In this document: positions 1 through 64,000 of the stretch, one piece after another
How positions within the stretch are numbered: position 1 is the stretch's first letter
How the letters are laid out: every line of letters begins with the position of its first letter
NCBI RefSeq assembly: GCF_004214835.1
Contig: NZ_PIQJ01000001.1
Span: 62,001 to 126,000, forward strand
Direction: 5' to 3'
Source of the DNA: Pseudidiomarina tainanensis
GTDB taxonomy: Bacteria > Pseudomonadota > Gammaproteobacteria > Enterobacterales > Alteromonadaceae
Length of the DNA: 64,000 nt
Notes under the pieces: generated by a model
Databases searched by the model: none
What the model was told of the DNA's origin: nothing
What the model saw: only the letters and a program-made list of their open reading frames with translations
Position numbers and translations under genes: made by a program

Positions 1-672
1 GTCGATATCAGCCTCGACAAGGTATATCAATTACAACTGGATACCGAAAATCCTGATATCGATTGGGAACGTCGTCGTCAAGAAGAAGCGAATAAACCGG
101 TGTCACTATTTGTGCAGCGCAATGAAGCAGAAGGCCGTAAAACTTGGGTTGAAAAGAATCCAGATATTCGCGATTTCCATGATGAAAACGATCGTTTCAC
201 AGTAACGAACAAACAACGTAATGCGTACCAGAGCTTCTTAGATAAACTTGAGCCTTGGGAGCGTCGCGTGTTTGATCGCGCCATTGCTGAAGACAAAAAC
301 TACTATGTTTTAGACTTCAACAATGTGGGCGGTTTGGTCATGCCAATCTTGCTTCAAGTAACTTATGCAGATGGCAGCAAAGAAGACATGTATATTCCTG
401 CTGAAATTTGGCGTCGTAATGCGAAATCTGTGAGTAAATTGATTGTTACCGATAAAGAAGTTCGTGAGTTTGCGGTTGATCCAAACTGGGAAACTGCGGA
501 TGTGGATATCGAGAACAACTATTACCCACGTCGTATCATGAAATCTCGTATTGAAGCCTTCAAATGGCAGCGCTCAACTGACCATGTTTCGCGCGACATC
601 ATGCAAGATGCGAAAACGAAACTGAAATCAGAAGAAGAAAAGTCAGACGAGAAATCGGAAGATCAGGAGTAA
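1..672 (+). CDS. C-terminal part of a probable M1-family metallopeptidase (5' end outside window)
   Basis: The reading frame is open from base 1, so the gene starts upstream; the GTG at 100 is an internal valine. About 223 residues are visible. They contain no catalytic HExxH motif, which in M1 peptidases lies far upstream of this region. The text resembles the C-terminal part of large M1-like peptidases of marine Gammaproteobacteria, with a beta-rich section (residues around VTYADGSKEDMYIPAEIWRR) followed by a strongly charged Lys/Glu tail. The next gene follows after 6 bases, and DUF6702-like proteins are often next to such peptidases, which supports the call. The family assignment is from recollection of this pairing and is moderate. 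Confidence 0.6.
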   Translation, partial: VDISLDKVYQLQLDTENPDIDWERRRQEEANKPVSLFVQRNEAEGRKTWVEKNPDIRDFHDENDRFTVTNKQRNAYQSFLDKLEPWERRVFDRAIAEDKNYYVLDFNNVGGLVMPILLQVTYADGSKEDMYIPAEIWRRNAKSVSKLIVTDKEVREFAVDPNWETADVDIENNYYPRRIMKSRIEAFKWQRSTDHVSRDIMQDAKTKLKSEEEKSDEKSEDQE

Positions 673-678
673 TCAACA

Positions 679-1176
679 ATGCGTCGATTGTTGTTTGCAT
701 TGTTGAGTGTGGTGACGATTGGAATGATGAGCGCGGCAAGCGCTCATCAACTTCATACCGCGAGTACCACGGTATTGTTCAATGAACGTACGGGCAATAT
801 TGAGGTCTTGCATCGATTCTTCCTGCACGATGCAGAACATGCTGTTAAGCAGCTATTTGATAAAAAAGCCGATATTCATCAACTCGATAGCACACAAGCG
901 CAATTTAGTTCGTATGTGTTTGAACGATTTGGATTGCAAACGTTGAACGGCGAACCGCTCTCATTAAAAGCAGTGGGCTACGAAGTCGATGGCAATAACT
1001 TTTGGATTTATCAAGAAACGCCGATTGTTGATGGTTTAAAAGGTTTGCGGATTAAACACAAAGCCTTGCATGATCTTTGGCCAAGTCAGCAAAATTTAGT
1101 TAATGTTGAAGGTCTAGGCCCTATTCAAAGTGTAACCTTCCGGCAACAAGACGAGTGGCTGGAAGTTCGCTTCTAA
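679..1176 (+). CDS. DUF6702-like secreted protein
   Basis: A 165-residue protein with a clear N-terminal signal peptide: a short basic start, a hydrophobic core and an AxA-type cleavage site near residue 22 (SAASA-HQ). The mature part begins HQLHTASTTVLFNERTGNIE, a pattern I associate with the DUF6702 family found beside M1 peptidases. The function is unknown; location is probably periplasmic or surface. It lies 6 bases after the peptidase gene and 15 bases before the next gene, so it is probably part of one transcript. I see no catalytic motif. Confidence 0.6.
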   Translation: MRRLLFALLSVVTIGMMSAASAHQLHTASTTVLFNERTGNIEVLHRFFLHDAEHAVKQLFDKKADIHQLDSTQAQFSSYVFERFGLQTLNGEPLSLKAVGYEVDGNNFWIYQETPIVDGLKGLRIKHKALHDLWPSQQNLVNVEGLGPIQSVTFRQQDEWLEVRF

Positions 1177-1191
1177 GTCAGGAGGCATGCC

Positions 1192-1653
1192 ATGGTGCGC
1201 ATGTTCGTTGCTTTTTTATCTGCTGTTGTTGGTGCCGCATTAGTCGGCACCGTTATTCAAACCCAATTTAATCTCGCCGAAATTACTGCGCTTACGGTCG
1301 ATGTTGATATGGCTATGCGCATGGATACCATCATTCACGATTTGCTTCACTTCGGGCCAGTGTTTGCGCTGATGCTTACACCAACCCTGCTCGTTGCTTT
1401 TATCGTCGCGCGTGGACTGAGTCTGTGGCGTCCGCAGTTTGAGCGTGGCTGGTTCATTATTGGTGGCGGCCTTGGCCTTGCTTGCACATTTTGGGTGGTC
1501 GATAGCCTTGCACCGATGCCAACGCTAATTGCTGCGAACCGGACGCTGGTAGGGTTTTTACTGATGAGTTCGACGGGAGCCTTTGGCGGATGGATTTTCG
1601 ATAGGCTCTGGCATCCTCAGCCGCGTGAACTTGCTGAGGAGTTACCTGCATGA
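1192..1653 (+). CDS. Small integral membrane protein, function unknown
   Basis: A 153-residue protein with four hydrophobic stretches likely to cross the membrane, roughly residues 4-22, 50-72, 85-103 and 110-135. A GGAGG ribosome site lies 6 bases before the ATG. The stop overlaps the next gene's start by 4 bases (ATGA), implying translational coupling to the sugar dehydrogenase gene. I do not recognise the family. The position inside an operon of secreted proteins suggests an envelope role, but nothing in the sequence shows a substrate. Confidence 0.65.
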   Translation: MVRMFVAFLSAVVGAALVGTVIQTQFNLAEITALTVDVDMAMRMDTIIHDLLHFGPVFALMLTPTLLVAFIVARGLSLWRPQFERGWFIIGGGLGLACTFWVVDSLAPMPTLIAANRTLVGFLLMSSTGAFGGWIFDRLWHPQPRELAEELPA

Positions 1654-2723
1654 AACAGCTCATTTTGGCAATATCATTGTTTGTTTTGAGTGCGGTTTCT
1701 GCGCAAGCAGCAACCGTTCGCACAGAGGTGATAGCTGATAAGTTAAACTATCCATGGTCGGTCGCTGAGCTTCCAGAGGGCGGGTTTTTGGTGACAGAGC
1801 GCTCGGGGCAGTTGCTGTATGCGAGCGACAGTGGTGATAAGCAAGTCATCAAATTAGACCTGCCAGATCTTTATGCGACGGCTCAGGCGGGTTTGTTTGA
1901 AGTGTTGTTGACACCAGATTTTGTAACCTCACGCGAACTCGTTATTAGCTATTCATGCGGCACCGAAGACGCCAATAATACCTGTGTTGTGCGTACAAAA
2001 CTCAGTGCACAGCCTCCATACATTGTCACTAATAGCCAGAACATCTTTACGGCGTTACCGAAAAAGGAAGGCGCCGCCCATTACGGCGCGCGCATGACTT
2101 GGCTGGCCGATAACACGCTGTTGGTCGCGCTTGGCGATGGCTTTGTTTATCGTGAGCAAGCACAAAATCTGGATAATCATTTAGGCAAAATTGTTCGCAT
2201 TACACGCAATGGTAAAGCGCCAGCAGATAATCCATTTTTCCATTCGCAAGCACCAGAAATCTTTAGCTACGGTCACCGCAATGTGCAAGGTCTGATCTAT
2301 GACCAAGCACGCGATTCGATCTGGCAACATGAACATGGGCCCAAAGGCGGCGATGAATTAAATAAAATTGTAAAGGGCGGGAATTATGGTTGGCCAATTG
2401 CTACGTTTGGAATTGACTACACCGGCGCAAAAGTATCGCCTTTTAGTCAACTACCTGGCGTTAAGGCCCCGTTATATCAATGGACGCCATCATTAGCGCC
2501 GGCTGGGCTGGCGTTGTATCAAGGCGACTTATTGGTCGCACACTTGGCCGGCAAAAGGTTACAGCGGCTGCGTCTTATTGATGATCAGTGGCAGTTAGAA
2601 GGTGACTATTTGCAAGAGCTGAATGCTCGTTTGCGAGCGGTTTATGTCGCGCCGTCAGGGCGTATTTTGGTGCTCACGGACAGCGCTGAGGGAAAGCTCC
2701 TACAGGTTAGTTTTGAAAATTAA
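1650..2723 (+). CDS. PQQ-dependent soluble aldose sugar dehydrogenase family protein
   Basis: A 357-residue protein with a signal peptide (cleavage near AQA-A, residue 20), so probably periplasmic. It has hallmarks of the YliI/GdhB beta-propeller family: LNYPWSVAELPEGGFLVTER near the start, GRMTW-like ARMTWLADNTLLVALGDG, an NLDNHLGKIVRITRNG block, GHRNVQGL (the His-Arg catalytic and PQQ-binding region) and EHGPKGGDELN. These proteins oxidise aldose sugars with pyrroloquinoline quinone; the natural substrate is often uncertain. Length is normal for the short bacterial members. No PQQ synthesis genes are in this window. The start overlaps the upstream gene by 4 bases. Confidence 0.85.
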   Translation: MKQLILAISLFVLSAVSAQAATVRTEVIADKLNYPWSVAELPEGGFLVTERSGQLLYASDSGDKQVIKLDLPDLYATAQAGLFEVLLTPDFVTSRELVISYSCGTEDANNTCVVRTKLSAQPPYIVTNSQNIFTALPKKEGAAHYGARMTWLADNTLLVALGDGFVYREQAQNLDNHLGKIVRITRNGKAPADNPFFHSQAPEIFSYGHRNVQGLIYDQARDSIWQHEHGPKGGDELNKIVKGGNYGWPIATFGIDYTGAKVSPFSQLPGVKAPLYQWTPSLAPAGLALYQGDLLVAHLAGKRLQRLRLIDDQWQLEGDYLQELNARLRAVYVAPSGRILVLTDSAEGKLLQVSFEN

Positions 2724-2738
2724 GGAAGCGGACAACGT

Positions 2739-3557
2739 ATGATGTACTTCAAATTTTTAGGTGTCGCCGCCGTGGCAATAATCATCGTGGCGGTATCAAA
2801 CACTGCGACCGCTTATGGCAAGCACGGCCATAGCGCGTTCTGTCAGGCGGCGTATGAACTCGCGCAACCTCAAACCCAACAACAGATCGACAGACTGGTT
2901 GCACAACACCCAAGTTATAGTGGTTTTGGCAGTTTTTGCAGTTGGGCCGATGATATTAAAAGCGATAAAACATGGGACTGGGCGAAGCCGCACCATTATG
3001 TGAATTTTTCGCGTTCTGCAGCCAAAGTAACCGAGCAAGATTGCCCAGTACAAGGCGGTTGTGTACTGAGCGCCATTCAGCATCACTACAATGTTCTCAA
3101 ACATAACCATGATGATTGGCAAGCGTTGGCATTTTTGGCACATTTCATTGGTGACTTGCATCAACCAATGCACGTGAGTTTTGCGGATGATTTAGGTGGT
3201 AACCGCGCACGATTAACCTATTTTGATCAACCAACAAATTTGCATCGGTTATGGGATACCGACATGCTACTTCGTCGTGGCGGCGAAGATACGTCAGCGA
3301 AAGCCAAGCAGCTGATTGATGGTCTATCGGTTGAAGCCGCGTTGTCGGTGACACCGGAACAAACCTTAAAGTGGGCAAATGAATCAGCTGCCATTACGCG
3401 CCGGATCTATTCAAATTATCGTGAAGGACAAGAGCTCGGTGAGGATTACACAGCACAGTGGGAGCCGGTTCTTGAACAACGGATGCAACAAGGTGCTGAG
3501 CGCTTAGCGGCAATTTTGGATGGATTATTTAGCGACGCAGCTAAAGCAAAAAATTAA
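2739..3557 (+). CDS. S1/P1-family zinc-dependent nuclease
   Basis: A 272-residue exported protein with an N-terminal signal peptide ending near residue 25. S1/P1 nucleases cleave single-stranded nucleic acid with a trinuclear zinc site. The expected ligands are visible: GKHGH after the signal peptide, a WADDI segment, HHYVNF, an HHYN segment, and HFIGDLHQPMHV followed by GGN and LHRLWD. The usual first mature residue is Trp, giving WG..GH; here it is Tyr (AYGKHGH). That residue binds zinc through its backbone, so activity is still plausible. Cysteine pairs suggest disulfides. It converges with flgN, overlapping by 4 bases at the stops. Confidence 0.88.
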   Translation: MMYFKFLGVAAVAIIIVAVSNTATAYGKHGHSAFCQAAYELAQPQTQQQIDRLVAQHPSYSGFGSFCSWADDIKSDKTWDWAKPHHYVNFSRSAAKVTEQDCPVQGGCVLSAIQHHYNVLKHNHDDWQALAFLAHFIGDLHQPMHVSFADDLGGNRARLTYFDQPTNLHRLWDTDMLLRRGGEDTSAKAKQLIDGLSVEAALSVTPEQTLKWANESAAITRRIYSNYREGQELGEDYTAQWEPVLEQRMQQGAERLAAILDGLFSDAAKAKN

Positions 3558-4012
3558 GCTTTGGAATTAAGGCGCTGCGGTGTGGCGCCTTGACTACCGT
3601 CGGCGCCATACATGGCCGCACTGCCAGTGCCCGCGGCATCGCGCAGAATATTTAGCATTTGCTGGTTGTGGTGTAAGCGATGTTGGATGAGTTCGCCATT
3701 TAGGCCGTTGAGTTGTGCAATACGTTGCGTACGTTCTAATAATTGTTGCCAAATATCGCTACAACCGGCCTGTTCTGCTGCCAGTCGGGCACCCGCCGCA
3801 TCATCACTAAAACCGAGCTTTTGTTGCGCGGTATGGCGTTTAGTTTCGCTCGCCTCAATTGCTTGCTGAATTGTGTGTTTCTGTACAGCGATTGATTGCA
3901 GTTTTTCACCATCAATTTGACCATCACCAAGCAGGCGTTGCTCTTGTTCTAGCAACGTTTGCAGTTGCTCTAAGCGTTCAACTTGATCGGTTAAATGTTG
4001 GTGTAAACTCAT
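3554..4012 (-). CDS. flgN: FlgN, export chaperone for FlgK/FlgL
   Basis: A 152-residue, mostly helical protein with heptad-like Leu/Gln patterns, as expected for FlgN, the cytoplasmic chaperone that holds the hook-filament junction proteins FlgK and FlgL before export. Its position directly after flgM (6-base gap) matches the flgMN order of enterobacteria, and the clients flgK and flgL are in the same cluster. The C-terminus contains GNQ-type NHQQMLNILR and a Gln-rich tail. It is probably transcribed with flgM from the sigma-28 promoter at 4329-4355 and from the flgA promoter upstream. Confidence 0.88.
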   Translation of the reverse strand: MSLHQHLTDQVERLEQLQTLLEQEQRLLGDGQIDGEKLQSIAVQKHTIQQAIEASETKRHTAQQKLGFSDDAAGARLAAEQAGCSDIWQQLLERTQRIAQLNGLNGELIQHRLHHNQQMLNILRDAAGTGSAAMYGADGSQGATPQRLNSKA

Positions 4013-4018
4013 AACTGC

Positions 4019-4291
4019 TTAAATACCATCCGTCAGGCTTTTTAATAACGCTTCGGCAATATTGTCCGTATTCATGTTCAATTTGCCGTCACGAATGGCT
4101 TCGCGTAACTCTTCAACACGAGCCATGTTGACGTCTTGTGACGCATCTTGCGGGAGCTGACTTAAATGCGTCACCACTTCCGCTTGTTTGGCTTCACCAG
4201 CGTTGGCTTTATCAGTTTTCTGCGCTGCTTGTGAGCGACTAGAGTCTGATTGAGTGACGCTGTTAGGTGGTTGATAACCATTGATTTTCAC
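4019..4291 (-). CDS. flgM: FlgM, anti-sigma-28 factor
   Basis: A 90-residue protein with the FlgM layout: a short start (MKING), a polar disordered first half rich in Ser, Gln and Ala, and a C-terminal half with the sigma-binding helices (VNMARVEELREAIRDGKLN followed by the IAEALL block). It binds FliA (sigma-28) in the cytoplasm and is exported once the hook is complete, which releases late gene expression. The cognate fliA lies at 41771-42469. A sigma-28 promoter 38 bases upstream shows late-class feedback, as in enterobacteria. Confidence 0.95.
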   Translation of the reverse strand: MKINGYQPPNSVTQSDSSRSQAAQKTDKANAGEAKQAEVVTHLSQLPQDASQDVNMARVEELREAIRDGKLNMNTDNIAEALLKSLTDGI

Positions 4292-4328
4292 GGGAAATCC
4301 CTCGCTATTATTGGCGTTGCTAGTTAAG

Positions 4329-4355
4329 TTATCGGCACCAACGCTAATTTCTTTA
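4329..4355 (-). promoter_or_regulatory. Sigma-28 (FliA) promoter of flgM
   Basis: On the minus strand the -35 is TAAAGAAA (4355-4348) and the -10 is GCCGATAA (4336-4329), separated by exactly 11 bases. The consensus is TAAAGTTT-N11-GCCGATAA. It lies between flgA and flgM and points into flgMN. Confidence 0.85.
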
Positions 4356-4379
4356 AGATTATTTGCACAGTTTTAACAG

Positions 4380-5114
4380 TTACTGCGCTGGTCGTGCGCG
4401 ACCGGCTGCGGTGATTTCCACTCGCAACAATTGTTTGTTATTTAATCGAACGCGAATTATATCACCAATCGCTCCAGTATCCATGGCCTCGCCTGTTCGC
4501 GTTATTTGAAATCCGCTACCACTTGCCTCAATCAGCAATTCATCACCAAAATTCACGACGTTGGGACGCGATAACAGATTGGCCTGTAGCACGCTATGTT
4601 GCGTTAACGACCGCCGTAATTGTTGTCCAAGCGCCTGTGCTATTGCGTTGGGCGTTGCTAATAGTGCGTGGCGCGGTAACTGGCTTAAATCGCCTTGTTG
4701 AATCGAAATATCAGTGCGTTGCAGTGTGTGATTCGCCGCTAAATCGCGTGAAGCGACCAAATACTCTCCAGTGGCGATGACATTAATTTGGACATAGTGA
4801 GACGTTGGTTGCGCTAAGTCTGTGCAGCGCAACTCAACCATAGTGCGCCCAGCTAAGCGCTGTGGTTGGCGCGTAAAGTGAGCATCAATGGAGGTGCAAG
4901 TTTCCAGCGAGCTTAATACAGCTAATGGCGTAATGATGTCGAAGCGGTGGTTCGTTGTTGTCGCGGGTAGATGGTCTGCGATCAGTTTCGCAATGGCTGC
5001 GTGACCAGGCACTTTTTGTGTATCAGAAACACTGACCGCTACCGCGGGTGTGCCCCACAGTATAAGGGTGAACGTAAGCAGCAGCCAGCTTCTGATTGGC
5101 GCCTTATTTTGCAT
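4380..5114 (-). CDS. flgA: FlgA, P-ring assembly chaperone
   Basis: A 244-residue exported protein with an N-terminal hydrophobic signal segment and a C-terminal SAF domain. Visible SAF/FlgA features are VASRDLAANHTLQRTDI, a QLRRSLTQHSVLQANLLSRP block and the ending region with GDELLIEASGSGFQITRTGEAM, GAIGDIIRVRLNNKQ. FlgA acts in the periplasm and helps FlgI assemble into the P ring. Divergent placement from flgB and following flgMN in the same direction match the enterobacterial flgAMN operon. A TATAAT -10 element lies at 5156-5151, 37 bases upstream of the start. Confidence 0.93.
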   Translation of the reverse strand: MQNKAPIRSWLLLTFTLILWGTPAVAVSVSDTQKVPGHAAIAKLIADHLPATTTNHRFDIITPLAVLSSLETCTSIDAHFTRQPQRLAGRTMVELRCTDLAQPTSHYVQINVIATGEYLVASRDLAANHTLQRTDISIQQGDLSQLPRHALLATPNAIAQALGQQLRRSLTQHSVLQANLLSRPNVVNFGDELLIEASGSGFQITRTGEAMDTGAIGDIIRVRLNNKQLLRVEITAAGRARPAQ

Positions 5115-5150
5115 TGCAGCTCCGTATCGTCACTCTCAACAACAGCTCGA

Positions 5151-5243
5151 ATTATAGACAGTTCTACAAGTTGGAATCGGCAGAATTGGGGGTAAAAAAA
5201 GCGCTTATTCGTTGCTTTGCCTTTACACAAGTCGCAGTACTCT
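5151..5243. promoter_or_regulatory. Divergent flgA / flgBCDEFGHIJ promoter region with candidate FlhDC boxes
   Basis: For flgA (minus strand), a TATAAT -10 is at 5156-5151 with no good -35; an AATCGGCAGAATT element at 5175-5187 lies where an activator would replace the -35. For flgB (plus strand), TAAAAAAAGCGCTTATT at 5193-5209 lies about 28 bases upstream of a TACTCT -10-like sequence (5238-5243). Nearly the same sequence (TAAAAAAGTGCGCTTATT) lies about 26 bases before the fliF -10. FlhDC is the encoded class II activator and resembles the likely user, but binding is inferred. Confidence 0.45.
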
Positions 5244-5269
5244 GCAACGTGAACAGGAGGGTCTGCAAC

Positions 5270-5674
5270 ATGATCGATAAGTTAACCAGTGCGTTGCAAT
5301 TTCAGCAACAAACGTTGGCGTTACGACAACAACGACAAGAAACTTTGGCCGGCAATATCGCCAATGCGGATACGCCGAACTTTAAAGCGAGAGATTTCGA
5401 TTTTACGCAAGAGCTAAAGCGTGCAACCGCGCATCAACAGGGCGCGGTTAAATTGGCGACAACGCATGCAGGCCACCTCCCATTATCAACCAGTACCAGT
5501 ACCGTTGACATGAAATATCGGGTGCCAGCGCAGAGTCGCTTAGATGGTAACACCGTGGATATGGATATGGAGCGCGCTCAATTTTTAGATAACTCGCTGC
5601 GCTATCAAGCTGATATTCAGTTTTTAGATGATCGCATCAGTGGCCTGCGTAAAGCCATGCAACCGGAACAATAA
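5270..5674 (+). CDS. flgB: FlgB, proximal rod protein
   Basis: A 134-residue protein. The frame stays open upstream to 5096, but the ATG at 5270 has an AGGAGG ribosome site at 5255-5260 and yields the normal FlgB length and start (MIDKLTSALQF). It has the rod-protein N-terminal motif ETLAGNIANADTPNFKARDFDF and a C-terminal helix (FLDNSLRYQADIQFLDDRI). FlgB forms the inner rod next to the MS ring with FliE, FlgC and FlgF. It is the first gene of the long flgBCDEFGHIJKL run, 12 bases before flgC. Confidence 0.96.
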   Translation: MIDKLTSALQFQQQTLALRQQRQETLAGNIANADTPNFKARDFDFTQELKRATAHQQGAVKLATTHAGHLPLSTSTSTVDMKYRVPAQSRLDGNTVDMDMERAQFLDNSLRYQADIQFLDDRISGLRKAMQPEQ

Positions 5675-5686
5675 GGAAGCAACATT

Positions 5687-6091
5687 ATGGCGATCTTTTC
5701 TATTTTAGATATCTCCGGCTCAGCGCTTACCGCGCAATCGCAACGCATGAATGTGGCCGCCAGCAACATGGCGAACGCTAATAGTGTGGCGGGACCAGAT
5801 GGACAACCTTATAAAGCCAAGCAGGTAATTTTTGAGCAGCAACTGCAGGCCAACGGTGTTGGTGGTGTAAAGGTTAAAGACGTTGTGGAGTCAGAAGCGC
5901 CGGCGCGTCGCGAGTACCAACCGGGTCACCCTCTTGCCGATGAGCAAGGCTATGTGACCATGCCGAATGTCGATCCTGTTGCGGAAATGGTCAATATGAT
6001 TTCTGCATCGCGGTCGTATCAAGCCAACGTGGAAGTGATGAACACCAGCAAAGACCTGTTGATGCGCACACTAACCATCGGTAAAGGCTAA
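5687..6091 (+). CDS. flgC: FlgC, proximal rod protein
   Basis: A 134-residue rod protein, exactly the usual size. N-terminal motif: [24 protein letters not shown]-terminal motif: [31 protein letters not shown], which is the coiled-coil end shared by axial flagellar proteins. It is exported by the flagellar type III apparatus and polymerises into the rod. It follows flgB by 12 bases and precedes flgD by 10 bases with an AAGGAGAGAG ribosome site between. Confidence 0.97.
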
Positions 6092-6101
6092 GGAGAGAGC
6101 A

Positions 6102-6779
6102 ATGAGTACGATTGATGCAAATGTATTGAATCGGATTAACCAACCCGGCGGTAACGGGCAAGTTGCTTCGAATAGCCAAGAAATGCGCGATAACTTCATG
6201 ACCTTATTAGTGACCCAGTTGCGCAATCAAGATCCATTGAACCCAATGGAAAACAACGAAATGACCTCGCAGTTGGCGCAAATCAATACCGTGAGCGGCA
6301 TTGAGTCGCTCAACGACACCATGCAAACCATCAACGGCCAAATGGAAGCCGCAAAAACCATGCAAGCGTCGGCCTTGATAGGTCGCGCCGTGCTCGTGCC
6401 GGGTGATCGCATTTTAGTCGGCGGCGAAGGTGAAGTTGGCGCGACACCATTTGGCCTTGAACTCAATGTGCCTGCTGAAAGTGTCAAAGTTAATATTTTC
6501 AACGCCAGTGGCATGCTGGTTCGTCGTATGGATTTAGGTAACGTTGGCTCGGGTCCGCAATCGTTCACGTGGGACGGCAAAATGGACGATGGCACAGCCG
6601 CACCAGCTGGTGCCTACAACTTTACCGTTGAAGCAACCAATGGTGATGAACAAGTCACCTCAGAGCGCTTCAACTATGCACAAGTTATCGCAGTAAGTAT
6701 GACAGAAAGCGGTCCTCGCTTAGATTTGGGCGGCATTTTAGAACCCGTTCGTCTTGAAGACATTCGGCAAATTATTTAA
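6102..6779 (+). CDS. flgD: FlgD, hook-cap (hook assembly scaffold) protein
   Basis: A 225-residue protein. The N-terminal export and capping region carries FMTLLVTQLRNQDPLNPMEN, the FlgD signature, followed by TSQLAQINTVSGIE. The middle and C-terminal part is the FlgD Ig-like/Tudor domain, with the pattern NIFNASGMLVRRMDLG and FTWDGKMDDGTAAPAGAY. FlgD caps the growing hook and lets FlgE subunits polymerise, then is replaced by FlgK. It lies between flgC and flgE with short gaps. Confidence 0.97.
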   Translation: MSTIDANVLNRINQPGGNGQVASNSQEMRDNFMTLLVTQLRNQDPLNPMENNEMTSQLAQINTVSGIESLNDTMQTINGQMEAAKTMQASALIGRAVLVPGDRILVGGEGEVGATPFGLELNVPAESVKVNIFNASGMLVRRMDLGNVGSGPQSFTWDGKMDDGTAAPAGAYNFTVEATNGDEQVTSERFNYAQVIAVSMTESGPRLDLGGILEPVRLEDIRQII

Positions 6780-6790
6780 GGAGCTCGACC

Positions 6791-7975
6791 ATGGGTTTTT
6801 CACAAGCATTATCAGGTTTACGTGCAGCGGCAACCAATCTTGATGTAATTAGTAACAACGTTGCTAACTCGCAGGTAGTCGGCTTTAAAAGCGCGCGTGC
6901 GCAATTCTCAGACATTTATGCCAATGCTCAGGTTGGTTTAGGTGTGCGCGTTGCCGGTGTCTTTCAAGATTTTAGCGACGGTAACATTGAAACCACGAAC
7001 CGTAATATGGATTTGGCCATCAGCGGTAAAGGATTTTTCCGGTTCGAAAATCAAGGCCAGATTGAATATTCTCGCAATGGTCAATTAACCATCGATAAAA
7101 CCGGTTTTATTGTGAATGCGCAAGGTGCACAACTCACCGGTTACCCACAAGGCGTTGAGTTTGGCGGCCAACCTGAAGTGTTGCGCGTGCCACCGGGTGG
7201 CATTCCAGCGCAGGCATCCACTGAGTTGAAGTCGGTATTTAACTTAGATACTAGCGTGCCACTTATTGACCGCGCGACGGTACCTTTCGATCAAGCGAAT
7301 CCTGATAGTTACTCCTATGCAAACTCAGTAACGCTGTACGATTCACTCGGAAATGCACACCCGAGCATGATGTATTTCACGAAAACCGCTGACAATCAGT
7401 GGGAAGTACGCATGTCTCGCGGCGGTGAGCTTGCGCCAGAAGTTGGTCAGATTGATTTTGACAGCAATGGTTTGTTGGTCGGCACCACCAATATGGATGG
7501 TTTCACATTTGTACCTGGTGACGGCGCAGCAAACATGTCGATTGCGATGGACGTAACCGGTACCACACAGTTCGCGAACGAGTTTGAGCTGACCTCCATG
7601 GAGCAAAACGGCTACATGTCAGGCACCTTGATGCAGGTTGCGGTTGCTGAAGATGGCAGCATCATTGGCACCTACTCGAACGAACAACAAGTAACTCTCG
7701 GCACTATCGCTTTGGCAAACTTCCAGAGCCTTGAAGGTTTGAAGTCAGTCGGTAATAACGCATGGATTGAGTCGAAAAACTCCGGTGTGCCAATTTTATC
7801 AGTCCCAAGTGAAGGCCAATTTGGCTCCATTATGGCTGGCGCCGTTGAAGCATCAAACGTCGATTTAACCCAAGAGTTGGTGGCCATGATTATTGCGCAG
7901 CGTAACTATCAAGCGAACGCGCAAAGTATTAAATCGCAGGATGAAGCACTACAAACCACCATGCAGTTGAAATAA
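6791..7975 (+). CDS. flgE: FlgE, hook protein
   Basis: A 394-residue hook subunit, close to the enterobacterial length. It begins MGFSQALSGLRAAATNLDVI with SNNVANSQVVGFKSARAQFS, has the [12 protein letters not shown] block near residue 75, and ends with VDLTQELVAMIIAQRNYQAN and a final coiled-coil. These termini pack into the inner tube of the hook, while the central domains D1/D2 form the surface. A GGAGCTCGACC ribosome site precedes the ATG. It is exported through FlhAB and its length is set by FliK (18911-20158). Confidence 0.97.
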   Translation: MGFSQALSGLRAAATNLDVISNNVANSQVVGFKSARAQFSDIYANAQVGLGVRVAGVFQDFSDGNIETTNRNMDLAISGKGFFRFENQGQIEYSRNGQLTIDKTGFIVNAQGAQLTGYPQGVEFGGQPEVLRVPPGGIPAQASTELKSVFNLDTSVPLIDRATVPFDQANPDSYSYANSVTLYDSLGNAHPSMMYFTKTADNQWEVRMSRGGELAPEVGQIDFDSNGLLVGTTNMDGFTFVPGDGAANMSIAMDVTGTTQFANEFELTSMEQNGYMSGTLMQVAVAEDGSIIGTYSNEQQVTLGTIALANFQSLEGLKSVGNNAWIESKNSGVPILSVPSEGQFGSIMAGAVEASNVDLTQELVAMIIAQRNYQANAQSIKSQDEALQTTMQLK

Positions 7976-8015
7976 TTAAAGCTAGCTTAGGTAGCTAACG
8001 AAAGAGGCTTTAGCG

Positions 8016-8759
8016 ATGGATGCCATTTTATACACGGCGATGAATGGGGCACGCCAAACACTCGATGAACAATCGGTGGTGACCCATAACTTGAGTAACG
8101 CATCAACCACGGGTTTTCGAGCGCAACTTGCGGCAGCTCGAGCGGTACCAGTGAATGGTGCTGGTGTATTGGACACGCGGGTGGCGGCAGTGACCGCCAC
8201 TGGTTTGTTTGATACGTCAGCTGGTGCGATTCAAACAACCGAACGTGATTTGGATGTGGCGCTTGATCAAGCCAACTGGTTAGCGGTGCAAACGCCTGCT
8301 GGTGAGGCCTATACCAAACGTGGTGATTTGCAGATTGATGCCGACGGGCAACTCATGGTTAACGGCATGCCGGTATTAGGTGACGGTGGCCCGATTTTAT
8401 TGCCATTGGGCACGCAAGTTTCAATCGGTAACGACGGTACGGTTAGCGGTATCGGTATGGGCGGTAATGCGAATGAGTTGGTTCCGCTTGACCGCATTAA
8501 ACTAGTTCGTGTTGACCAGCCGAATCAGCTTCAACGCAGCGACGATGGTTGGTTTCGAACTCCGGTCGGTGCCGCGTTGCAACGTGACGAAAATGCACAA
8601 CTGGTGTCTGGCGCCCTTGAGGGGAGCAACGTGAATACCATCGAAGCCATGGTGGCGATGATTGATACCCAGCGTCGTTATGACCTCAATATGAGTGTGA
8701 TTACGACAGCCGATGAATCAGCGCAACAGGCGAATAGCTTGCTATCGGTGCGAGGCTAA
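8016..8759 (+). CDS. flgF: FlgF, proximal rod protein
   Basis: A 247-residue rod protein. It starts MDAILYTAMNGARQTLDEQS with LSNASTTGFRAQLAA, has TERDLDVALDQANWLAVQTP and YTKRGDLQIDADGQLMVNG in the middle, and ends with GSNVNTIEAMVAMIDTQRRYD. These are the FlgF/FlgG-type motifs, and the position before flgG is standard. The 40-base gap after flgE is the longest between flgB and flgJ; I see no promoter in it. Confidence 0.95.
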   Translation: MDAILYTAMNGARQTLDEQSVVTHNLSNASTTGFRAQLAAARAVPVNGAGVLDTRVAAVTATGLFDTSAGAIQTTERDLDVALDQANWLAVQTPAGEAYTKRGDLQIDADGQLMVNGMPVLGDGGPILLPLGTQVSIGNDGTVSGIGMGGNANELVPLDRIKLVRVDQPNQLQRSDDGWFRTPVGAALQRDENAQLVSGALEGSNVNTIEAMVAMIDTQRRYDLNMSVITTADESAQQANSLLSVRG

Positions 8760-8784
8760 GCACCGAGTTAAGTGGAGATAAGAC

Positions 8785-9567
8785 ATGATTAAATCGTTAT
8801 GGACAGCTAAAACAGGTTTGACGGCACAACAACAACAGTTGGACGTCATCACCAATAACTTGGCTAACGTGAATACGTCGGGCTTTAAACGTTCGCGCGC
8901 TGTTTTTGAAGACTTGCTGTATCAAAACATGCGTCAGCCGGGTGCCATGAATAACGCCCAAGATAGCTTACCTTCTGGTTTGCAGGTCGGTACTGGGGTG
9001 CGCGCTGTGGCAACTGAGCGTTTACACACCCAAGGTAGCTTAAATAATACTGAAAACTCGCGTGATTTGGCGATTAGCGGTAAAGGCTATTTTCAAGTGT
9101 TGATGCCAGATGGCTCTATTGCGTACACCCGTGACGGTAGCTTTCAAGTCAACCAAGATGGACAAATGGTGACGGCGAATGGTTTTCCTCTAGAGCCAGC
9201 TATTTTTCTTCCAGCTAACGCGATGAGTGTGACCATTGGTCAAGACGGTATCGTCACCGTGACTCAACCAGGCAACACCCAGAATATGCAAGTGGGCCAA
9301 ATTACTTTGGCGATGTTTATGAATGATGCAGGCCTGGAAGCGCGTGGTGGTAATTTGTACGTTGAAACCCAAGCGTCAGGCGCACCCACCGAATCACTTC
9401 CAGGTATGAATGGCGCCGGTACGTTATTTCAAGGTTTCGTTGAGGCTTCTAACGTGAACGTAGTGGAAGAAATGGTCAATATGATTCAAACCCAACGCGC
9501 TTACGAAATTAATAGCCGAGCGATTTCGAGTAGTGACGAGATGCTGGCGCGCTTAAGCCAGTTGTAA
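8785..9567 (+). CDS. flgG: FlgG, distal rod protein
   Basis: A 260-residue protein, the usual FlgG length. It begins [20 protein letters not shown] with [20 protein letters not shown], then has the FlgG-specific stretch [36 protein letters not shown], and ends [22 protein letters not shown]. FlgG makes the distal rod that crosses the P and L rings. A GGAG site 7 bases before the ATG fixes the start. Confidence 0.97.
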
Positions 9568-9587
9568 ATTAGCGAGGTAGTTTGGTG

Positions 9588-10250
9588 ATGCGCGCGGTAT
9601 TTATTCTAGTTGGTGGTTTGTTTATGGTGGGGTGTAGTAGCGCGCCGCCAGAGCCAGTCGTGGTTGAGCCCTATGCCCCTGTGGTGATTCCAAAGAATGC
9701 CGAAGCCGAGCCTAACGGCGCGATTTACCAGGCTCGAAATGGTTATATTCCACTGTTTGAAGACCAACGTCCGCGTCGCTCAGGCGACATTATTACGATT
9801 GTTCTTGAAGAGCAGGTCAGCGCAACTAAAAATGCCTCGTCGCAATCGTCTCGGGCAAGCAATATCGGTATGGATTTAGAAGGCTTACCAGATGCACTGG
9901 AGCAACTCGCGGAGTACGGCTTTAACATCGGTAGCGCAAATGATTTTGCCGGCTCTGGCGCTAGCAGTGCCTCGAATCAGTTCTCCGGCATTATCACCGT
10001 GCAAGTGATGCATGTTTTACCGAACGGCAATTTACGCGTTCGCGGTGAAAAGCAAATCGCGATTAATCAAGGCACTGAATATATACGCTTTTCTGGTGTG
10101 GTGAATCCGCGCAGCATCAATGGACAAAATAGCGTGCTATCAAGTGCGGTGGCTGATGCCCGCCTTGAATACATTGGCGATGGGTATATAAACCAAGCGC
10201 AACAACAAGGTTGGTTGCAGCGGTTTTTTAACTACATCACGCCGTTCTAA
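9588..10250 (+). CDS. flgH: FlgH, L-ring lipoprotein
   Basis: About 220 residues. The start is ATG 9588; an in-frame GTG (9585) and TTG (9582) are also possible with the GAGG site at 9574-9577. A lipoprotein signal is clear: hydrophobic GGLFMVGC-SS, with Cys lipidated at about residue 16. FlgH signatures follow: ARNGYIPLFEDQRPRRSGDI, ITIVLEEQVSATKNAS, then FSGIITVQVMHVLPNGNLRV and GEKQIAINQGTEYIRFSGVV. It forms the outer-membrane L ring around the rod, consistent with a Gram-negative host. Confidence 0.96.
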   Translation: MRAVFILVGGLFMVGCSSAPPEPVVVEPYAPVVIPKNAEAEPNGAIYQARNGYIPLFEDQRPRRSGDIITIVLEEQVSATKNASSQSSRASNIGMDLEGLPDALEQLAEYGFNIGSANDFAGSGASSASNQFSGIITVQVMHVLPNGNLRVRGEKQIAINQGTEYIRFSGVVNPRSINGQNSVLSSAVADARLEYIGDGYINQAQQQGWLQRFFNYITPF

Positions 10251-10264
10251 CGAGGGATTTTGAT

Positions 10265-11359
10265 ATGTTGCGACAGCTTATTTTGCTCGCAGTGATTACG
10301 GTGACCAGTTGCGGTACTGCTTACGCTGAGCGAATTAAAGATTTAGCCAATTTTGCAGGTGTACGCAGCAACAGTCTGGTTGGTTATGGTTTAGTTGTTG
10401 GCCTTGATGGCTCGGGTGACCAAACCATGCAAGCGCCATTTACTGGGCAAAGCATGACCAACATGCTGGCGCAGCTTGGTGTCACTATTCCGCCTGGTAC
10501 CAACATGCAATTGCGCAATGTCGCCGCTGTGATGGTGACCGCAACTTTGCCCGCCTTTGCCCGTCCGGGACAACAGCTTGATGTGGTGGTTTCGTCGATT
10601 GGTAACGCCCGCAGTTTGCGTGGCGGAACGTTATTAATGACGCCACTTAAAGGTGCTGATGGGCAAGTGTATGCCTTGGCACAAGGCAACCTGTTGATTA
10701 ACGGCGCTAGCGCTGAATCACAAGGTTCATCGGCGGTCATTAATCAGCAAGCCGGTGGTCGTATTTCGAATGGTGCTACCGTTGAACGTCAGGTGGCGCT
10801 TGATTTGGCCCGCATGAATCTGCAACTGAACCTCAAAGAAGCAGATTTTACCACCGCACTAAATATGGTCGACCGCATTAACAATGAGTTTGGTTATTCG
10901 GTTGCTAGCGCCATTGATGGCGGCTCAATTGAATTGCAAAGCCCTCAAGACGCCAACGATCGCGTACGATTTATGGCTCGAGTTGAAAATATCGATGTGC
11001 GCCCAGGTGCGGCCGATCCTCGTGTGGTACTCAATTCACGTACAGGTTCAGTCGTGTTAAGTGGCCCAGTGACATTGCGTCAGGCTGCAGTAGCACATGG
11101 TAATTTGTCTGTCACCATTGCCAGCCGTCCGTTTGTGAGCCAACCACCAGCACTGAGTGGCGGGGATACAGTCACTGGCACCGCAGCAGACATCACAATC
11201 GAGCAAGAAGAAGCGTCGCTACAAATGGTTGAAGGCGTTGAGCTGATGGAAGTTGTGCAAGCACTGAACAGCTTAGGTGCAACACCGAGTGATCTCATGG
11301 CTATTTTGCAGGCGTTGCAAGCCTCCGGCGCACTGCGCGCTGAATTGGAGATTATCTAA
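10265..11359 (+). CDS. flgI: FlgI, P-ring protein
   Basis: A 364-residue secreted protein with a signal peptide ending near AYA-E (residue 21). FlgI signatures: ERIKDLANFAGVRSNSLVGY, GLVVGLDGSGDQT, FTGQSMTNMLAQLGV and PPGTNMQLRNVAAVMVTATL. It builds the peptidoglycan-level P ring with help from FlgA. The stop codon overlaps the flgJ start (TAATG), implying coupled translation. Confidence 0.97.
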   Translation: MLRQLILLAVITVTSCGTAYAERIKDLANFAGVRSNSLVGYGLVVGLDGSGDQTMQAPFTGQSMTNMLAQLGVTIPPGTNMQLRNVAAVMVTATLPAFARPGQQLDVVVSSIGNARSLRGGTLLMTPLKGADGQVYALAQGNLLINGASAESQGSSAVINQQAGGRISNGATVERQVALDLARMNLQLNLKEADFTTALNMVDRINNEFGYSVASAIDGGSIELQSPQDANDRVRFMARVENIDVRPGAADPRVVLNSRTGSVVLSGPVTLRQAAVAHGNLSVTIASRPFVSQPPALSGGDTVTGTAADITIEQEEASLQMVEGVELMEVVQALNSLGATPSDLMAILQALQASGALRAELEII

Positions 11360-11673
11360 TGGCGAATTCGGTGAGCTCTGTTGGGTTGGCAATCGACGCG
11401 CAGCAACTTAACGAACTTAAAAAGCAAAGTCATGCTCAGCCGCAACAAGCAGCGGCGGAAGCAGCCCGTCAATTTGAAGCCCTGTTTATTCAGCAAATGA
11501 TGAAAACCATGCGCGAAGCCGGTGGCGAGTCAGAATTATTTAATAGCTCAGCGATGCGAACATACACCGACATGTTCGATCAACAACTCGCGACCGAGGT
11601 TGCCGGCAAAGGGATTGGTCTTGCGGATCAGCTGTTGCAGCAATTGCACCAAGAGCAAGGCAAAAAGCCATAA
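11359..11673 (+). CDS. flgJ: FlgJ, rod-cap protein lacking the muramidase domain
   Basis: Only 104 residues. The FlgJ N-terminal rod-cap (Rod-binding) domain is present: EAARQFEALFIQQMMKTMRE, ELFNSSAMRTYTDMFDQQLA and KGIGLADQLLQQL. Enterobacterial FlgJ is about three times longer and carries a C-terminal glucosaminidase that opens peptidoglycan for the rod; that domain is absent, and the frame ends cleanly with no remnant in the 50 bases before flgK. Single-domain FlgJ is known in several phyla, where a separate lytic enzyme serves. The start overlaps the flgI stop. Confidence 0.93.
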   Translation: MANSVSSVGLAIDAQQLNELKKQSHAQPQQAAAEAARQFEALFIQQMMKTMREAGGESELFNSSAMRTYTDMFDQQLATEVAGKGIGLADQLLQQLHQEQGKKP

Positions 11674-11697
11674 AGTTATTAGCGCTGGTGCCGATAA
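11671..11697 (+). promoter_or_regulatory. Sigma-28 (FliA) promoter of flgKL
   Basis: -35 TAAAGTTA (11671-11678, one mismatch to consensus), 11-base spacer, -10 GCCGATAA (11690-11697, perfect). It begins at the flgJ stop codon and lies 28 bases before flgK, so flgKL can be expressed late and independently of the flgB operon, as in enterobacteria. Confidence 0.9.
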
Positions 11698-11724
11698 CTT
11701 CGGTAACAGTATTAGGGAGCAGGC

Positions 11725-13329
11725 ATGAGTATCTTTTCAATTGGTTTAAGCGGATTACGCGCAGCTCAAACAGGGCTTTATGCCACCAGTGGTAACATCA
11801 GTAACGTCAATACACCGGGCTACAATCGTGAAATTGTCCAGCTTGGCGAAAATCGCACCAGCGGTGTATTAGTCAATGGTATTGAGCGCCAATTTAACCA
11901 ATTTGTCGCAACGCGTTTGAATGCTTCTAGTGGCTCGTTAGCATCACTTGAAACCTATTACAGTCAAGTGCGCCAAATTGATAACCTCCTCTCCGATGAT
12001 CGCTCCGGCTTAGCGCCGGTGATGCAAGAATTCTTTAATGCACTGGGTCAAATGAACAGTAACCCGGCTGATCCCTCAGCACGTGCCGGCGTGCTTGGTA
12101 CCGCCAGCACACTTGTGAGCCAATTCAAATCCTTTGATAATTATTTGCAGGATATTGAAAGTAGCGTGAATGGCGAAATAAAGTTTGAAGTGGACACGAT
12201 TAACACGCTATCGCAGCAAATTAGCTCGTTAAATAAAGAAATTCTGATTGCACGCTCAGGTAACGGCGAAGCGCCAAACAGTTTATTGAACCAGCGCGAT
12301 AAGATGGTTCATGATTTATCTCAGCGTATTGATGTGCGCGTGCATGAACAAAAATCAGGCTCGTATACCATTTCATTGAATAACGGTTCGCCGTTGGTTT
12401 CGGGTGACACCGCGTATCAATTGGATGCGGTGACGGATAACGCGGATCCAACCCGCATCGCGGTTTTTTATAATGACGTGGCGGGAAATCAAATTCAGCT
12501 CAAAGAGTCGACCTTTAATCGGGGCAGCTTGAGCGGCTTAATGGAGTTTCGTTCAAAAAGCCTCGACACCATGCGGAATCAACTTGGCCAAATGGTTCGA
12601 GTTTTCACCGATGCGTTTAATCAACAACACCAAGCTGGGGTTGATTTAAACCAAGATCCAGGCCAAGCCATGTTTGGCGCTGGTAATCCAATAGCCTATA
12701 GCAATTCACGCAATTCCGGTACTGGCACAGCCGCGGTTCAAATCAGTGATGCCAATGCGCTATTGGCGGCAGATTACGATATCAAGTTAACTGATACCGG
12801 CTATGAAGTACGCCGTATGGATAATGGGAAATTGGTGAATGCCACCTTTGATGGTGCCACCGATACTTTGGCCTTTAACGGGTTAGAAGTGACCATGACC
12901 GGCGCAGTGAGTCAAGGCGATAGCTTCCGAGTGCGGCCGCTGGTGAATCAAGCACAAAGCTTTGAACTGCTGTTATCCGAAGGTTCGCAATTGGCGGCGG
13001 CGCAGTCGTCAGCGAGCGGTGATAACCGCAACGGCTTAGCGTTACTTGATTTGCAGAATCAGATGCTGGTGGAAGGCAAGGGTACCTTTAACCAAGCCTA
13101 CGGCACCATGGTGAGCACACTGGGTAACCAGATAAACGTAGTTCAAGCCAACTTGGCAGCGCAAGAAGGTCTGACTGAGCAATTAACGGCGCTACAACAA
13201 TCCGAGTCAGGTGTGAACCTCGACGAAGAAGCAGCTAATTTGATTCGCTTCCAACAATATTATCAAGCCAACGCCAAAGTGATTGAGACCGGAACAACGA
13301 TTCTCGATACCATTTTGCAATTGCGCTAA
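11725..13329 (+). CDS. flgK: FlgK, first hook-filament junction protein
   Basis: A 534-residue axial protein. It starts MSIFSIGLSGLRAAQTGLYA with SGNISNVNTPGYNRE, the FlgK signature, and ends with GVNLDEEAANLIRFQQYYQANAKVI and a coiled coil. It joins the hook to the filament and is chaperoned by FlgN. A GGGAGCAGG ribosome site precedes the ATG. Transcribed from the sigma-28 promoter just upstream and possibly by read-through from flgB. Confidence 0.96.
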   Translation: MSIFSIGLSGLRAAQTGLYATSGNISNVNTPGYNREIVQLGENRTSGVLVNGIERQFNQFVATRLNASSGSLASLETYYSQVRQIDNLLSDDRSGLAPVMQEFFNALGQMNSNPADPSARAGVLGTASTLVSQFKSFDNYLQDIESSVNGEIKFEVDTINTLSQQISSLNKEILIARSGNGEAPNSLLNQRDKMVHDLSQRIDVRVHEQKSGSYTISLNNGSPLVSGDTAYQLDAVTDNADPTRIAVFYNDVAGNQIQLKESTFNRGSLSGLMEFRSKSLDTMRNQLGQMVRVFTDAFNQQHQAGVDLNQDPGQAMFGAGNPIAYSNSRNSGTGTAAVQISDANALLAADYDIKLTDTGYEVRRMDNGKLVNATFDGATDTLAFNGLEVTMTGAVSQGDSFRVRPLVNQAQSFELLLSEGSQLAAAQSSASGDNRNGLALLDLQNQMLVEGKGTFNQAYGTMVSTLGNQINVVQANLAAQEGLTEQLTALQQSESGVNLDEEAANLIRFQQYYQANAKVIETGTTILDTILQLR

Positions 13330-13352
13330 CCAGACAACGCGGAGTTTAGATT

Positions 13353-14549
13353 ATGCGAATTAGCACTCTCACTATGTACAACCAAAGCGTGTCATCGATG
13401 AATCGGCAGCAGACCGAATTCATGAAAATTGGTCAGCAAATTGCCAGTGGTAAGCGCATCGTGAACATTTCAGATGATCCGCAAGCCATGACGCAAGCGA
13501 TTAACATCGGGCAGTCAAAAGCAGTTTCCAGTCAATTCAGCGATGCGCGCGTTGGTGTTCGTAATGCCCTTGCGCAAGAAGAAAGCGTTTTAAACTCGGT
13601 CAATGATGTGTATTCGCGAGCGAAAACACTCATGGTTCAGGCCTCGAGTGACACCTTATCTGATGCAGATCGCGCTTCGGTTGCGAGCGAAATTCGTGGG
13701 TTGTATGAATCGTTAGTTGGCTTGGCCAATACACGTGACGGTAATGGGCGCTATTTATTCGGCGGCTATCAAGACGACACTGCGCCGTTTGTGCGTGATG
13801 TGAATGGTAATGTCGATTACGTCGGCAATCCAAACGTGCGTGAGCAACAAGTTGATGGTGACCGACGGATGGCGATTGGTCATTCGGGTGACGAAATTTT
13901 TCGCTCGGTGCATGGCAGCGCCACTTATCTAGCTGATGCTGGCATGACTAATCAAGGCACTATGCAATTTAACGGGATTAATATCGTCGATTCTAATCAC
14001 CCGGATTTTGGTCTGGCCTATGATATCGAATTTGCCGATAACGCTGGGCAAATGCAGTACCGCGTAAACGGTGGTGCATGGGCGGATTATAATGACCCAA
14101 GCGCGATTGCTTTAGGCGGTATCGAAGTGGAGTTGGAAGGAATGCCTGCCACAGGTGATACTCTTCGTGTTGCGCGCGGGCAAGACAGCAATATGGATAT
14201 TTTTCGCAGCTTCGAAAAAGCCTTAGCGGTACTTGATAATCCAGCCAATACCGACGCTGAAAAAGCCCAACGGACGAATACCATGCGTACGGTGATGCGT
14301 GAGTTTGATAACGGTATGGATAATGTACTGACTACCCGCGCTGAAGTGGGCGCTCGTTTAAATGAGCTGGACGCGCTGGACACGATTGGTGGCAATCGCA
14401 CCTTAGCGTACGAACAGGCATTGTCTGATTTGGTTGATTTGGACTATGTGGAAGCGGCGTCGCAATATAGTGTGCGGATGGTTGGTTTGCAGGCGGCACA
14501 AAAGGCGTTTGTGGACATGAAAGACATGAGTTTGTTTAAGTTCCTTTAA
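13353..14549 (+). CDS. flgL: FlgL, second hook-filament junction protein
   Basis: A 398-residue flagellin-like protein. The start MRISTLTMYNQSVSSMNRQQ and the IASGKRIVNISDDPQAMTQA block are the FlgL/flagellin D0-D1 motif; the end has GARLNELDALDTIGGNRTLA and DLDYVEAASQYSVRMVGLQA. It is longer than the enterobacterial protein (about 317 residues), with the extra length in the central surface domain. It is the last gene of the flg run and converges on fliR. Confidence 0.95.
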   Translation: MRISTLTMYNQSVSSMNRQQTEFMKIGQQIASGKRIVNISDDPQAMTQAINIGQSKAVSSQFSDARVGVRNALAQEESVLNSVNDVYSRAKTLMVQASSDTLSDADRASVASEIRGLYESLVGLANTRDGNGRYLFGGYQDDTAPFVRDVNGNVDYVGNPNVREQQVDGDRRMAIGHSGDEIFRSVHGSATYLADAGMTNQGTMQFNGINIVDSNHPDFGLAYDIEFADNAGQMQYRVNGGAWADYNDPSAIALGGIEVELEGMPATGDTLRVARGQDSNMDIFRSFEKALAVLDNPANTDAEKAQRTNTMRTVMREFDNGMDNVLTTRAEVGARLNELDALDTIGGNRTLAYEQALSDLVDLDYVEAASQYSVRMVGLQAAQKAFVDMKDMSLFKFL

Positions 14550-14558
14550 AAACAACTA

Positions 14559-14632
14559 CGATATTAGCTATTAGATATTAGAACGGTTGTTTTGCGCTCT
14601 TCCTAATATCTAATATCCAATAGCTAATATCG
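14559..14632. repeat. Inverted repeat of AT-rich heptamers between flgL and fliR
   Basis: Left arm 14559-14581 (CGATATTAGCTATTAGATATT plus AG) and right arm 14603-14632 are inverted copies. The right arm carries one extra 7-base unit and one base change. A 21-base spacer with GGTTGTTTTGCGC lies between them. The unit is close to GATATTA with a 7-base period. The element sits between two converging genes, so it may act as a bidirectional transcription end, but there is no classic GC stem with a T run. A related element is at 59785-59919. Confidence 0.75.
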
Positions 14633-14642
14633 CTTTTGTAGT

Positions 14643-15422
14643 TTACATGGCGAGGAGGACTTGCTCGACCATGTCGAGGCCGAGGCGGAATAGGCGCTGA
14701 AGATATCCGCCGAGCTCGGTTGTTAGTACCGTCATTAATATGAGACCGAGTGTTAGCGACATTGGGAAACCAACCGAGAATACGGTGAGCTGTGGCGCAG
14801 AGCGGTTCAAGATGCCAAGCGTTAGGTTCACAATGAGTAGGGCACCAAACACCGGCAATGCGAGCAAGATCCCCGAGCTAAAGACCACCAGACCGAAACG
14901 CGCGACTTGTTCAAATGCACCGGCATTCAAACCGAGTGTGCCAATCGGCAAAAACTCAAATGAACGCGCAAGAATTTCCAGCATAATTAAATGCCCATCA
15001 ATCGCTAAAAACATGAGAATTGCGAAGGTATAGAACACCCGCGAAAGAATCATCGTGTTAGCGCCGCTATCAGGCGAAAAGAAGGTAGCGAAGGCGAGAC
15101 CCATTTGTAGGCCGATATACTCACCTGCAGCCTGTACGGCCGCAAATACCACCTGAACCACCAAGCCAATGGTGACACCAATAATAATTTGCTCAACGAT
15201 AATGCCGAAGCTGGCCCAGGAAAATAAGGGAATGTCGGGTAATGGCGGTAATATCGGCGCAATAATGACACTAAAAATGAGGGCTAAACCCAATTTGACT
15301 TGGTTGGGGATGCTGGAGTGACTGAAAACCGGCGCAATAAGTAGTAGCCCAGTAAAGCGGCAAAACGGCCACAGAAATAGGCTTATCCATTCTTGCAGTT
15401 GCGCGAAAGTCACCGTAATCAT
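14643..15422 (-). CDS. fliR: FliR, flagellar export gate protein
   Basis: A 259-residue membrane protein with about six hydrophobic segments. It shows LFLWPFCRFTGLLLIAPVFS near the start and YIGLQMGLAFATFFSPDSG, the FliR signature, near the middle. With FliP and FliQ it forms the core export gate of the flagellar type III apparatus. It is the last gene of the fliFGHIJKLMNOPQR run, 11 bases after fliQ. Confidence 0.96.
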   Translation of the reverse strand: MITVTFAQLQEWISLFLWPFCRFTGLLLIAPVFSHSSIPNQVKLGLALIFSVIIAPILPPLPDIPLFSWASFGIIVEQIIIGVTIGLVVQVVFAAVQAAGEYIGLQMGLAFATFFSPDSGANTMILSRVFYTFAILMFLAIDGHLIMLEILARSFEFLPIGTLGLNAGAFEQVARFGLVVFSSGILLALPVFGALLIVNLTLGILNRSAPQLTVFSVGFPMSLTLGLILMTVLTTELGGYLQRLFRLGLDMVEQVLLAM

Positions 15423-15433
15423 GCGCGACTCCG

Positions 15434-15703
15434 CTATTGAATCATCGACGGAATATTGGTGAATAGCCGTGTTGTAAAATCAATAATGAGTTGCAGCAAA
15501 TAGGGGCCAATAAGCACTAAAACCGCGAGAACGCCTAGAATTTTCGGAATAAAACTCAAGGTCATTTCGTTAATCTGCGTTGCCGCTTGAAACAAGCTGA
15601 TGAGCAAGCCCAGTAGCAATGCAGTGAGCAACAATGGGCCGGCAAGGTACACGCACAATAGCATGGCTTGGTAGGCAATGGTCATGACCGTTTCGGGTGT
15701 CAT
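15434..15703 (-). CDS. fliQ: FliQ, flagellar export gate protein
   Basis: An 89-residue protein, the standard FliQ length, with two membrane helices (roughly residues 15-38 and 52-75). The motif LFQAATQINEMTLSFIPKIL lies between them and is diagnostic. It forms part of the FliPQR export gate. The neighbours fliP and fliR and short gaps are as expected. Confidence 0.96.
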   Translation of the reverse strand: MTPETVMTIAYQAMLLCVYLAGPLLLTALLLGLLISLFQAATQINEMTLSFIPKILGVLAVLVLIGPYLLQLIIDFTTRLFTNIPSMIQ

Positions 15704-15712
15704 TATCGCCTC

Positions 15713-16456
15713 CTACACATAGAAACTGGCTGCAAGAGAGCCAATGAGCAACTGCCAACCATCAACGAGCACAAACAACATGAGTTTGAACGGCAGTGAG
15801 ATAGTCGCTGGCGGCACCATCATCATACCGAGAGCCATCAGTACACTCGCCACAACTAAGTCGATAATCAAAAACGGAATAAAAATAGTAAAACCAATTT
15901 GAAACGCGGTTTTCAGTTCGCTGGTCACAAACGATGGCACTAAGACATGGAACGGCACGTCCTGTGGTGTTGCAATAGGACCAACATTAGCCAAGTTAGC
16001 GAACAGAGCTAAATCAGGTTCGCGAGTTTGCGCAAGCATAAATTCACGCAGTGGGCCGGAGGCGAGCTCTAAAAATTGCGGGAAATCGATACTGTCTTGG
16101 CTAAACGGTAGCCAAGCAATGTCATATATTTGGTTGAACACCGGCGCCATAATAAAAAATGTGAGAAATAGCGCAAGGCCGAGTAATACTTGATTCGGCG
16201 GAGCCGATTGCGTTCCCATCGCAGTTCGCAATAAACCAAAGACGATGATCAAACGAACGAAGCAGGTCATCATGAGCATGACGGCCGGTAAAAATGTCAG
16301 ACTCGTCAAAAATAGTAAGGTTTGAAGCGACAACGACCACTGTTGTCCACCGTTTTCAGTCGGCTCTACCAAAACACCAGGAATGGATTGAGCAAAGGCT
16401 TCAAAAGGCAAGCCGAGCGTCACGATGATTAACGATAGAAACCAAACACGACGCAT
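15713..16456 (-). CDS. fliP: FliP, flagellar export gate protein
   Basis: A 247-residue protein with a cleavable signal peptide (cleavage near AFA-Q, residue 23), typical for FliP. Signatures: [40 protein letters not shown], the [18 protein letters not shown] block and [20 protein letters not shown]. FliP forms the ring of the export gate with FliQ and FliR, aided by FliO. Its first base overlaps the last base of fliO, indicating coupling. Confidence 0.97.
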
Positions 16457-16827
16457 TAGTTTGTCTCTTTCGATGTGTCTGAGGTATTTTTATTGAGAGC
16501 CTGTTGCAATCGAGTGGCAAAGCTATTCAGTTGCGGTTCAGGGCGCTCTTGGGCCGGCATTTCATGGAGTTTGGTGATGTTGCCGGAAGCCACGCCAAGT
16601 ACCAGCCAAGTGTCTTTCAGCTCGACAATAACAACGCGTTCTCGTTGCCCGACCGATACCGAACCCACCACGCTCAGTAGTTTCGAATGCCCCAACGATG
16701 TGCCGTTTAATTTACGAAACAACCAAGCGCACAGCAAAATAATGCCGATGATTAAAATCAGCACTACTGTTACTTGGCCGAGCAGTGCAAGGCCGCTATC
16801 TAGCTCTACTGAGGTTGATTCGTTCAT
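16456..16827 (-). CDS. fliO: FliO, flagellar export gate assembly protein
   Basis: A 123-residue protein with one N-terminal membrane helix (about residues 13-38) and a small cytoplasmic domain with the FliO pattern: [21 protein letters not shown] followed by [19 protein letters not shown]. FliO helps the FliP ring assemble. It overlaps fliN by 4 bases and fliP by 1 base. Confidence 0.92.
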
Positions 16828-17228
16828 CGATTTAACTTTTGTACTCGTTCAGAAGGCGTCACAATTTCGGTAATGCGAATACCGTATTTATCATCTAAAA
16901 CAACGACTTCGCCCTGTGCAATCAGGTAGCCATTGATAAGAATATCCATCGGCTCCCCAGCTAAACCGTCTAATTCGACGACAGAACCTTGGGCTAATTC
17001 GAGTAATTGCTTGATGGTGATACGCGTACGCCCTAGCTCAACGCTCAATTTCACCGGAATATCCATGATGATATCTAGCTCATTCATGGAGCCAGCTTGT
17101 GCGGTATTCTCTAGTGGTTTAAAAACGCTGTTCGCATTCTCGTCTGGCGCTGCATCAGCTTGTTCTTCGAGTGCATCTGCCCAAGGGTCTTGCTCGTTAT
17201 CTGGGTTTACTTTGTCGTTATTCGTCAT
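16824..17228 (-). CDS. fliN: FliN, C-ring switch protein
   Basis: A 134-residue protein. The frame opens upstream to 17315, but the start is the ATG at 17228 (or 17231), because an AAGGAG site lies just before it and the upstream text overlaps fliM. The C-terminal SpoA domain is clear: IPVKLSVELGRTRITIKQLL, QGSVVELDGLAGEPMDILIN and GEVVVLDDKYGIRITEIV. The N-terminal part is acidic and variable. FliN forms the base of the switch C ring with FliM and binds FliH. It overlaps the fliM stop by 11 bases. Confidence 0.95.
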   Translation of the reverse strand: MTNNDKVNPDNEQDPWADALEEQADAAPDENANSVFKPLENTAQAGSMNELDIIMDIPVKLSVELGRTRITIKQLLELAQGSVVELDGLAGEPMDILINGYLIAQGEVVVLDDKYGIRITEIVTPSERVQKLNR

Positions 17229-18342
17229 CATAGGGCTCCTTCGCACGCAAAGGGGTAAATATACCGCCTTTATTTCGTTCCCGTAGCAGTGATTGCGGGA
17301 AACGATGATTTTCAAGTAATCGCATCACTTTAAGTGCGCGGTTATTAATCAAGCTGCCAAACTCACATTCCATAATTGGCAGGGCATTTACCGTTGCCGT
17401 AACCGTATCCGGCAGTTCAATTGGCAGAACATCGCCAGGTTTGAGTGACATCACTTGCGGAATGCGCATGGGAATGTCCACAAAGTTAGCAATGAGTTCG
17501 ACGCTAGAGGCTTGTAGCTCATGAGTAATGCGCTGACGCCAAGCTTTATCGTTACTACTGCCACCAATGTCAGCGCGCAAGTTCGTCAGCTTGTCGCGCA
17601 AGGGCTCAACCATGGCGTAAGGCATACAAATCTTGAAATGACTGTCTAGGTTACCCACTTCAAGATGGAACGTTGTGGTCACCACGATTTCACTTGGTGA
17701 ACTGGTAATCGCAGCAAACTTCGGCTGCATCTCTGAGCGCACATAACTGATTTCCAGCGGGTGCACGGCACGCCAAGATTCTTGATAGGCGTCAATCGCC
17801 AGATTCAATACACGATTGATGATGCGTTGCTCTGTGCCGGTAAATTCACGCGCTTCGTTACGCGTCATGAACCGACCGTCACCACCAAATAGATTCTCAA
17901 CAATCATCGACACCATGGCGTGAGGAAATACTACGAGCGCACTGCCACGCAACGGCTTCATCGAAATAATATTGAGGTTTGTTGGCGTAGGTGTTGCGTC
18001 GGCAAAGTCGCTGAAACGTTGGTATTTAACCGACTCAACCGAAATGTCTGCATTACGGCGCAACAAATTGAACAAGTTCATGCGAAACTGTCGAGCGAAG
18101 CGCTCGTTAATGACTTCAAGCGTATGCAAACGCTCACGGACAATGCGTGCTTGCGAACCTGGGTCAAATGGCTGTTGCTTCACTTTACGCTTTGGCTTGT
18201 GCGTGAGCGCATCAGCGCCGGCATCAGCACCCAACGGCGCCGCGCCCATGGCTTCAGCGTCAGCTTCAGTATCATCATCGGTTGCTATACCCGCCAATAA
18301 TGCATCAAGCTCTTCTTGTGACAGTTGGTGTCCGTTACTCAT
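17218..18342 (-). CDS. fliM: FliM, C-ring switch protein
   Basis: A 374-residue protein. The N-terminal CheY-binding peptide LSQEELDALLAGI is present, followed by an Ala/Asp-rich linker, the CheC-like middle domain (ARIVRERLHTLEVINERFAR, NIISMKPLRGSALVVF, GGDGRF) and a C-terminal SpoA domain (PQVMSLKPGDVLPIEL). The intact CheY-binding motif means this motor can respond to chemotaxis signals even though no che gene is in the window. Confidence 0.96.
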   Translation of the reverse strand: MSNGHQLSQEELDALLAGIATDDDTEADAEAMGAAPLGADAGADALTHKPKRKVKQQPFDPGSQARIVRERLHTLEVINERFARQFRMNLFNLLRRNADISVESVKYQRFSDFADATPTPTNLNIISMKPLRGSALVVFPHAMVSMIVENLFGGDGRFMTRNEAREFTGTEQRIINRVLNLAIDAYQESWRAVHPLEISYVRSEMQPKFAAITSSPSEIVVTTTFHLEVGNLDSHFKICMPYAMVEPLRDKLTNLRADIGGSSNDKAWRQRITHELQASSVELIANFVDIPMRIPQVMSLKPGDVLPIELPDTVTATVNALPIMECEFGSLINNRALKVMRLLENHRFPQSLLRERNKGGIFTPLRAKEPYDDE

Positions 18343-18384
18343 GTGCTCTCTTTAAAATGTGTTCAATCACGCTTTTTACAGTGA

Positions 18385-18876
18385 TTACTGAACAATGAAT
18401 TCAGTAAATAAAACATCGTTAATTGCGACTGCTTCTTCGCCTTGATACGGCGCACTTAGCGAGTCCATGATGCTTTTCGCTAAGATTTTTTTGCCTTCCG
18501 ATTGCGTGATGCTCTCGGCTTCTTGACCCGATAGTAAGACCAACAAACGATTGCGAACTTGTGGCATGTTTTTCATGAGTTCGGCTTTAACTTTCTCGCT
18601 CGGCACTTCCAGCGTTAATCCTGCATACAACAGGCGCGGACCGAACTGATCGCTCTGTAGATTCACCGTAAACGGAGAGATAGCTACAAAAACAGGATCA
18701 GTTGGCTCAGGTTCTGCTTGTGCGGAGCCCATGGCTGAAGCTGCCGCTAAGTTTCGCGTATCCCACAGTAAGTAAGTGTTGAGACCAATAAGTACCAGCA
18801 CCAAAACTAGAATAATGAGCATGAGCGAGGAATTATTCCCGTCATTTGCTACCTGTGTGTCGTTTTTACGCGCCAT
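18385..18876 (-). CDS. fliL: FliL, stator-associated basal body protein
   Basis: A 163-residue protein with one membrane helix near residues 17-38 and a periplasmic domain with VAISPFTVNLQSDQFGPRLL and LEVPSEKVKAELMKNMPQVR, then RNRLLVLLSGQ, the FliL signature. It ends VLFTEFIVQ. FliL surrounds the stators and supports torque. It lies 34 bases after fliK and 42 bases before fliM. Confidence 0.94.
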   Translation of the reverse strand: MARKNDTQVANDGNNSSLMLIILVLVLVLIGLNTYLLWDTRNLAAASAMGSAQAEPEPTDPVFVAISPFTVNLQSDQFGPRLLYAGLTLEVPSEKVKAELMKNMPQVRNRLLVLLSGQEAESITQSEGKKILAKSIMDSLSAPYQGEEAVAINDVLFTEFIVQ

Positions 18877-18910
18877 TTCTTTATCCTTTAATTAGTTACC
18901 AACGTTCGCC

Positions 18911-20158
18911 TTACGCAAAGGTGTCGACTTGACCGTTATGAGCGGCGGCAGTATGCCGAGAATTTTCACCCATGTCAGTATTCTCGGCCGATTCTGAATT
19001 TTCTACAGTGCTTTTGTTGGTATTTTGCTCATTTTGTTGCGCGTTAGCTGTCCATTGCTGAGCTTGTTGGCGTGCGTGTTGTTGCATAAATTGTTGGCTC
19101 TGATCACTCACCTGCGAGTCACCAAGCTGAATACCTTGGTTGGCAAGCGCGTCGCGCAATGTCGGCATCGCCTGCTCGAGGGCGCCGCGGACATGCTGAC
19201 TATGCGTGAGAATATTCAGTTGTGCAGTCGAATCATCCATGCGCAGTTGCACTTGTAACGGGCCTAGCTCTGCCGGATGCAAACGTAACGTCATTTCATT
19301 TTGATTGTGCATGACCATTTGCATCACGTTTTGTTGTAACTGATTGGCCCAAGCTTGGCTCCCTACCGGTGTTGCCATGGTTGCGGTGGCCGCTGTCGTG
19401 CTTGGTGTTGCGACTGGCGCCTGTGCGCCTTGCGTAACTGGTGCGTCAATCATGACGATACTGGCAGACATGGCAGACGACGTTAGAGTACTTCCGGCAG
19501 TGGGTGTTGGTGTTGCGCTCGTTGGCGCTAGTCGACTTGTGTCAATTGTCGCTTTCGTATCAACTTGCTTTAATTCTCCAGATAATTGCTGCGCAGTCTC
19601 AGGTTTAATCTGTTGTTGATTGAATTGTTGCGGCTCATTTACGCCCGCCGGAGTAGACAATGTCGACGCAATGACGTTTGCTGATTTAACGTTATCTGCT
19701 TTCAGTATCGCTTGATTCAATTGCTGAGTTGATTGCTTGGCGACAGCGGATTGTTGCTGATTGACTTGCGGCATAGCTTGAACGACTGACTGTGTCGATT
19801 GTATGGCATTAGGTGCTACGCCATTAATAGCCGTGGCCTCAGGCATGACCTGAGCGCTAGGAGCTTGTGGCTGAAGCTGTTGTAATTGTGACAAAATTTG
19901 CGCGAGAGCTTCTGGCGTCAAATCTTGTTCTAATCCTATTTCCTCGAGCAGCTGCGGATTCTCACTGTTTTGCAAGTTTACTGCGAGTTGCTGTAATTGC
20001 GCTGCTGAGGGTGCTTGGTCAAGCTCTGCGGTCGGTGATTGCAAGGCAGCAAAAAGGGCGGCAAAGCCGGTTGCCGGCGCGTTACCATCAGAGGCGGCTG
20101 GTGCACCTTTCGCGTTAGTCTGGGTGGTCGTCATTAAATTATTAAAATTAACCATCAT
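18911..20158 (-). CDS. fliK: FliK, hook-length control protein
   Basis: About 415 residues. Start ATG 20158, preceded by AAGG; a GTG 6 bases upstream is possible. The long N-terminal and central part is rich in Gln, Ala, Ser, Thr and Pro, as in FliK molecular rulers. The C-terminal Flg_hook domain is visible: MTLRLHPAELGPLQVQLRMD followed by AQLNILTHSQHVRGALEQAM and LRDALANQGIQLG. It measures hook length and, through FlhB, switches export to filament proteins. A second FliK-like protein is encoded at 31889-32728. Confidence 0.93.
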   Translation of the reverse strand: MMVNFNNLMTTTQTNAKGAPAASDGNAPATGFAALFAALQSPTAELDQAPSAAQLQQLAVNLQNSENPQLLEEIGLEQDLTPEALAQILSQLQQLQPQAPSAQVMPEATAINGVAPNAIQSTQSVVQAMPQVNQQQSAVAKQSTQQLNQAILKADNVKSANVIASTLSTPAGVNEPQQFNQQQIKPETAQQLSGELKQVDTKATIDTSRLAPTSATPTPTAGSTLTSSAMSASIVMIDAPVTQGAQAPVATPSTTAATATMATPVGSQAWANQLQQNVMQMVMHNQNEMTLRLHPAELGPLQVQLRMDDSTAQLNILTHSQHVRGALEQAMPTLRDALANQGIQLGDSQVSDQSQQFMQQHARQQAQQWTANAQQNEQNTNKSTVENSESAENTDMGENSRHTAAAHNGQVDTFA

Positions 20159-20174
20159 GCTCACCTTGTTTCTC

Positions 20175-20621
20175 CTATCGCAGCCCGCGCTGACGCATGT
20201 ACATAGCCAACGACAATTCGTCAGCTAATTTTTGCTCGCGCTTCATCGCGATTTTCACTTCAGCTGCCTGTTTACGGTCAACTAAGGTTTCATAAGACGC
20301 CAACTTACGTTGCTTGGTCTGCCAAAATTGTTGGCTTTTATCTAATTTGTTTTCTTGATCCACTAAGGCGTTTTGCGCCCGTGTAACGGCGCTATCTAAA
20401 CTGGCTAAAAACTGTCGGTAGTTACTCAGTAAATTACTCGCAATACCGTTTTGCATTTGCTGTTGAAGCTGCACTGCGTAGTCGTTTCGATACTGTTGTA
20501 GCGTTTGCAGTTGCAGCGCAATCTTCTGCTTATTCTGGCGCTCTTCAGCTAATAATTTCGCTGCTTCGTTACGCGCTTTCTCGGCCTGTTCGGTTAAATG
20601 TGCAAGTACGACGGTGTTCAT
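20175..20621 (-). CDS. fliJ: FliJ, export chaperone escort protein
   Basis: A 148-residue protein, nearly all helix with high Gln, Leu and Lys content, as expected for the FliJ coiled coil that inserts in the FliI ATPase ring and contacts FlhA. It contains [20 protein letters not shown] and ends with YMRQRGLR. The start overlaps the fliI stop in ATGA, showing coupled translation. Confidence 0.93.
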
Positions 20622-21991
20622 GACGAGGTACCTCCAACTAGTTCAGTCAACCGTTGCTGCGCTTGCGCAAAAGCGGATTGCTCGTTCATTTTTTGCTGTA
20701 AATAGGCTTCAATTTGTGGGAATTTTTGTACCGCTTGGTCTAACAAGGGGTCGTGACCGGGGCTATAGGCACCGACACTGATCAGATCGCGGTTGCGCTG
20801 ATAAACCGAGAACAACTTCTTCAGTCGCTGTGCTTGTTGTTGTTGTCCAAGCGTTGTCACGGATGGCATTACACGGCTAATCGAAGCTTCAACATCAATG
20901 GCTGGGTAATGGCCGCTTTCAGCTAAGTGGCGCGACAACACAATGTGGCCATCGAGAATCGCTCGGGTTGCATCGGCAATCGGGTCTTGCTGATCATCGC
21001 CTTCGGTTAATACGGTATAAAAGGCGGTAATCGAGCCGCCGCCACGAATGCCGTTACCGGTGCGCTCAACAAGCGCCGGAATTTTTGCAAATACGCTTGG
21101 CGGATAACCTTTGGTTGCTGGCGGCTCACCGATAGCTAAAGCAATTTCACGCTGCGCCATAGCAAAGCGGGTTAATGAGTCCATGATAAGCAGCACATGT
21201 TTGCCTTTATCACGAAAATCTTCGGCTAAACGGGTGGCATACGATGCACCTTGTAAGCGTTGTAAGGGCGAGGCGTCAGCTGGCGCGGCAACAACCACTG
21301 AGCGCGCCATGCCCTGTTCACCAAGTATGTGATCGATAAATTCTTGAACTTCGCGACCACGCTCACCAATCAGCCCAACCACAATCACATCGGCTTTGGT
21401 AAAGCGAGCCATCATGCCAAGTAAAACCGACTTGCCGACCCCAGAGCCAGCAAACAAACCCATGCGTTGCCCGCGGCCGACGCTTAATAAACCATTGATT
21501 GCGCGGATACCCACGTCAATTGAAGTATCAATTGGCGCACGTAACATTGGGTTAATGGTTTTTGTAGCAAGATAGCCATATTCTGCTTGTTTCGGTAAGG
21601 GTTTGTTATCAAGTGGGCGACCACTGCCATCAAGCACGCGGCCAAGCAAACTCTCGCCCAATGGGAACCGACGGCTATCGTTATGACCATCGTTGAGCGG
21701 CATGACCCGCGCGCCCGGCACTAAACCCTGAACGGCATCCAATGGCATTAAATAAGTGACGTCGCCGGCAAAGCCAACCACTTCAGCCTCAACCAATGCC
21801 TCGCCATGCTGCGGCATTTCAATCACACAACTACTGCCAACGGGCAGTTTTAAACCAACGGCTTCTAGCACCATACCCGTAGCACGCATCAAGCGACCAC
21901 ACATATACCATTGAGGTAATTGATGTAGACGTTGATTGACGCTGTTGAGCGTCAGTTGCCATTGGTGTAATTGATGCTGAGCGTTAGCCAT
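20618..21991 (-). CDS. fliI: FliI, flagellar export ATPase
   Basis: 457 residues from ATG 21991, which has a GAGG site 5 bases before it and gives the enterobacterial length; the frame is open further upstream inside fliH, but that is not coding here. Walker A is [14 protein letters not shown], Walker [13 protein letters not shown], with the [20 protein letters not shown] region and the [12 protein letters not shown] motif typical of F1-like type III ATPases. It unloads substrates from chaperones at the export gate with FliH and FliJ. Confidence 0.97.
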
Positions 21992-22670
21992 GGCGACCTC
22001 GCAATTGATGCACAATGCGTTGCCAGCGGATCTCGATAGTGGCATCGAGTTCACCATTTGCACTGACTAAACGACAACCTCCGCGCTCCAACCGATCGTC
22101 GACACGTAACTTCCAGCCGACGGAGGAAATTTCTTGCTCTAAATGCTCTTTGACTAGCTCTAAATCCTCTGGATTAAGTAGCAGTACTGGTTTGTCGGTA
22201 AGCATTGGGTCTTCAAGCAAAATGGCACGAATTAACTCTAAAACTTGTTCTGGATTTGCGGCGAGCGCCTCGCCAGCAAGCTGACGGCCAACCGTTAATG
22301 CCAGTTGCAACAAGCTCTCAGAAAGGTGTGCATCCATTCCTTGTACAGCAGCGTCGGCTTCTTTTATAAGCTCACCGAGCGGCGTTAAAGCGGCTTTTAA
22401 CTGAGCGTTGTACTCGGCAAGACCAGCCTCACGGCCAAGCTTTAAACCTTCCTCATGACCGGCTTGATAGCCCGCTTCTCGACCCGCTTTAAGACCTTCT
22501 TCATAGGCTTCTTGGCGTGCTTGTTCACGCAGTTGCCGTAGTTCACTTTGCTGCTCAAACTGGGCCTCATCAGCTTGCTGTTGCTGCACAGCATCACGCC
22601 GCTGCTTCGCCGCCAACGGTTCCATATTCCAGCTGCGCCATTGGCGATTGGTATTAGACGAAGGCATCAT
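21984..22670 (-). CDS. fliH: FliH, regulator of the export ATPase
   Basis: About 228 residues; start ATG 22670 or 22667, with weak ribosome site, overlapping fliG by 17 bases. A central stretch shows repeated Gly at regular spacing ([20 protein letters not shown] and [14 protein letters not shown]), the GxxxG repeat typical of FliH. The C-terminal half resembles the V-type stator domain. FliH binds FliI and docks it on FliN. Confidence 0.93.
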
Positions 22671-23694
22671 CACCACTACTCAAGACAATTTCACCCGAAT
22701 CGGCCAATCGACGCACTACTTGCAGAATAGCTTTTTGTTCGCTTTCCACTTGTGAAACTCGAATAGGACCACGTGTTTCCATCTCTTCGCGAATAAGTTG
22801 CGCTGCTCGTTGCGACATGTTGCGTAGGAATTTCTCCACCAAGCCATCGTCGGCACCTTTGAGCGCCACCACCAGCGAGGTGGTTTCGATTTGACGCAGG
22901 AGCACCTGAATACTTCGGTCGTCGAGGTCCATAAGATTTTCGAAGAGGAACATTTCGTCGACAATTTTTTGCGCCAACTCGTCGTTGTACGCACGAATAT
23001 TTTCCAACGCTGTGTCTTCTTGACCAGCACTAAGAAGGTTAAGAATTTCAGCAGCGGTGCGTACGCCACCCATCTTGCTCCGTTTCAATGATTGGCCGTC
23101 GAGCATACCGCCGAGTACTTCGGTCAGTTCTTGCAAGGCTGCTGGTTGCACACCCGTAAACGTTGCTACACGTAATACCACATCATTACGTAAGCGCTCT
23201 TCAAATAATTCTAAGACACCGGCAGCTTGAGCGCGGTCTAAGTGAATTAGGATGGTTGCGATGATTTGCGGATGTTCGTCTTTGATCATTTCCGCTACTT
23301 CTGGCACATCCATCATATTCAGGGCATCAATACCGATACCCCCAACTTTGTGTTCAAGCACATCTTCAATCAGTGTATTTGCGCGATCTGAGCCGAGTGC
23401 TTTGGTCAGTACCGAGCGCACATAATCATCGTATTTGTCAAACGAAGGGGTATTAGCCAAGTCACTATGGAACATTTCCAGCACAGCTTTGATGTCTGCA
23501 TGCGAAACGTCTGACAGCTTCGTCATTTCTTTACTGATTTTTTGGATCTGATTCGGCGGGAAGTGTTTAAACACCTCAGCCGCTGATTCTTCCTCTAGCA
23601 TTAACAACAGCAATGCCGTGCGTCGCATGCCAGTCATTTCTTTGGCGACGCTTTTATCCGTTTTGTTGTCGGTAGCGTTAGACGTGGTCATCAT
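22654..23694 (-). CDS. fliG: FliG, rotor switch protein
   Basis: A 346-residue protein. N-domain: RTALLLLMLEEESAAEVFKHF; middle domain with EHPQIIATILIHLDRAQAAG, the EHPQ motif; C-domain with FENLMDLDDRSIQVLLRQIE and the charged torque helix around LRNMSQRAAQLIREEMETRG. It binds the MS ring, FliM and the MotA stator. It overlaps the fliF stop by 17 bases. Confidence 0.97.
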   Translation of the reverse strand: MMTTSNATDNKTDKSVAKEMTGMRRTALLLLMLEEESAAEVFKHFPPNQIQKISKEMTKLSDVSHADIKAVLEMFHSDLANTPSFDKYDDYVRSVLTKALGSDRANTLIEDVLEHKVGGIGIDALNMMDVPEVAEMIKDEHPQIIATILIHLDRAQAAGVLELFEERLRNDVVLRVATFTGVQPAALQELTEVLGGMLDGQSLKRSKMGGVRTAAEILNLLSAGQEDTALENIRAYNDELAQKIVDEMFLFENLMDLDDRSIQVLLRQIETTSLVVALKGADDGLVEKFLRNMSQRAAQLIREEMETRGPIRVSQVESEQKAILQVVRRLADSGEIVLSSGDDAFV

Positions 23695-25441
23695 CGTTCA
23701 TCCAATTTTGTAAAATGCGTGCGACTTGACGTGGATTGGTTTGGGCAATCTCTTTCGCTTTCGCTAACGCTTGGGTGTAGCTCTTGTTGTTGCGCTGCTC
23801 TGGCCAATGGAAGCTATCGCCCGAGTCAGTCGTAGCGTTGTCTTCGGCCATGTCGCCATAACCATCACCTGCTTGACGGCGACGTTTGACCACGACTTCT
23901 TCCATGTCATCATCATCACCGACAACAGCGCGTAAGGTTCCTTTGCCATTGGTAGTTGTGCCCTCAGATACCGGCGCCGCGTGTACGTAACGCTTCATGA
24001 TTGGGCGCAGGAGTAATAGATAAAGCAGCAGAATGCCAATGCCAGCTAACAGATAACGCACGAGGTTTTGCGCCAGTTGCATCACTGCAGGCTGCTTGTA
24101 CCAAGGTTCTTCAACAAGCGTTTCTTGGTTGTTGACAAACGGGCTGTTGACCACTTCAATTTGGTCACCACGTGCTTCTTGAAAGCCCATTGCTTGGCGC
24201 ACCAAACGGTTGATATAGTCCAGTTCTTCGGCACTGCGTGGCACTAATTCTGGGTTGCCTTCCTCATCAAGGACGGTGCGATGGTTAATGACGACTGCAA
24301 CAGAGAGGCGCTCAAGCTGACCACGTTGATGATCCACATGCTCCACAAAGCGATCGAGCTCATAATTCACTACTTGGTCTTGCTGAACAGCGCGCGTGCC
24401 GGTTGCCGCGGTTGTCTCAGTTTCATCACCTTCAGCGGTTGTTTCAATGGGTGATGGTTCGACGCCTGGCGGCGTATTGGTTAAGGCGCCGGGAACGCCC
24501 ATGGCACCAGCCCCGCTGCCTTGTAAATTGGTATTGCGTTGAATACTGCGAATGGCGGCGGTTTCAGGCGTTTGGTTTGGGCTATAACGTTCAGCGGTTG
24601 CTTCGCGTTTGGAAAAATCAACCTGCGCCACGACCTGAGCTTTGATGTTCTCGCGGCCTAAAATTGGAATTAGAATGTTTTCAATGCGTTGTTGGTAAGA
24701 GCGTTCAACTTGTTGAATATAATCAAGTTTGGAACCACTCAAAGCATCATCGCGATTATTCTGCGAAAGTAGTGCTCCATATTGGTCAACGACCGTGACG
24801 TTGTCCGGAGTGAGTTCAGGGACGCTACTCGACACCATATGTATAATGGCTTGAACTTGACCATCGCCGAGCTTGCGCCCCGGTTGTAAGGTCAGAATCA
24901 CCGATGCTTTTGCAGGCTCACGCTCACGCACAAATACGGAAGCCTTCGCCATGGCGAGATGTACTCGAGCTTTTTGTACCGGCCCGAGTGATTCCATGGA
25001 GCTGGCTAGCTCACCCTCTAAGGCGCGCTGGAAATTCACCTGCTCGGCAAATTGGCTAATACCAAACGCTTGGTTATCCATCAGTGAAAACCCAGCGTTA
25101 CCACCTTGCGGTAATCCTTGCTCTGCCATTTGTAAGCGCAATTTATGAACTTGTTCACTTGGGACTAAGATGGTACCCGCACTGTTTAGCTGGTAGGGAA
25201 TTTGACGCGCGTCGAGTTCAGTAACAATTCGGCCACCGTCAGCTTCGCTCAAGTTGCTATACAACACGCGATATTCCGGCGCACTTGCCCACATCACTAA
25301 CGCAAACACCAAACCAATAAACGCAGCACCACCGATTAACAATGGTACCAGTCCACTTTGTTTTAGCTTGTTCAGCCACGGCGCAGGCGCTGCATTCCCG
25401 GAGGCTGGGCTGTTCATTGTTTGAGCTTGCGTTGCTTCCAT
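23678..25441 (-). CDS. fliF: FliF, MS-ring protein
   Basis: About 587 residues from ATG 25441; an in-frame TTG lies 12 bases upstream. Two membrane helices, near residues 30-50 and 455-475, flank the periplasmic region. Signatures: YRVLYSNLSEADGGRIVTEL, GFSLMDNQAFGISQFAEQVN, RALEGELASSMESLGPVQKA and ARVHLAMAKASVFVREREPA. The C-terminal tail (QARQVARIL-like NPRQVARILQNWMNDD) binds FliG. It is the first gene of the fliF operon, divergent from fliE as in enterobacteria. Confidence 0.97.
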   Translation of the reverse strand: MEATQAQTMNSPASGNAAPAPWLNKLKQSGLVPLLIGGAAFIGLVFALVMWASAPEYRVLYSNLSEADGGRIVTELDARQIPYQLNSAGTILVPSEQVHKLRLQMAEQGLPQGGNAGFSLMDNQAFGISQFAEQVNFQRALEGELASSMESLGPVQKARVHLAMAKASVFVREREPAKASVILTLQPGRKLGDGQVQAIIHMVSSSVPELTPDNVTVVDQYGALLSQNNRDDALSGSKLDYIQQVERSYQQRIENILIPILGRENIKAQVVAQVDFSKREATAERYSPNQTPETAAIRSIQRNTNLQGSGAGAMGVPGALTNTPPGVEPSPIETTAEGDETETTAATGTRAVQQDQVVNYELDRFVEHVDHQRGQLERLSVAVVINHRTVLDEEGNPELVPRSAEELDYINRLVRQAMGFQEARGDQIEVVNSPFVNNQETLVEEPWYKQPAVMQLAQNLVRYLLAGIGILLLYLLLLRPIMKRYVHAAPVSEGTTTNGKGTLRAVVGDDDDMEEVVVKRRRQAGDGYGDMAEDNATTDSGDSFHWPEQRNNKSYTQALAKAKEIAQTNPRQVARILQNWMNDDDHV

Positions 25442-25484
25442 TGGGTATCTCAATTCAATTGGTGCACGGATTTATCTACTGCAC

Positions 25485-25576
25485 ATTATGCCCAGAGCAA
25501 TGCAAGTCAAAGTGGCAATAAGCGCACTTTTTTAGGCTTTATTGAACGCTTCGCTTTTGTGATTGGTGGGTATAGT
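25485..25576. promoter_or_regulatory. Divergent fliF operon / fliE promoter region with candidate FlhDC box
   Basis: For fliF (minus strand): TAAAAAAGTGCGCTTATT (25534-25517) lies about 26 bases upstream of a CATAAT -10-like element (25490-25485). This is almost the same as the element before flgB. For fliE (plus strand): TATAGT at 25571-25576, with CTTTATTGAACGCTTCGC (25537-25554) upstream. Neither has a convincing -35, as expected for activator-dependent promoters. FlhDC is the proposed activator. Confidence 0.45.
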
Positions 25577-25613
25577 TGCTGCAATCACAGAAGTGAATGA
25601 GAAGGAATGATTC

Positions 25614-25955
25614 ATGAGCGTACCGGCAATTCAAACTGCATTGCAACAAATGCAAACCATGAAGGCAGAGGTTGCTGCCCCTGCGCTAAAAGTAAATTTG
25701 AACGTGCAACCAGGCGTTGAGAAAGTGCAGAGCGGCGGCTTTGCGGGGGAGTTAAAAAACTCGATAGAGCGCATCAACGCGCTACAACAAACGTCGGCGG
25801 CTACCACGACAGCATTTCAATTAGGCGACCCGAATGTATCGCTAAATCAAGTGATGGTGGACAAGCAAAAAGCTGGTCTAGCTTTTGAAATGGGCGTGCA
25901 GGTGCGTAATAAGCTGGTCAGTGCTTATAAAGATATTATGAATATGCAGGTGTAG
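25614..25955 (+). CDS. fliE: FliE, MS ring-rod junction protein
   Basis: A 113-residue protein with the FliE end pattern VSLNQVMVDKQKAGLAFEMG and VQVRNKLVSAYKDIMNMQV. FliE joins the MS ring to the rod and is an early export substrate. It is a single-gene unit divergent from fliF and convergent with flaG. A GAAGGAATGATTC ribosome region precedes the ATG. Confidence 0.96.
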   Translation: MSVPAIQTALQQMQTMKAEVAAPALKVNLNVQPGVEKVQSGGFAGELKNSIERINALQQTSAATTTAFQLGDPNVSLNQVMVDKQKAGLAFEMGVQVRNKLVSAYKDIMNMQV

Positions 25956-25966
25956 TTTTAAGACGA

Positions 25967-25991
25967 GAGAAGAGGCTTTACGCCTCTTCTC
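25967..25991. terminator. Hairpin between convergent fliE and flaG (possible terminator)
   Basis: GAGAAGAGGC (25967-25976) pairs perfectly with GCCTCTTCTC (25982-25991) around a 5-base loop. There is no clear T run on either strand, so it is at best a weak or factor-assisted terminator. The right arm is inside the last codons of flaG. Confidence 0.45.
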
Positions 25992-26328
25992 GGACTAGCA
26001 ATCCACTCATTTCATGCAAATGCTGCGCAATGCGAAGAACCTCTTCGTTAGGGATCTGACGTATAACTTCGCCAGATTCTTGGCTTACAACCTTCACAAT
26101 AGTTCGACCTGAGCTATCATCAAATTCGAAATGAATACCATAGTTATTCATGACTTCATTGATTTGCTGAACAGGTTTTACGAGTTCATCTTTCTTAATT
26201 TCGCGTTGCGCTTCGCTTTGGCGCACAGCAGGTAATTGCTGTAATACGCGGTCTAATCGCTGTTTTTCAGCAGCAGCGGTTGTTACCGGCCAATTTGAAG
26301 TGGCTTCATTTATTGGTGTGGCCATCAT
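25978..26328 (-). CDS. flaG: FlaG family protein
   Basis: 116 residues from ATG 26328, which has GGAG 5 bases before it; the frame is open 22 codons further up but without a ribosome site, and a sigma-28 promoter lies in between. The C-terminal two thirds match FlaG: VQQINEVMNNYGIHFEFDDS, TIVKVVSQESGEVIRQIPNE and EEVLRIAQHLHEMSGLLV. FlaG proteins affect filament length in polar flagella, by a mechanism not well known. Here it lies downstream of flagellin and an unknown gene. Confidence 0.92.
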   Translation of the reverse strand: MMATPINEATSNWPVTTAAAEKQRLDRVLQQLPAVRQSEAQREIKKDELVKPVQQINEVMNNYGIHFEFDDSSGRTIVKVVSQESGEVIRQIPNEEVLRIAQHLHEMSGLLVREEA

Positions 26329-26373
26329 GTCATCTCCAAAATTACGAAAATGTGTCTTTTCGCTTATATTGGA

Positions 26374-26400
26374 ATATCGGCTGATATCGTACAAACTTTA
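26374..26400 (-). promoter_or_regulatory. Sigma-28 (FliA) promoter of flaG
   Basis: Minus strand -35 TAAAGTTT (26400-26393, perfect), 11-base spacer, -10 GCCGATAT (26381-26374, one mismatch). It ends 45 bases before the flaG ATG and gives flaG its own late promoter. Confidence 0.9.
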
Positions 26401-26415
26401 GCCGCTTTTAATTCA

Positions 26416-26769
26416 TTATAATGTCGATGCTAACGTACTGACTTTATTGTGTAAATTGATAATCGCGGAGAGCGCCACTCGCTCGCTATCATCTAACTCT
26501 AAATAAGTATTCTCGCCACGTGTGCCGTCAGAGGGTTTAATGATGTTTGCATATCGAGTGAGAAGATGCTCAAGATTCATCTGAATCATCATGAGTTCCA
26601 ACTGAAACTCCTGCTGATAAACCTGATATTTCTCTTTTTGCTGGGCATCCTTGCTATGTTCAATCGCGGCAGCGAGTTTACTATCCAATATAAACTCCAC
26701 CGTTTTTAGCTTAGGGATCACGTCGTTAATTAATTCGTATGACGTAACCGTTGCGTTCGCTATTTTCAT
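26416..26769 (-). CDS. Unrecognised helical protein between flagellin and flaG
   Basis: 117 residues from ATG 26769, chosen because CAGGG lies upstream and the longer frame runs into the flagellin terminator. The sequence is rich in charged residues, Gln and Leu and looks fully helical (KLAAAIEHSKDAQQKEKYQV, then ELMMIQMNLEHLLTRYAN). There is no signal peptide, membrane segment or Cys. Size and helical nature resemble small flagellar chaperones such as FliS, FliT or FlgN, but fliS, fliT and flgN are all present elsewhere in the cluster. I do not recognise a family. No sigma-28 promoter was found in front of it. Confidence 0.7.
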   Translation of the reverse strand: MKIANATVTSYELINDVIPKLKTVEFILDSKLAAAIEHSKDAQQKEKYQVYQQEFQLELMMIQMNLEHLLTRYANIIKPSDGTRGENTYLELDDSERVALSAIINLHNKVSTLASTL

Positions 26770-26811
26770 AGTGGTTGCCCTGCATTTTATGGCAGTGATA
26801 GATTTTTTAAG

Positions 26812-26837
26812 AAAAAAGGCGCTCAACGAGCGCCTTT
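26812..26837 (-). terminator. Rho-independent terminator of the flagellin gene
   Basis: Minus strand stem AAAGGCGCTC (26837-26828), loop GTT, GAGCGCCTTT (26824-26815), followed by further T residues to 26812. It begins 18 bases after the flagellin stop codon. It isolates the flagellin gene from the unknown gene downstream. Confidence 0.9.
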
Positions 26838-26855
26838 GGTTTTTGCTTCTGGGTA

Positions 26856-27674
26856 TTAGCCCAGCAGTGACAATACGCCCTGTGGAACCTGATTTGCTTG
26901 CGCGAGTACAGACGTACCAGCTTGTTGCAAAATCTGAGCACGGGTCATGTTTGAAACTTCAACCGCGTAATCAGCATCCTCGATACGTGAGCGAGCAGCT
27001 GATAAGTTAGTTGCGGTAGTTGCTAAGTTCTCAACAACTGAATCAAAGCGGTTCAACGTTGCACCTAAAGTACTGCGTGAGGTGTCGATTGTAGCCATTG
27101 CTGCGTCAACTGCGTCGATAGCTGCTTGTGAAGTAGTTGCATCAGTTACAGTAAGTGCGTTTACACCTAAAGTTGCTGAAGTTGCGTCGACAGTTGCAAC
27201 AGCAATTGAGTCATTCGCAGTGGTGTTTGCACCAACTTGGATATTAAGTGTCGCTGCAGCATTCAATAGATTGGTACCGTTGAAGCTTGCGCCGCCAGCG
27301 ATACGGTCGATTTCAGCAACACGCTCGGTGATTTCTGTCTGAATTGAAGTACGGTCATCAGCGCTGTTAGTATCAGAAGCTGCTTGAACGGCCAATTCAC
27401 GAATACGTTGTAAGTTGTCGTTGATTTGGTTTAAGCCACCTTCCATGGTTTGCACCATAGAGATACCGTCGTTTGCGTTACGTTGTGCTTGACGCATACC
27501 AGTAATTTGAGCGGTCATACGGTTCGCGATAGCTTGACCAGCTGCATCGTCTTTGGCGCTGTTGATACGCAGGCCTGAAGACAGACGTTCCATAGAAGTT
27601 TGCAATGAAGACTGCGACTTCTGGAGGTTTTGCTGACCAATCAGTGAGGTCATGTTGGTATTGATAACTGACAT
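26856..27674 (-). CDS. fliC: Flagellin (short, lateral-type size)
   Basis: 272 residues from the ATG at 27674 (MSVINTNMTSLIGQQNLQKS); the frame is open 12 codons upstream but the canonical flagellin start is here. D0/D1 motifs are intact: MERLSSGLRINSAKDDAAGQ, AIANRMTAQITGMRQAQRNA, NDGISMVQTMEGGLNQIND, and the C-terminal SRIEDADYAVEVSNMTRAQI to QVPQGVLSLLG. The central variable region is tiny and rich in Ala and Thr, so domains D2/D3 are nearly absent. Only one flagellin gene is in the cluster. It is monocistronic, with a sigma-28 promoter and a strong terminator. Confidence 0.96.
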   Translation of the reverse strand: MSVINTNMTSLIGQQNLQKSQSSLQTSMERLSSGLRINSAKDDAAGQAIANRMTAQITGMRQAQRNANDGISMVQTMEGGLNQINDNLQRIRELAVQAASDTNSADDRTSIQTEITERVAEIDRIAGGASFNGTNLLNAAATLNIQVGANTTANDSIAVATVDATSATLGVNALTVTDATTSQAAIDAVDAAMATIDTSRSTLGATLNRFDSVVENLATTATNLSAARSRIEDADYAVEVSNMTRAQILQQAGTSVLAQANQVPQGVLSLLG

Positions 27675-27733
27675 AGTCTTATTCCTTCTGTTTCCAAATT
27701 TGGCTGCCAAGTTTGGCCTGCCGTCGCTATGGG

Positions 27734-27760
27734 TTATCGGTGGGTTAAAAAAAACCTTTA
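27734..27760 (-). promoter_or_regulatory. Sigma-28 (FliA) promoter of flagellin
   Basis: Minus strand -35 TAAAGGTT (27760-27753), 11-base spacer, -10 ACCGATAA (27741-27734). Each element has one mismatch to consensus. The leader to the flagellin ATG is about 60 bases, which is typical for flagellin mRNAs. Confidence 0.9.
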
Positions 27761-27834
27761 GAACTTTTTTTGAAAAACCTGAAAATTTTTTTCGAAAGCC
27801 TATCTGACGCTTGCTATATTAACGAAGAGCGCAT

Positions 27835-27861
27835 TAAAGGCTATGGTAAGCGTGCCGATAA
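27835..27861 (+). promoter_or_regulatory. Sigma-28 (FliA) promoter of the PilZ/HD-GYP gene
   Basis: -35 TAAAGGCT (27835-27842), 11-base spacer, -10 GCCGATAA (27854-27861, perfect). It ends 36 bases before the GTG start of the PilZ/HD-GYP gene and is divergent from the flagellin promoter. Confidence 0.87.
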
Positions 27862-27897
27862 ATGGAATAAGAACATAACTATGGAAAGGAGCATCGC

Positions 27898-29613
27898 GTG
27901 AGCGAGGCCAGTCAACATTCTCAAACGAGCGATAATGAATTTACGCCCATCAACAGTGTGGTTGAACTTGCGACGTATTACGATGCGTTGAGTCAACCAG
28001 GTGTTGCTGTGCTGACGTTGCTTGGGCCGGCCGAGAAAGATCATCCTGTTGTACTGGTTGAACAGCTTGAAGAAGACTACTTGTTATTCGATCTCACAGC
28101 GATTCGTGATGTCGCGCCACCGCTTCGGCGCGGCGGCAAGTTTATTCTGTCCGGATTTACCCCTGGCGGCTTAGTCCGCACCAACCCATTATCAGTTCGT
28201 GAATTTACTACCGTCGACAGTCGCTTGTTGGCGTATGCGGATTGGCCGACTGAAATTCATGTCAAACAGCGCCGCGCTAGTTTCCGTGCAAGCCTGCGCA
28301 TTGGCATGAACGTGGGTGTGCATGTTCGCAGCAAAGACAACGACAAAGAAGAATTGGTTGAACTGCAGGGCGATCTCAAAGATTTATCCGCGACCGGCTG
28401 CTTGGCTGAGTTTTTTATGCAAGATGGCGTATCGCGCGTACTACCGGATATTGCCACGGAAATTGAGTTGTATTTCCCCAATGGCACAAGCTTTGAGGTG
28501 AAAGCCAAAGTACGACATTTGAAAACGGATAACGATCGTCAAGTTTTAGCGGTTGGTTTTGAGTTTGAAAATGTTAGTAAGCCACAAGAGCGTGAAATTT
28601 GGGGGTATGTTCGCGAAATTGAGCGGGAAGCGTCGCGCAGTGCAGGTAATGGCGATAGCCGCAGCGAATCAGAGTTATTCCGTGTACGTGATGATAACGA
28701 CGTTAAGCTGAGTCGTCGCCACGCACATACTTATGCAACGCCGATGGCGCGCCGGATGGCTCGTATTGCCGGTTATCTTGACAGCCAGATGGTGATGCTT
28801 AAACAGGGTCAGCAAATCAATTCAGCACAACTATCGTTACATGCTGATCGTGTGCTTGATATGCTTGAGGACGATCGTCAAGAAGCGTTGTTCGCTGTGC
28901 ATTGTATTCAACGCGAGTCGCGCTGGGTCAAGCACGGTTTAGCGGTCGCGATACGTTTAGCGGATTTATTAAATGCCGCCAAAATGCCGCGCGATCTGCG
29001 TAAAGCAGTTGTCGCTGCGGCAATGGTTCATGACCTTGGTAAAGGGACGTTGCCGCCGGAAATTTGGAAAGCCACTACGTTAAGTACAGACGTTTATGAA
29101 GAGATGCAAAGTCATGTGGAGGTTATTCTCGAAAAGTTAGAGGGCGTTAAATGGCTGGCTCCGGTTGTGCGCGATAATGTGATTGCACAAATTAATGAAC
29201 GTATGGATGGTTCGGGCTATCCGAACGGCTTAAAGGACAAGCAGTTAGGGCAACTGGCACGCGCCGCTGCGGTGGTAGATGTTATCGATGCCATGCAACG
29301 CCATCGTCCAGATCGCCCAGCGATTTCTGCAATTGCCGCAACAAAATCCATGCAAACCCGAACTGAGCAATTCGATGAGGCCTGGGTGAAACGTTATCTG
29401 AGCCATTTTGGGCCGTTACCTATTGGCACTTTATTGCGCTTTGAAAAAGGCGCTTTTGCTTGGGTTGTTGGTCTAGATGAGAAAAAGCGCGTGAGCCGTG
29501 TTCGCGTGTCACCTCATAAGCTTGCCCCCGATGATAAGTTAGGTCCCCCCATAGAAGGCGCTGCGCTTAACGAGCTTGGCCGCATTCGCGATATTCTGGT
29601 GCCGGAAAGCTAG
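27898..29613 (+). CDS. YcgR-like PilZ domain protein fused to an HD-GYP domain
   Basis: 571 residues, GTG start with AAAGGAGC upstream. Residues about 15-115 resemble the YcgR N-terminal domain. A PilZ domain follows: QRRASFR near residue 123 (RxxxR type) and DLSATGC near 163 (D/NxSxxG type), the c-di-GMP binding signatures. From about 280 to 545 lies an HD-GYP domain with VHDLGKGTLP near 378 and RMDGSGYPNGL near 435. In active HD-GYP phosphodiesterases the GYP motif is preceded by HHE; here it is INE, so two metal-binding His are missing. It may sense c-di-GMP and either degrade it weakly or act only as a regulator of motility. Late expression follows from its promoter. Confidence 0.85.
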   Translation: MSEASQHSQTSDNEFTPINSVVELATYYDALSQPGVAVLTLLGPAEKDHPVVLVEQLEEDYLLFDLTAIRDVAPPLRRGGKFILSGFTPGGLVRTNPLSVREFTTVDSRLLAYADWPTEIHVKQRRASFRASLRIGMNVGVHVRSKDNDKEELVELQGDLKDLSATGCLAEFFMQDGVSRVLPDIATEIELYFPNGTSFEVKAKVRHLKTDNDRQVLAVGFEFENVSKPQEREIWGYVREIEREASRSAGNGDSRSESELFRVRDDNDVKLSRRHAHTYATPMARRMARIAGYLDSQMVMLKQGQQINSAQLSLHADRVLDMLEDDRQEALFAVHCIQRESRWVKHGLAVAIRLADLLNAAKMPRDLRKAVVAAAMVHDLGKGTLPPEIWKATTLSTDVYEEMQSHVEVILEKLEGVKWLAPVVRDNVIAQINERMDGSGYPNGLKDKQLGQLARAAAVVDVIDAMQRHRPDRPAISAIAATKSMQTRTEQFDEAWVKRYLSHFGPLPIGTLLRFEKGAFAWVVGLDEKKRVSRVRVSPHKLAPDDKLGPPIEGAALNELGRIRDILVPES

Positions 29614-29637
29614 CGCACATTAGTATAAAAAAAATAT

Positions 29638-29664
29638 TTAAGTTGAATAAATAGTGGCCGATAA
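29638..29664 (+). promoter_or_regulatory. Sigma-28 (FliA) promoter of fliD operon
   Basis: -35 TTAAGTTG (29638-29645), 11-base spacer, -10 GCCGATAA (29657-29664, perfect). The leader to fliD is about 93 bases, and includes an imperfect inverted copy of the -10 region (TTTTATCGG at 29692-29700). Confidence 0.87.
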
Positions 29665-29757
29665 AAGTGAATAGACGGGTTTTGCGTCGCTTTTTATCGG
29701 TTTTGAATTGCATGAGTTCATGCAAACTGATTGATATGAGAAATAGGGGTTAATGGC

Positions 29758-31113
29758 ATGGCATCAATTGCAGCGTTAGGTATCGGTTCAGGTTTAGATC
29801 TGAACGGTTTGCTGAATCAGCTTGAAGCGGCTGAGCGTCAGCGACTGCAACCGATCTCTTTACAGCAAAAGAGCTTTGAAGCGCGAATTTCGGCATATGG
29901 CAAGTTACAGAGCGCTTTAACCAAATTTCAAGATGCCAACAGTGCATTGAACTTAACTCCAACATTTAAAGCCACGAAAAGTACAGTGAGCTCTGATGTA
30001 CTGTCTGTTGCTGCGGCGAACAACACACCAACGGGCACTTTTGACGTTAATGTAACGAGCCTCGCTCGTAGTTACAGTATCGCAACGCAAGGTGTTGCTG
30101 ACAGCGCCGCTCAAATTGGTACTGGCGCGGGTAATGTCAGCTTCACATTAGCGAATGGCACATCTCACAGCATCGATTTAGCTGATGGAGCTACTTCACT
30201 TGAAGATATGCGTGCCGCAATTAATAACGCACAAACAGATGTACAAGCATCCATTGTAAATGACGGTTCCGGTACGCCGTATCGTTTAGTCTTAACTTCG
30301 TCAAACCCGGGTACAGAATCCGCCATTTCGAATTTAACTTTCGGCGGCGCCCTAGCTGGAAATGTCAGTACTGATGGCGCTACCGAAATGGCGGCAAGTA
30401 ATGCGCAAATGACCGTAAATGGTATTGCTATTACGAGCCAATCGAACGTTGTTGAAGATGCAATCCAAGGCGTCACACTGTCGCTAGCACAACAAGGGCA
30501 AGCGCAGGTAAATATTACTCGCGATTCAGAATCCATAACAAAACAAGTTACAGATTTCGTTGATTCATTTAATGAGTTGCAGCAATTAATCACCGATATG
30601 ACCAAGTACGACACGGGCTCCCAAGTTGCTGGTCAATTACTTGGCGATAGCGGAGTACGAACGATTGAGTCTCGTCTTCGAAGCCTCTTAAGTGAAACGG
30701 TCAATAGCCAGTTCACCAAGCTTGGTGATATAGGTATCTCGCGCGAATTAGGCGGCAAATTAAAAATCGATGAAAACGCTTTAGCCAGTGCTATCGAAAA
30801 CGATCTACCGATGTTGCAGGAGTTTTTTGCAGGCTCCGACGCGATAGAGGGTTTTGCGGATAAGACAAAAGCTACTTTAGGTAATCTTTTGGCTGATGAA
30901 GGGCCAATCAATAGTCGTATCAAGGGATTCGAAAGTACACTCGAGCGCCTTGATGACCGTTATCTCAGAGAAGAACAACGAATAGCTTCAACTGTCGAGA
31001 TCTATCGCAAGCAATTCGCGCAAATGGACAGCATGATTGCGAGTATGAATTCAACTAGCGCTTATTTGCAGCAGCAGTTTGCATCGTTGAATGCGCAATT
31101 AGGTCAAGGGTAA
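29758..31113 (+). CDS. fliD: FliD, filament cap protein
   Basis: A 451-residue protein. It begins MASIAALGIGSGLDLNGLLN with QLEAAERQRLQPI, the FliD signature, has the FliD_C-type region with SESITKQVTDFVDSFNELQQ and LLGDSGVRTIESRLRSLL, and ends with RIASTVEIYRKQFAQMDSMI, NSTSAYLQQQFASLN. FliD caps the filament and directs flagellin insertion. AGGGG precedes the ATG by 8 bases. It leads fliD-fliS-fliT and two further export genes. Confidence 0.96.
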   Translation: MASIAALGIGSGLDLNGLLNQLEAAERQRLQPISLQQKSFEARISAYGKLQSALTKFQDANSALNLTPTFKATKSTVSSDVLSVAAANNTPTGTFDVNVTSLARSYSIATQGVADSAAQIGTGAGNVSFTLANGTSHSIDLADGATSLEDMRAAINNAQTDVQASIVNDGSGTPYRLVLTSSNPGTESAISNLTFGGALAGNVSTDGATEMAASNAQMTVNGIAITSQSNVVEDAIQGVTLSLAQQGQAQVNITRDSESITKQVTDFVDSFNELQQLITDMTKYDTGSQVAGQLLGDSGVRTIESRLRSLLSETVNSQFTKLGDIGISRELGGKLKIDENALASAIENDLPMLQEFFAGSDAIEGFADKTKATLGNLLADEGPINSRIKGFESTLERLDDRYLREEQRIASTVEIYRKQFAQMDSMIASMNSTSAYLQQQFASLNAQLGQG

Positions 31114-31128
31114 ATAGGGGTAATTATC

Positions 31129-31527
31129 ATGTACGGTATGCGTGGTGCTGCAGCTTATGGTCGTGTTGATGTTGAAAGTCATGTGCTTTCAGCCAGTCCG
31201 CACAAACTTATCGCAATGTTATTTGATGGCGTACAGAAGCAAATTAAAGCCGCCAAATTACATATGGAAAACGGTAACGTTGCGGAGAAAGGTAAAGCCA
31301 TCGGCAAAGCCACCGATATCGTACATTTGGGCTTGTTAGCAGCGCTAGACAAAGAGAAAGGTGGCGAACTCGCTGAACGATTAGAGTCGATTTACTTTTA
31401 TGTGAGCGAGTTATTGCTAAAAGCTAACCTGAAAAATGATACCGCTAAGTTAGATGAAGCTGCAGAGTTACTTGACCAAATTGGCTCTGCTTGGAAGGAA
31501 ATTCAGTCACAGGCTGAAGGGGCGTAA
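31129..31527 (+). CDS. fliS: FliS, flagellin export chaperone
   Basis: A 132-residue protein with FliS motifs: AYGRVDVESHVLSASPHKLI, AMLFDGVQKQIKAAKLHMEN and KGKAIGKATDIVHLGLLAAL. FliS binds the C-terminal helices of flagellin in the cytoplasm to keep it from polymerising. It lies 15 bases after fliD. Confidence 0.95.
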   Translation: MYGMRGAAAYGRVDVESHVLSASPHKLIAMLFDGVQKQIKAAKLHMENGNVAEKGKAIGKATDIVHLGLLAALDKEKGGELAERLESIYFYVSELLLKANLKNDTAKLDEAAELLDQIGSAWKEIQSQAEGA

Positions 31528-31589
31528 GGCATGTGGCCGCGTAACCCAAATTTAAAGGTGACTACTTGATGTCACCGACGGAGGTCATT

Positions 31590-31892
31590 ATGTCGTACCA
31601 GACGCTTCTGGAGCATTCGAACAAAATGCTGGCCAGTGTGCGCAACGAAGACTGGGAAGCCTTGATTGAGACGGAAGTTGAGTACGTTCGTGAGGTGGAA
31701 AAGTTAAGCCACGCGGAAGCTGCAGTTGAGTTGTCCGAGGACCAGCAACTTAGCAAATTACAACTTTTGAGCACCATCATGGATCAAGACCGTGAGATTC
31801 GGGAACGCTTAGTCGCGCGTCGTACCATGTTGGAGCAGACCTTGCTCAGCATGCAGAAAAAGCAAAAGCTAGAGCATACATATAGCAATTGA
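31590..31892 (+). CDS. fliT: FliT-like export chaperone
   Basis: 100 residues from ATG 31590, set by a GGAGGT site 6 bases upstream; earlier in-frame ATG/TTG codons have no such site. All helical, with MSYQTLLEHSNKMLASVRNE and DWEALIETEVEYVREVEKL, similar to FliT. In enterobacteria FliT is the FliD chaperone and also inhibits FlhDC, a partner encoded 1.3 kb downstream. The position after fliS agrees with this identity. Confidence 0.8.
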   Translation: MSYQTLLEHSNKMLASVRNEDWEALIETEVEYVREVEKLSHAEAAVELSEDQQLSKLQLLSTIMDQDREIRERLVARRTMLEQTLLSMQKKQKLEHTYSN

Positions 31893-32728
31893 GTAGCATA
31901 ACGCCGTTACTGGATACACTGGTCCACCAAGTTGCGAAGCAACGATCAACGGTGGATTTACTCCCGCGCCATACGTTACCTGTTGCACCGGTACAAGCGA
32001 CAGCTAGCACCACAGAGTTTAGCCAAGCTGGCCAGCAAGTCGTACGGTTAATGCAACTTATTCAGTCTTTTCAGCAGCAACTTCCTGCACAATTTAACAG
32101 CACGGCACAGTCCGGCAGCCAGTTTCTCGGTGGGCATATTCGACTTGATGCCCCTTTGTTTCCTGGAGCAACGCAACTAGACGTTCTTACGTTGATGGGC
32201 CGATTGCAGACAATTGTGAAGGACTCCGGATTATTTTACGAAGCGCTATTAGCGCGCTGGGTTGCAAACAAAGTCCCATTCTTAACGGTACGCCAACAGC
32301 CGCATAACCTTGGACCATTCCGAGCAAACTCACCACAGATACAGGCGATTCTAGGTCAGCAACTTGAGCTATTAAGTTCAGGTATTATTCATATCGATAC
32401 CGAGTTGTGGCCGCAAGCACATTTGCAATGGTTAATTCAGCCCGATGTGAACCCGCTGGTGCAGCGTTGGCGTGACGAGCAACGTCGCAAGCAAGGGGAA
32501 GAACCTGAGCCTCCAGCGTGGCGCAGCGAATTAAAGCTAACGTTACCGCATGTGGGCGAGATTCGAGCGCAAATGCGACTGTCACATAAACATCTCACGA
32601 TGCAGCTACAATGCGCTGAGATGTTAGTGGATTCATTGCAAAGCGCAACGGCGCGACTTATTGCGCGGCTGCGGCTAGGTGCAGGGGTAGAAATTGACAG
32701 TATACCGGTGTCGAGGTTGCCGCAATGA
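31889..32728 (+). CDS. FliK-like protein with C-terminal hook-length-control-type domain
   Basis: 279 residues from a TTG start that overlaps the fliT stop; no better start was seen, so the first residues are uncertain. The last ~70 residues (PAWRSELKLTLPHVGEIRAQ, then LSHKHLTMQLQCAEMLVDSL) resemble the Flg_hook domain of FliK: a W-x-L-x-L-x-LP start and a G-x-v-x-x-x-l pattern. The rest is unlike FliK and not repetitive. It overlaps the FlhB-like gene by 4 bases. Paired FliK-like/FlhB-like genes occur in other bacteria; their role is not well defined. The real fliK is at 18911-20158. Confidence 0.7.
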   Translation: MSSITPLLDTLVHQVAKQRSTVDLLPRHTLPVAPVQATASTTEFSQAGQQVVRLMQLIQSFQQQLPAQFNSTAQSGSQFLGGHIRLDAPLFPGATQLDVLTLMGRLQTIVKDSGLFYEALLARWVANKVPFLTVRQQPHNLGPFRANSPQIQAILGQQLELLSSGIIHIDTELWPQAHLQWLIQPDVNPLVQRWRDEQRRKQGEEPEPPAWRSELKLTLPHVGEIRAQMRLSHKHLTMQLQCAEMLVDSLQSATARLIARLRLGAGVEIDSIPVSRLPQ

Positions 32729-32994
32729 ATGATGATAAACCGCTCAATAAAAAGGCCGTTGCCTTACGTTATCAAGAGTTTGAGCCGGCACCAAAAATTG
32801 TCGCCAAAGGCGAAGGATTGATCGCGGATAAGATCATTGCGCTGGCAAAAGAGCATAATGTGTTTGTTCACGATTCACCGGAATTAGTCGATCTTTTATC
32901 GCAAATTGATCTCGATGAATATGTACCGCAAACGCTTTGGGTGATTGTTGCAGAGTTGTTGATTTGGGCGCATTCCGTGGATTCTGATCGTTGA
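32725..32994 (+). CDS. FlhB-like C-terminal domain protein (FlhX type)
   Basis: An 89-residue protein that matches the cytoplasmic C-terminal domain of FlhB after its cleavage site: AVALRYQEFEPAPKIVAKGE, GLIADKIIALAKEHNVFVHD, ELVDLLSQIDLDEYVPQTLW and VIVAELLIW. There are no membrane segments and no NPTH cleavage motif. Such stand-alone proteins can replace the FlhB C-terminal domain in some bacteria. It is translationally coupled to the FliK-like gene, which suggests they work together on export switching. Full-length flhB is at 35944-37086. Confidence 0.88.
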   Translation: MNDDKPLNKKAVALRYQEFEPAPKIVAKGEGLIADKIIALAKEHNVFVHDSPELVDLLSQIDLDEYVPQTLWVIVAELLIWAHSVDSDR

Positions 32995-33077
32995 TTTGCC
33001 GTTTTTTGCGGCCACCAGCTCAACATAAAAAATACATTTTAATATGAATCAAAGAGTGTAAAGGACAATCTTTACTA

Positions 33078-33107
33078 TTGACCAACAGTGTTAAGATTTG
33101 CTAAAGA
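33078..33107 (+). promoter_or_regulatory. Possible sigma-70 promoter of flhDC
   Basis: TTGACC (33078-33083) followed after 17-18 bases by a weak -10 (CTAAAG or TAAAGA, 33101-33107), 48 bases before flhD. No sigma-28 or sigma-54 motif was seen upstream of flhD. The weak -10 fits a gene needing activators, but this is only a guess. Confidence 0.3.
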
Positions 33108-33154
33108 TCGCAATAACGAAGAAAAACAATAAGTAGTATTGGAGAAATGCGCTA

Positions 33155-33454
33155 ATGAGTCACAGCAAAACGATTTCTGAATTACAGGAACTCAATCTTA
33201 GTTACCTGATGTTAGTTCAGAAGTTAATTGTCGAAGATCGCGATACTGCAATTTTCCGATTAAAAATCGACGATGAATTAGCTGACCTTATTGTTGATAT
33301 GTCTGCGAAAGAATTAACCATGTTGGCCCGCCAACCTCAAAGTCTATTGCAACCTAATTTGGGTCCAGTAAGTCAGTTGAAAGCCATTCTGAAAAATAAG
33401 CGGGATACTGGCATGCAAGCAACCCATTTAGCAATGCATATGGCTTCTGCTTAA
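33155..33454 (+). CDS. flhD: FlhD, subunit of the flagellar master activator
   Basis: A 99-residue protein that matches FlhD along its length: ELQELNLSYLMLVQKLIVED followed by RDTAIFRLKIDDELADLIVD and SAKELTMLARQPQSLLQPNL. FlhD forms the FlhD4C2 complex that activates class II flagellar promoters. It is slightly shorter than the enterobacterial protein. A GGAGAAATGCGCTA ribosome region precedes the ATG. flhC follows after 18 bases. Confidence 0.95.
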   Translation: MSHSKTISELQELNLSYLMLVQKLIVEDRDTAIFRLKIDDELADLIVDMSAKELTMLARQPQSLLQPNLGPVSQLKAILKNKRDTGMQATHLAMHMASA

Positions 33455-33472
33455 CCTTAGAAAGAGTCATGA

Positions 33473-34018
33473 ATGACCGCCAAGAAACTTCTTGAAGAAC
33501 TGAATCAGGTGCAGCTTGCAATTGAGCTTATCGAACTTGGTGCTCGATTGCAGGTTTTAGAATCTGAGGTAAGTTTAAACCGTGGCCGATTGGTTCGGTT
33601 GTATAAAGAAGTTTCAGGTAAGTCACCACCCAAAGGAATGCTGCCGTTTTCAACTGATTGGTTTATGACGTGGCAGCCGAATGTGCATTCATCGTTTTTT
33701 TACAACATCTACTCTCGTTTGCGCGAAGGTCAGAAGCTTGAACGCATGCAGGCGTTTATCAAAGCTTACAAACTGTACCAAGAGCATATTCAGTTAAGTG
33801 ACGAGGAGGAGGTTCTAGCTTTAACTAGAGCCTGGACATTAATCCGCTTTTTTGAGAGCGACATGTTCCAGTTGTCTAAATGTACTTGCTGTGGTTTGCA
33901 GTTCGTTAATCATGCTCATACACCAGACGCGGATTATGTATGTGGTGTATGCCAACCGCCATCGCGAGCCGGTAAACCACTCAAACAAAAAGTGGCAAAA
34001 TTGCGAAAAGATATTTAA
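33473..34018 (+). CDS. flhC: FlhC, subunit of the flagellar master activator
   Basis: A 181-residue protein with FlhC features: QLAIELIELGARLQVLESEV, LSRGRLVRLYKEV-like NRGRLVRLYKEVSGKSPPKG, LPFSTDWFMTWQPNVHSS, and the zinc-binding cysteines in CTCCG (near residue 137) and VCGVCQPP (near 160). It provides DNA binding in FlhD4C2. FlhDC is typical of enterobacteria and some Betaproteobacteria, and uncommon in polar-flagellated marine Gammaproteobacteria, where FlrA/FleQ is usual. No flrABC genes are in this window. Confidence 0.95.
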   Translation: MTAKKLLEELNQVQLAIELIELGARLQVLESEVSLNRGRLVRLYKEVSGKSPPKGMLPFSTDWFMTWQPNVHSSFFYNIYSRLREGQKLERMQAFIKAYKLYQEHIQLSDEEEVLALTRAWTLIRFFESDMFQLSKCTCCGLQFVNHAHTPDADYVCGVCQPPSRAGKPLKQKVAKLRKDI

Positions 34019-34041
34019 GTCTGAAGCTAACGCGCCGATAA
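34015..34041 (+). promoter_or_regulatory. Sigma-28 (FliA) promoter of motAB
   Basis: -35 TTAAGTCT (34015-34022), 11-base spacer, -10 GCCGATAA (34034-34041, perfect). The -35 overlaps the end of flhC. It lies 36 bases before the GTG of motA and makes the stators a late product, as in enterobacteria. Confidence 0.88.
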
Positions 34042-34077
34042 ACTTCTTAGATGTGTTTTTAGATAGAGGAAGCGGCC

Positions 34078-34938
34078 GTGTTAATAGCTATCGGTTTTGT
34101 TGTGGTTTTGTTTTCCGTATTCGGTGGTTACGTGCTGGCCGGTGGCGCATTGGGACCGATTTTTCAGCCACTTGAGTTACTGATTATCGGTGGCGCGGGA
34201 ATTGGGGCATTTATTGCTGCTAATAATGGCAAAGCAATCAAAGCCACACTGCAATCGGTCAAACGCTTTAAGCGCTCAACCAAGTACAATAACGAGACCT
34301 ACCTCGAATTACTCGCCGTTATTTATAAGTTACTCAATAAAATGCGCCGCGACGGCATGTTAGCGGTAGAGCGTGATATCGAAAACCCCGAAGAAAGTGC
34401 TATTTTTCAGGAGCATCCGGAAGTTCTTGAAGACTCAATGATGTTGAACTTCATTGCCGATTATTTGCGCTTAATGATTAGTGGCAACATGAATCCGCAA
34501 GAGCTGGACGAGTTGATGTTGCATGAAATCGAAACCTTCGAGGCTGAAGCCGAAATTCCAGGAGACGCGTTGCACAAAGTAGGTGACGCAATGCCAGCCT
34601 TTGGTATTGTCGCCGCAGTGCTTGGAGTTGTGCGCGCGCTCAGTACTGCAGATGTACCGCCAGACGTTATGGGCACGATGATCGCCCACGCCTTGGTTGG
34701 TACGTTCTTAGGTATTCTATTGGGTTACGGATTTATTAACCCGTTAGCGAGTCGTGTCGAGCGTCAAGTTGCGGAACTGGTGAAAACTTTACAGGTTATC
34801 CGTGTGACGTTGCTAGCAAGTATGCACGGATACGCCCCGCAATTGGCTGTAGAGTTTGGTCGCAAGGCATTACATACTTCAGAGCGACCAACCTTTACTG
34901 AACTTGAAGACCATGTTCGTGGTGCCAAAGCGGAGTAG
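34078..34938 (+). CDS. motA: MotA, proton-type stator subunit
   Basis: 286 residues from GTG 34078 with AGAGGAAG upstream. It is of the enterobacterial MotA type: four membrane helices, VLAGGALGPIFQPLELLIIG, the cytoplasmic loop with NNETYLELLAVIYKLLNKMR, and GDAMPAFGIVAAVLGVVRAL followed by MGTMIAHALVGTFLGILLGY. It forms the stator with MotB and drives FliG by ion flow. It lies 5 bases before motB. Confidence 0.96.
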   Translation: MLIAIGFVVVLFSVFGGYVLAGGALGPIFQPLELLIIGGAGIGAFIAANNGKAIKATLQSVKRFKRSTKYNNETYLELLAVIYKLLNKMRRDGMLAVERDIENPEESAIFQEHPEVLEDSMMLNFIADYLRLMISGNMNPQELDELMLHEIETFEAEAEIPGDALHKVGDAMPAFGIVAAVLGVVRALSTADVPPDVMGTMIAHALVGTFLGILLGYGFINPLASRVERQVAELVKTLQVIRVTLLASMHGYAPQLAVEFGRKALHTSERPTFTELEDHVRGAKAE

Positions 34939-34943
34939 TCGTC

Positions 34944-35882
34944 ATGGCAGATGAACATCGCCCGATAATCATTCGACGCAAAAAAATCGTTAAAAAGCAC
35001 CACGGAGGCAGTTGGAAAATTGCGCTGGCGGACTTTATGACGGCGTTAATGGCGTTGTTTTTGGTGATGTGGATCTTGTCGATGTCGAGTGAGAAAGAGC
35101 GGCAAAGTATTTCTGAGTATTTCCAGACGCCACTGCTGGTTTCTATGGCTGGAGGTGAGCGTTCGAGTAATGCTGCTAGCGTCATAAAAGGTGGTGGTGC
35201 TGATCCGATTCACACCGATGGTGAGCAAGCACGCATTGACTTACGTCGCCAAACACGGCCAGCGGATGTGCGGCGCCACTTTAACGAAATTCGCCGTCGT
35301 GTTGAGGCGGCAATCGAAGCCGACCCTGTGCTACGGGCATTGAAGGCGCAATTGCAATTTGACGTTACCCGCGAAGGCTTGCGAATCATGATGCTAGACA
35401 CCGAGACCAAACCGATGTTTGAGGTGGGCAGCGATCGGATTGCGCCTTACATGGAGCGTTTGCTTCGTACCCTGGCCCCGTTATTAAATGAAATCCCTAA
35501 TGAAGTAACCATCAGTGGCCATACTGATAGTTTGCCGTATGCTGGCGGCGAACGAGGTTATAGCAACTGGGAGCTTTCAGCCGATCGCGCCAATGAATCA
35601 CGAAAGACGTTGTTAGACGGCGGCTTTGAGCCTGACCGGTTATTACTTGTGATGGGCGCAGCCGATAGAATTCCACTTGATGGCACCGAACCCAATGACC
35701 CTCGCAATCGCCGGATTACGATTGTGGTGCATACATTCGAATCAGCTGAGTTTATCAAACGCCAAGGCTTTTTCCCCCAAGATCAAGCTGAACTCGATGC
35801 CAGTCTTGAACCCGATGTTCAGCAATTGAACGAAGAGTTTCAACGCGCGACCAACGCAACCGATCAAACGAAACAGAAATAA
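34944..35882 (+). CDS. motB: MotB, stator subunit with peptidoglycan-binding domain
   Basis: A 312-residue protein. One membrane helix near residues 25-50 holds the ion-binding Asp in WKIALADFMTALMALFLVMW. A plug/linker follows, then the OmpA-like domain with TISGHTDSLPYAGGERGYSN and LSADRANESRKTLLDGG, ending with NRRITIVVHT. The general type suggests proton drive, but ion choice cannot be read with certainty. A terminator follows at once. Confidence 0.96.
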   Translation: MADEHRPIIIRRKKIVKKHHGGSWKIALADFMTALMALFLVMWILSMSSEKERQSISEYFQTPLLVSMAGGERSSNAASVIKGGGADPIHTDGEQARIDLRRQTRPADVRRHFNEIRRRVEAAIEADPVLRALKAQLQFDVTREGLRIMMLDTETKPMFEVGSDRIAPYMERLLRTLAPLLNEIPNEVTISGHTDSLPYAGGERGYSNWELSADRANESRKTLLDGGFEPDRLLLVMGAADRIPLDGTEPNDPRNRRITIVVHTFESAEFIKRQGFFPQDQAELDASLEPDVQQLNEEFQRATNATDQTKQK

Positions 35883-35903
35883 GGGGTTCTAACCCCTTTT
35901 TTC
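35882..35903 (+). terminator. Rho-independent terminator after motAB
   Basis: Stem AAGGGGTT (35882-35889), loop CT, AACCCCTT (35892-35899), then TTTT. It starts at the motB stop codon and separates motAB from the flhB operon, which therefore needs its own promoter in 35904-35943. That short gap has TATACG (35921-35926) as a possible -10. Confidence 0.85.
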
Positions 35904-35943
35904 GACCCTTAGCTCTTGCCTGCTATACGCAATAATTGCTGTC

Positions 35944-37086
35944 ATGGCAGAAGAACAAACAAATGACCAAGAAAAAACAGAAGACCCCACGGCCCGAAGG
36001 TTAGAAAAATCTCGGGAGGAAGGTCAGGTTGCGCGATCGCGCGAGCTGACCACGTTTGTGATCCTGTTTGGTGGTGTGTTAATGCTTTGGGCGCTAGGTA
36101 GCACCATGTACCATAACCTTGGCTTAGTGATGGAACAAGCCTTCTTGTTTGAACGGTTGCAGGTTTCTGAACCCGGCCCCATGTTGCAGAATGTGTTGGA
36201 GCTCGGTCAATCGGCACTGTTTTCGTTATTACCTTTATTCGCCGTCATGATGGTGCTGGCACTGGTTGCTCCGGCTTTACTAGGCGGTTGGGTGATATCC
36301 GCCAAAGCGATGGCTCCGAAGCTAAGCAAACTCAACCCGATTAAAGGCTTAAAGCGCGTATTTTCTACGCAGGCGTTGGCCGAACTTGGCAAAGCGATTG
36401 CAAAGTCGGTACTGGTCGGTAGCGTCCTGATGCTGTTTTTGTGGGATCAGAAAGCGAATTTTCTGCGACTAATGAGCCTCGAAGTCAAACAAGCACTAGG
36501 TGAAGCCATGAGCATGGCCGCATTAGCTTGTTTCTTGATGATTCTAACCTTGTTAGTCGTCGTTGCCTTTGACGTGCCATTTCAACTATTCACGCACACT
36601 AAAAAATTGCGCATGTCGAAAGAAGAAGTGAAGCGTGAGAACAAAGAAACCGAAGGTGACCCGCACGTCAAAGGGAAAATTCGGCAGCAGCAACAAGCCA
36701 TGGCGCGGCGTCGTATGATGACTGAAGTTCCTAAAGCAGATGTGATTGTGACGAACCCAACGCATTATGCGGTGGCATTGAAATACGATGATAGTAATAT
36801 GGGCGCCCCGCGCGTGGTGGCCAAAGGCACGGACTTGGTGGCGCAACGCATTCGCGAACTCGGTGATGAATACAAAGTGCCACGACTAGAAGCGCCACCG
36901 CTAGCTCGAGCATTACATACCCATGTTGATTTGGGACACGAGATTCCTGCGCCGTTGTATACGGCAGTGGCCGAAGTTTTGGCGTGGGCATTTCAGTTGA
37001 AGCGAGCGCGCAATGGCGCAGCTTTAATACCACCAACGCCAACCAGTATTTCAGTTCCTGACGATTACGAGGTACCTGCACCATGA
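35944..37086 (+). CDS. flhB: FlhB, export switch protein
   Basis: A 380-residue protein. The cytoplasmic start (KTEDPTARRLEKSREEGQVA) and SRELTTFVILFGGVL are FlhB signatures; four membrane segments follow. The autocleavage motif NPTHYAVALKYDD starts near residue 270. It forms part of the export gate and switches substrate class with FliK. It overlaps flhA by 4 bases and begins the flhB-flhA-flhF-FlhG-like-fliA run. Confidence 0.97.
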   Translation: MAEEQTNDQEKTEDPTARRLEKSREEGQVARSRELTTFVILFGGVLMLWALGSTMYHNLGLVMEQAFLFERLQVSEPGPMLQNVLELGQSALFSLLPLFAVMMVLALVAPALLGGWVISAKAMAPKLSKLNPIKGLKRVFSTQALAELGKAIAKSVLVGSVLMLFLWDQKANFLRLMSLEVKQALGEAMSMAALACFLMILTLLVVVAFDVPFQLFTHTKKLRMSKEEVKRENKETEGDPHVKGKIRQQQQAMARRRMMTEVPKADVIVTNPTHYAVALKYDDSNMGAPRVVAKGTDLVAQRIRELGDEYKVPRLEAPPLARALHTHVDLGHEIPAPLYTAVAEVLAWAFQLKRARNGAALIPPTPTSISVPDDYEVPAP

Positions 37087-39167
37087 AGTTAAGCATGAAC
37101 GCGCTAGCCGGGAGCTTAAGCTCAGCTCGCTTACAAGTGCTTGTAGGGCCAGTTCTTATTCTCATGATTCTGGCAATGATGGTATTGCCGTTGCCTCCAT
37201 TTGCACTCGATTTCCTATTTACCTTCAATATTGCACTGTCGTTAATGGTGTTGTTGGTAAGTATGTTTACCGAAAAACCATTAGAGTTCGCGGCGTTTCC
37301 AGCTGTGCTGTTGTTTTCCACGTTGCTCCGGCTATCGCTCAACGTGGCCTCAACTCGTGTCGTACTGATGGAAGGGCACAATGGCGGTGATGCCGCAGGC
37401 AAAGTGATTGAGGCGTTTGGCCAGTTTTTAGTGGGTGGGAATTTTGCCGTAGGTTTGGTCGTTTTCTTAATTCTCGTCATCATTAACTTTATGGTAATCA
37501 CTAAAGGCGCAGGGCGTATAGCCGAAGTGGGCGCTCGCTTCACTCTCGACGCAATGCCAGGTAAACAAATGGCAATTGACGCCGATTTGAATGCCGGACT
37601 GATTGGTGAAGAGGAAGCACGCCGGCGTCGTCAAGAAGTCGCACAAGAAGCAGAATTTTACGGCTCAATGGACGGTGCCAGTAAATTTGTTCGCGGTGAC
37701 GCCGTTGCAGGTATGATTATCATGGTGGTTAACATCATTGGCGGTCTCCTCATTGGTGTCATGCAGCACAATATGAGCGCCGGCGCCGCTGCTGAAACCT
37801 ACGTGCTGTTAACTATCGGTGATGGTTTGGTAGCACAGATTCCCGCCTTAATTATCTCCACTGCCGCTGGTGTCACGGTATCACGGGTGAATACCGACCA
37901 AGACGTTGGCCAGCAGTTAATCAAGCAACTATTTGTTAGCCCGAAAGTATTGATGTTGGCGGCCGGGGTCATCGGGATGTTGGGTTTAGTTCCGGGCATG
38001 CCTAATTTCGTATTTTTACTCTTCACCGCCATGCTCGGTGGTTTCGCTTGGTATTTGCATAAACAGCAAGCGGCTGAAAAAATTGCTGCGGTACAATCTG
38101 AGCAAGCCGCACCAACGCCTTCTTTTAGCGCACCTGAAGCAAGCTGGAATGACGTTCAACTGGTTGACACCTTGGGTATGGAAGTGGGACATCGATTAAT
38201 TGCCTTAGTTGATGACTCGCAACAAGGCGAGCTGCTTGGTCGCATCAAGAGTGTGCGCAAAAAATTTGCCCAAGAAGTTGGTTTTCTGCCGCCGGTGGTG
38301 CATATACGCGATAATCTCGAACTCAATCCGAATACTTATACCATCACCTTAAAAGGCGGTGAGATTGGACGGGCGGAGATTCACCCCGATCGCTGGTTAG
38401 CAATAAATCCAGGTCAGGTGAGTGGCGAGGTAGAAGGAATTGATACTACCGACCCAGCATTTGGTTTGCCGGCGAAATGGATTGGCCAGGATCAACGCGA
38501 GCATGCACAGATATACGGCTACACCGTTGTGGATGCCAGTACAGTGGTTGCCACGCATTTGAATCACTTGCTGCAACGCTATGCTTCTGACCTTCTAGGG
38601 CGCCAAGAAGTGCAACAATTGGTAGATAAACTATCCGAAGAAAACAAAGCGTTAGTTGAAGATGTCGTACCAAAATGTGTTACCGTGACCACCTTACAAC
38701 GGGTATTGCAAAACCTACTTGAAGAAGATGTATCCATTCGCGACTTACGAACTATTTTCGATACCTTGGCGGAATTCGAAGGGCAACAGGCCGATGCGCA
38801 TGAGTTGACGGCGCGAGTGCGAATTGCTTTGGGTCGCAACATTACCCAGAAATGGTTCGGTGGCGCGCGCGAATTGCAGGTTATTGGGTTAGATGTGTCA
38901 TTAGAAAATATGTTATCGCAAGCACTACAACAGAACAGTTCATTGGAACCTGGGTTGGCAGTAACCCTACAAGAGCAAACGCAGAAAGCTTTGCACCATG
39001 CCGAAACAATGGGATTAGCACCGGTACTTGTTGTTCCACATCAATTACGCCCATTGTTGTCGCATTTCTTACGCCGGCAGCTACGTGATTTGGTGGTATT
39101 ATCTCAGGCCGAGATTCCGGATGACCGAACCATTAAAGTTGTTAGCGTAATTGGAGGGTCACAATGA
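37083..39167 (+). CDS. flhA: FlhA, export gate protein
   Basis: A 694-residue protein with about eight membrane segments in the first 330 residues and a large cytoplasmic domain. Signatures: FPAVLLFSTLLRLSLNVAST, RIAEVGARFTLDAMPGKQMA and IDADLNAGLIGEEEARRRRQ, the FHIPEP motif. FlhA docks chaperone-substrate complexes and uses the proton gradient. It overlaps flhF by 4 bases. Confidence 0.97.
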   Translation: MKLSMNALAGSLSSARLQVLVGPVLILMILAMMVLPLPPFALDFLFTFNIALSLMVLLVSMFTEKPLEFAAFPAVLLFSTLLRLSLNVASTRVVLMEGHNGGDAAGKVIEAFGQFLVGGNFAVGLVVFLILVIINFMVITKGAGRIAEVGARFTLDAMPGKQMAIDADLNAGLIGEEEARRRRQEVAQEAEFYGSMDGASKFVRGDAVAGMIIMVVNIIGGLLIGVMQHNMSAGAAAETYVLLTIGDGLVAQIPALIISTAAGVTVSRVNTDQDVGQQLIKQLFVSPKVLMLAAGVIGMLGLVPGMPNFVFLLFTAMLGGFAWYLHKQQAAEKIAAVQSEQAAPTPSFSAPEASWNDVQLVDTLGMEVGHRLIALVDDSQQGELLGRIKSVRKKFAQEVGFLPPVVHIRDNLELNPNTYTITLKGGEIGRAEIHPDRWLAINPGQVSGEVEGIDTTDPAFGLPAKWIGQDQREHAQIYGYTVVDASTVVATHLNHLLQRYASDLLGRQEVQQLVDKLSEENKALVEDVVPKCVTVTTLQRVLQNLLEEDVSIRDLRTIFDTLAEFEGQQADAHELTARVRIALGRNITQKWFGGARELQVIGLDVSLENMLSQALQQNSSLEPGLAVTLQEQTQKALHHAETMGLAPVLVVPHQLRPLLSHFLRRQLRDLVVLSQAEIPDDRTIKVVSVIGGSQ

Positions 39168-41272
39168 CCATTAGGCGCTTCCGAGCAGCCAGCCACAAAG
39201 ACGCGATGCGCAAAGTGCGTGATGCACTCGGCGAAGATGCGGTGATTGTGTCCTCGCGTAAGACAGCGCAAGGTGCTGAAGTATTCGCCATTAGTGAAGC
39301 TGATTTAGCACAATCGCAAGATGCTGATGAGGTACCAAGCCCTGCATCGCCGGATTTTTCTGGTATTGCTCAGCAATTGTTAAGCGATATGCAGGACATG
39401 CGTGCCATGCTACATCAACAGCAAGGTGAGAAGGCGCCTGATGATAATCGTAAGCGGTTATATCGTCAGTTACGCGCTGGAGGCTATAGCGATGCCTTAA
39501 GTCGTCAGTTGGTAGCGTTGTTGCCCTCTGCATTGAATCACTCTAATAAGACCTATCCGGAAGCGCTTAAGTGGTTACAGCAGCAGATTGTTGCGCGTAT
39601 TTCTCATCAATCTGAGATGCGTGTGAATGATTGGGAATTGCTACAACATCAAGGCGTGATGGCGTTTGTTGGACCAACTGGGGTAGGCAAAACGACCACG
39701 ACTGCTAAGCTTGCAGCTAATTATGTGATGCAACATGGCAACGACAGTTTGCTGTTAGTGACAACCGATAGCTATCGAATTGGTGCGCAGCAGCAGCTAG
39801 CGATATATGCCGAACTGCTCGACGTACAAATGCACGCATTAGCTGATGGTGACACTCTCGATTCGTTAGCGGAAAAGATGCACGGTAAACGTTTGGTGTT
39901 GGTGGACACTGTTGGCATGAGCCAACGTGATCAACGCTTGGCGCAAAAAATCGCTGCATTAGGTAGCGCGGAGCATCGCGATTCAACTCGTTTGGTGCTG
40001 TTATTAAACGCTGCCGCGCAACAAGAAACGCTGGATGAAGTCGCTCGGATTTATCAGCGTATTGCGCGCGAAAGCGACTTAATTATTCACGACTGCATTT
40101 TAACTAAGTTAGATGAAACCGCTCGTATGGGTGGTGTGTTGGACACCGTTATTCGTCATAAATTGACGGTGCAAGCAACGGCGTCGGGGCAGCGTGTACC
40201 AGAAGACATCCGCGTGCCGGATATTGAGCAATTGGTGGCCGATTCGTTAACGGCTGAGGTGAGTTCGTCGCAGTTAGCTGAAAGTGAATGGGAGCAAGCG
40301 AGCGAGAAGCTTGAGCCCTCGCAGGTATTTGCTCATGGTCACCTGATTCAGTCTAACATGCAGGCCTTACGGCAACAGATTCCACACTTTGATGAGCTTG
40401 TGCAGGCGCTAAAACTCAAGCAGTTGCCGGATCATTGGGCGAATACTGCGTTTCCAGATGAGCTGAATATGATTCGCTGGGCGGCACCGCAACCATTGCA
40501 GGGATGGAGTCATTTAACGCCCCATTTGGGTTTGAATAAGCGAGGTTTGCCCTTATTACCACCCGTTTTACACAGCGCTGAGAATCCAGTGCTGGTAGAT
40601 ATGGCGTTAGCACCTGTGCAGTTATTCGATTATTTACCCCAACCTGAGCTACTGGATATTTTTTCTCAGCACCAAACCGGTTGGTTAGCCACACTGAACC
40701 TGAATCATAAAGTGCAATTTCAAGGGCAACCGTTCACGGTAAATGGCCTTGTCAAAAAGCATGGTATTCCGCTAAGTAAACACACCATTTTATACCGTGG
40801 CGAGCGGCGACGTCTTGAACTCACTATTGCGGCGGCTGAAACCGAGCCAAGCCAGCAGTTAGTGCAAGTCATATACGGCGAACTCCATGGCGGACCGAGT
40901 AAAAATCCAGTGCAGCGACGCTATTGGTTAGCCGACGGTAATTGTACCGCTGAACAAGTGGTTGAACGTACGCGCGCCATGTTGCAATTGGAAGAATTTG
41001 CGCGATTGACACGACTCGCTTGGCGGTCACTGGGCAAGTATGAATTAGACAGCCGTACTCAGTTAGGCCTAGCCGGGGCGTTGGCTGCTGTTGCGCTACA
41101 TGTTGAGTATCACGCTGCGGCTCAATTTGCCGGGCTCAGAGGTGAACTGTTGAGTATTAGTGGTAAACGCGGTCGCGTTCAAGGTGATAAGTTATTGCCG
41201 GCGATTTTGCATGTAATACATGCCTATGATTCCTTAGTAGTAGCAGGCCGAGAAGTAGAGGCACAAGGGTAG
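39164..41272 (+). CDS. flhF: FlhF GTPase with a long unrecognised C-terminal extension
   Basis: 702 residues, against roughly 400-500 in most FlhF. Residues 1-365 are a normal SRP-type FlhF: RRFRAASHKDAMRKVRDALG (B domain), P-loop GPTGVGKTTTTAKLA near 169, TTDSYRIGAQQQL, DTVGMSQRD (G3), TKLDE near 314 (G4) and ASGQRVPEDI near 340 (G5). The remaining ~335 residues are in frame and at similar codon use, with soluble patterns such as HQTGWLATLNLNHKVQFQGQ and LAWRSLGKYELDSRTQLGL; I do not recognise a domain. FlhF sets flagellar position and number at the pole in many bacteria. The stop is followed after 1 base by the FlhG-like gene. Confidence 0.92.
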   Translation: MTIRRFRAASHKDAMRKVRDALGEDAVIVSSRKTAQGAEVFAISEADLAQSQDADEVPSPASPDFSGIAQQLLSDMQDMRAMLHQQQGEKAPDDNRKRLYRQLRAGGYSDALSRQLVALLPSALNHSNKTYPEALKWLQQQIVARISHQSEMRVNDWELLQHQGVMAFVGPTGVGKTTTTAKLAANYVMQHGNDSLLLVTTDSYRIGAQQQLAIYAELLDVQMHALADGDTLDSLAEKMHGKRLVLVDTVGMSQRDQRLAQKIAALGSAEHRDSTRLVLLLNAAAQQETLDEVARIYQRIARESDLIIHDCILTKLDETARMGGVLDTVIRHKLTVQATASGQRVPEDIRVPDIEQLVADSLTAEVSSSQLAESEWEQASEKLEPSQVFAHGHLIQSNMQALRQQIPHFDELVQALKLKQLPDHWANTAFPDELNMIRWAAPQPLQGWSHLTPHLGLNKRGLPLLPPVLHSAENPVLVDMALAPVQLFDYLPQPELLDIFSQHQTGWLATLNLNHKVQFQGQPFTVNGLVKKHGIPLSKHTILYRGERRRLELTIAAAETEPSQQLVQVIYGELHGGPSKNPVQRRYWLADGNCTAEQVVERTRAMLQLEEFARLTRLAWRSLGKYELDSRTQLGLAGALAAVALHVEYHAAAQFAGLRGELLSISGKRGRVQGDKLLPAILHVIHAYDSLVVAGREVEAQG

Positions 41273-41273
41273 T

Positions 41274-41765
41274 ATGAGCGATCAGGCAGCGAGTTTGCGG
41301 CAGTGGGCCGCCAAACGTGATGGCGATGATTCAGCCGCTGAAGCGTGTTCAGAGGTGGTTTCTGCAGATAATGCGTCGCGCAATCTCGAGCAGGTGGTTG
41401 TATTGGGATTACCGAAGTTTAGCGACGGCTATGCGTTGAAAGCAGCTGCAGTTTTTCAGCGCTGGGAAGAACAGGGCATGAAGTGGGTTGGTAGCGCCGA
41501 TCGATGGCGTGTCATTCCAGTATCGCTTGAATACCCAGATTTTGATAAATTGGTGGGCAATTATCCTCGCTGGGCGGTTTGGGTTGAGGATGATTTAGAT
41601 AGTTTTGCTCGAGTGTATCGAGTACTCAAACGCATTCATGAGGTAGATGGTCCGCGGCGTATTGTCGCATTGCACCCACCGATGGCACGACAAGGGTTGC
41701 TCGCCAACATACAAATGGTTGCGCGCCAGTATTTTAACATTGACGTATTGGTATTTTCGGGCTGA
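41274..41765 (+). CDS. Small FlhG-like protein with FlhF-activating DQAxxLR helix but no ATPase P-loop
   Basis: A 163-residue protein in the slot normally held by FlhG/FleN. It opens MSDQAASLRQWAAKR; DQAxxLR is the N-terminal helix by which FlhG stimulates FlhF GTPase. There is no KGGxGK-type deviant Walker A or MinD switch motif. The last ~60 residues (DLDSFARVYRVLKRIHEVDG, then RIVALHPP and ARQYFNIDVLVFSG) recall, by eye, the C-terminal part of FleN (DAYAxIKxL..., RFLDVxLxYxG). It may be an FlhG that lost its ATPase core, or a convergent FlhF partner. It could not dimerise on membranes like a MinD-type ATPase, and the FleQ-inhibiting role would not be needed with FlhDC. Confidence 0.7.
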   Translation: MSDQAASLRQWAAKRDGDDSAAEACSEVVSADNASRNLEQVVVLGLPKFSDGYALKAAAVFQRWEEQGMKWVGSADRWRVIPVSLEYPDFDKLVGNYPRWAVWVEDDLDSFARVYRVLKRIHEVDGPRRIVALHPPMARQGLLANIQMVARQYFNIDVLVFSG

Positions 41766-41770
41766 AAAAT

Positions 41771-42469
41771 ATGTATACAGCTGAAGGAAAGTTCAACAAG
41801 CACAGTATTATCGAACAGTACTATCCACTCGTTCGTCGTCAAGCATTTAACTTGAAAGTTAAGCTGCCGGCCGGCGTTGACGTGGATGATCTGATTCAAG
41901 CTGGCGTTGAAGGCTTATTAAGCTGTGTTGACCGCTTTGACCCAGATTCAGGAGTCGCTTTTTCAACTTATGCGCATCAGCGTATTCGCGGCGCGATGAT
42001 TGATGAGTTACGTAGCCGAGATTGGCTACCGCGCAGCGTACGTCGCAATGGGCGTGAGCTTGAGCAAACCATTCGCAAACTAGAACAGCGTCTAGGGCGG
42101 CCGCCCGAAGAGCGTGAAATTGCAACTGAGCTCAATATTGAACTGGCGGAATACCATCAACTGCTGTTAGATACCAATAATGGCTTGGTTTTATCCTACG
42201 ACGAAGTGGTTGCTGAAACTCCAGGCAACGAAACCAATGATGAAGAAGCCGAGCCGGAAGCACAAATTGGCAATGCACAACTAAAACAGCTATTAGTAGA
42301 AGCACTTGATATGTTGCCTGAGCGTGAAAAATTAGTCATGACGCTCTATTATCAAGAAGAGCTTAACCTCAAAGAGATTGGCGCAGTACTCGATGTTACC
42401 GAATCGCGTGTATCACAGTTACATAGCCAAGCGATCAAGCGAATTCGTTCACGGGTTGCCACCGACTAA
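41771..42469 (+). CDS. fliA: FliA, flagellar sigma factor 28
   Basis: A 232-residue sigma factor. Region 2: YYPLVRRQAFNLKVKLPAGV and DDLIQAGVEGLLSCVDRFDP, FSTYAHQRIRGAMIDELRSR, DWLPRSVRR. Region 4: MLPEREKLVMTLYYQEELNL and KEIGAVLDVTESRVSQLHSQ. It directs RNA polymerase to the seven late promoters identified in this cluster and is held by FlgM. It lies at the end of the flhB operon, 5 bases after the FlhG-like gene. Confidence 0.97.
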   Translation: MYTAEGKFNKHSIIEQYYPLVRRQAFNLKVKLPAGVDVDDLIQAGVEGLLSCVDRFDPDSGVAFSTYAHQRIRGAMIDELRSRDWLPRSVRRNGRELEQTIRKLEQRLGRPPEEREIATELNIELAEYHQLLLDTNNGLVLSYDEVVAETPGNETNDEEAEPEAQIGNAQLKQLLVEALDMLPEREKLVMTLYYQEELNLKEIGAVLDVTESRVSQLHSQAIKRIRSRVATD

Positions 42470-42505
42470 CCCAAATAACGTACTCAAAGTACAAGTAGGT
42501 GCTTG

Positions 42506-42985
42506 ATGAACAATTATAAATTAGAAATTCGTTGGGGCTTTATTTTTAGCGTGGCGATGCTGCTCTGGTTGTTATTAGAGCGTTTAGTGGGATTGCATAG
42601 TACGTATATAGCGCAACATATGATGTGGACCAATTTGTTCGCCATAGTAGCTATTGCGATTTACGTGTTTGCGCTTCGTCAGAAAAAAATACACGAACTG
42701 AATGGTCGCATGACTTGGAAGCAGGGCTTTATGTGTGGCGTAGGGGTGACTGTTGTCGTTGCCATTTTGTCACCGCTTACCCAATGGCTTGCGCATACCT
42801 TCGTGTCCCCTCACTTTTTCACCAATATGGTTGAGTATGCCGTAAGTAGCGGCAATATGACCGAAGCTCAAGCTGTGGTCTATTTTTCGTTACAAAGCTA
42901 CATGGTTCAAGCGGTTATAGGCGCTGTTGCAATGGGGGTGATTACCTCAGCGGTGGTGGCCTTATTTGTGCGTAACGCCAAATAA
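42506..42985 (+). CDS. DUF4199-like membrane protein
   Basis: About 159 residues from ATG 42506. Four hydrophobic segments are visible (roughly residues 10-30, 40-57, 75-95 and 135-155). The layout, with GRMTWKQGFMCGVGVTVVVA and YFSLQSYMVQAVIGAVAMGV, is like the DUF4199 family of inner-membrane proteins. The function is unknown. It follows fliA by 36 bases with a weak TAGGTG ribosome site; whether it belongs to the flagellar transcript is uncertain, and no sigma-28 motif was seen. Confidence 0.7.
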   Translation: MNNYKLEIRWGFIFSVAMLLWLLLERLVGLHSTYIAQHMMWTNLFAIVAIAIYVFALRQKKIHELNGRMTWKQGFMCGVGVTVVVAILSPLTQWLAHTFVSPHFFTNMVEYAVSSGNMTEAQAVVYFSLQSYMVQAVIGAVAMGVITSAVVALFVRNAK

Positions 42986-43075
42986 CGAAGCGTTAATTTC
43001 AAGCAAACGCCACGGCAGAATTTCTTTACTGTGCTAAATTGTATGTAACTTGCATTTGGAAAAAGGAATCTCAGC

Positions 43076-43705
43076 ATGATGAAAAAATTAGCTGTAGCCG
43101 TTGCAGTATCGTCACTTGTTGTGACGGGTTGCGCGAATATGAGTAATACCCAAAAAGGTGCCACTATTGGCGCCATTGCTGGCGCGGTGATTGGTAAAGG
43201 TACCGGTGATCACGATAAGAGCCGCTATGTTTGGGGTGCGGTGGCTGGTGCTATTGCTGGTGGCGCAATTGGCGCGTACATGGATAAGCAAGAGCAAGAG
43301 TTTCGCGACGAGCTCGCCGGTAGCGGTGTTCAGGTGATTCGCGACGGCGATAACATTCGTTTGCAGTTACCAAGTAACGTCACATTTGCGGTGGATAGCA
43401 CGACGATTGCATCGAGCTTCGATCCGGTGCTTGTTGATGTTGCCAAAGTGCTTAATCGTTATGAGAAAACGACCATGTTGGTGGAAGGTCATACCGATAG
43501 CACAGGTGATGCCAACTACAACCAACGCTTGTCAGAGAACCGGGCATTGGCGGTACGCAATCACTTGGTGGGTAATGGTGTCGATCAGCGTCGCGTGACG
43601 ACTGTCGGTTATGGCGAAACCATGCCAGTTGCGGACAACAGCACTGCTGATGGACGCCAGCTGAACCGTCGCGTTGAATTACGTATCGTGCCGAACGAAG
43701 CTTAG
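43076..43705 (+). CDS. OmpA-family lipoprotein with glycine-zipper segment
   Basis: A 209-residue protein with a lipoprotein signal (SSLVVTGC-AN, Cys near residue 20). A glycine-rich segment (ATIGAIAGAVIGKGTGDHDK and VAGAIAGGAIGAYMDKQEQE) is followed by an OmpA-like peptidoglycan-binding domain with LVEGHTDSTGDANYNQRLSE, NRALAVRNHLVGNGV and RRVTTVGYGE. It resembles YiaD-type outer-membrane lipoproteins. AAAGGAA lies before the ATG. A strong terminator follows. A role in envelope stability is likely; no direct flagellar role is shown. Confidence 0.88.
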   Translation: MMKKLAVAVAVSSLVVTGCANMSNTQKGATIGAIAGAVIGKGTGDHDKSRYVWGAVAGAIAGGAIGAYMDKQEQEFRDELAGSGVQVIRDGDNIRLQLPSNVTFAVDSTTIASSFDPVLVDVAKVLNRYEKTTMLVEGHTDSTGDANYNQRLSENRALAVRNHLVGNGVDQRRVTTVGYGETMPVADNSTADGRQLNRRVELRIVPNEA

Positions 43706-43729
43706 TAGGTTAATTTAGCTATTAAATAG

Positions 43730-43771
43730 AAAAAGCCGCTGATTTCCCATGAAAGAAATCAGCGGCTTTTT
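43730..43771. terminator. Bidirectional terminator between the OmpA-like gene and the symporter gene
   Basis: AAAAAGCCGCTGATTTC (43730-43746) pairs fully with GAAATCAGCGGCTTTTT (43755-43771) around an 8-base loop. T runs are present on both strands. It serves the convergent genes on each side. Confidence 0.93.
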
Positions 43772-43798
43772 TGATCATGTCTGATATCGAATGGACGC

Positions 43799-44947
43799 TT
43801 AGCTCTGTTTCGACGCTTGGTTCACGAGCAATGCGATGGCGCCATCGCCCGTCACGTTACAGGCGGTACCAAAGCTATCTTGCGCCATGTAAAGCGCGAT
43901 CATTAAGGCAATTGCAGTTTCACCAAAGCCAAGCATTGAGGCCAGTAAACCCACCGCAGACATCACCGCACCACCAGGCACACCTGGTGCCGCCAGCATC
44001 ACCACGCCCAACATTAAAATGAAAGGCAGAATGGTTAGGAATGATGGAATCGCTAATGCGCTATGCAGATACATCACTGCAATGGTGCAGCTGACGATGG
44101 TGATTGTAGAGCCGGCTAAATGAGTAGTTGCACATAAGGGAATAGCGAAGTTAGCCACGTCTTCATCAACATTATTGGCTTTCGCGCTACGTAACGTTAC
44201 CGGAATAGTTGCAGCGCTCGACATGGTGCCTAACGCGGTAAAGTATGCTGGCAACATGTTTTTGATGAGCGTGATAGGGCTGATTCCGGCTTTTAACCCG
44301 GCGACTGTAAACATGCTGATGATGTACACCCAATGCAATGCCACGGCTAGTAATAGTACGATACCGAATGTTTTCAGCGTACCGAATACGGTGCCAGCTG
44401 CGGCCATTTCGGCAAATACACCAGCAATATAAAACGGTAATAAAGGAATAATGACTTTACCGAGTAGTAACTCAATAATATCGCGGCCTTGATCAGAAAG
44501 TTGTTTCAGTTGTTCGGCGCGCGTGGCGGTGATACCTAAACCGAAAATAAAGGCCAAAACCAGCGCTGTCATGATGCCAAATACCGGTGGCATGTCTAAG
44601 GTGATAAATGGCTCTAAAATCGCTGTATCGGATGCTTGTGCGGTTTTTGCTGCAGTAGTTAGCATAGGTACGACAATACTTGCCACGAAATAAGCGACAG
44701 TACCCGCCACAATTGTTGATAAGTAGGCGATACCTAGGGTGCGTCCCAGCAGTTTTCCAGAGTTTTGTGGTAAACCGGCAATACCGCTGGTGATAAAAAA
44801 CAAAATCAATAATGGAATGGAAAAGAATAATAATTGGCCGAATAGCTCTTTGAAGGTCAGTAGAAGTTGGGTCATCCAGTCAGGCGTATAAAGCCCAATC
44901 AAAGTACCGACGACAATCCCTAAAACTAGTTTAATAATTAAACCCAT
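43799..44947 (-). CDS. Dicarboxylate/amino-acid:cation symporter (DAACS family)
   Basis: A 382-residue membrane protein with the glutamate-transporter fold. HP1 serine-rich motif: ALGTMSSAATIPVTLR; TM7/HP2 motifs: FAIPLCATTHLAGSTITIVS and PGVPGGAVMSAVGLLA; TM8: MAQDSFGTACNVTGDGAIAL, with Asp and Asn that bind substrate amino or Na+ groups. It imports dicarboxylates or amino acids with Na+ or H+. The exact substrate cannot be read. It is a single gene, with the mnmE stop 46 bases upstream. Confidence 0.92.
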   Translation of the reverse strand: MGLIIKLVLGIVVGTLIGLYTPDWMTQLLLTFKELFGQLLFFSIPLLILFFITSGIAGLPQNSGKLLGRTLGIAYLSTIVAGTVAYFVASIVVPMLTTAAKTAQASDTAILEPFITLDMPPVFGIMTALVLAFIFGLGITATRAEQLKQLSDQGRDIIELLLGKVIIPLLPFYIAGVFAEMAAAGTVFGTLKTFGIVLLLAVALHWVYIISMFTVAGLKAGISPITLIKNMLPAYFTALGTMSSAATIPVTLRSAKANNVDEDVANFAIPLCATTHLAGSTITIVSCTIAVMYLHSALAIPSFLTILPFILMLGVVMLAAPGVPGGAVMSAVGLLASMLGFGETAIALMIALYMAQDSFGTACNVTGDGAIALLVNQASKQS

Positions 44948-44993
44948 CGTTGTTCTCGCTTATGATTTTATAGGTGCAGAGGGTTGGTTTATG

Positions 44994-46367
44994 CTATTTA
45001 CCGATACAAAAACTACTGAAAATTTTGCCAAGCAAATCGTCAGAGGTGAACTCACCGGTGATTTCATTCAAGTGCTGTTGAGTAATACGTAGCTCTTCTG
45101 CGAGTAACTCACCGGCCAAATTCATTTCCAGTTGCTCTTGTCCTGTGATGAGGTGCTCACGGGCATGCTCGAGGGCATCAAGGTGACGGCGACGCGCCAT
45201 AAAGCTGCCTTCGCTGGTGGCGGTATAACCGACACAGTGTTTTAAGTGTTCACGCAGCAAATCAATCCCGCGTCCGGTTTTTGCGCTGAGATGAAGTACG
45301 GGAATGCCACCAATGTCTTCGATGATTACCGGTTCTTCATTCAAATCGACCTTGTTTCGAATAACAGTAAATGGCAGGTCATCCGGCAACTGCGCGAAAA
45401 ACTCAGGCCAAATATCGGCAGGATGAACCGCGTCGGTTTCAGTCGCATCAACCATAAATAGTACACGGTCAGCACCACGAATTTCATCCCATGCGCGTTG
45501 AATGCCAATACGCTCGACTTCATCGGGGCTTTCCCTTAAACCGGCGGTATCGATGATGTGTAACGGCATTCCATCAATTTGAATATGCTCGCGCAGAACA
45601 TCACGCGTGGTACCAGCAATCGCCGTGACAATGGCTGATTCACGGCCGGCGAGGGCGTTTAATAACGACGATTTTCCGGCATTAGGTCGACCGGCGATCA
45701 CCACTTTCATGCCTTCGCGTAATAACGTGCCTTGCTTTGCTTGCACCATCACTTGTTGTAGCCGATCGATAATCGCCTCAAGATCAGCTGCAACTTTGCC
45801 GTCACTCAGGAAGTCAATTTCTTCATCGGGGAAGTCAATCGCGGCTTCAACGTACATGCGCAAATGAATCACTTGGTCGACAAGTTGGTCTATCTCGTGT
45901 GAGAAACCGCCCTGTAGGCTTTGTAGGGCTGCTTTAGCGGCTTGTTCTGAGGTAGTATCGATGAGATCAGCAATCGCTTCAGCCTGAGTCAAATCGAGTT
46001 TATCGTTTAAAAATGCGCGCTCACTGAATTCGCCGGGGCGAGCGGGCCGTACTTCAGGGAAATCCAGAATTGCCTTGATGATCATGTCGATGAGTATGGG
46101 GCCGCCGTGGCCTTGTAACTCAAGCACGTCCTCACCGGTAAACGAGTTTGGTCCTTGAAAAAAAAGCGCAATGCCTTCGTCAAGCACTGCGCCATCAAGG
46201 TCTTTAAACGGCAGGTATTCTGCTTTACGCGGCGCTGGGCAATGGCCCAACATGCGTTCAGCAACGGTTCGGGCTGCTGGGCCACTAACGCGTACAATGC
46301 CGACACCGCCACGCCCAGGAGGCGTGGCTTGTGCAACGATAGTGTCGTTCGTTAGCTCAAAGTCCAT
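44994..46367 (-). CDS. mnmE: MnmE (TrmE), tRNA wobble-uridine modification GTPase
   Basis: A 457-residue protein. N-terminal folate-binding domain: [20 protein letters not shown] and [21 protein letters not shown] domain: [30 protein letters not shown]. It ends FCIGK, the conserved C-terminus. With MnmG it makes the cmnm5 group at U34 of some tRNAs. mnmG is not adjacent in this window. It lies 3 bases after yidC. Confidence 0.97.
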
Positions 46368-46370
46368 GAC

Positions 46371-48041
46371 TTATTTCTTTTTACGACGTTCCATCATGCC
46401 TTTCTTTTCAAGGCCGCTATAAATCCACTGCATCTGACCAATGGTAATTAGGTTGCTGCTCAACCAATAAAGTACGAGACCAGCAGGGAACCATAGGAAG
46501 AATACCGTAAAGATTACTGGCATATATTGCAGTAGCTTCTGCTGCATCGGATCGGTTGCAGGGGTCGGTTGCAACTTCTGCATAATGAACATCGATGCAC
46601 CCATCAGAATAGGCAAGATAAAGTATGGGTCTTTTGCTGATAAGTCGTTAATCCACAGGAATAACGGTGCATGGCGCAATTCAACACTTTCCAGCAGTAC
46701 CCAGTAAAGCGCTAGGAAGATTGGCAATTGGAGAAGCATCGGCAAACAACCACCGAGTGGGTTTACTTTTTCTTCTTTATACATCTTCATCATGGCTTGT
46801 GACATTTTCTGACGGTCGTCGCCATAGCGTTCACGAAGTGCTTGCATCTTCGGCTGAATCATCCGCATTTTAGCCATTGATACGTACTGTGCTTTGGTTA
46901 GCGGGTACAACAAGGCCTTGATGATGATGGTGATTGCGATGATTGACAGACCCCAGTTGATGAGGACGCTCTGTACCAATTGCAGTAATTTGAAGATTGG
47001 TTGTGCTAACCACCACAGGAAACCGTAATCGACGGTCAGGTTCAAATCTTCTGCAACCAGAGCCATGGCGTCTTGGTCTTTTGGACCAACAAACAATGTT
47101 GAGCGAATCTGTGCTTCAGCACCTGGTGCAACAGTCGCGGTTGGGTAAAGTACGCCCATAATCGCTTGGTCGCCGCCGACAATGCGCGAGAATAATTGCT
47201 TGGTACCTTCGCCGCGTGGAATCCATGCAGATACGAAGTAATGCTCAAGCATTGCAACCCAACCTTTTTGAGTTTCGCGGCTTAAACGTTGATCGCGCAT
47301 GTCATCAAACGCATATTTTTCGTAACGGTCTTCATCCCAAGAATAAGCACCACCTTTATAGGTTGGCATCATCATGTTGCCTGAACCTTCAGTCATGATT
47401 TGCTTAAGTTGAGCATAGAATTGGAGCTGCTTATGGGTGGTTGTCGCATTACGAATGGTATAGACCACGTCGACAGCGTAAGAGCCCTTGCTAAACACAA
47501 AGGTTTTAATCACTTCGCTACCATCTTCTAGGGTGTAGTAAAGAGGTACTTCGAGTTTGTCACCGGTTAATTGGTAGTCAGTTTGTTCTACGTGGAACAC
47601 TGGACGGCCTTGTGCTGAATCGGTACCGTCAGCGCCAACGAGACCTGACTGGGCAATGTAAAGCTGGTTTGGATTTGCATGAAGCAATTCAAAGCGCTCT
47701 TCTGAGTTTTGTGTGCGTGCAAACTCAAGAAGTTGTGCGTTAACAACGTCACCGCCGTGAGTGTCGATAACCACATCAAGCACATCAGTTTTCACTGTCA
47801 CACGTGGGTTATTCGATGCGGTACTGGTTGCAGGCAAACCACTGTCACTTGACTCTGGAACAGCGCTTTCAGTTGCTGTTGGTTCCATACGCGCTTCAGG
47901 CACACCTGAATCGGTTGTTTGAGTTTGTTGGGTTTGCGCCGATTTTTGTGTACCCGGTGCAGTATCAATAAGCCAATTTTGGTAGAGGAAAAAGCTTACT
48001 ACCAAGAAAGCAATAAACAAGATAGAACGTGGCGAATTCAT
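46371..48041 (-). CDS. yidC: YidC membrane protein insertase
   Basis: A 556-residue protein of the Gram-negative type: N-terminal membrane anchor ([20 protein letters not shown]), a large periplasmic beta domain, then the conserved five-helix core with [60 protein letters not shown] and [15 protein letters not shown]. It inserts membrane proteins alone or with SecYEG. It overlaps yidD by 4 bases. Confidence 0.97.
47584..47599. other. Degenerate parS-like site inside yidC
   Basis: TGTTCTACGTGGAACA differs from the two perfect palindromes in recF by one base, which breaks the central CACGTG. It may be a weak ParB site or a chance match in coding sequence. Confidence 0.35.
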
Positions 48042-48328
48042 AAGTCCTTCGTCTCTGTTTTACTTTGATTCGTTGTTTCCGCTTCACAAGGTTCAGTACC
48101 TGGAACCGGGTCGAAGCCACCTGGATGCCCTGGGTGACATTTGAGAATACGCTTACTGGCAAGCCAGAAGCCTCGAATCATACCATGCTTTTGGATTGCT
48201 TCGATGGCGTATTGTGAACAGGTTGGCGTAAATCGACAACGAGGCCCTATTAGCGGACTAATAATCAGCTGGTAGAGTCGGATGAAGCCGATAGGTATTG
48301 CGCGCAACGCTTGCTTAAGGTTCGCCAT
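48038..48328 (-). CDS. yidD: YidD, membrane protein insertion efficiency factor
   Basis: A 96-residue protein with the YidD signature: [52 protein letters not shown]. It helps YidC-dependent insertion at the inner membrane. It overlaps rnpA by 64 bases and yidC by 4 bases; overlap of rnpA and yidD is common. Confidence 0.94.
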
Positions 48329-48657
48329 AAGTAATCCAAACGTTGCTGCAACTCTTCCTGAGAAAGGTCAACAACACCGTTTTTTCCAATCACGATAATA
48401 TCGAATGCCGGTATTTTATGCTGTTTTAGACGAAAACTCTCGCGAATCTTGCGTTTTATTCGATTTCGATCAACAGCGCGCTTGGCTCGCTTTTTAGAAA
48501 GCGTGACACCAATTCGAGGACAACCGAGATTATTAGGGGTAGCAAGCATGGTGAGTTCAGCCGTGACAGCTTTCACCGGGGGATTATCGAAGACTTTTTG
48601 AAAGTGCGCGGGAGTTAACAGCCTTAACTCCCGCCCGTAAGCGTAATTCTGCTTCAA
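48265..48657 (-). CDS. rnpA: RnpA, protein component of RNase P
   Basis: A 130-residue basic protein with the RNase P motif [20 protein letters not shown] and [12 protein letters not shown] near the start. It cooperates with the M1 RNA to mature tRNA 5' ends. It follows rpmH by 2 bases. The C-terminal ~20 codons overlap yidD. Confidence 0.95.
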
Positions 48658-48659
48658 TA

Positions 48660-48794
48660 TTATGCAGACAGAACTTTACGGCCTTTGGCACGACGGCGAG
48701 CCAACACTTGACGACCGTTTTTCGTTGCCATACGAGCACGGAAACCGTGAGTGCGCTTGCGCTTCAATACGCTTGGTTGAAATGTTCTTTTCAT
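48660..48794 (-). CDS. rpmH: Ribosomal protein L34
   Basis: A 44-residue basic protein read directly from the minus strand: it begins [20 protein letters not shown] and ends KGRKVLSA, the universal L34 sequence. It is the first gene of the rpmH-rnpA-yidD-yidC-mnmE run and faces away from dnaA, the classic order. Confidence 0.97.
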
Positions 48795-48838
48795 GACGTT
48801 ACTTCCGTATTCGAGTTACCTAAAAATTTAGAGCGCGA

Positions 48839-48867
48839 ATTCTAACGGTTAAAAGGATCAAAGTCAA
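48839..48867 (-). promoter_or_regulatory. Sigma-70 promoter of rpmH
   Basis: Minus strand -35 TTGACT (48867-48862), 17-base spacer, -10 TAGAAT (48844-48839). Close to consensus and 45 bases before the rpmH ATG. A GATC site lies inside the spacer. Confidence 0.85.
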
Positions 48868-48876
48868 CGCAAAAAG

Positions 48877-49030
48877 CTATCCACAAAAGCGAGATGAGAA
48901 TGATTTCAATTGTGGATAAGCAGGAGTTGAGAACACAGTAAATTTGCCGCAAACGCTAGCGATCTGAAGGTGCTTTTAGTACAATCAAATCAATCCAGCT
49001 GATGCTAAAAATAAAGGATCGCTACTGATC
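48877..49030. promoter_or_regulatory. dnaA upstream region with two DnaA boxes and four GATC sites (possible oriC or dnaA control region)
   Basis: A perfect DnaA box, TTATCCACA, is on the minus strand at 48919-48911, and a one-mismatch box (CTATCCACA) on the plus strand at 48877-48885. GATC occurs at 48856, 48961, 49017 and 49027. The number of boxes is small for a full origin, and I see no obvious set of AT-rich 13-mers. The whole gap between rpmH and dnaA is 289 bases. Confidence 0.5.
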
Positions 49031-49083
49031 TTAACGAAGCAATCAAGCGCAATAATTATAACTGACAAAAACAGGAGACAGGT

Positions 49084-50496
49084 GTGAATAAATCGCTTTG
49101 GCAATTATGCGCAGATAGACTGCAAAGCGAATTAACCGCGCAGAATTTCAATACCTGGATCCGTCCTCTGCAATCTGAGCTCGAAGACAACGTTCTGACG
49201 TTGTATGCGCCAAATTCTTATGTTGTCGATTGGATCAAAGACAAATACCTGAATCAAATAAATGATTATTTGACCGAGTTAACGACTGAGCGCGGTGAGA
49301 AGAGTCCACGTGTATCGTTTCGCGTTGGCGGCGTTGAAAAGAAAGCGCAGGGTAATGGTGTGGCGACGAGTTCAGCCGATAACCGCCCAGCCGCAGCCGT
49401 GCCAGCGGCAGCTCCAGCGCAACGCCAACCACGTGCTACCCCTTGGAATGCAACAGATGCTCCGGCGCCCGCATTTGAGTGCAATATAGATGAAGAGTAT
49501 ACCTTCGATAATTTCGTAGAGGGTAAATCGAATCAGCTTGCGCTCGCCGCAGCACATCAAGTCGCGGAAAACCCGGGGAGCGCTTATAACCCGCTCTTTG
49601 TATATGGTGGTACTGGGCTTGGTAAAACGCATTTGTTGCATGCTGTCGGTAATGCCATTCGCGCTCACAAAAAAGATGCAAAGGTTTTCTATATTCGTGC
49701 TGAACGTTTTGTTCAGGATATGGTGAATGCGTTGAAAAACAGCACCATCGATGAAATGAAGCGGTATTATCGCTCAGTTGATGCGTTGCTGATTGATGAC
49801 ATCCACTTTTTCTCAAATAAAAAGGGCACGCAGGAAGAATTCTTCCATACTTTCAATGCGTTACTTGAAGGCAACCAGCAAATTATTCTAACGAGTGACC
49901 TGTATCCGAAAGAAATCGAAGGGCTAGAAGACCGCCTGCGGTCGCGATTTGGTTGGGGTTTAACCATTGCAATTGAGCCACCAGAGCTAGAAACGCGTGT
50001 TGCGATTTTGATTCGTAAGGCGCAAGAACGCGGCATTACATTACCGCACGAGGTCGCGTTTTTTATCGCTAAGCGTTTACGTTCAAACGTACGTGAACTT
50101 GAAGGTGCGCTAAACCGCTTAGTGGCGAACGTAAACCTGACCGGCCGCCAGATTACTATCGATTTTGTTCGTGAAGCGTTGCGTGATTTAATTGCTGCAC
50201 AGGAAAAACTCGTTACGGTTGATAATATTCAAAAGACCGTAGCTGAGTATTACAACATTAAAATGTCAGATATGCTGTCTAAGCGTCGTTCACGTTCAGT
50301 CGCACGGCCGCGCCAGATGGCGATGGCTTTAGCGAAGGAACTGACGAACCATAGTTTGCCGGAAATTGGCGATGCTTTTGGTGGACGTGACCATACAACG
50401 GTGCTGCATGCCTGCCGTACGATTGCTAAGTTAAAAGACGAACAGAACGATTTAAAAGAAGATTATCGTAATTTAATTCGCACGCTTTCAGCGTAA
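49084..50496 (+). CDS. dnaA: DnaA, replication initiator
   Basis: 470 residues from GTG 49084 with ACAGGAGACAG upstream. Domain [23 protein letters not shown] region; a Pro/Ala-rich linker at about 100-130; AAA+ domain III with Walker [14 protein letters not shown] near 175 and LLIDDIHFF near 236; domain IV with the signature [15 protein letters not shown] near 433. It binds the DnaA boxes and opens oriC. Confidence 0.98.
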
Positions 50497-50576
50497 CTGT
50501 CGACGTACAGACGTTACAAAAGGTACAGTAGGGACGTATAAAAGCGGCAAGGAACAAACAACAGGGGAATGTGGGT

Positions 50577-51677
50577 ATGAAATTTTCCATCAGTCGTGAT
50601 GCTTTTTTAAAGCCACTTCAGGTTGTCAGCGGTGCAGTCGAGCGCCGACATACCATTCCGATTCTTTCCAATGTGTTGATACAGGCTTCCACTGAACAAG
50701 TGAAGCTAACCGGCACCGATTTGGAAGTTGAATTGGTATCATCATGTGCGATCGAGAATGGCGAAGCCGGTGAAGTTACGGTTCCTGCGAAAAAGCTTGT
50801 CGATATCATTCGTAGTTTACCGGATGGTGCGACGGTTGAGTTTAGCGCATCGGCCGATAAGGCAATGATTCGTTCGGGGCGCAGTAAGTTCACGCTAGCG
50901 ACCTTACCTGCGCAAGACTTCCCGAATATCGATGATTGGGACAGTGATATTCAGTTGGTGACAAGCCAAGCGGTGCTTAAGGACTTGATGGAACGCACGC
51001 ACTTCTCAATGGCGAACCAAGATGTTCGTTATTATTTGAACGGCATGTTGTTCGAGACTGATGCCAATATTTTGCGTACCGTAGCAACTGACGGCCATCG
51101 TTTAGCTATGAGCAGTTGTGAAATTGGGCAGCCGAATCTTGCAGCCCGCCAAGTTATCGTGCCACGTAAAGGTGTGATGGAGCTGTTACGACTGCTCGAT
51201 GACGTTGAGAACGAAGTGAAAGTTCTCATTGGTAACAACCATATTCGCGTTGAGACTAACGGTATCGGATTCACTAGCAAACTGGTTGATGGACGCTTCC
51301 CTGATTATCGCCGCGTTTTACCAAGTGGTGGGGATAAAATCGTCGTTGCTGAACGTGATGTGTTGAAACAGGCGTGTTCACGCGCTTCGATTTTATCGAA
51401 TGAGAAATATCGTGGTGTTCGCATCAATTTGAGCCAAGGCGAAATGTGCCTAACTGCCAATAACCCAGAACAAGAAACTGCTGAAGAAGTGATTGAAGTT
51501 GAATACCAAGGCGAACCGCTAGAAATTGGTTTCAACGTGAGTTACTTGATTGACGTTTTGAATACCATTCAAGGCAGCAAAGTAAAACTGACGCTATCAG
51601 GTTCAGATGCGAGTGGTTTAGTTGAAGACAACGATGATGATTCATCGCTTTATGTGGTTATGCCAATGCGCCTGTAG
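50577..51677 (+). CDS. dnaN: DnaN, DNA polymerase III sliding clamp
   Basis: 366 residues from ATG 50577, the standard length; a GTG 6 bases upstream is in frame but too close to the AGGGGAA site. It begins MKFSISRDAFLKPLQVVSGA, with RRHTIPILSNVLIQA and ends LYVVMPMRL, the conserved C-terminus. It forms the ring clamp for polymerase III. It lies 80 bases after dnaA and 20 bases before recF. Confidence 0.97.
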   Translation: MKFSISRDAFLKPLQVVSGAVERRHTIPILSNVLIQASTEQVKLTGTDLEVELVSSCAIENGEAGEVTVPAKKLVDIIRSLPDGATVEFSASADKAMIRSGRSKFTLATLPAQDFPNIDDWDSDIQLVTSQAVLKDLMERTHFSMANQDVRYYLNGMLFETDANILRTVATDGHRLAMSSCEIGQPNLAARQVIVPRKGVMELLRLLDDVENEVKVLIGNNHIRVETNGIGFTSKLVDGRFPDYRRVLPSGGDKIVVAERDVLKQACSRASILSNEKYRGVRINLSQGEMCLTANNPEQETAEEVIEVEYQGEPLEIGFNVSYLIDVLNTIQGSKVKLTLSGSDASGLVEDNDDDSSLYVVMPMRL

Positions 51678-51697
51678 TAGGCGCATCGTGGTCGTTT

Positions 51698-55212
<3,515 letters not shown>

Positions 55213-55230
55213 TTGAATAACAGTGACAAA

Positions 55231-55256
55231 AAAGGGGAGCCAATTGGCTCCCCTTT
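55231..55256. terminator. Bidirectional terminator between gyrB and glyS
   Basis: AAAGGGGAGCCAA pairs with TTGGCTCCCCTTT in a perfect 26-base palindrome. T runs are short on both strands (CTTT then CTTATTTT on plus). It separates convergent gyrB and glyS. Confidence 0.88.
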
Positions 55257-55319
55257 CTTATTTTGGAAACAAAGAAACAAGGCCAGTTATCAAGTAACCT
55301 GAATCTTATGTTGCTTAGT

Positions 55320-57386
55320 TTAATTTAAAACCGAAATGTCCGCAATTTGTAAGAACAACTCACGTAAATTTTGTAATAGCGCGAGTCGATTCTGACGTAC
55401 GGCGTCGTCATCAGCATTAACCATAACGTTATCAAAAAACGCGTCTACCGGCTCTTGTAGCGATGCTAATGAAGATAGTGCTTCAGTATAGTTACCAGCC
55501 TGCAAAGCCGCCGCTGAAGCCTTTTTAGCGCTGTTAATCGCGTTTGCAAGGGCGCGTTCTGCATCCTCAGTCAACAACGATGCGTTAACGTCGCTCGGAA
55601 GCTCGCCTTCAACTTTCGCTAAGATGTTACTTACACGCTTATTGGCTGCGGCAAGCGCGTCTGCAGCAGCTAGATTACGGAACTCAGTGACGGCCTTCAC
55701 ACGCAAGTCGAAATCCACCGGTTTGGTCGGACGGCGCGCGAGTACCGCCTGAATCACATCAACTGCGATACCTTGTTCTTGATACCAAGTACGGAAGCGA
55801 CCGAGTAGAAAATCAACCACGTCGTCTTGAACATTGTCAGCGGTCAATAATTTGCCGAAGCTTTGACGCGACTTCGCTACCAACGCTTCCAAATCCAAAG
55901 GATAGTTACCTTCAACAATAATACGCAATAAACCAATGGCTGCACGGCGCAGGGCAAATGGGTCACGGTCGCCTTTAGGTGTTTGTCCGATACCAAAAAT
56001 GCCTACTAACGTATCAAGTTTGTCAGCAATAGCGACCGCTGCACCTTCAGGTGACTGTGGCAAATCGTCACCCGCGAAGCGTGGCAAATAATGCTCATAA
56101 ATTGCTTGTGGAACGCCTTCCGCTTCGCCGTCATGACGAGCGTAATGCATGCCCATAACACCCTGTGTTTCTGGGAATTCCAGGACCATTTGCGCGGCGA
56201 GGTCGGCTTTACATAAGTAACCAGCGCGTTCTGCAACGGTACCGTTTGCAGCTAAATCATCTGCAATGTCGCCAGCGACAGCAGCAATACGGTCTGATTT
56301 ATCTTTAATCGAGCCAAGTTGCTTCTGGAACAAAATATTTGCTAAACCGTCAACACGGTCAGCCAACTTAACTTTCTTGTCCGCTTCAAAGAAGAACTGG
56401 GCATCGGCGAGGCGAGGGCGTACAACTTTTTCGTTACCCGAAATGATTTGTGCCGGATCTTTTGACTCAATGTTGGTAATGAAAATAAACGCAGGTAACA
56501 GTTGGCCTTGTTCGTCTTCCAACGGGAAATAACGTTGGTCATCTTTCATGGTAACGATCAGCGGCTCTTTCGGAACTGACAAGAAGGCTTTATCAAACGA
56601 TGCTGATAATGCGACTGGCCACTCAACCAAAGCGGTTACTTCATCAATCAGGTCGGTATCTTCAACAACATGACCACCAAGCTCGTTGGCTAATTTATTG
56701 ATGCCTGTCACGATAATCTCGCGGCGCTTGGCAAAGTCACCAACCACCCAAACCGATTCCAGAGCGGCTTCATAATCGTCTGCGTGTTTTAGTGTTGTAC
56801 CTTGCGGCGCATGGAAGCGATGCCCCTGAATATGGGTGTTTGAGCTAACATCCAAAATGGTGCCTGGCACTAACTCGGCGCCATACAGCATGGTGATGGT
56901 TTTCACTGGGCGAATAAACTGTGCGCTACCGCTGCCCCAACGCATTGGTTTTGGAATTGGTAGCTTTTTCAGCGCGGTTGCCACCAACTCAGGCAATACT
57001 TCCGCCAACGGCTGTCCTTGAACCTCGGCTTTGTAGAGTAGCCATTCACCTTTATCCGTCACTAAACGCTCTGCTTCAGCAACTGTAATACCATTGCCGC
57101 GAGCCCAGCCTTCGGCTGCTTTTGTCGGGTTGCCGGCATCATCAAATGCTACGTTAACCGCTGGACCACGCTTTTCCACAACTTTATCAGCCTGTTGCGA
57201 TGCCAATTCAAACACTTGAACGGCTAAGCGACGAGGTGAGGCGTAGGATTTCACTTTCGCAAATGTAAAATCATTCTCTTTTAATAGATTGCTGAGGTTT
57301 TCCGTAAATGAGTCGCTCAAGCCTTTCAATGCTTTTGGAGGAAGCTCTTCGGTGCCAATTTCAACTAACAACGTCTCGTAGCGCAC
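55320..57386 (-). CDS. glyS: Glycyl-tRNA synthetase beta subunit
   Basis: A 688-residue protein, standard for the bacterial beta chain. It starts [20 protein letters not shown] and has [38 protein letters not shown], and the HD-type region [20 protein letters not shown]. The beta subunit binds tRNA-Gly and works as an alpha2-beta2 tetramer with GlyQ. It lies 2 bases after glyQ. Confidence 0.97.
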
Positions 57387-57388
57387 AA

Positions 57389-58312
57389 TTAAGCTCCTTC
57401 TTTTACAACTGATTTATCTTGAACAAGGGGAAAACCTAGGGCTTCGCGAGCGGCATAATAAGCTTCAGCACAGCCTTTTGCCATGGTACGAACACGTAAG
57501 ATATAGCGTTGGCGCTCGGTTACAGAAATCGCATGCCGCGCGTCTAAAAGGTTGAATGCGTGGGATGCGCGCATTACCTGCTCATAGGCAGGAAGCGGAA
57601 GATTGACTGATAGTAAGTGCTCACACTCTTTCTCGCATGAATCAAAGCGTGCAAACAATACATCAACATCGGCATGCTCGAAATTGTACGTTGATTGCTC
57701 CACTTCATTCTGATGGAACACATCACCATATAAAATCTTCCCACGCGGACCATCGGTCCAAACGAGGTCATAAATGCTATCTACGCCTTGAATATACATT
57801 GCTAGGCGCTCAAGACCATAGGTAATCTCGCCAGCTACTGGCTTACATTCTAAACCACCAACCTGCTGGAAGTACGTGAACTGTGTTACTTCCATACCGT
57901 TTAACCAAACTTCCCAGCCAAGCCCCCAAGCACCCAGCGTTGGTGACTCCCAGTTGTCTTCGACAAAACGAATGTCGTGAACCAGCGGGTCGAATCCAAG
58001 CATTTCAAGAGAACTCAAGTAAAGCTCTTGAATATTAGAAGGCGAAGGCTTCAGTAATACTTGGAACTGATAGTAGTGTTGTAGACGGTTTGGGTTTTCG
58101 CCATAGCGGCCGTCGGTTGGACGGCGACACGGTTGCACATACGCAAAGCTAGCCGGCTCTGGGCCAACTGAGCGTAAGAACGTCATCGGATGGAAAGTGC
58201 CGGCACCAACTTCCATATCCAGCGGTTGTACCACAGCGCAACCTTGCTGCGCCCAGTAATCTTGAAGGGCTAAAATGAGCCCCTGAAATGTTTTTACATC
58301 GTAGCTAGCCAT
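57389..58312 (-). CDS. glyQ: Glycyl-tRNA synthetase alpha subunit
   Basis: A 307-residue class II synthetase subunit: [79 protein letters not shown], and [20 protein letters not shown]. It holds the catalytic core that activates glycine. It is divergent from tag, with starts about 80 bases apart. Confidence 0.98.
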
Positions 58313-58394
58313 GCGATATCTCGTGCTGATTTTTAAACCAAATTGGCGTAAATTATACCCTGTGTTGACGCGAGGTTACAGGATACCGTGCGAA

Positions 58395-58988
58395 ATGACG
58401 AAAACTATTCATCGCTGCAGCTGGTGTGGCACCGACCCTGACTATGTTCATTATCATGACACGGTATGGGGACAACCTGTCAAAGATAGCCAAGAGCTCT
58501 TTGCGAAGCTGTGTCTGGACGGGCAACAAGCTGGCCTGAGTTGGATTACTATCTTACGCAAACAAAAAAATTATGAAAAAGCCTTTTGCGATTTCAATCC
58601 ACACGACATTGTGCAGTTGTCGTCCGAATACCAAGCTAGTTTGATGCATAACGCTGGCATCGTTCGCAATCGATTAAAAATTGAGTCGATTTTCAAAAAC
58701 GCTAGGGCATACCTTGCTCTACAAGAAAAAGGCGTTAAATTTAATGAATTTCTATGGCAGTTCAGCGATGGACAGCCGAGAATTTTCGCTCGGCAGGGTG
58801 GTGACATTCCCACATCAGACGAAGTTTCTGATACTATGGCGAAAGCCCTTAAAAAAGCCGGCTTTAGCTTTGTTGGTACCACCATTTGTTATGCGTTTAT
58901 GCAAGCAGTAGGCATGGTGAATGACCATGTTGTGTCATGCCATTGCTATGAACCAACCTGCGACGCTATGCGCCGTTTCACACTATAG
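58395..58988 (+). CDS. tag: DNA-3-methyladenine glycosylase I
   Basis: 197 residues from ATG 58395; the open frame upstream overlaps the glyQ start and has no family match. Tag signatures: RCSWCGTDPDYVHYHDTVWG, LFAKLCLDGQQAGLSWITIL, and the zinc-ribbon Cys/His at both ends, with HVVSCHCY near the C-terminus. It removes 3-methyladenine from DNA. Gene order beside glyQ is common in Gammaproteobacteria. Confidence 0.95.
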   Translation: MTKTIHRCSWCGTDPDYVHYHDTVWGQPVKDSQELFAKLCLDGQQAGLSWITILRKQKNYEKAFCDFNPHDIVQLSSEYQASLMHNAGIVRNRLKIESIFKNARAYLALQEKGVKFNEFLWQFSDGQPRIFARQGGDIPTSDEVSDTMAKALKKAGFSFVGTTICYAFMQAVGMVNDHVVSCHCYEPTCDAMRRFTL

Positions 58989-59001
58989 ATAAGAGTTGAT
59001 C

Positions 59002-59481
59002 ATGTTAGAGATTGTCCTTGCTGACTACAGTAATCCGAAGCACCGTCAAGCGGTTATCGATATGTTAGATGACTATGCGCGCGATCCAATGGGTGGCGGC
59101 GAAGCACTTCCCGAAGCCACCCGCGAAAATTTGATTGATGAAATGGCCAAGCGTGATCATGTTTTCTCTATTCTTGCCTATGTTGATGACCAGCCGGTTG
59201 GACTGGCTAACTGCGTTGAAGGTTTTTCGACGTTTGCGGCGAAACCGGTCATGAATATTCATGATATCGCGGTTATTAAACCATTCCGCGGCCAAGGTAT
59301 CTCGAAACGTTTGTTACAAGAAGTGGAAACCTTGGCGCAATTCCGTGGTTGTTGCAAACTCACCTTAGAAGTATTGCAAGGTAACGAGCCTGCAAAAATT
59401 GCCTACGAAAAGTTCGGCTTTAAACCTTATCAGCTCGATGATGCGATGGGTAAAGCTGAGTTCTGGCAGAAATACCTGTAA
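59002..59481 (+). CDS. GNAT-family N-acetyltransferase
   Basis: 159 residues from ATG 59002, with AAGAG just upstream. GNAT motif A: NIHDIAVIKPFRGQGISKRL (the RGQGIS acetyl-CoA loop), and motif B: LEVLQGNEPAKIAYEKFGF. The acceptor substrate cannot be told. It begins 13 bases after tag and may be co-transcribed with it. Confidence 0.9.
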   Translation: MLEIVLADYSNPKHRQAVIDMLDDYARDPMGGGEALPEATRENLIDEMAKRDHVFSILAYVDDQPVGLANCVEGFSTFAAKPVMNIHDIAVIKPFRGQGISKRLLQEVETLAQFRGCCKLTLEVLQGNEPAKIAYEKFGFKPYQLDDAMGKAEFWQKYL

Positions 59482-59484
59482 CGA

Positions 59485-59522
59485 CGTTAGTCGTTAGTCG
59501 TTATTAGTTACTCGTTATTCGT
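59485..59522. repeat. Heptamer repeat (CGTTAGT)n between the GNAT gene and tusA
   Basis: Five consecutive 7-base units: CGTTAGT, CGTTAGT, CGTTATT, AGTTACT, CGTTATT, then CGT. It begins 3 bases after the GNAT stop codon. The 7-base period is shared with the repeats at 14559 and 59785, although the unit differs. Confidence 0.8.
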
Positions 59523-59538
59523 GGAGTGATAAAAAAGC

Positions 59539-59775
59539 ATGACGGGAGAAGCGACCTCACAGCTGGATACTTTGGGGCTTCGGTGTCCAGAGCCAGTCAT
59601 GATGCTGCGTGTGGCTATGCGCAAACTGAATCCGGGTGACACGCTTGAAGTGATTGCAGACGACCCAGCAACCACGCGCGATATCCCGAGCTTCTGCCGT
59701 TTTATGGATCATGAGTTGCTGTTAGCGGAAACGGAATCTCAGCCCTACCGCTACCTCATCCGCAAGGGCAGCTAA
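59539..59775 (+). CDS. tusA: TusA-family sulfur carrier protein
   Basis: A 78-residue protein with the TusA motif [20 protein letters not shown], the Cys in RCPEP being the sulfur carrier, and [20 protein letters not shown]. It accepts sulfur from IscS and passes it to TusBCD for tRNA 2-thiouridine synthesis. Length and motif fit true TusA. A terminator follows. Confidence 0.93.
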
Positions 59776-59784
59776 ATACAAAGA

Positions 59785-59919
59785 CGATATTAGCTGTTAG
59801 ATATTCGATATTAGTTTAAACAAAAAGACCGCTAAGCGATATGCTGTAGCGGTCTTTTTTTGTAATATCCAATATCCAATATCCAATATCCAATATCCAA
59901 TATCTTATATCGAATATCG
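59785..59919. repeat. AT-rich heptamer repeats flanking the tusA/fadA terminator
   Basis: Left part 59785-59814 begins CGATATTAGCTGTTAGATAT, almost the same as the left arm at 14559. Right part 59864-59919 holds five exact AATATCC units, then AATATCT, TATATCG and AATATCG. The right part is an approximate inverted, expanded copy of the left. The terminator hairpin 59822-59861 is between the arms. Confidence 0.85.
59822..59861. terminator. Bidirectional terminator between tusA and fadA
   Basis: AAAAAGACCGCTA (59822-59834) pairs with TAGCGGTCTTTTT (59847-59859), 12-base loop, T run continuing to 59861 on plus and T residues on minus. It serves convergent tusA and fadA. Confidence 0.92.
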
Positions 59920-59928
59920 CCGTTGCTT

Positions 59929-63263
<3,335 letters not shown>

Positions 63264-63369
63264 ATTCGGTCTCCTTGAGCGTTTACTGATAATCAGATTG
63301 CTTTCGGTTAAAGTGGTTCTTATAGTCGCCCTAGAGTGTGGCCTTATTGGGGCAAATTTTCAATGATTT

Positions 63370-63387
63370 TTTAAACGTGCGTTTGAA
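63370..63387. promoter_or_regulatory. PsrA-like operator upstream of fadB
   Basis: TTTAAAC-GTGC-GTTTGAA is an almost perfect inverted repeat matching the PsrA-type motif (TTCAAAC-N4-GTTTGAA) known to control fad genes in several Gammaproteobacteria. It is 107-124 bases upstream of fadB and just before the slt start, so it could affect either gene. Confidence 0.5.
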
Positions 63388-63389
63388 TT

Positions 63390-64000
63390 ATGTCGAAGTG
63401 GTATCAACAATTTTGTACGGTTTTACTGTGTGCGAGTATTTTAGTTAGCGGTATTCACGCGAGTGAAGCGCAAACTGCTCAGGCTACTGCAAGCCCTATT
63501 GATGTGCGCGCACAACAACGCGAACTATTTTTAGAGGCGGAAGCGGCGTTAAAAAATCGTCAGTTAGACGACTATTCGCGCCTCATTGAAGCCTTAGGCG
63601 CATACCCTCTAGTACCTTATCTTGAAGCGGATTATATTCGTTTACTCGCCACTCCTAAAGATGATGCCCGGGTGAGTGAATTTCTCAATCAACACTACCT
63701 TTCGCCGTTAGGCTGGCAAGTTCGCTCGGTCTGGTTAGATAAACTCATGGACGACCATCATTACGAGCAGTTTCTGAGTTACTATGAGTATCCAGGAAGC
63801 ATTCGTCACCAGTGTTTCGCTGTTTACGCACAACTCGCCACAGGCACTGGCGATACCAAGCCAATCTTACGGTTGGTGAATGATATTTGGCTAACTGGCG
63901 AGTCATTGCCGAAAGACTGCGACCCAGTTTTAGAAGCTTGGACAAATGCCGGCATGCGCACTGCCGATATGATTTGGCAGCGTATAGTGCTTGCTGCAGA
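63390..64000 (+). CDS. slt: Slt-type soluble lytic murein transglycosylase, N-terminal part (gene runs out of window)
   Basis: About 203 residues are visible, from ATG 63390 to the window end. There is an N-terminal signal peptide (FCTVLLCASILVSGIHA-S). The rest is the helical U-shaped domain of Slt70-type enzymes, with QRELFLEAEAALKNRQLDDY, LEALGAYPLVPYLEADYIRL-like IEALGAYPLVPYLEADYIRL and FLNQHYLSPLGWQVRSVWLD. The catalytic SLT domain lies beyond the window. Slt enzymes cut peptidoglycan in the periplasm. The gene is divergent from fadB. Confidence 0.88.
   Translation, partial: MSKWYQQFCTVLLCASILVSGIHASEAQTAQATASPIDVRAQQRELFLEAEAALKNRQLDDYSRLIEALGAYPLVPYLEADYIRLLATPKDDARVSEFLNQHYLSPLGWQVRSVWLDKLMDDHHYEQFLSYYEYPGSIRHQCFAVYAQLATGTGDTKPILRLVNDIWLTGESLPKDCDPVLEAWTNAGMRTADMIWQRIVLAA

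Follow-up and report, generated by a model that had tools for sequence, protein, structure and literature searches.

A short FlhG-like protein without a P-loop, encoded between flhF and fliA in Pseudidiomarina tainanensis

In the flagellar gene cluster of Pseudidiomarina tainanensis, the gene directly after flhF encodes a protein of only 163 residues, which raises the question of what this protein is and what it might do for FlhF. Descriptions of FlhG present it as an ATPase in which the ATP cycle and the helix that activates FlhF are parts of one switch: this helix, with the motif DQAxxLR, stimulates the GTPase of the FlhF homodimer via its glutamine and thereby converts active dimers into monomers, and dimers of FlhG form on ATP and bind the membrane through a C-terminal sequence (PMC12826062). 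The window, i.e., the whole stretch of DNA analyzed here, comprises 64,000 nucleotides, and all coordinates refer to it.

The gene, its neighbors and its constrained helix

The open reading frame at 41274..41765 (+ strand) starts with ATG and, as judged from its sequence and from profile comparison, encodes a minimal homologue of FlhG without a P-loop. The N terminus of the product is MSDQAASLRQWAAKR, with MSDQAASLR as the opening residues. A single base separates the start codon from the stop codon of flhF (39164..41272, +; TIGR03499, E 4.7e-61), which encodes a long form of 702 aa, and five bases separate the stop codon from fliA, the gene for sigma-28 (41771..42469, +; PRK06986, E 1.8e-92). 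Further upstream are flhD (33155..33454, +) and flhC (33473..34018, +), followed by genes at 35944..37086 (+) and 37083..39167 (+), which are recognized as flhB and flhA, respectively, from their sequences alone. The first-pass annotation had described a product of 163 residues that starts with DQAASLR, lacks a P-loop and is encoded after flhF in a cluster containing FlhDC. The features of the protein and its position were all found as described, and the identities of FlhD and FlhC were borne out by Pfam (E 4.7e-22 and 6.5e-81, respectively).

The motif KGGxGK[ST] occurs neither in the minimal protein nor in any of the six reading frames of its locus. At E ≤ 1, the protein was not matched by any Pfam or NCBIfam model, searches of Pfam, NCBIfam and PDB sequences with the protein or its profile yielded nothing useful, and there were no matches in the plasmid collection. 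For comparison, the full-length FlhG of a genus-mate matches the Pfam families ParA, AAA_31 and CbiA.

Two other genes in the window may be mentioned. Downstream of fliA lies a gene for a DUF4199 membrane protein (42503-42985, +; Pfam E 4.9e-26), which is not obviously flagellar; similar open reading frames, recognized by eye, also follow fliA in several members of the genus. Within the flagellar cluster, immediately upstream of fliD, a protein with PilZ and HD domains, of the c-di-GMP type, is encoded at 27898-29613 (+).

In a search of 59 relatives, 15 of the 26 genomes that belong to the genus, including that of the window, were found to carry the minimal gene, without internal stop codons and always between flhF and fliA. 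FlhF scored above the model cut-off in 16 of these 26 genomes, and 15 of those 16 carry the minimal protein, which is found only with the long FlhF (15/15). The sixteenth, G020, encodes a shorter FlhF and a 292-aa FlhG with the sequence GGKGGVGKT. Named carriers are Pseudidiomarina, Idiomarina loihiensis SN11, Aliidiomarina, Halomonas, Onishia and Litchfieldella, and also, at low similarity (E 2e-5 and 2e-4), Chromohalobacter. A match in a genome of another genus (G030; E 0.0056, with a stop codon inside) was attributed to chance.

A full-length FlhG elsewhere in the genome, which the first-pass annotation had named as a finding that would refute its interpretation, was not found. With the FlhG of G020 as the query, only two weak matches were obtained in the genome of the window, a 271-residue frame (E 2.4e-10) and a 354-residue frame (E 1.3e-9), whereas the true FlhG group in other genomes matched at E 8.0e-188 to 1.2e-102. 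From their sizes, the two frames look like ParA and Mrp.

The minimal protein is also found in the family of G421, which was assigned to the Halomonadaceae because 60-residue segments of proteins from named Litchfieldella, Onishia and Chromohalobacter records are found again in its loci. FlhF is present in 48 of the 61 genomes of this family, as a long frame of 722-874 aa in 38 and as a short one of 425-477 aa in 10. A DQAxxLR protein without P-loop is encoded in 35 of the 38 with the long frame: in 29 genomes, the protein is recognized by the minimal-protein profile and always contains DQAxxLR, and six of the remaining nine encode a diverged protein of 135-168 aa in which the motif is retained. 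The last three (L122, L123 and L124, all of one genus) have no minimal FlhG after flhF. KGGxGK[ST] was not found in any of the six frames at any of the 50 loci with a minimal FlhG, i.e., 15 from the genus and 29 plus six from the Halomonadaceae.

At L122, L123 and L124, a gene resembling flhE, as judged by eye, directly follows the gene for the long FlhF. At seven other loci of this family (L128-L134, from G477, G428, G465, G451, G447, G445 and G426, respectively), an FlhF of ordinary length (frames of 425-477 aa) is directly followed by fliA. Thus, no flhG lies between flhF and fliA in any of the seven short-FlhF loci inspected; these represent seven of the ten genomes concerned, and only the flhF locus was considered.

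The N-terminal helix of the enhancer type, predicted from sequence at residues 2-13 (41277..41312, +), contains DQAASLR at residues 3-9 (41280-41300, +) and is under the strongest purifying selection. All 15 members of the genus start with M[ST]DQA[AE][SG]LR, with the start codon as chosen for the alignment, even though identity to the window protein is as low as 37%, and the D, Q, A, L and R of the motif are invariant across 21 diverse members. In 55 pairwise comparisons of 11 sequences from the genus, pN/pS was 0.13 for residues 2-13, 0.76 for the linker and 0.43 for the domain that follows it. Synonymous change in codons 2-13 is near saturation in these 11 sequences (pS 0.78), against a pN of only 0.10. 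Since the start is kept in all 15 members at identities down to 37% and pN is so low relative to pS, conservation of the motif is beyond chance. Thus, the helix is the most tightly constrained segment of the minimal protein, and homologues do keep DQAxxLR, as the first-pass annotation had proposed to check, both in the genus (15/15) and in Halomonadaceae genomes with a long FlhF (35/38). In the AlphaFold2 model, residues 4-13 form a helix, but with pLDDT under 50, and the chain is disordered up to residue 36.

The rapid divergence of the linker (pN/pS 0.76) and the small size of the most reduced relatives (135-168 aa) might be taken as signs of a decaying pseudogene or of an overcalled open reading frame. 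However, the frame is open without stop codons in 15 of 15 members of the genus, is under purifying selection and occurs in other families as well, and this explanation is hardly credible.

Relationship to FlhG

Residues 39-163 (41388..41762, +) form an α/β domain with five strands in an AlphaFold2 model built from 15 sequences (pLDDT 86-96 by blocks, residues 41-160). The top Foldseek match of this model was FleN (5j1j_B; E 6e-3, probability 0.99), and FlhG occupied ranks 8 and 9; next to FleN, the list included unrelated chains, e.g., MilB, and none of the matches reached E ≤ 1e-3. With VIA, FlhG was at the top (4rz3_A; Z 8.2, 120 residues, 3.3 Å), and chains of EF-Tu scored up to Z 8.0. The fold alone is indecisive, since EF-Tu scores nearly as high, unrelated chains are interspersed and these scores are in the range of common arrangements.

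In profile comparisons, FlhG of the Burkholderiales served as an intermediate. The profile of the minimal protein (21 sequences), from which the first 14 residues had been removed, matched the Burkholderiales profile (77 sequences) with E 4e-8 and a probability of 95% over 98 columns, and the latter matched the profile of canonical FlhG (32 sequences) with E 1e-66 over 277 columns. Direct comparison of the minimal profile with canonical FlhG was not significant (probabilities of 4%, 2%, 5% and 6%); without the helix, it gave E 0.006 with a probability of 6%, and the direct score of 26.1 barely exceeds that of the best ordinary shuffle (24.9). The negative controls, i.e., the NG domain of FlhF, FliA and the FlhF extension discussed below, gave E 0.1-0.6, and a reversed profile gave E 0.04. 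When columns were shuffled, 98 of 100 shuffles scored at most 21.3 against the Burkholderiales profile, as compared to 56.6 for the real profile. The other two (seeds 32 and 52) reached scores of ~131 with the Burkholderiales and ~133 with the canonical profile; their alignments covered only 4-33 columns, and they are taken as artefacts of shuffled gap columns.

The region aligned to FlhG comprises the Walker-B strand, the next strand, a helix with DAYALIK, another strand and the following helix. According to the profile alignment, the domain retains the later half of the MinD-type core, without the P-loop and without the C-terminal membrane-targeting region. The first-pass annotation had likened the last 60 residues to the C-terminal end of FlhG. 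This has to be corrected: the final ~60 residues correspond to approximately residues 150-216 of about 290, and the last ~70 residues of FlhG, including the membrane-targeting sequence, are missing in the alignments. The same annotation had inferred descent from FlhG and suggested a profile search against it. Descent is supported through the Burkholderiales intermediates, as inferred from the two successive profile matches, but the direct comparison did not reach significance.

This lack of a significant direct match leaves some room for the explanation that an unrelated small protein acquired DQAxxLR by convergence or by fusion to the first codons of flhG. However, the match to the Burkholderiales profile was obtained without the helix and at an E-value far below those of the controls (4e-8 vs. 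0.04-0.6), FlhG or FleN tops both fold lists, the location of the gene between flhF and fliA is the same, and graded intermediates exist. Hence, an unrelated origin is very unlikely, and descent from FlhG remains the preferred reading.

The order to which G165 belongs was taken as the Burkholderiales because the FlhF of Burkholderia glumae can be aligned in full, at 62% identity, to one of the loci concerned. FlhF was found in 82 of the 120 genomes of this order, and 81 flhF loci were examined, including L116 and L118; G572, in which FlhF lies at contig ends, was left out. The gene after flhF contains DQAxxLR at 77 of the 81 loci and the variant HQASGLQ at one, and at three no such motif was recognized. 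KGGxGK[ST] was not found in six frames at any of the 81 loci. The shorter motif GxGK[ST] is kept at 13, no Walker lysine is present at 65 and three were left unscored; at L198, no FlhG was recognized. Among named strains, GGPVGVGCTS replaces the P-loop in the annotated FlhG of B. glumae BGR1 (L257), and FlhG of Cupriavidus metallidurans CH34 (L256) contains SDQAESLRR and no Walker lysine. As a rule, the Burkholderiales FlhG proteins examined lack the canonical P-loop; its loss is not unique to the window protein, and the finding is broader than the first-pass annotation had assumed. When FlhG of L116 was used as the query against the 120 genomes, only the protein itself and one weak match were found; these proteins diverge fast, and the neighbors of flhF were surveyed instead.

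In 40 control loci from the class of the window, KGGxGK[ST] was always present, and the strict DQAxxLR motif was found in 30, a near variant in three and a degenerate motif or none in seven. These loci were picked by hand among the matches listed, with a bias towards high-scoring FlhF. The controls without DQAxxLR show QMSGLR, GQAAGLE, SQGAGIQ, VQTSGLK, DQADGAR or nothing similar. The helix is retained without the P-loop in the Burkholderiales and minimal proteins, whereas ten of the 40 controls, all with a P-loop, have altered or lost the strict motif; hence, P-loop and helix come apart in both directions. Motif columns ranked at the top of the conservation analysis, but the rows (77 Burkholderiales and 32 control sequences) had been selected by the presence of the motif or of a close variant, which biases this rank; the unselected counts are 77/81 and 30/40. 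At two Burkholderiales loci, L210 and L211, the gene after flhF lacks both P-loop and DQAxxLR (LHQGMAL and LHQGLGL, respectively). Conversely, the control loci L227, L234, L239, L249, L251, L252 and L253 have the P-loop without DQAxxLR, i.e., the mirror image of the minimal protein. Since L122-L124 lack the minimal gene and L210 and L211 lack the motif, the helix is not indispensable everywhere.

At one Burkholderiales locus, FlhG is reduced in a manner similar to the window protein. At L207 (genome G502), 106 residues are encoded from DQA on, and the helix DQAEGLRRLL is connected to the later region of the core. Its domain matched the FlhG profile, which does not include L207, with E 4.5e-16 and the minimal profile with E 5.6e-5. 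This reduction looks independent, since its FlhF is placed among those of the Burkholderiales in an FlhF tree. This tree was made by a quick method from 74 chosen rows and contains many weak forks. All 18 canonical rows, including G020, form a clade (support 99) together with five short FlhF proteins of the Halomonadaceae, and the FlhF proteins of genomes with a minimal FlhG fall outside it. On the 64 rows that could be scored, the state of the Walker lysine changed at least six times.

A possible link with regulation by FlhDC was noted. In B. glumae BGR1, flhBAFG-fliA are co-transcribed and flhF is FlhDC dependent (PMC3885665). Seven genomes of the class sample gave a strong match to FlhC (E below 1e-79), and six of them have FlhF. 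None of these six has KGGxGK[ST] after flhF, and one of them, G379 (L118), keeps GxGK[ST]. Among the 40 control genomes, none has a strong FlhC match, and weak ones occur in G180, G299 and G304 (E 3e-19 to 4e-15). The FlhC search was limited to the class sample and did not cover the other Burkholderiales genomes.

The partner FlhF and a proposed mechanism

In FlhF, the SRP-GTPase motifs are intact, with the P-loop, DTxGxSQRD, KxDE and GQxVPED invariant among 14 sequences. Its extra length resides in a C-terminal extension of 319 aa (40313..41269, +), for which AlphaFold2 predicts a fold like that of Tn5 transposase (pLDDT 90.4). In Foldseek, the model matched only entries of Tn5 transposase or its inhibitor at E ≤ 1e-3 (best 3.3e-7). 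VIA aligned it to the Tn5 inhibitor 1b7e over 275 residues (Z 15.0, 4.9 Å); six Tn5 entries scored Z 11.8-15.0, and the next chain, piggyBat transposase, Z 6.3. No Tn5 similarity is detectable at the sequence level, with no PDB sequence match and no match to a Pfam transposase family, and hhalign of the extension to a Tn5 segment gave E 0.36. No aspartate or glutamate is invariant or nearly so in 13 sequences; in 26 rows, five columns contain D or E in 62-73%, and these were not mapped to catalytic sites. Given the lack of invariant acidic residues and of sequence similarity to Tn5, the extension, as modeled, is probably a dead and very old relative.

With the profile of the extension, matches were also obtained at two Burkholderiales loci, L193 (60 bits) and, at a weak level, L198 (25 bits), and, very weakly, in Cupriavidus (13 and 15 bits). 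Some 811 residues of FlhF of Cupriavidus, including the tail, can be aligned with FlhF of L193 at 37-39% identity. The extension is common to the long FlhF proteins of the Halomonadaceae and L193 and probably also to FlhF of Cupriavidus. The FlhG proteins of L193 and Cupriavidus are still 260-274 residues long. Matches of the extension search in G243, G264, G279 and G306 (E 5e-4 to 9e-4) were put down to chance.

We consider it likely that the minimal protein is a reduced descendant of FlhG that acts as a constitutive, ATP-independent activator of the FlhF GTPase, where both the contact with FlhF and the stimulation are inferred. In the proposed mechanism, the DQAxxLR helix would be tethered by a disordered linker to a remnant of the MinD-type core, from the Walker-B strand onward. 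Because the P-loop and the C-terminal membrane-targeting region are missing, no ATP binding, ATP-driven dimerization or membrane cycling would be expected, the absence of ATP binding being itself an inference. The protein would then be permanently available as a GTPase-activating partner that returns FlhF dimers to monomers, and its dose would be set by the position of its gene directly after flhF. The remaining domain would probably position the helix or bind a second partner.

The domain also points to another explanation, in which the helix does bind FlhF and the protein is a structural subunit, an assembly factor or a competitive inhibitor and not a GTPase activator, perhaps acting through the Tn5-like tail of FlhF. 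Tyr115 is invariant and Lys119 nearly so in the 15 members of the genus, and they apparently correspond to Tyr168 and Lys172, which are invariant in canonical FlhG. Tyrosine with lysine or arginine is present in 21 of 27 Halomonadaceae minimal proteins inspected, and L207 has DAYARIK. This helix with a tyrosine-x-x-hydrophobic-lysine pattern, common to minimal and canonical proteins, suggests a second interface; in addition, the domain is itself under purifying selection (pN/pS 0.43) and, within the genus, the minimal protein is confined to genomes with a long FlhF (15/15). Probably, the kept domain has its own partner, although this has not been shown biochemically. However, the glutamine of DQA is invariant in the 21 diverse members, as expected for the reported co-catalytic role, and the catalytic motifs of FlhF are intact. 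On balance, a purely structural or inhibitory role appears rather unlikely, and the constitutive activator remains the favored interpretation.

Comparison with known systems

Loss of the ATP machinery extends more widely across related flagellar systems, and the minimal FlhG represents one of its end points. Beyond this, we tentatively suggest a broader scenario, which we are slightly more inclined to doubt than to accept, that clusters of the FlhDC type have rebuilt the FlhF/FlhG switch: FlhG would have lost ATP control more than once and be left with a relic domain that carries a constitutively activating helix, and FlhF of the Idiomarina/Halomonadaceae branch, as well as of some Burkholderiales (L193 and Cupriavidus), would have gained an apparently dead Tn5-like domain that may have taken over dimerization, localization or partner binding. 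If true, the rebuilt switch would be intermediate between the complete FlhF/FlhG switch and the FlhDC systems of enterobacteria, in which both proteins are missing. A flagellar operon of betaproteobacterial origin appears to have been adopted by the enterobacteria, which ended up without flhF and flhG (PMC12826062). Genomes like that of the window show possible reduced forms of this gene pair.

The natural separation of helix and P-loop provides material for testing the role of each half of FlhG, and the minimal protein is a candidate ATP-independent activator of FlhF, with stimulation being inferred, whose small size suits it to structural studies. The fusion of a transposase-like domain to a flagellar GTPase would also mean that a mobile-element fold has been reused in an unusual way. 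In the open part of PubMed Central, which leaves most subscription journals uncovered, neither an FlhG without P-loop nor a fusion of FlhF to a transposase was found in titles and the beginnings of abstracts.

MinD-type proteins in which the use of ATP is lost or altered are known, such as TadZ and other relatives of MinD and ParA. These function in a different pathway and are not known to contain the DQAxxLR helix. With FlhG, FleN and YlxH, the minimal protein shares the N-terminal DQAxxLR helix, the position between flhF and fliA and the later half of the MinD-type core, but it differs from them in lacking the P-loop and the C-terminal membrane-targeting region, in being about half as long and in being encoded in a cluster with flhDC. 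Closer are the FlhG proteins of the Burkholderiales, such as those of B. glumae BGR1 and C. metallidurans CH34, in which DQAxxLR is likewise kept, the canonical P-loop is likewise lost and the gene order is also flhF-flhG-fliA, although these proteins are still 270-274 aa long. The minimal FlhG of L207 resembles the window protein in that its helix is attached to the later core region; however, its FlhF (a 590-residue frame) shows no match to the profile of the Tn5-like extension, which sets it apart from the pair encoded in P. tainanensis.
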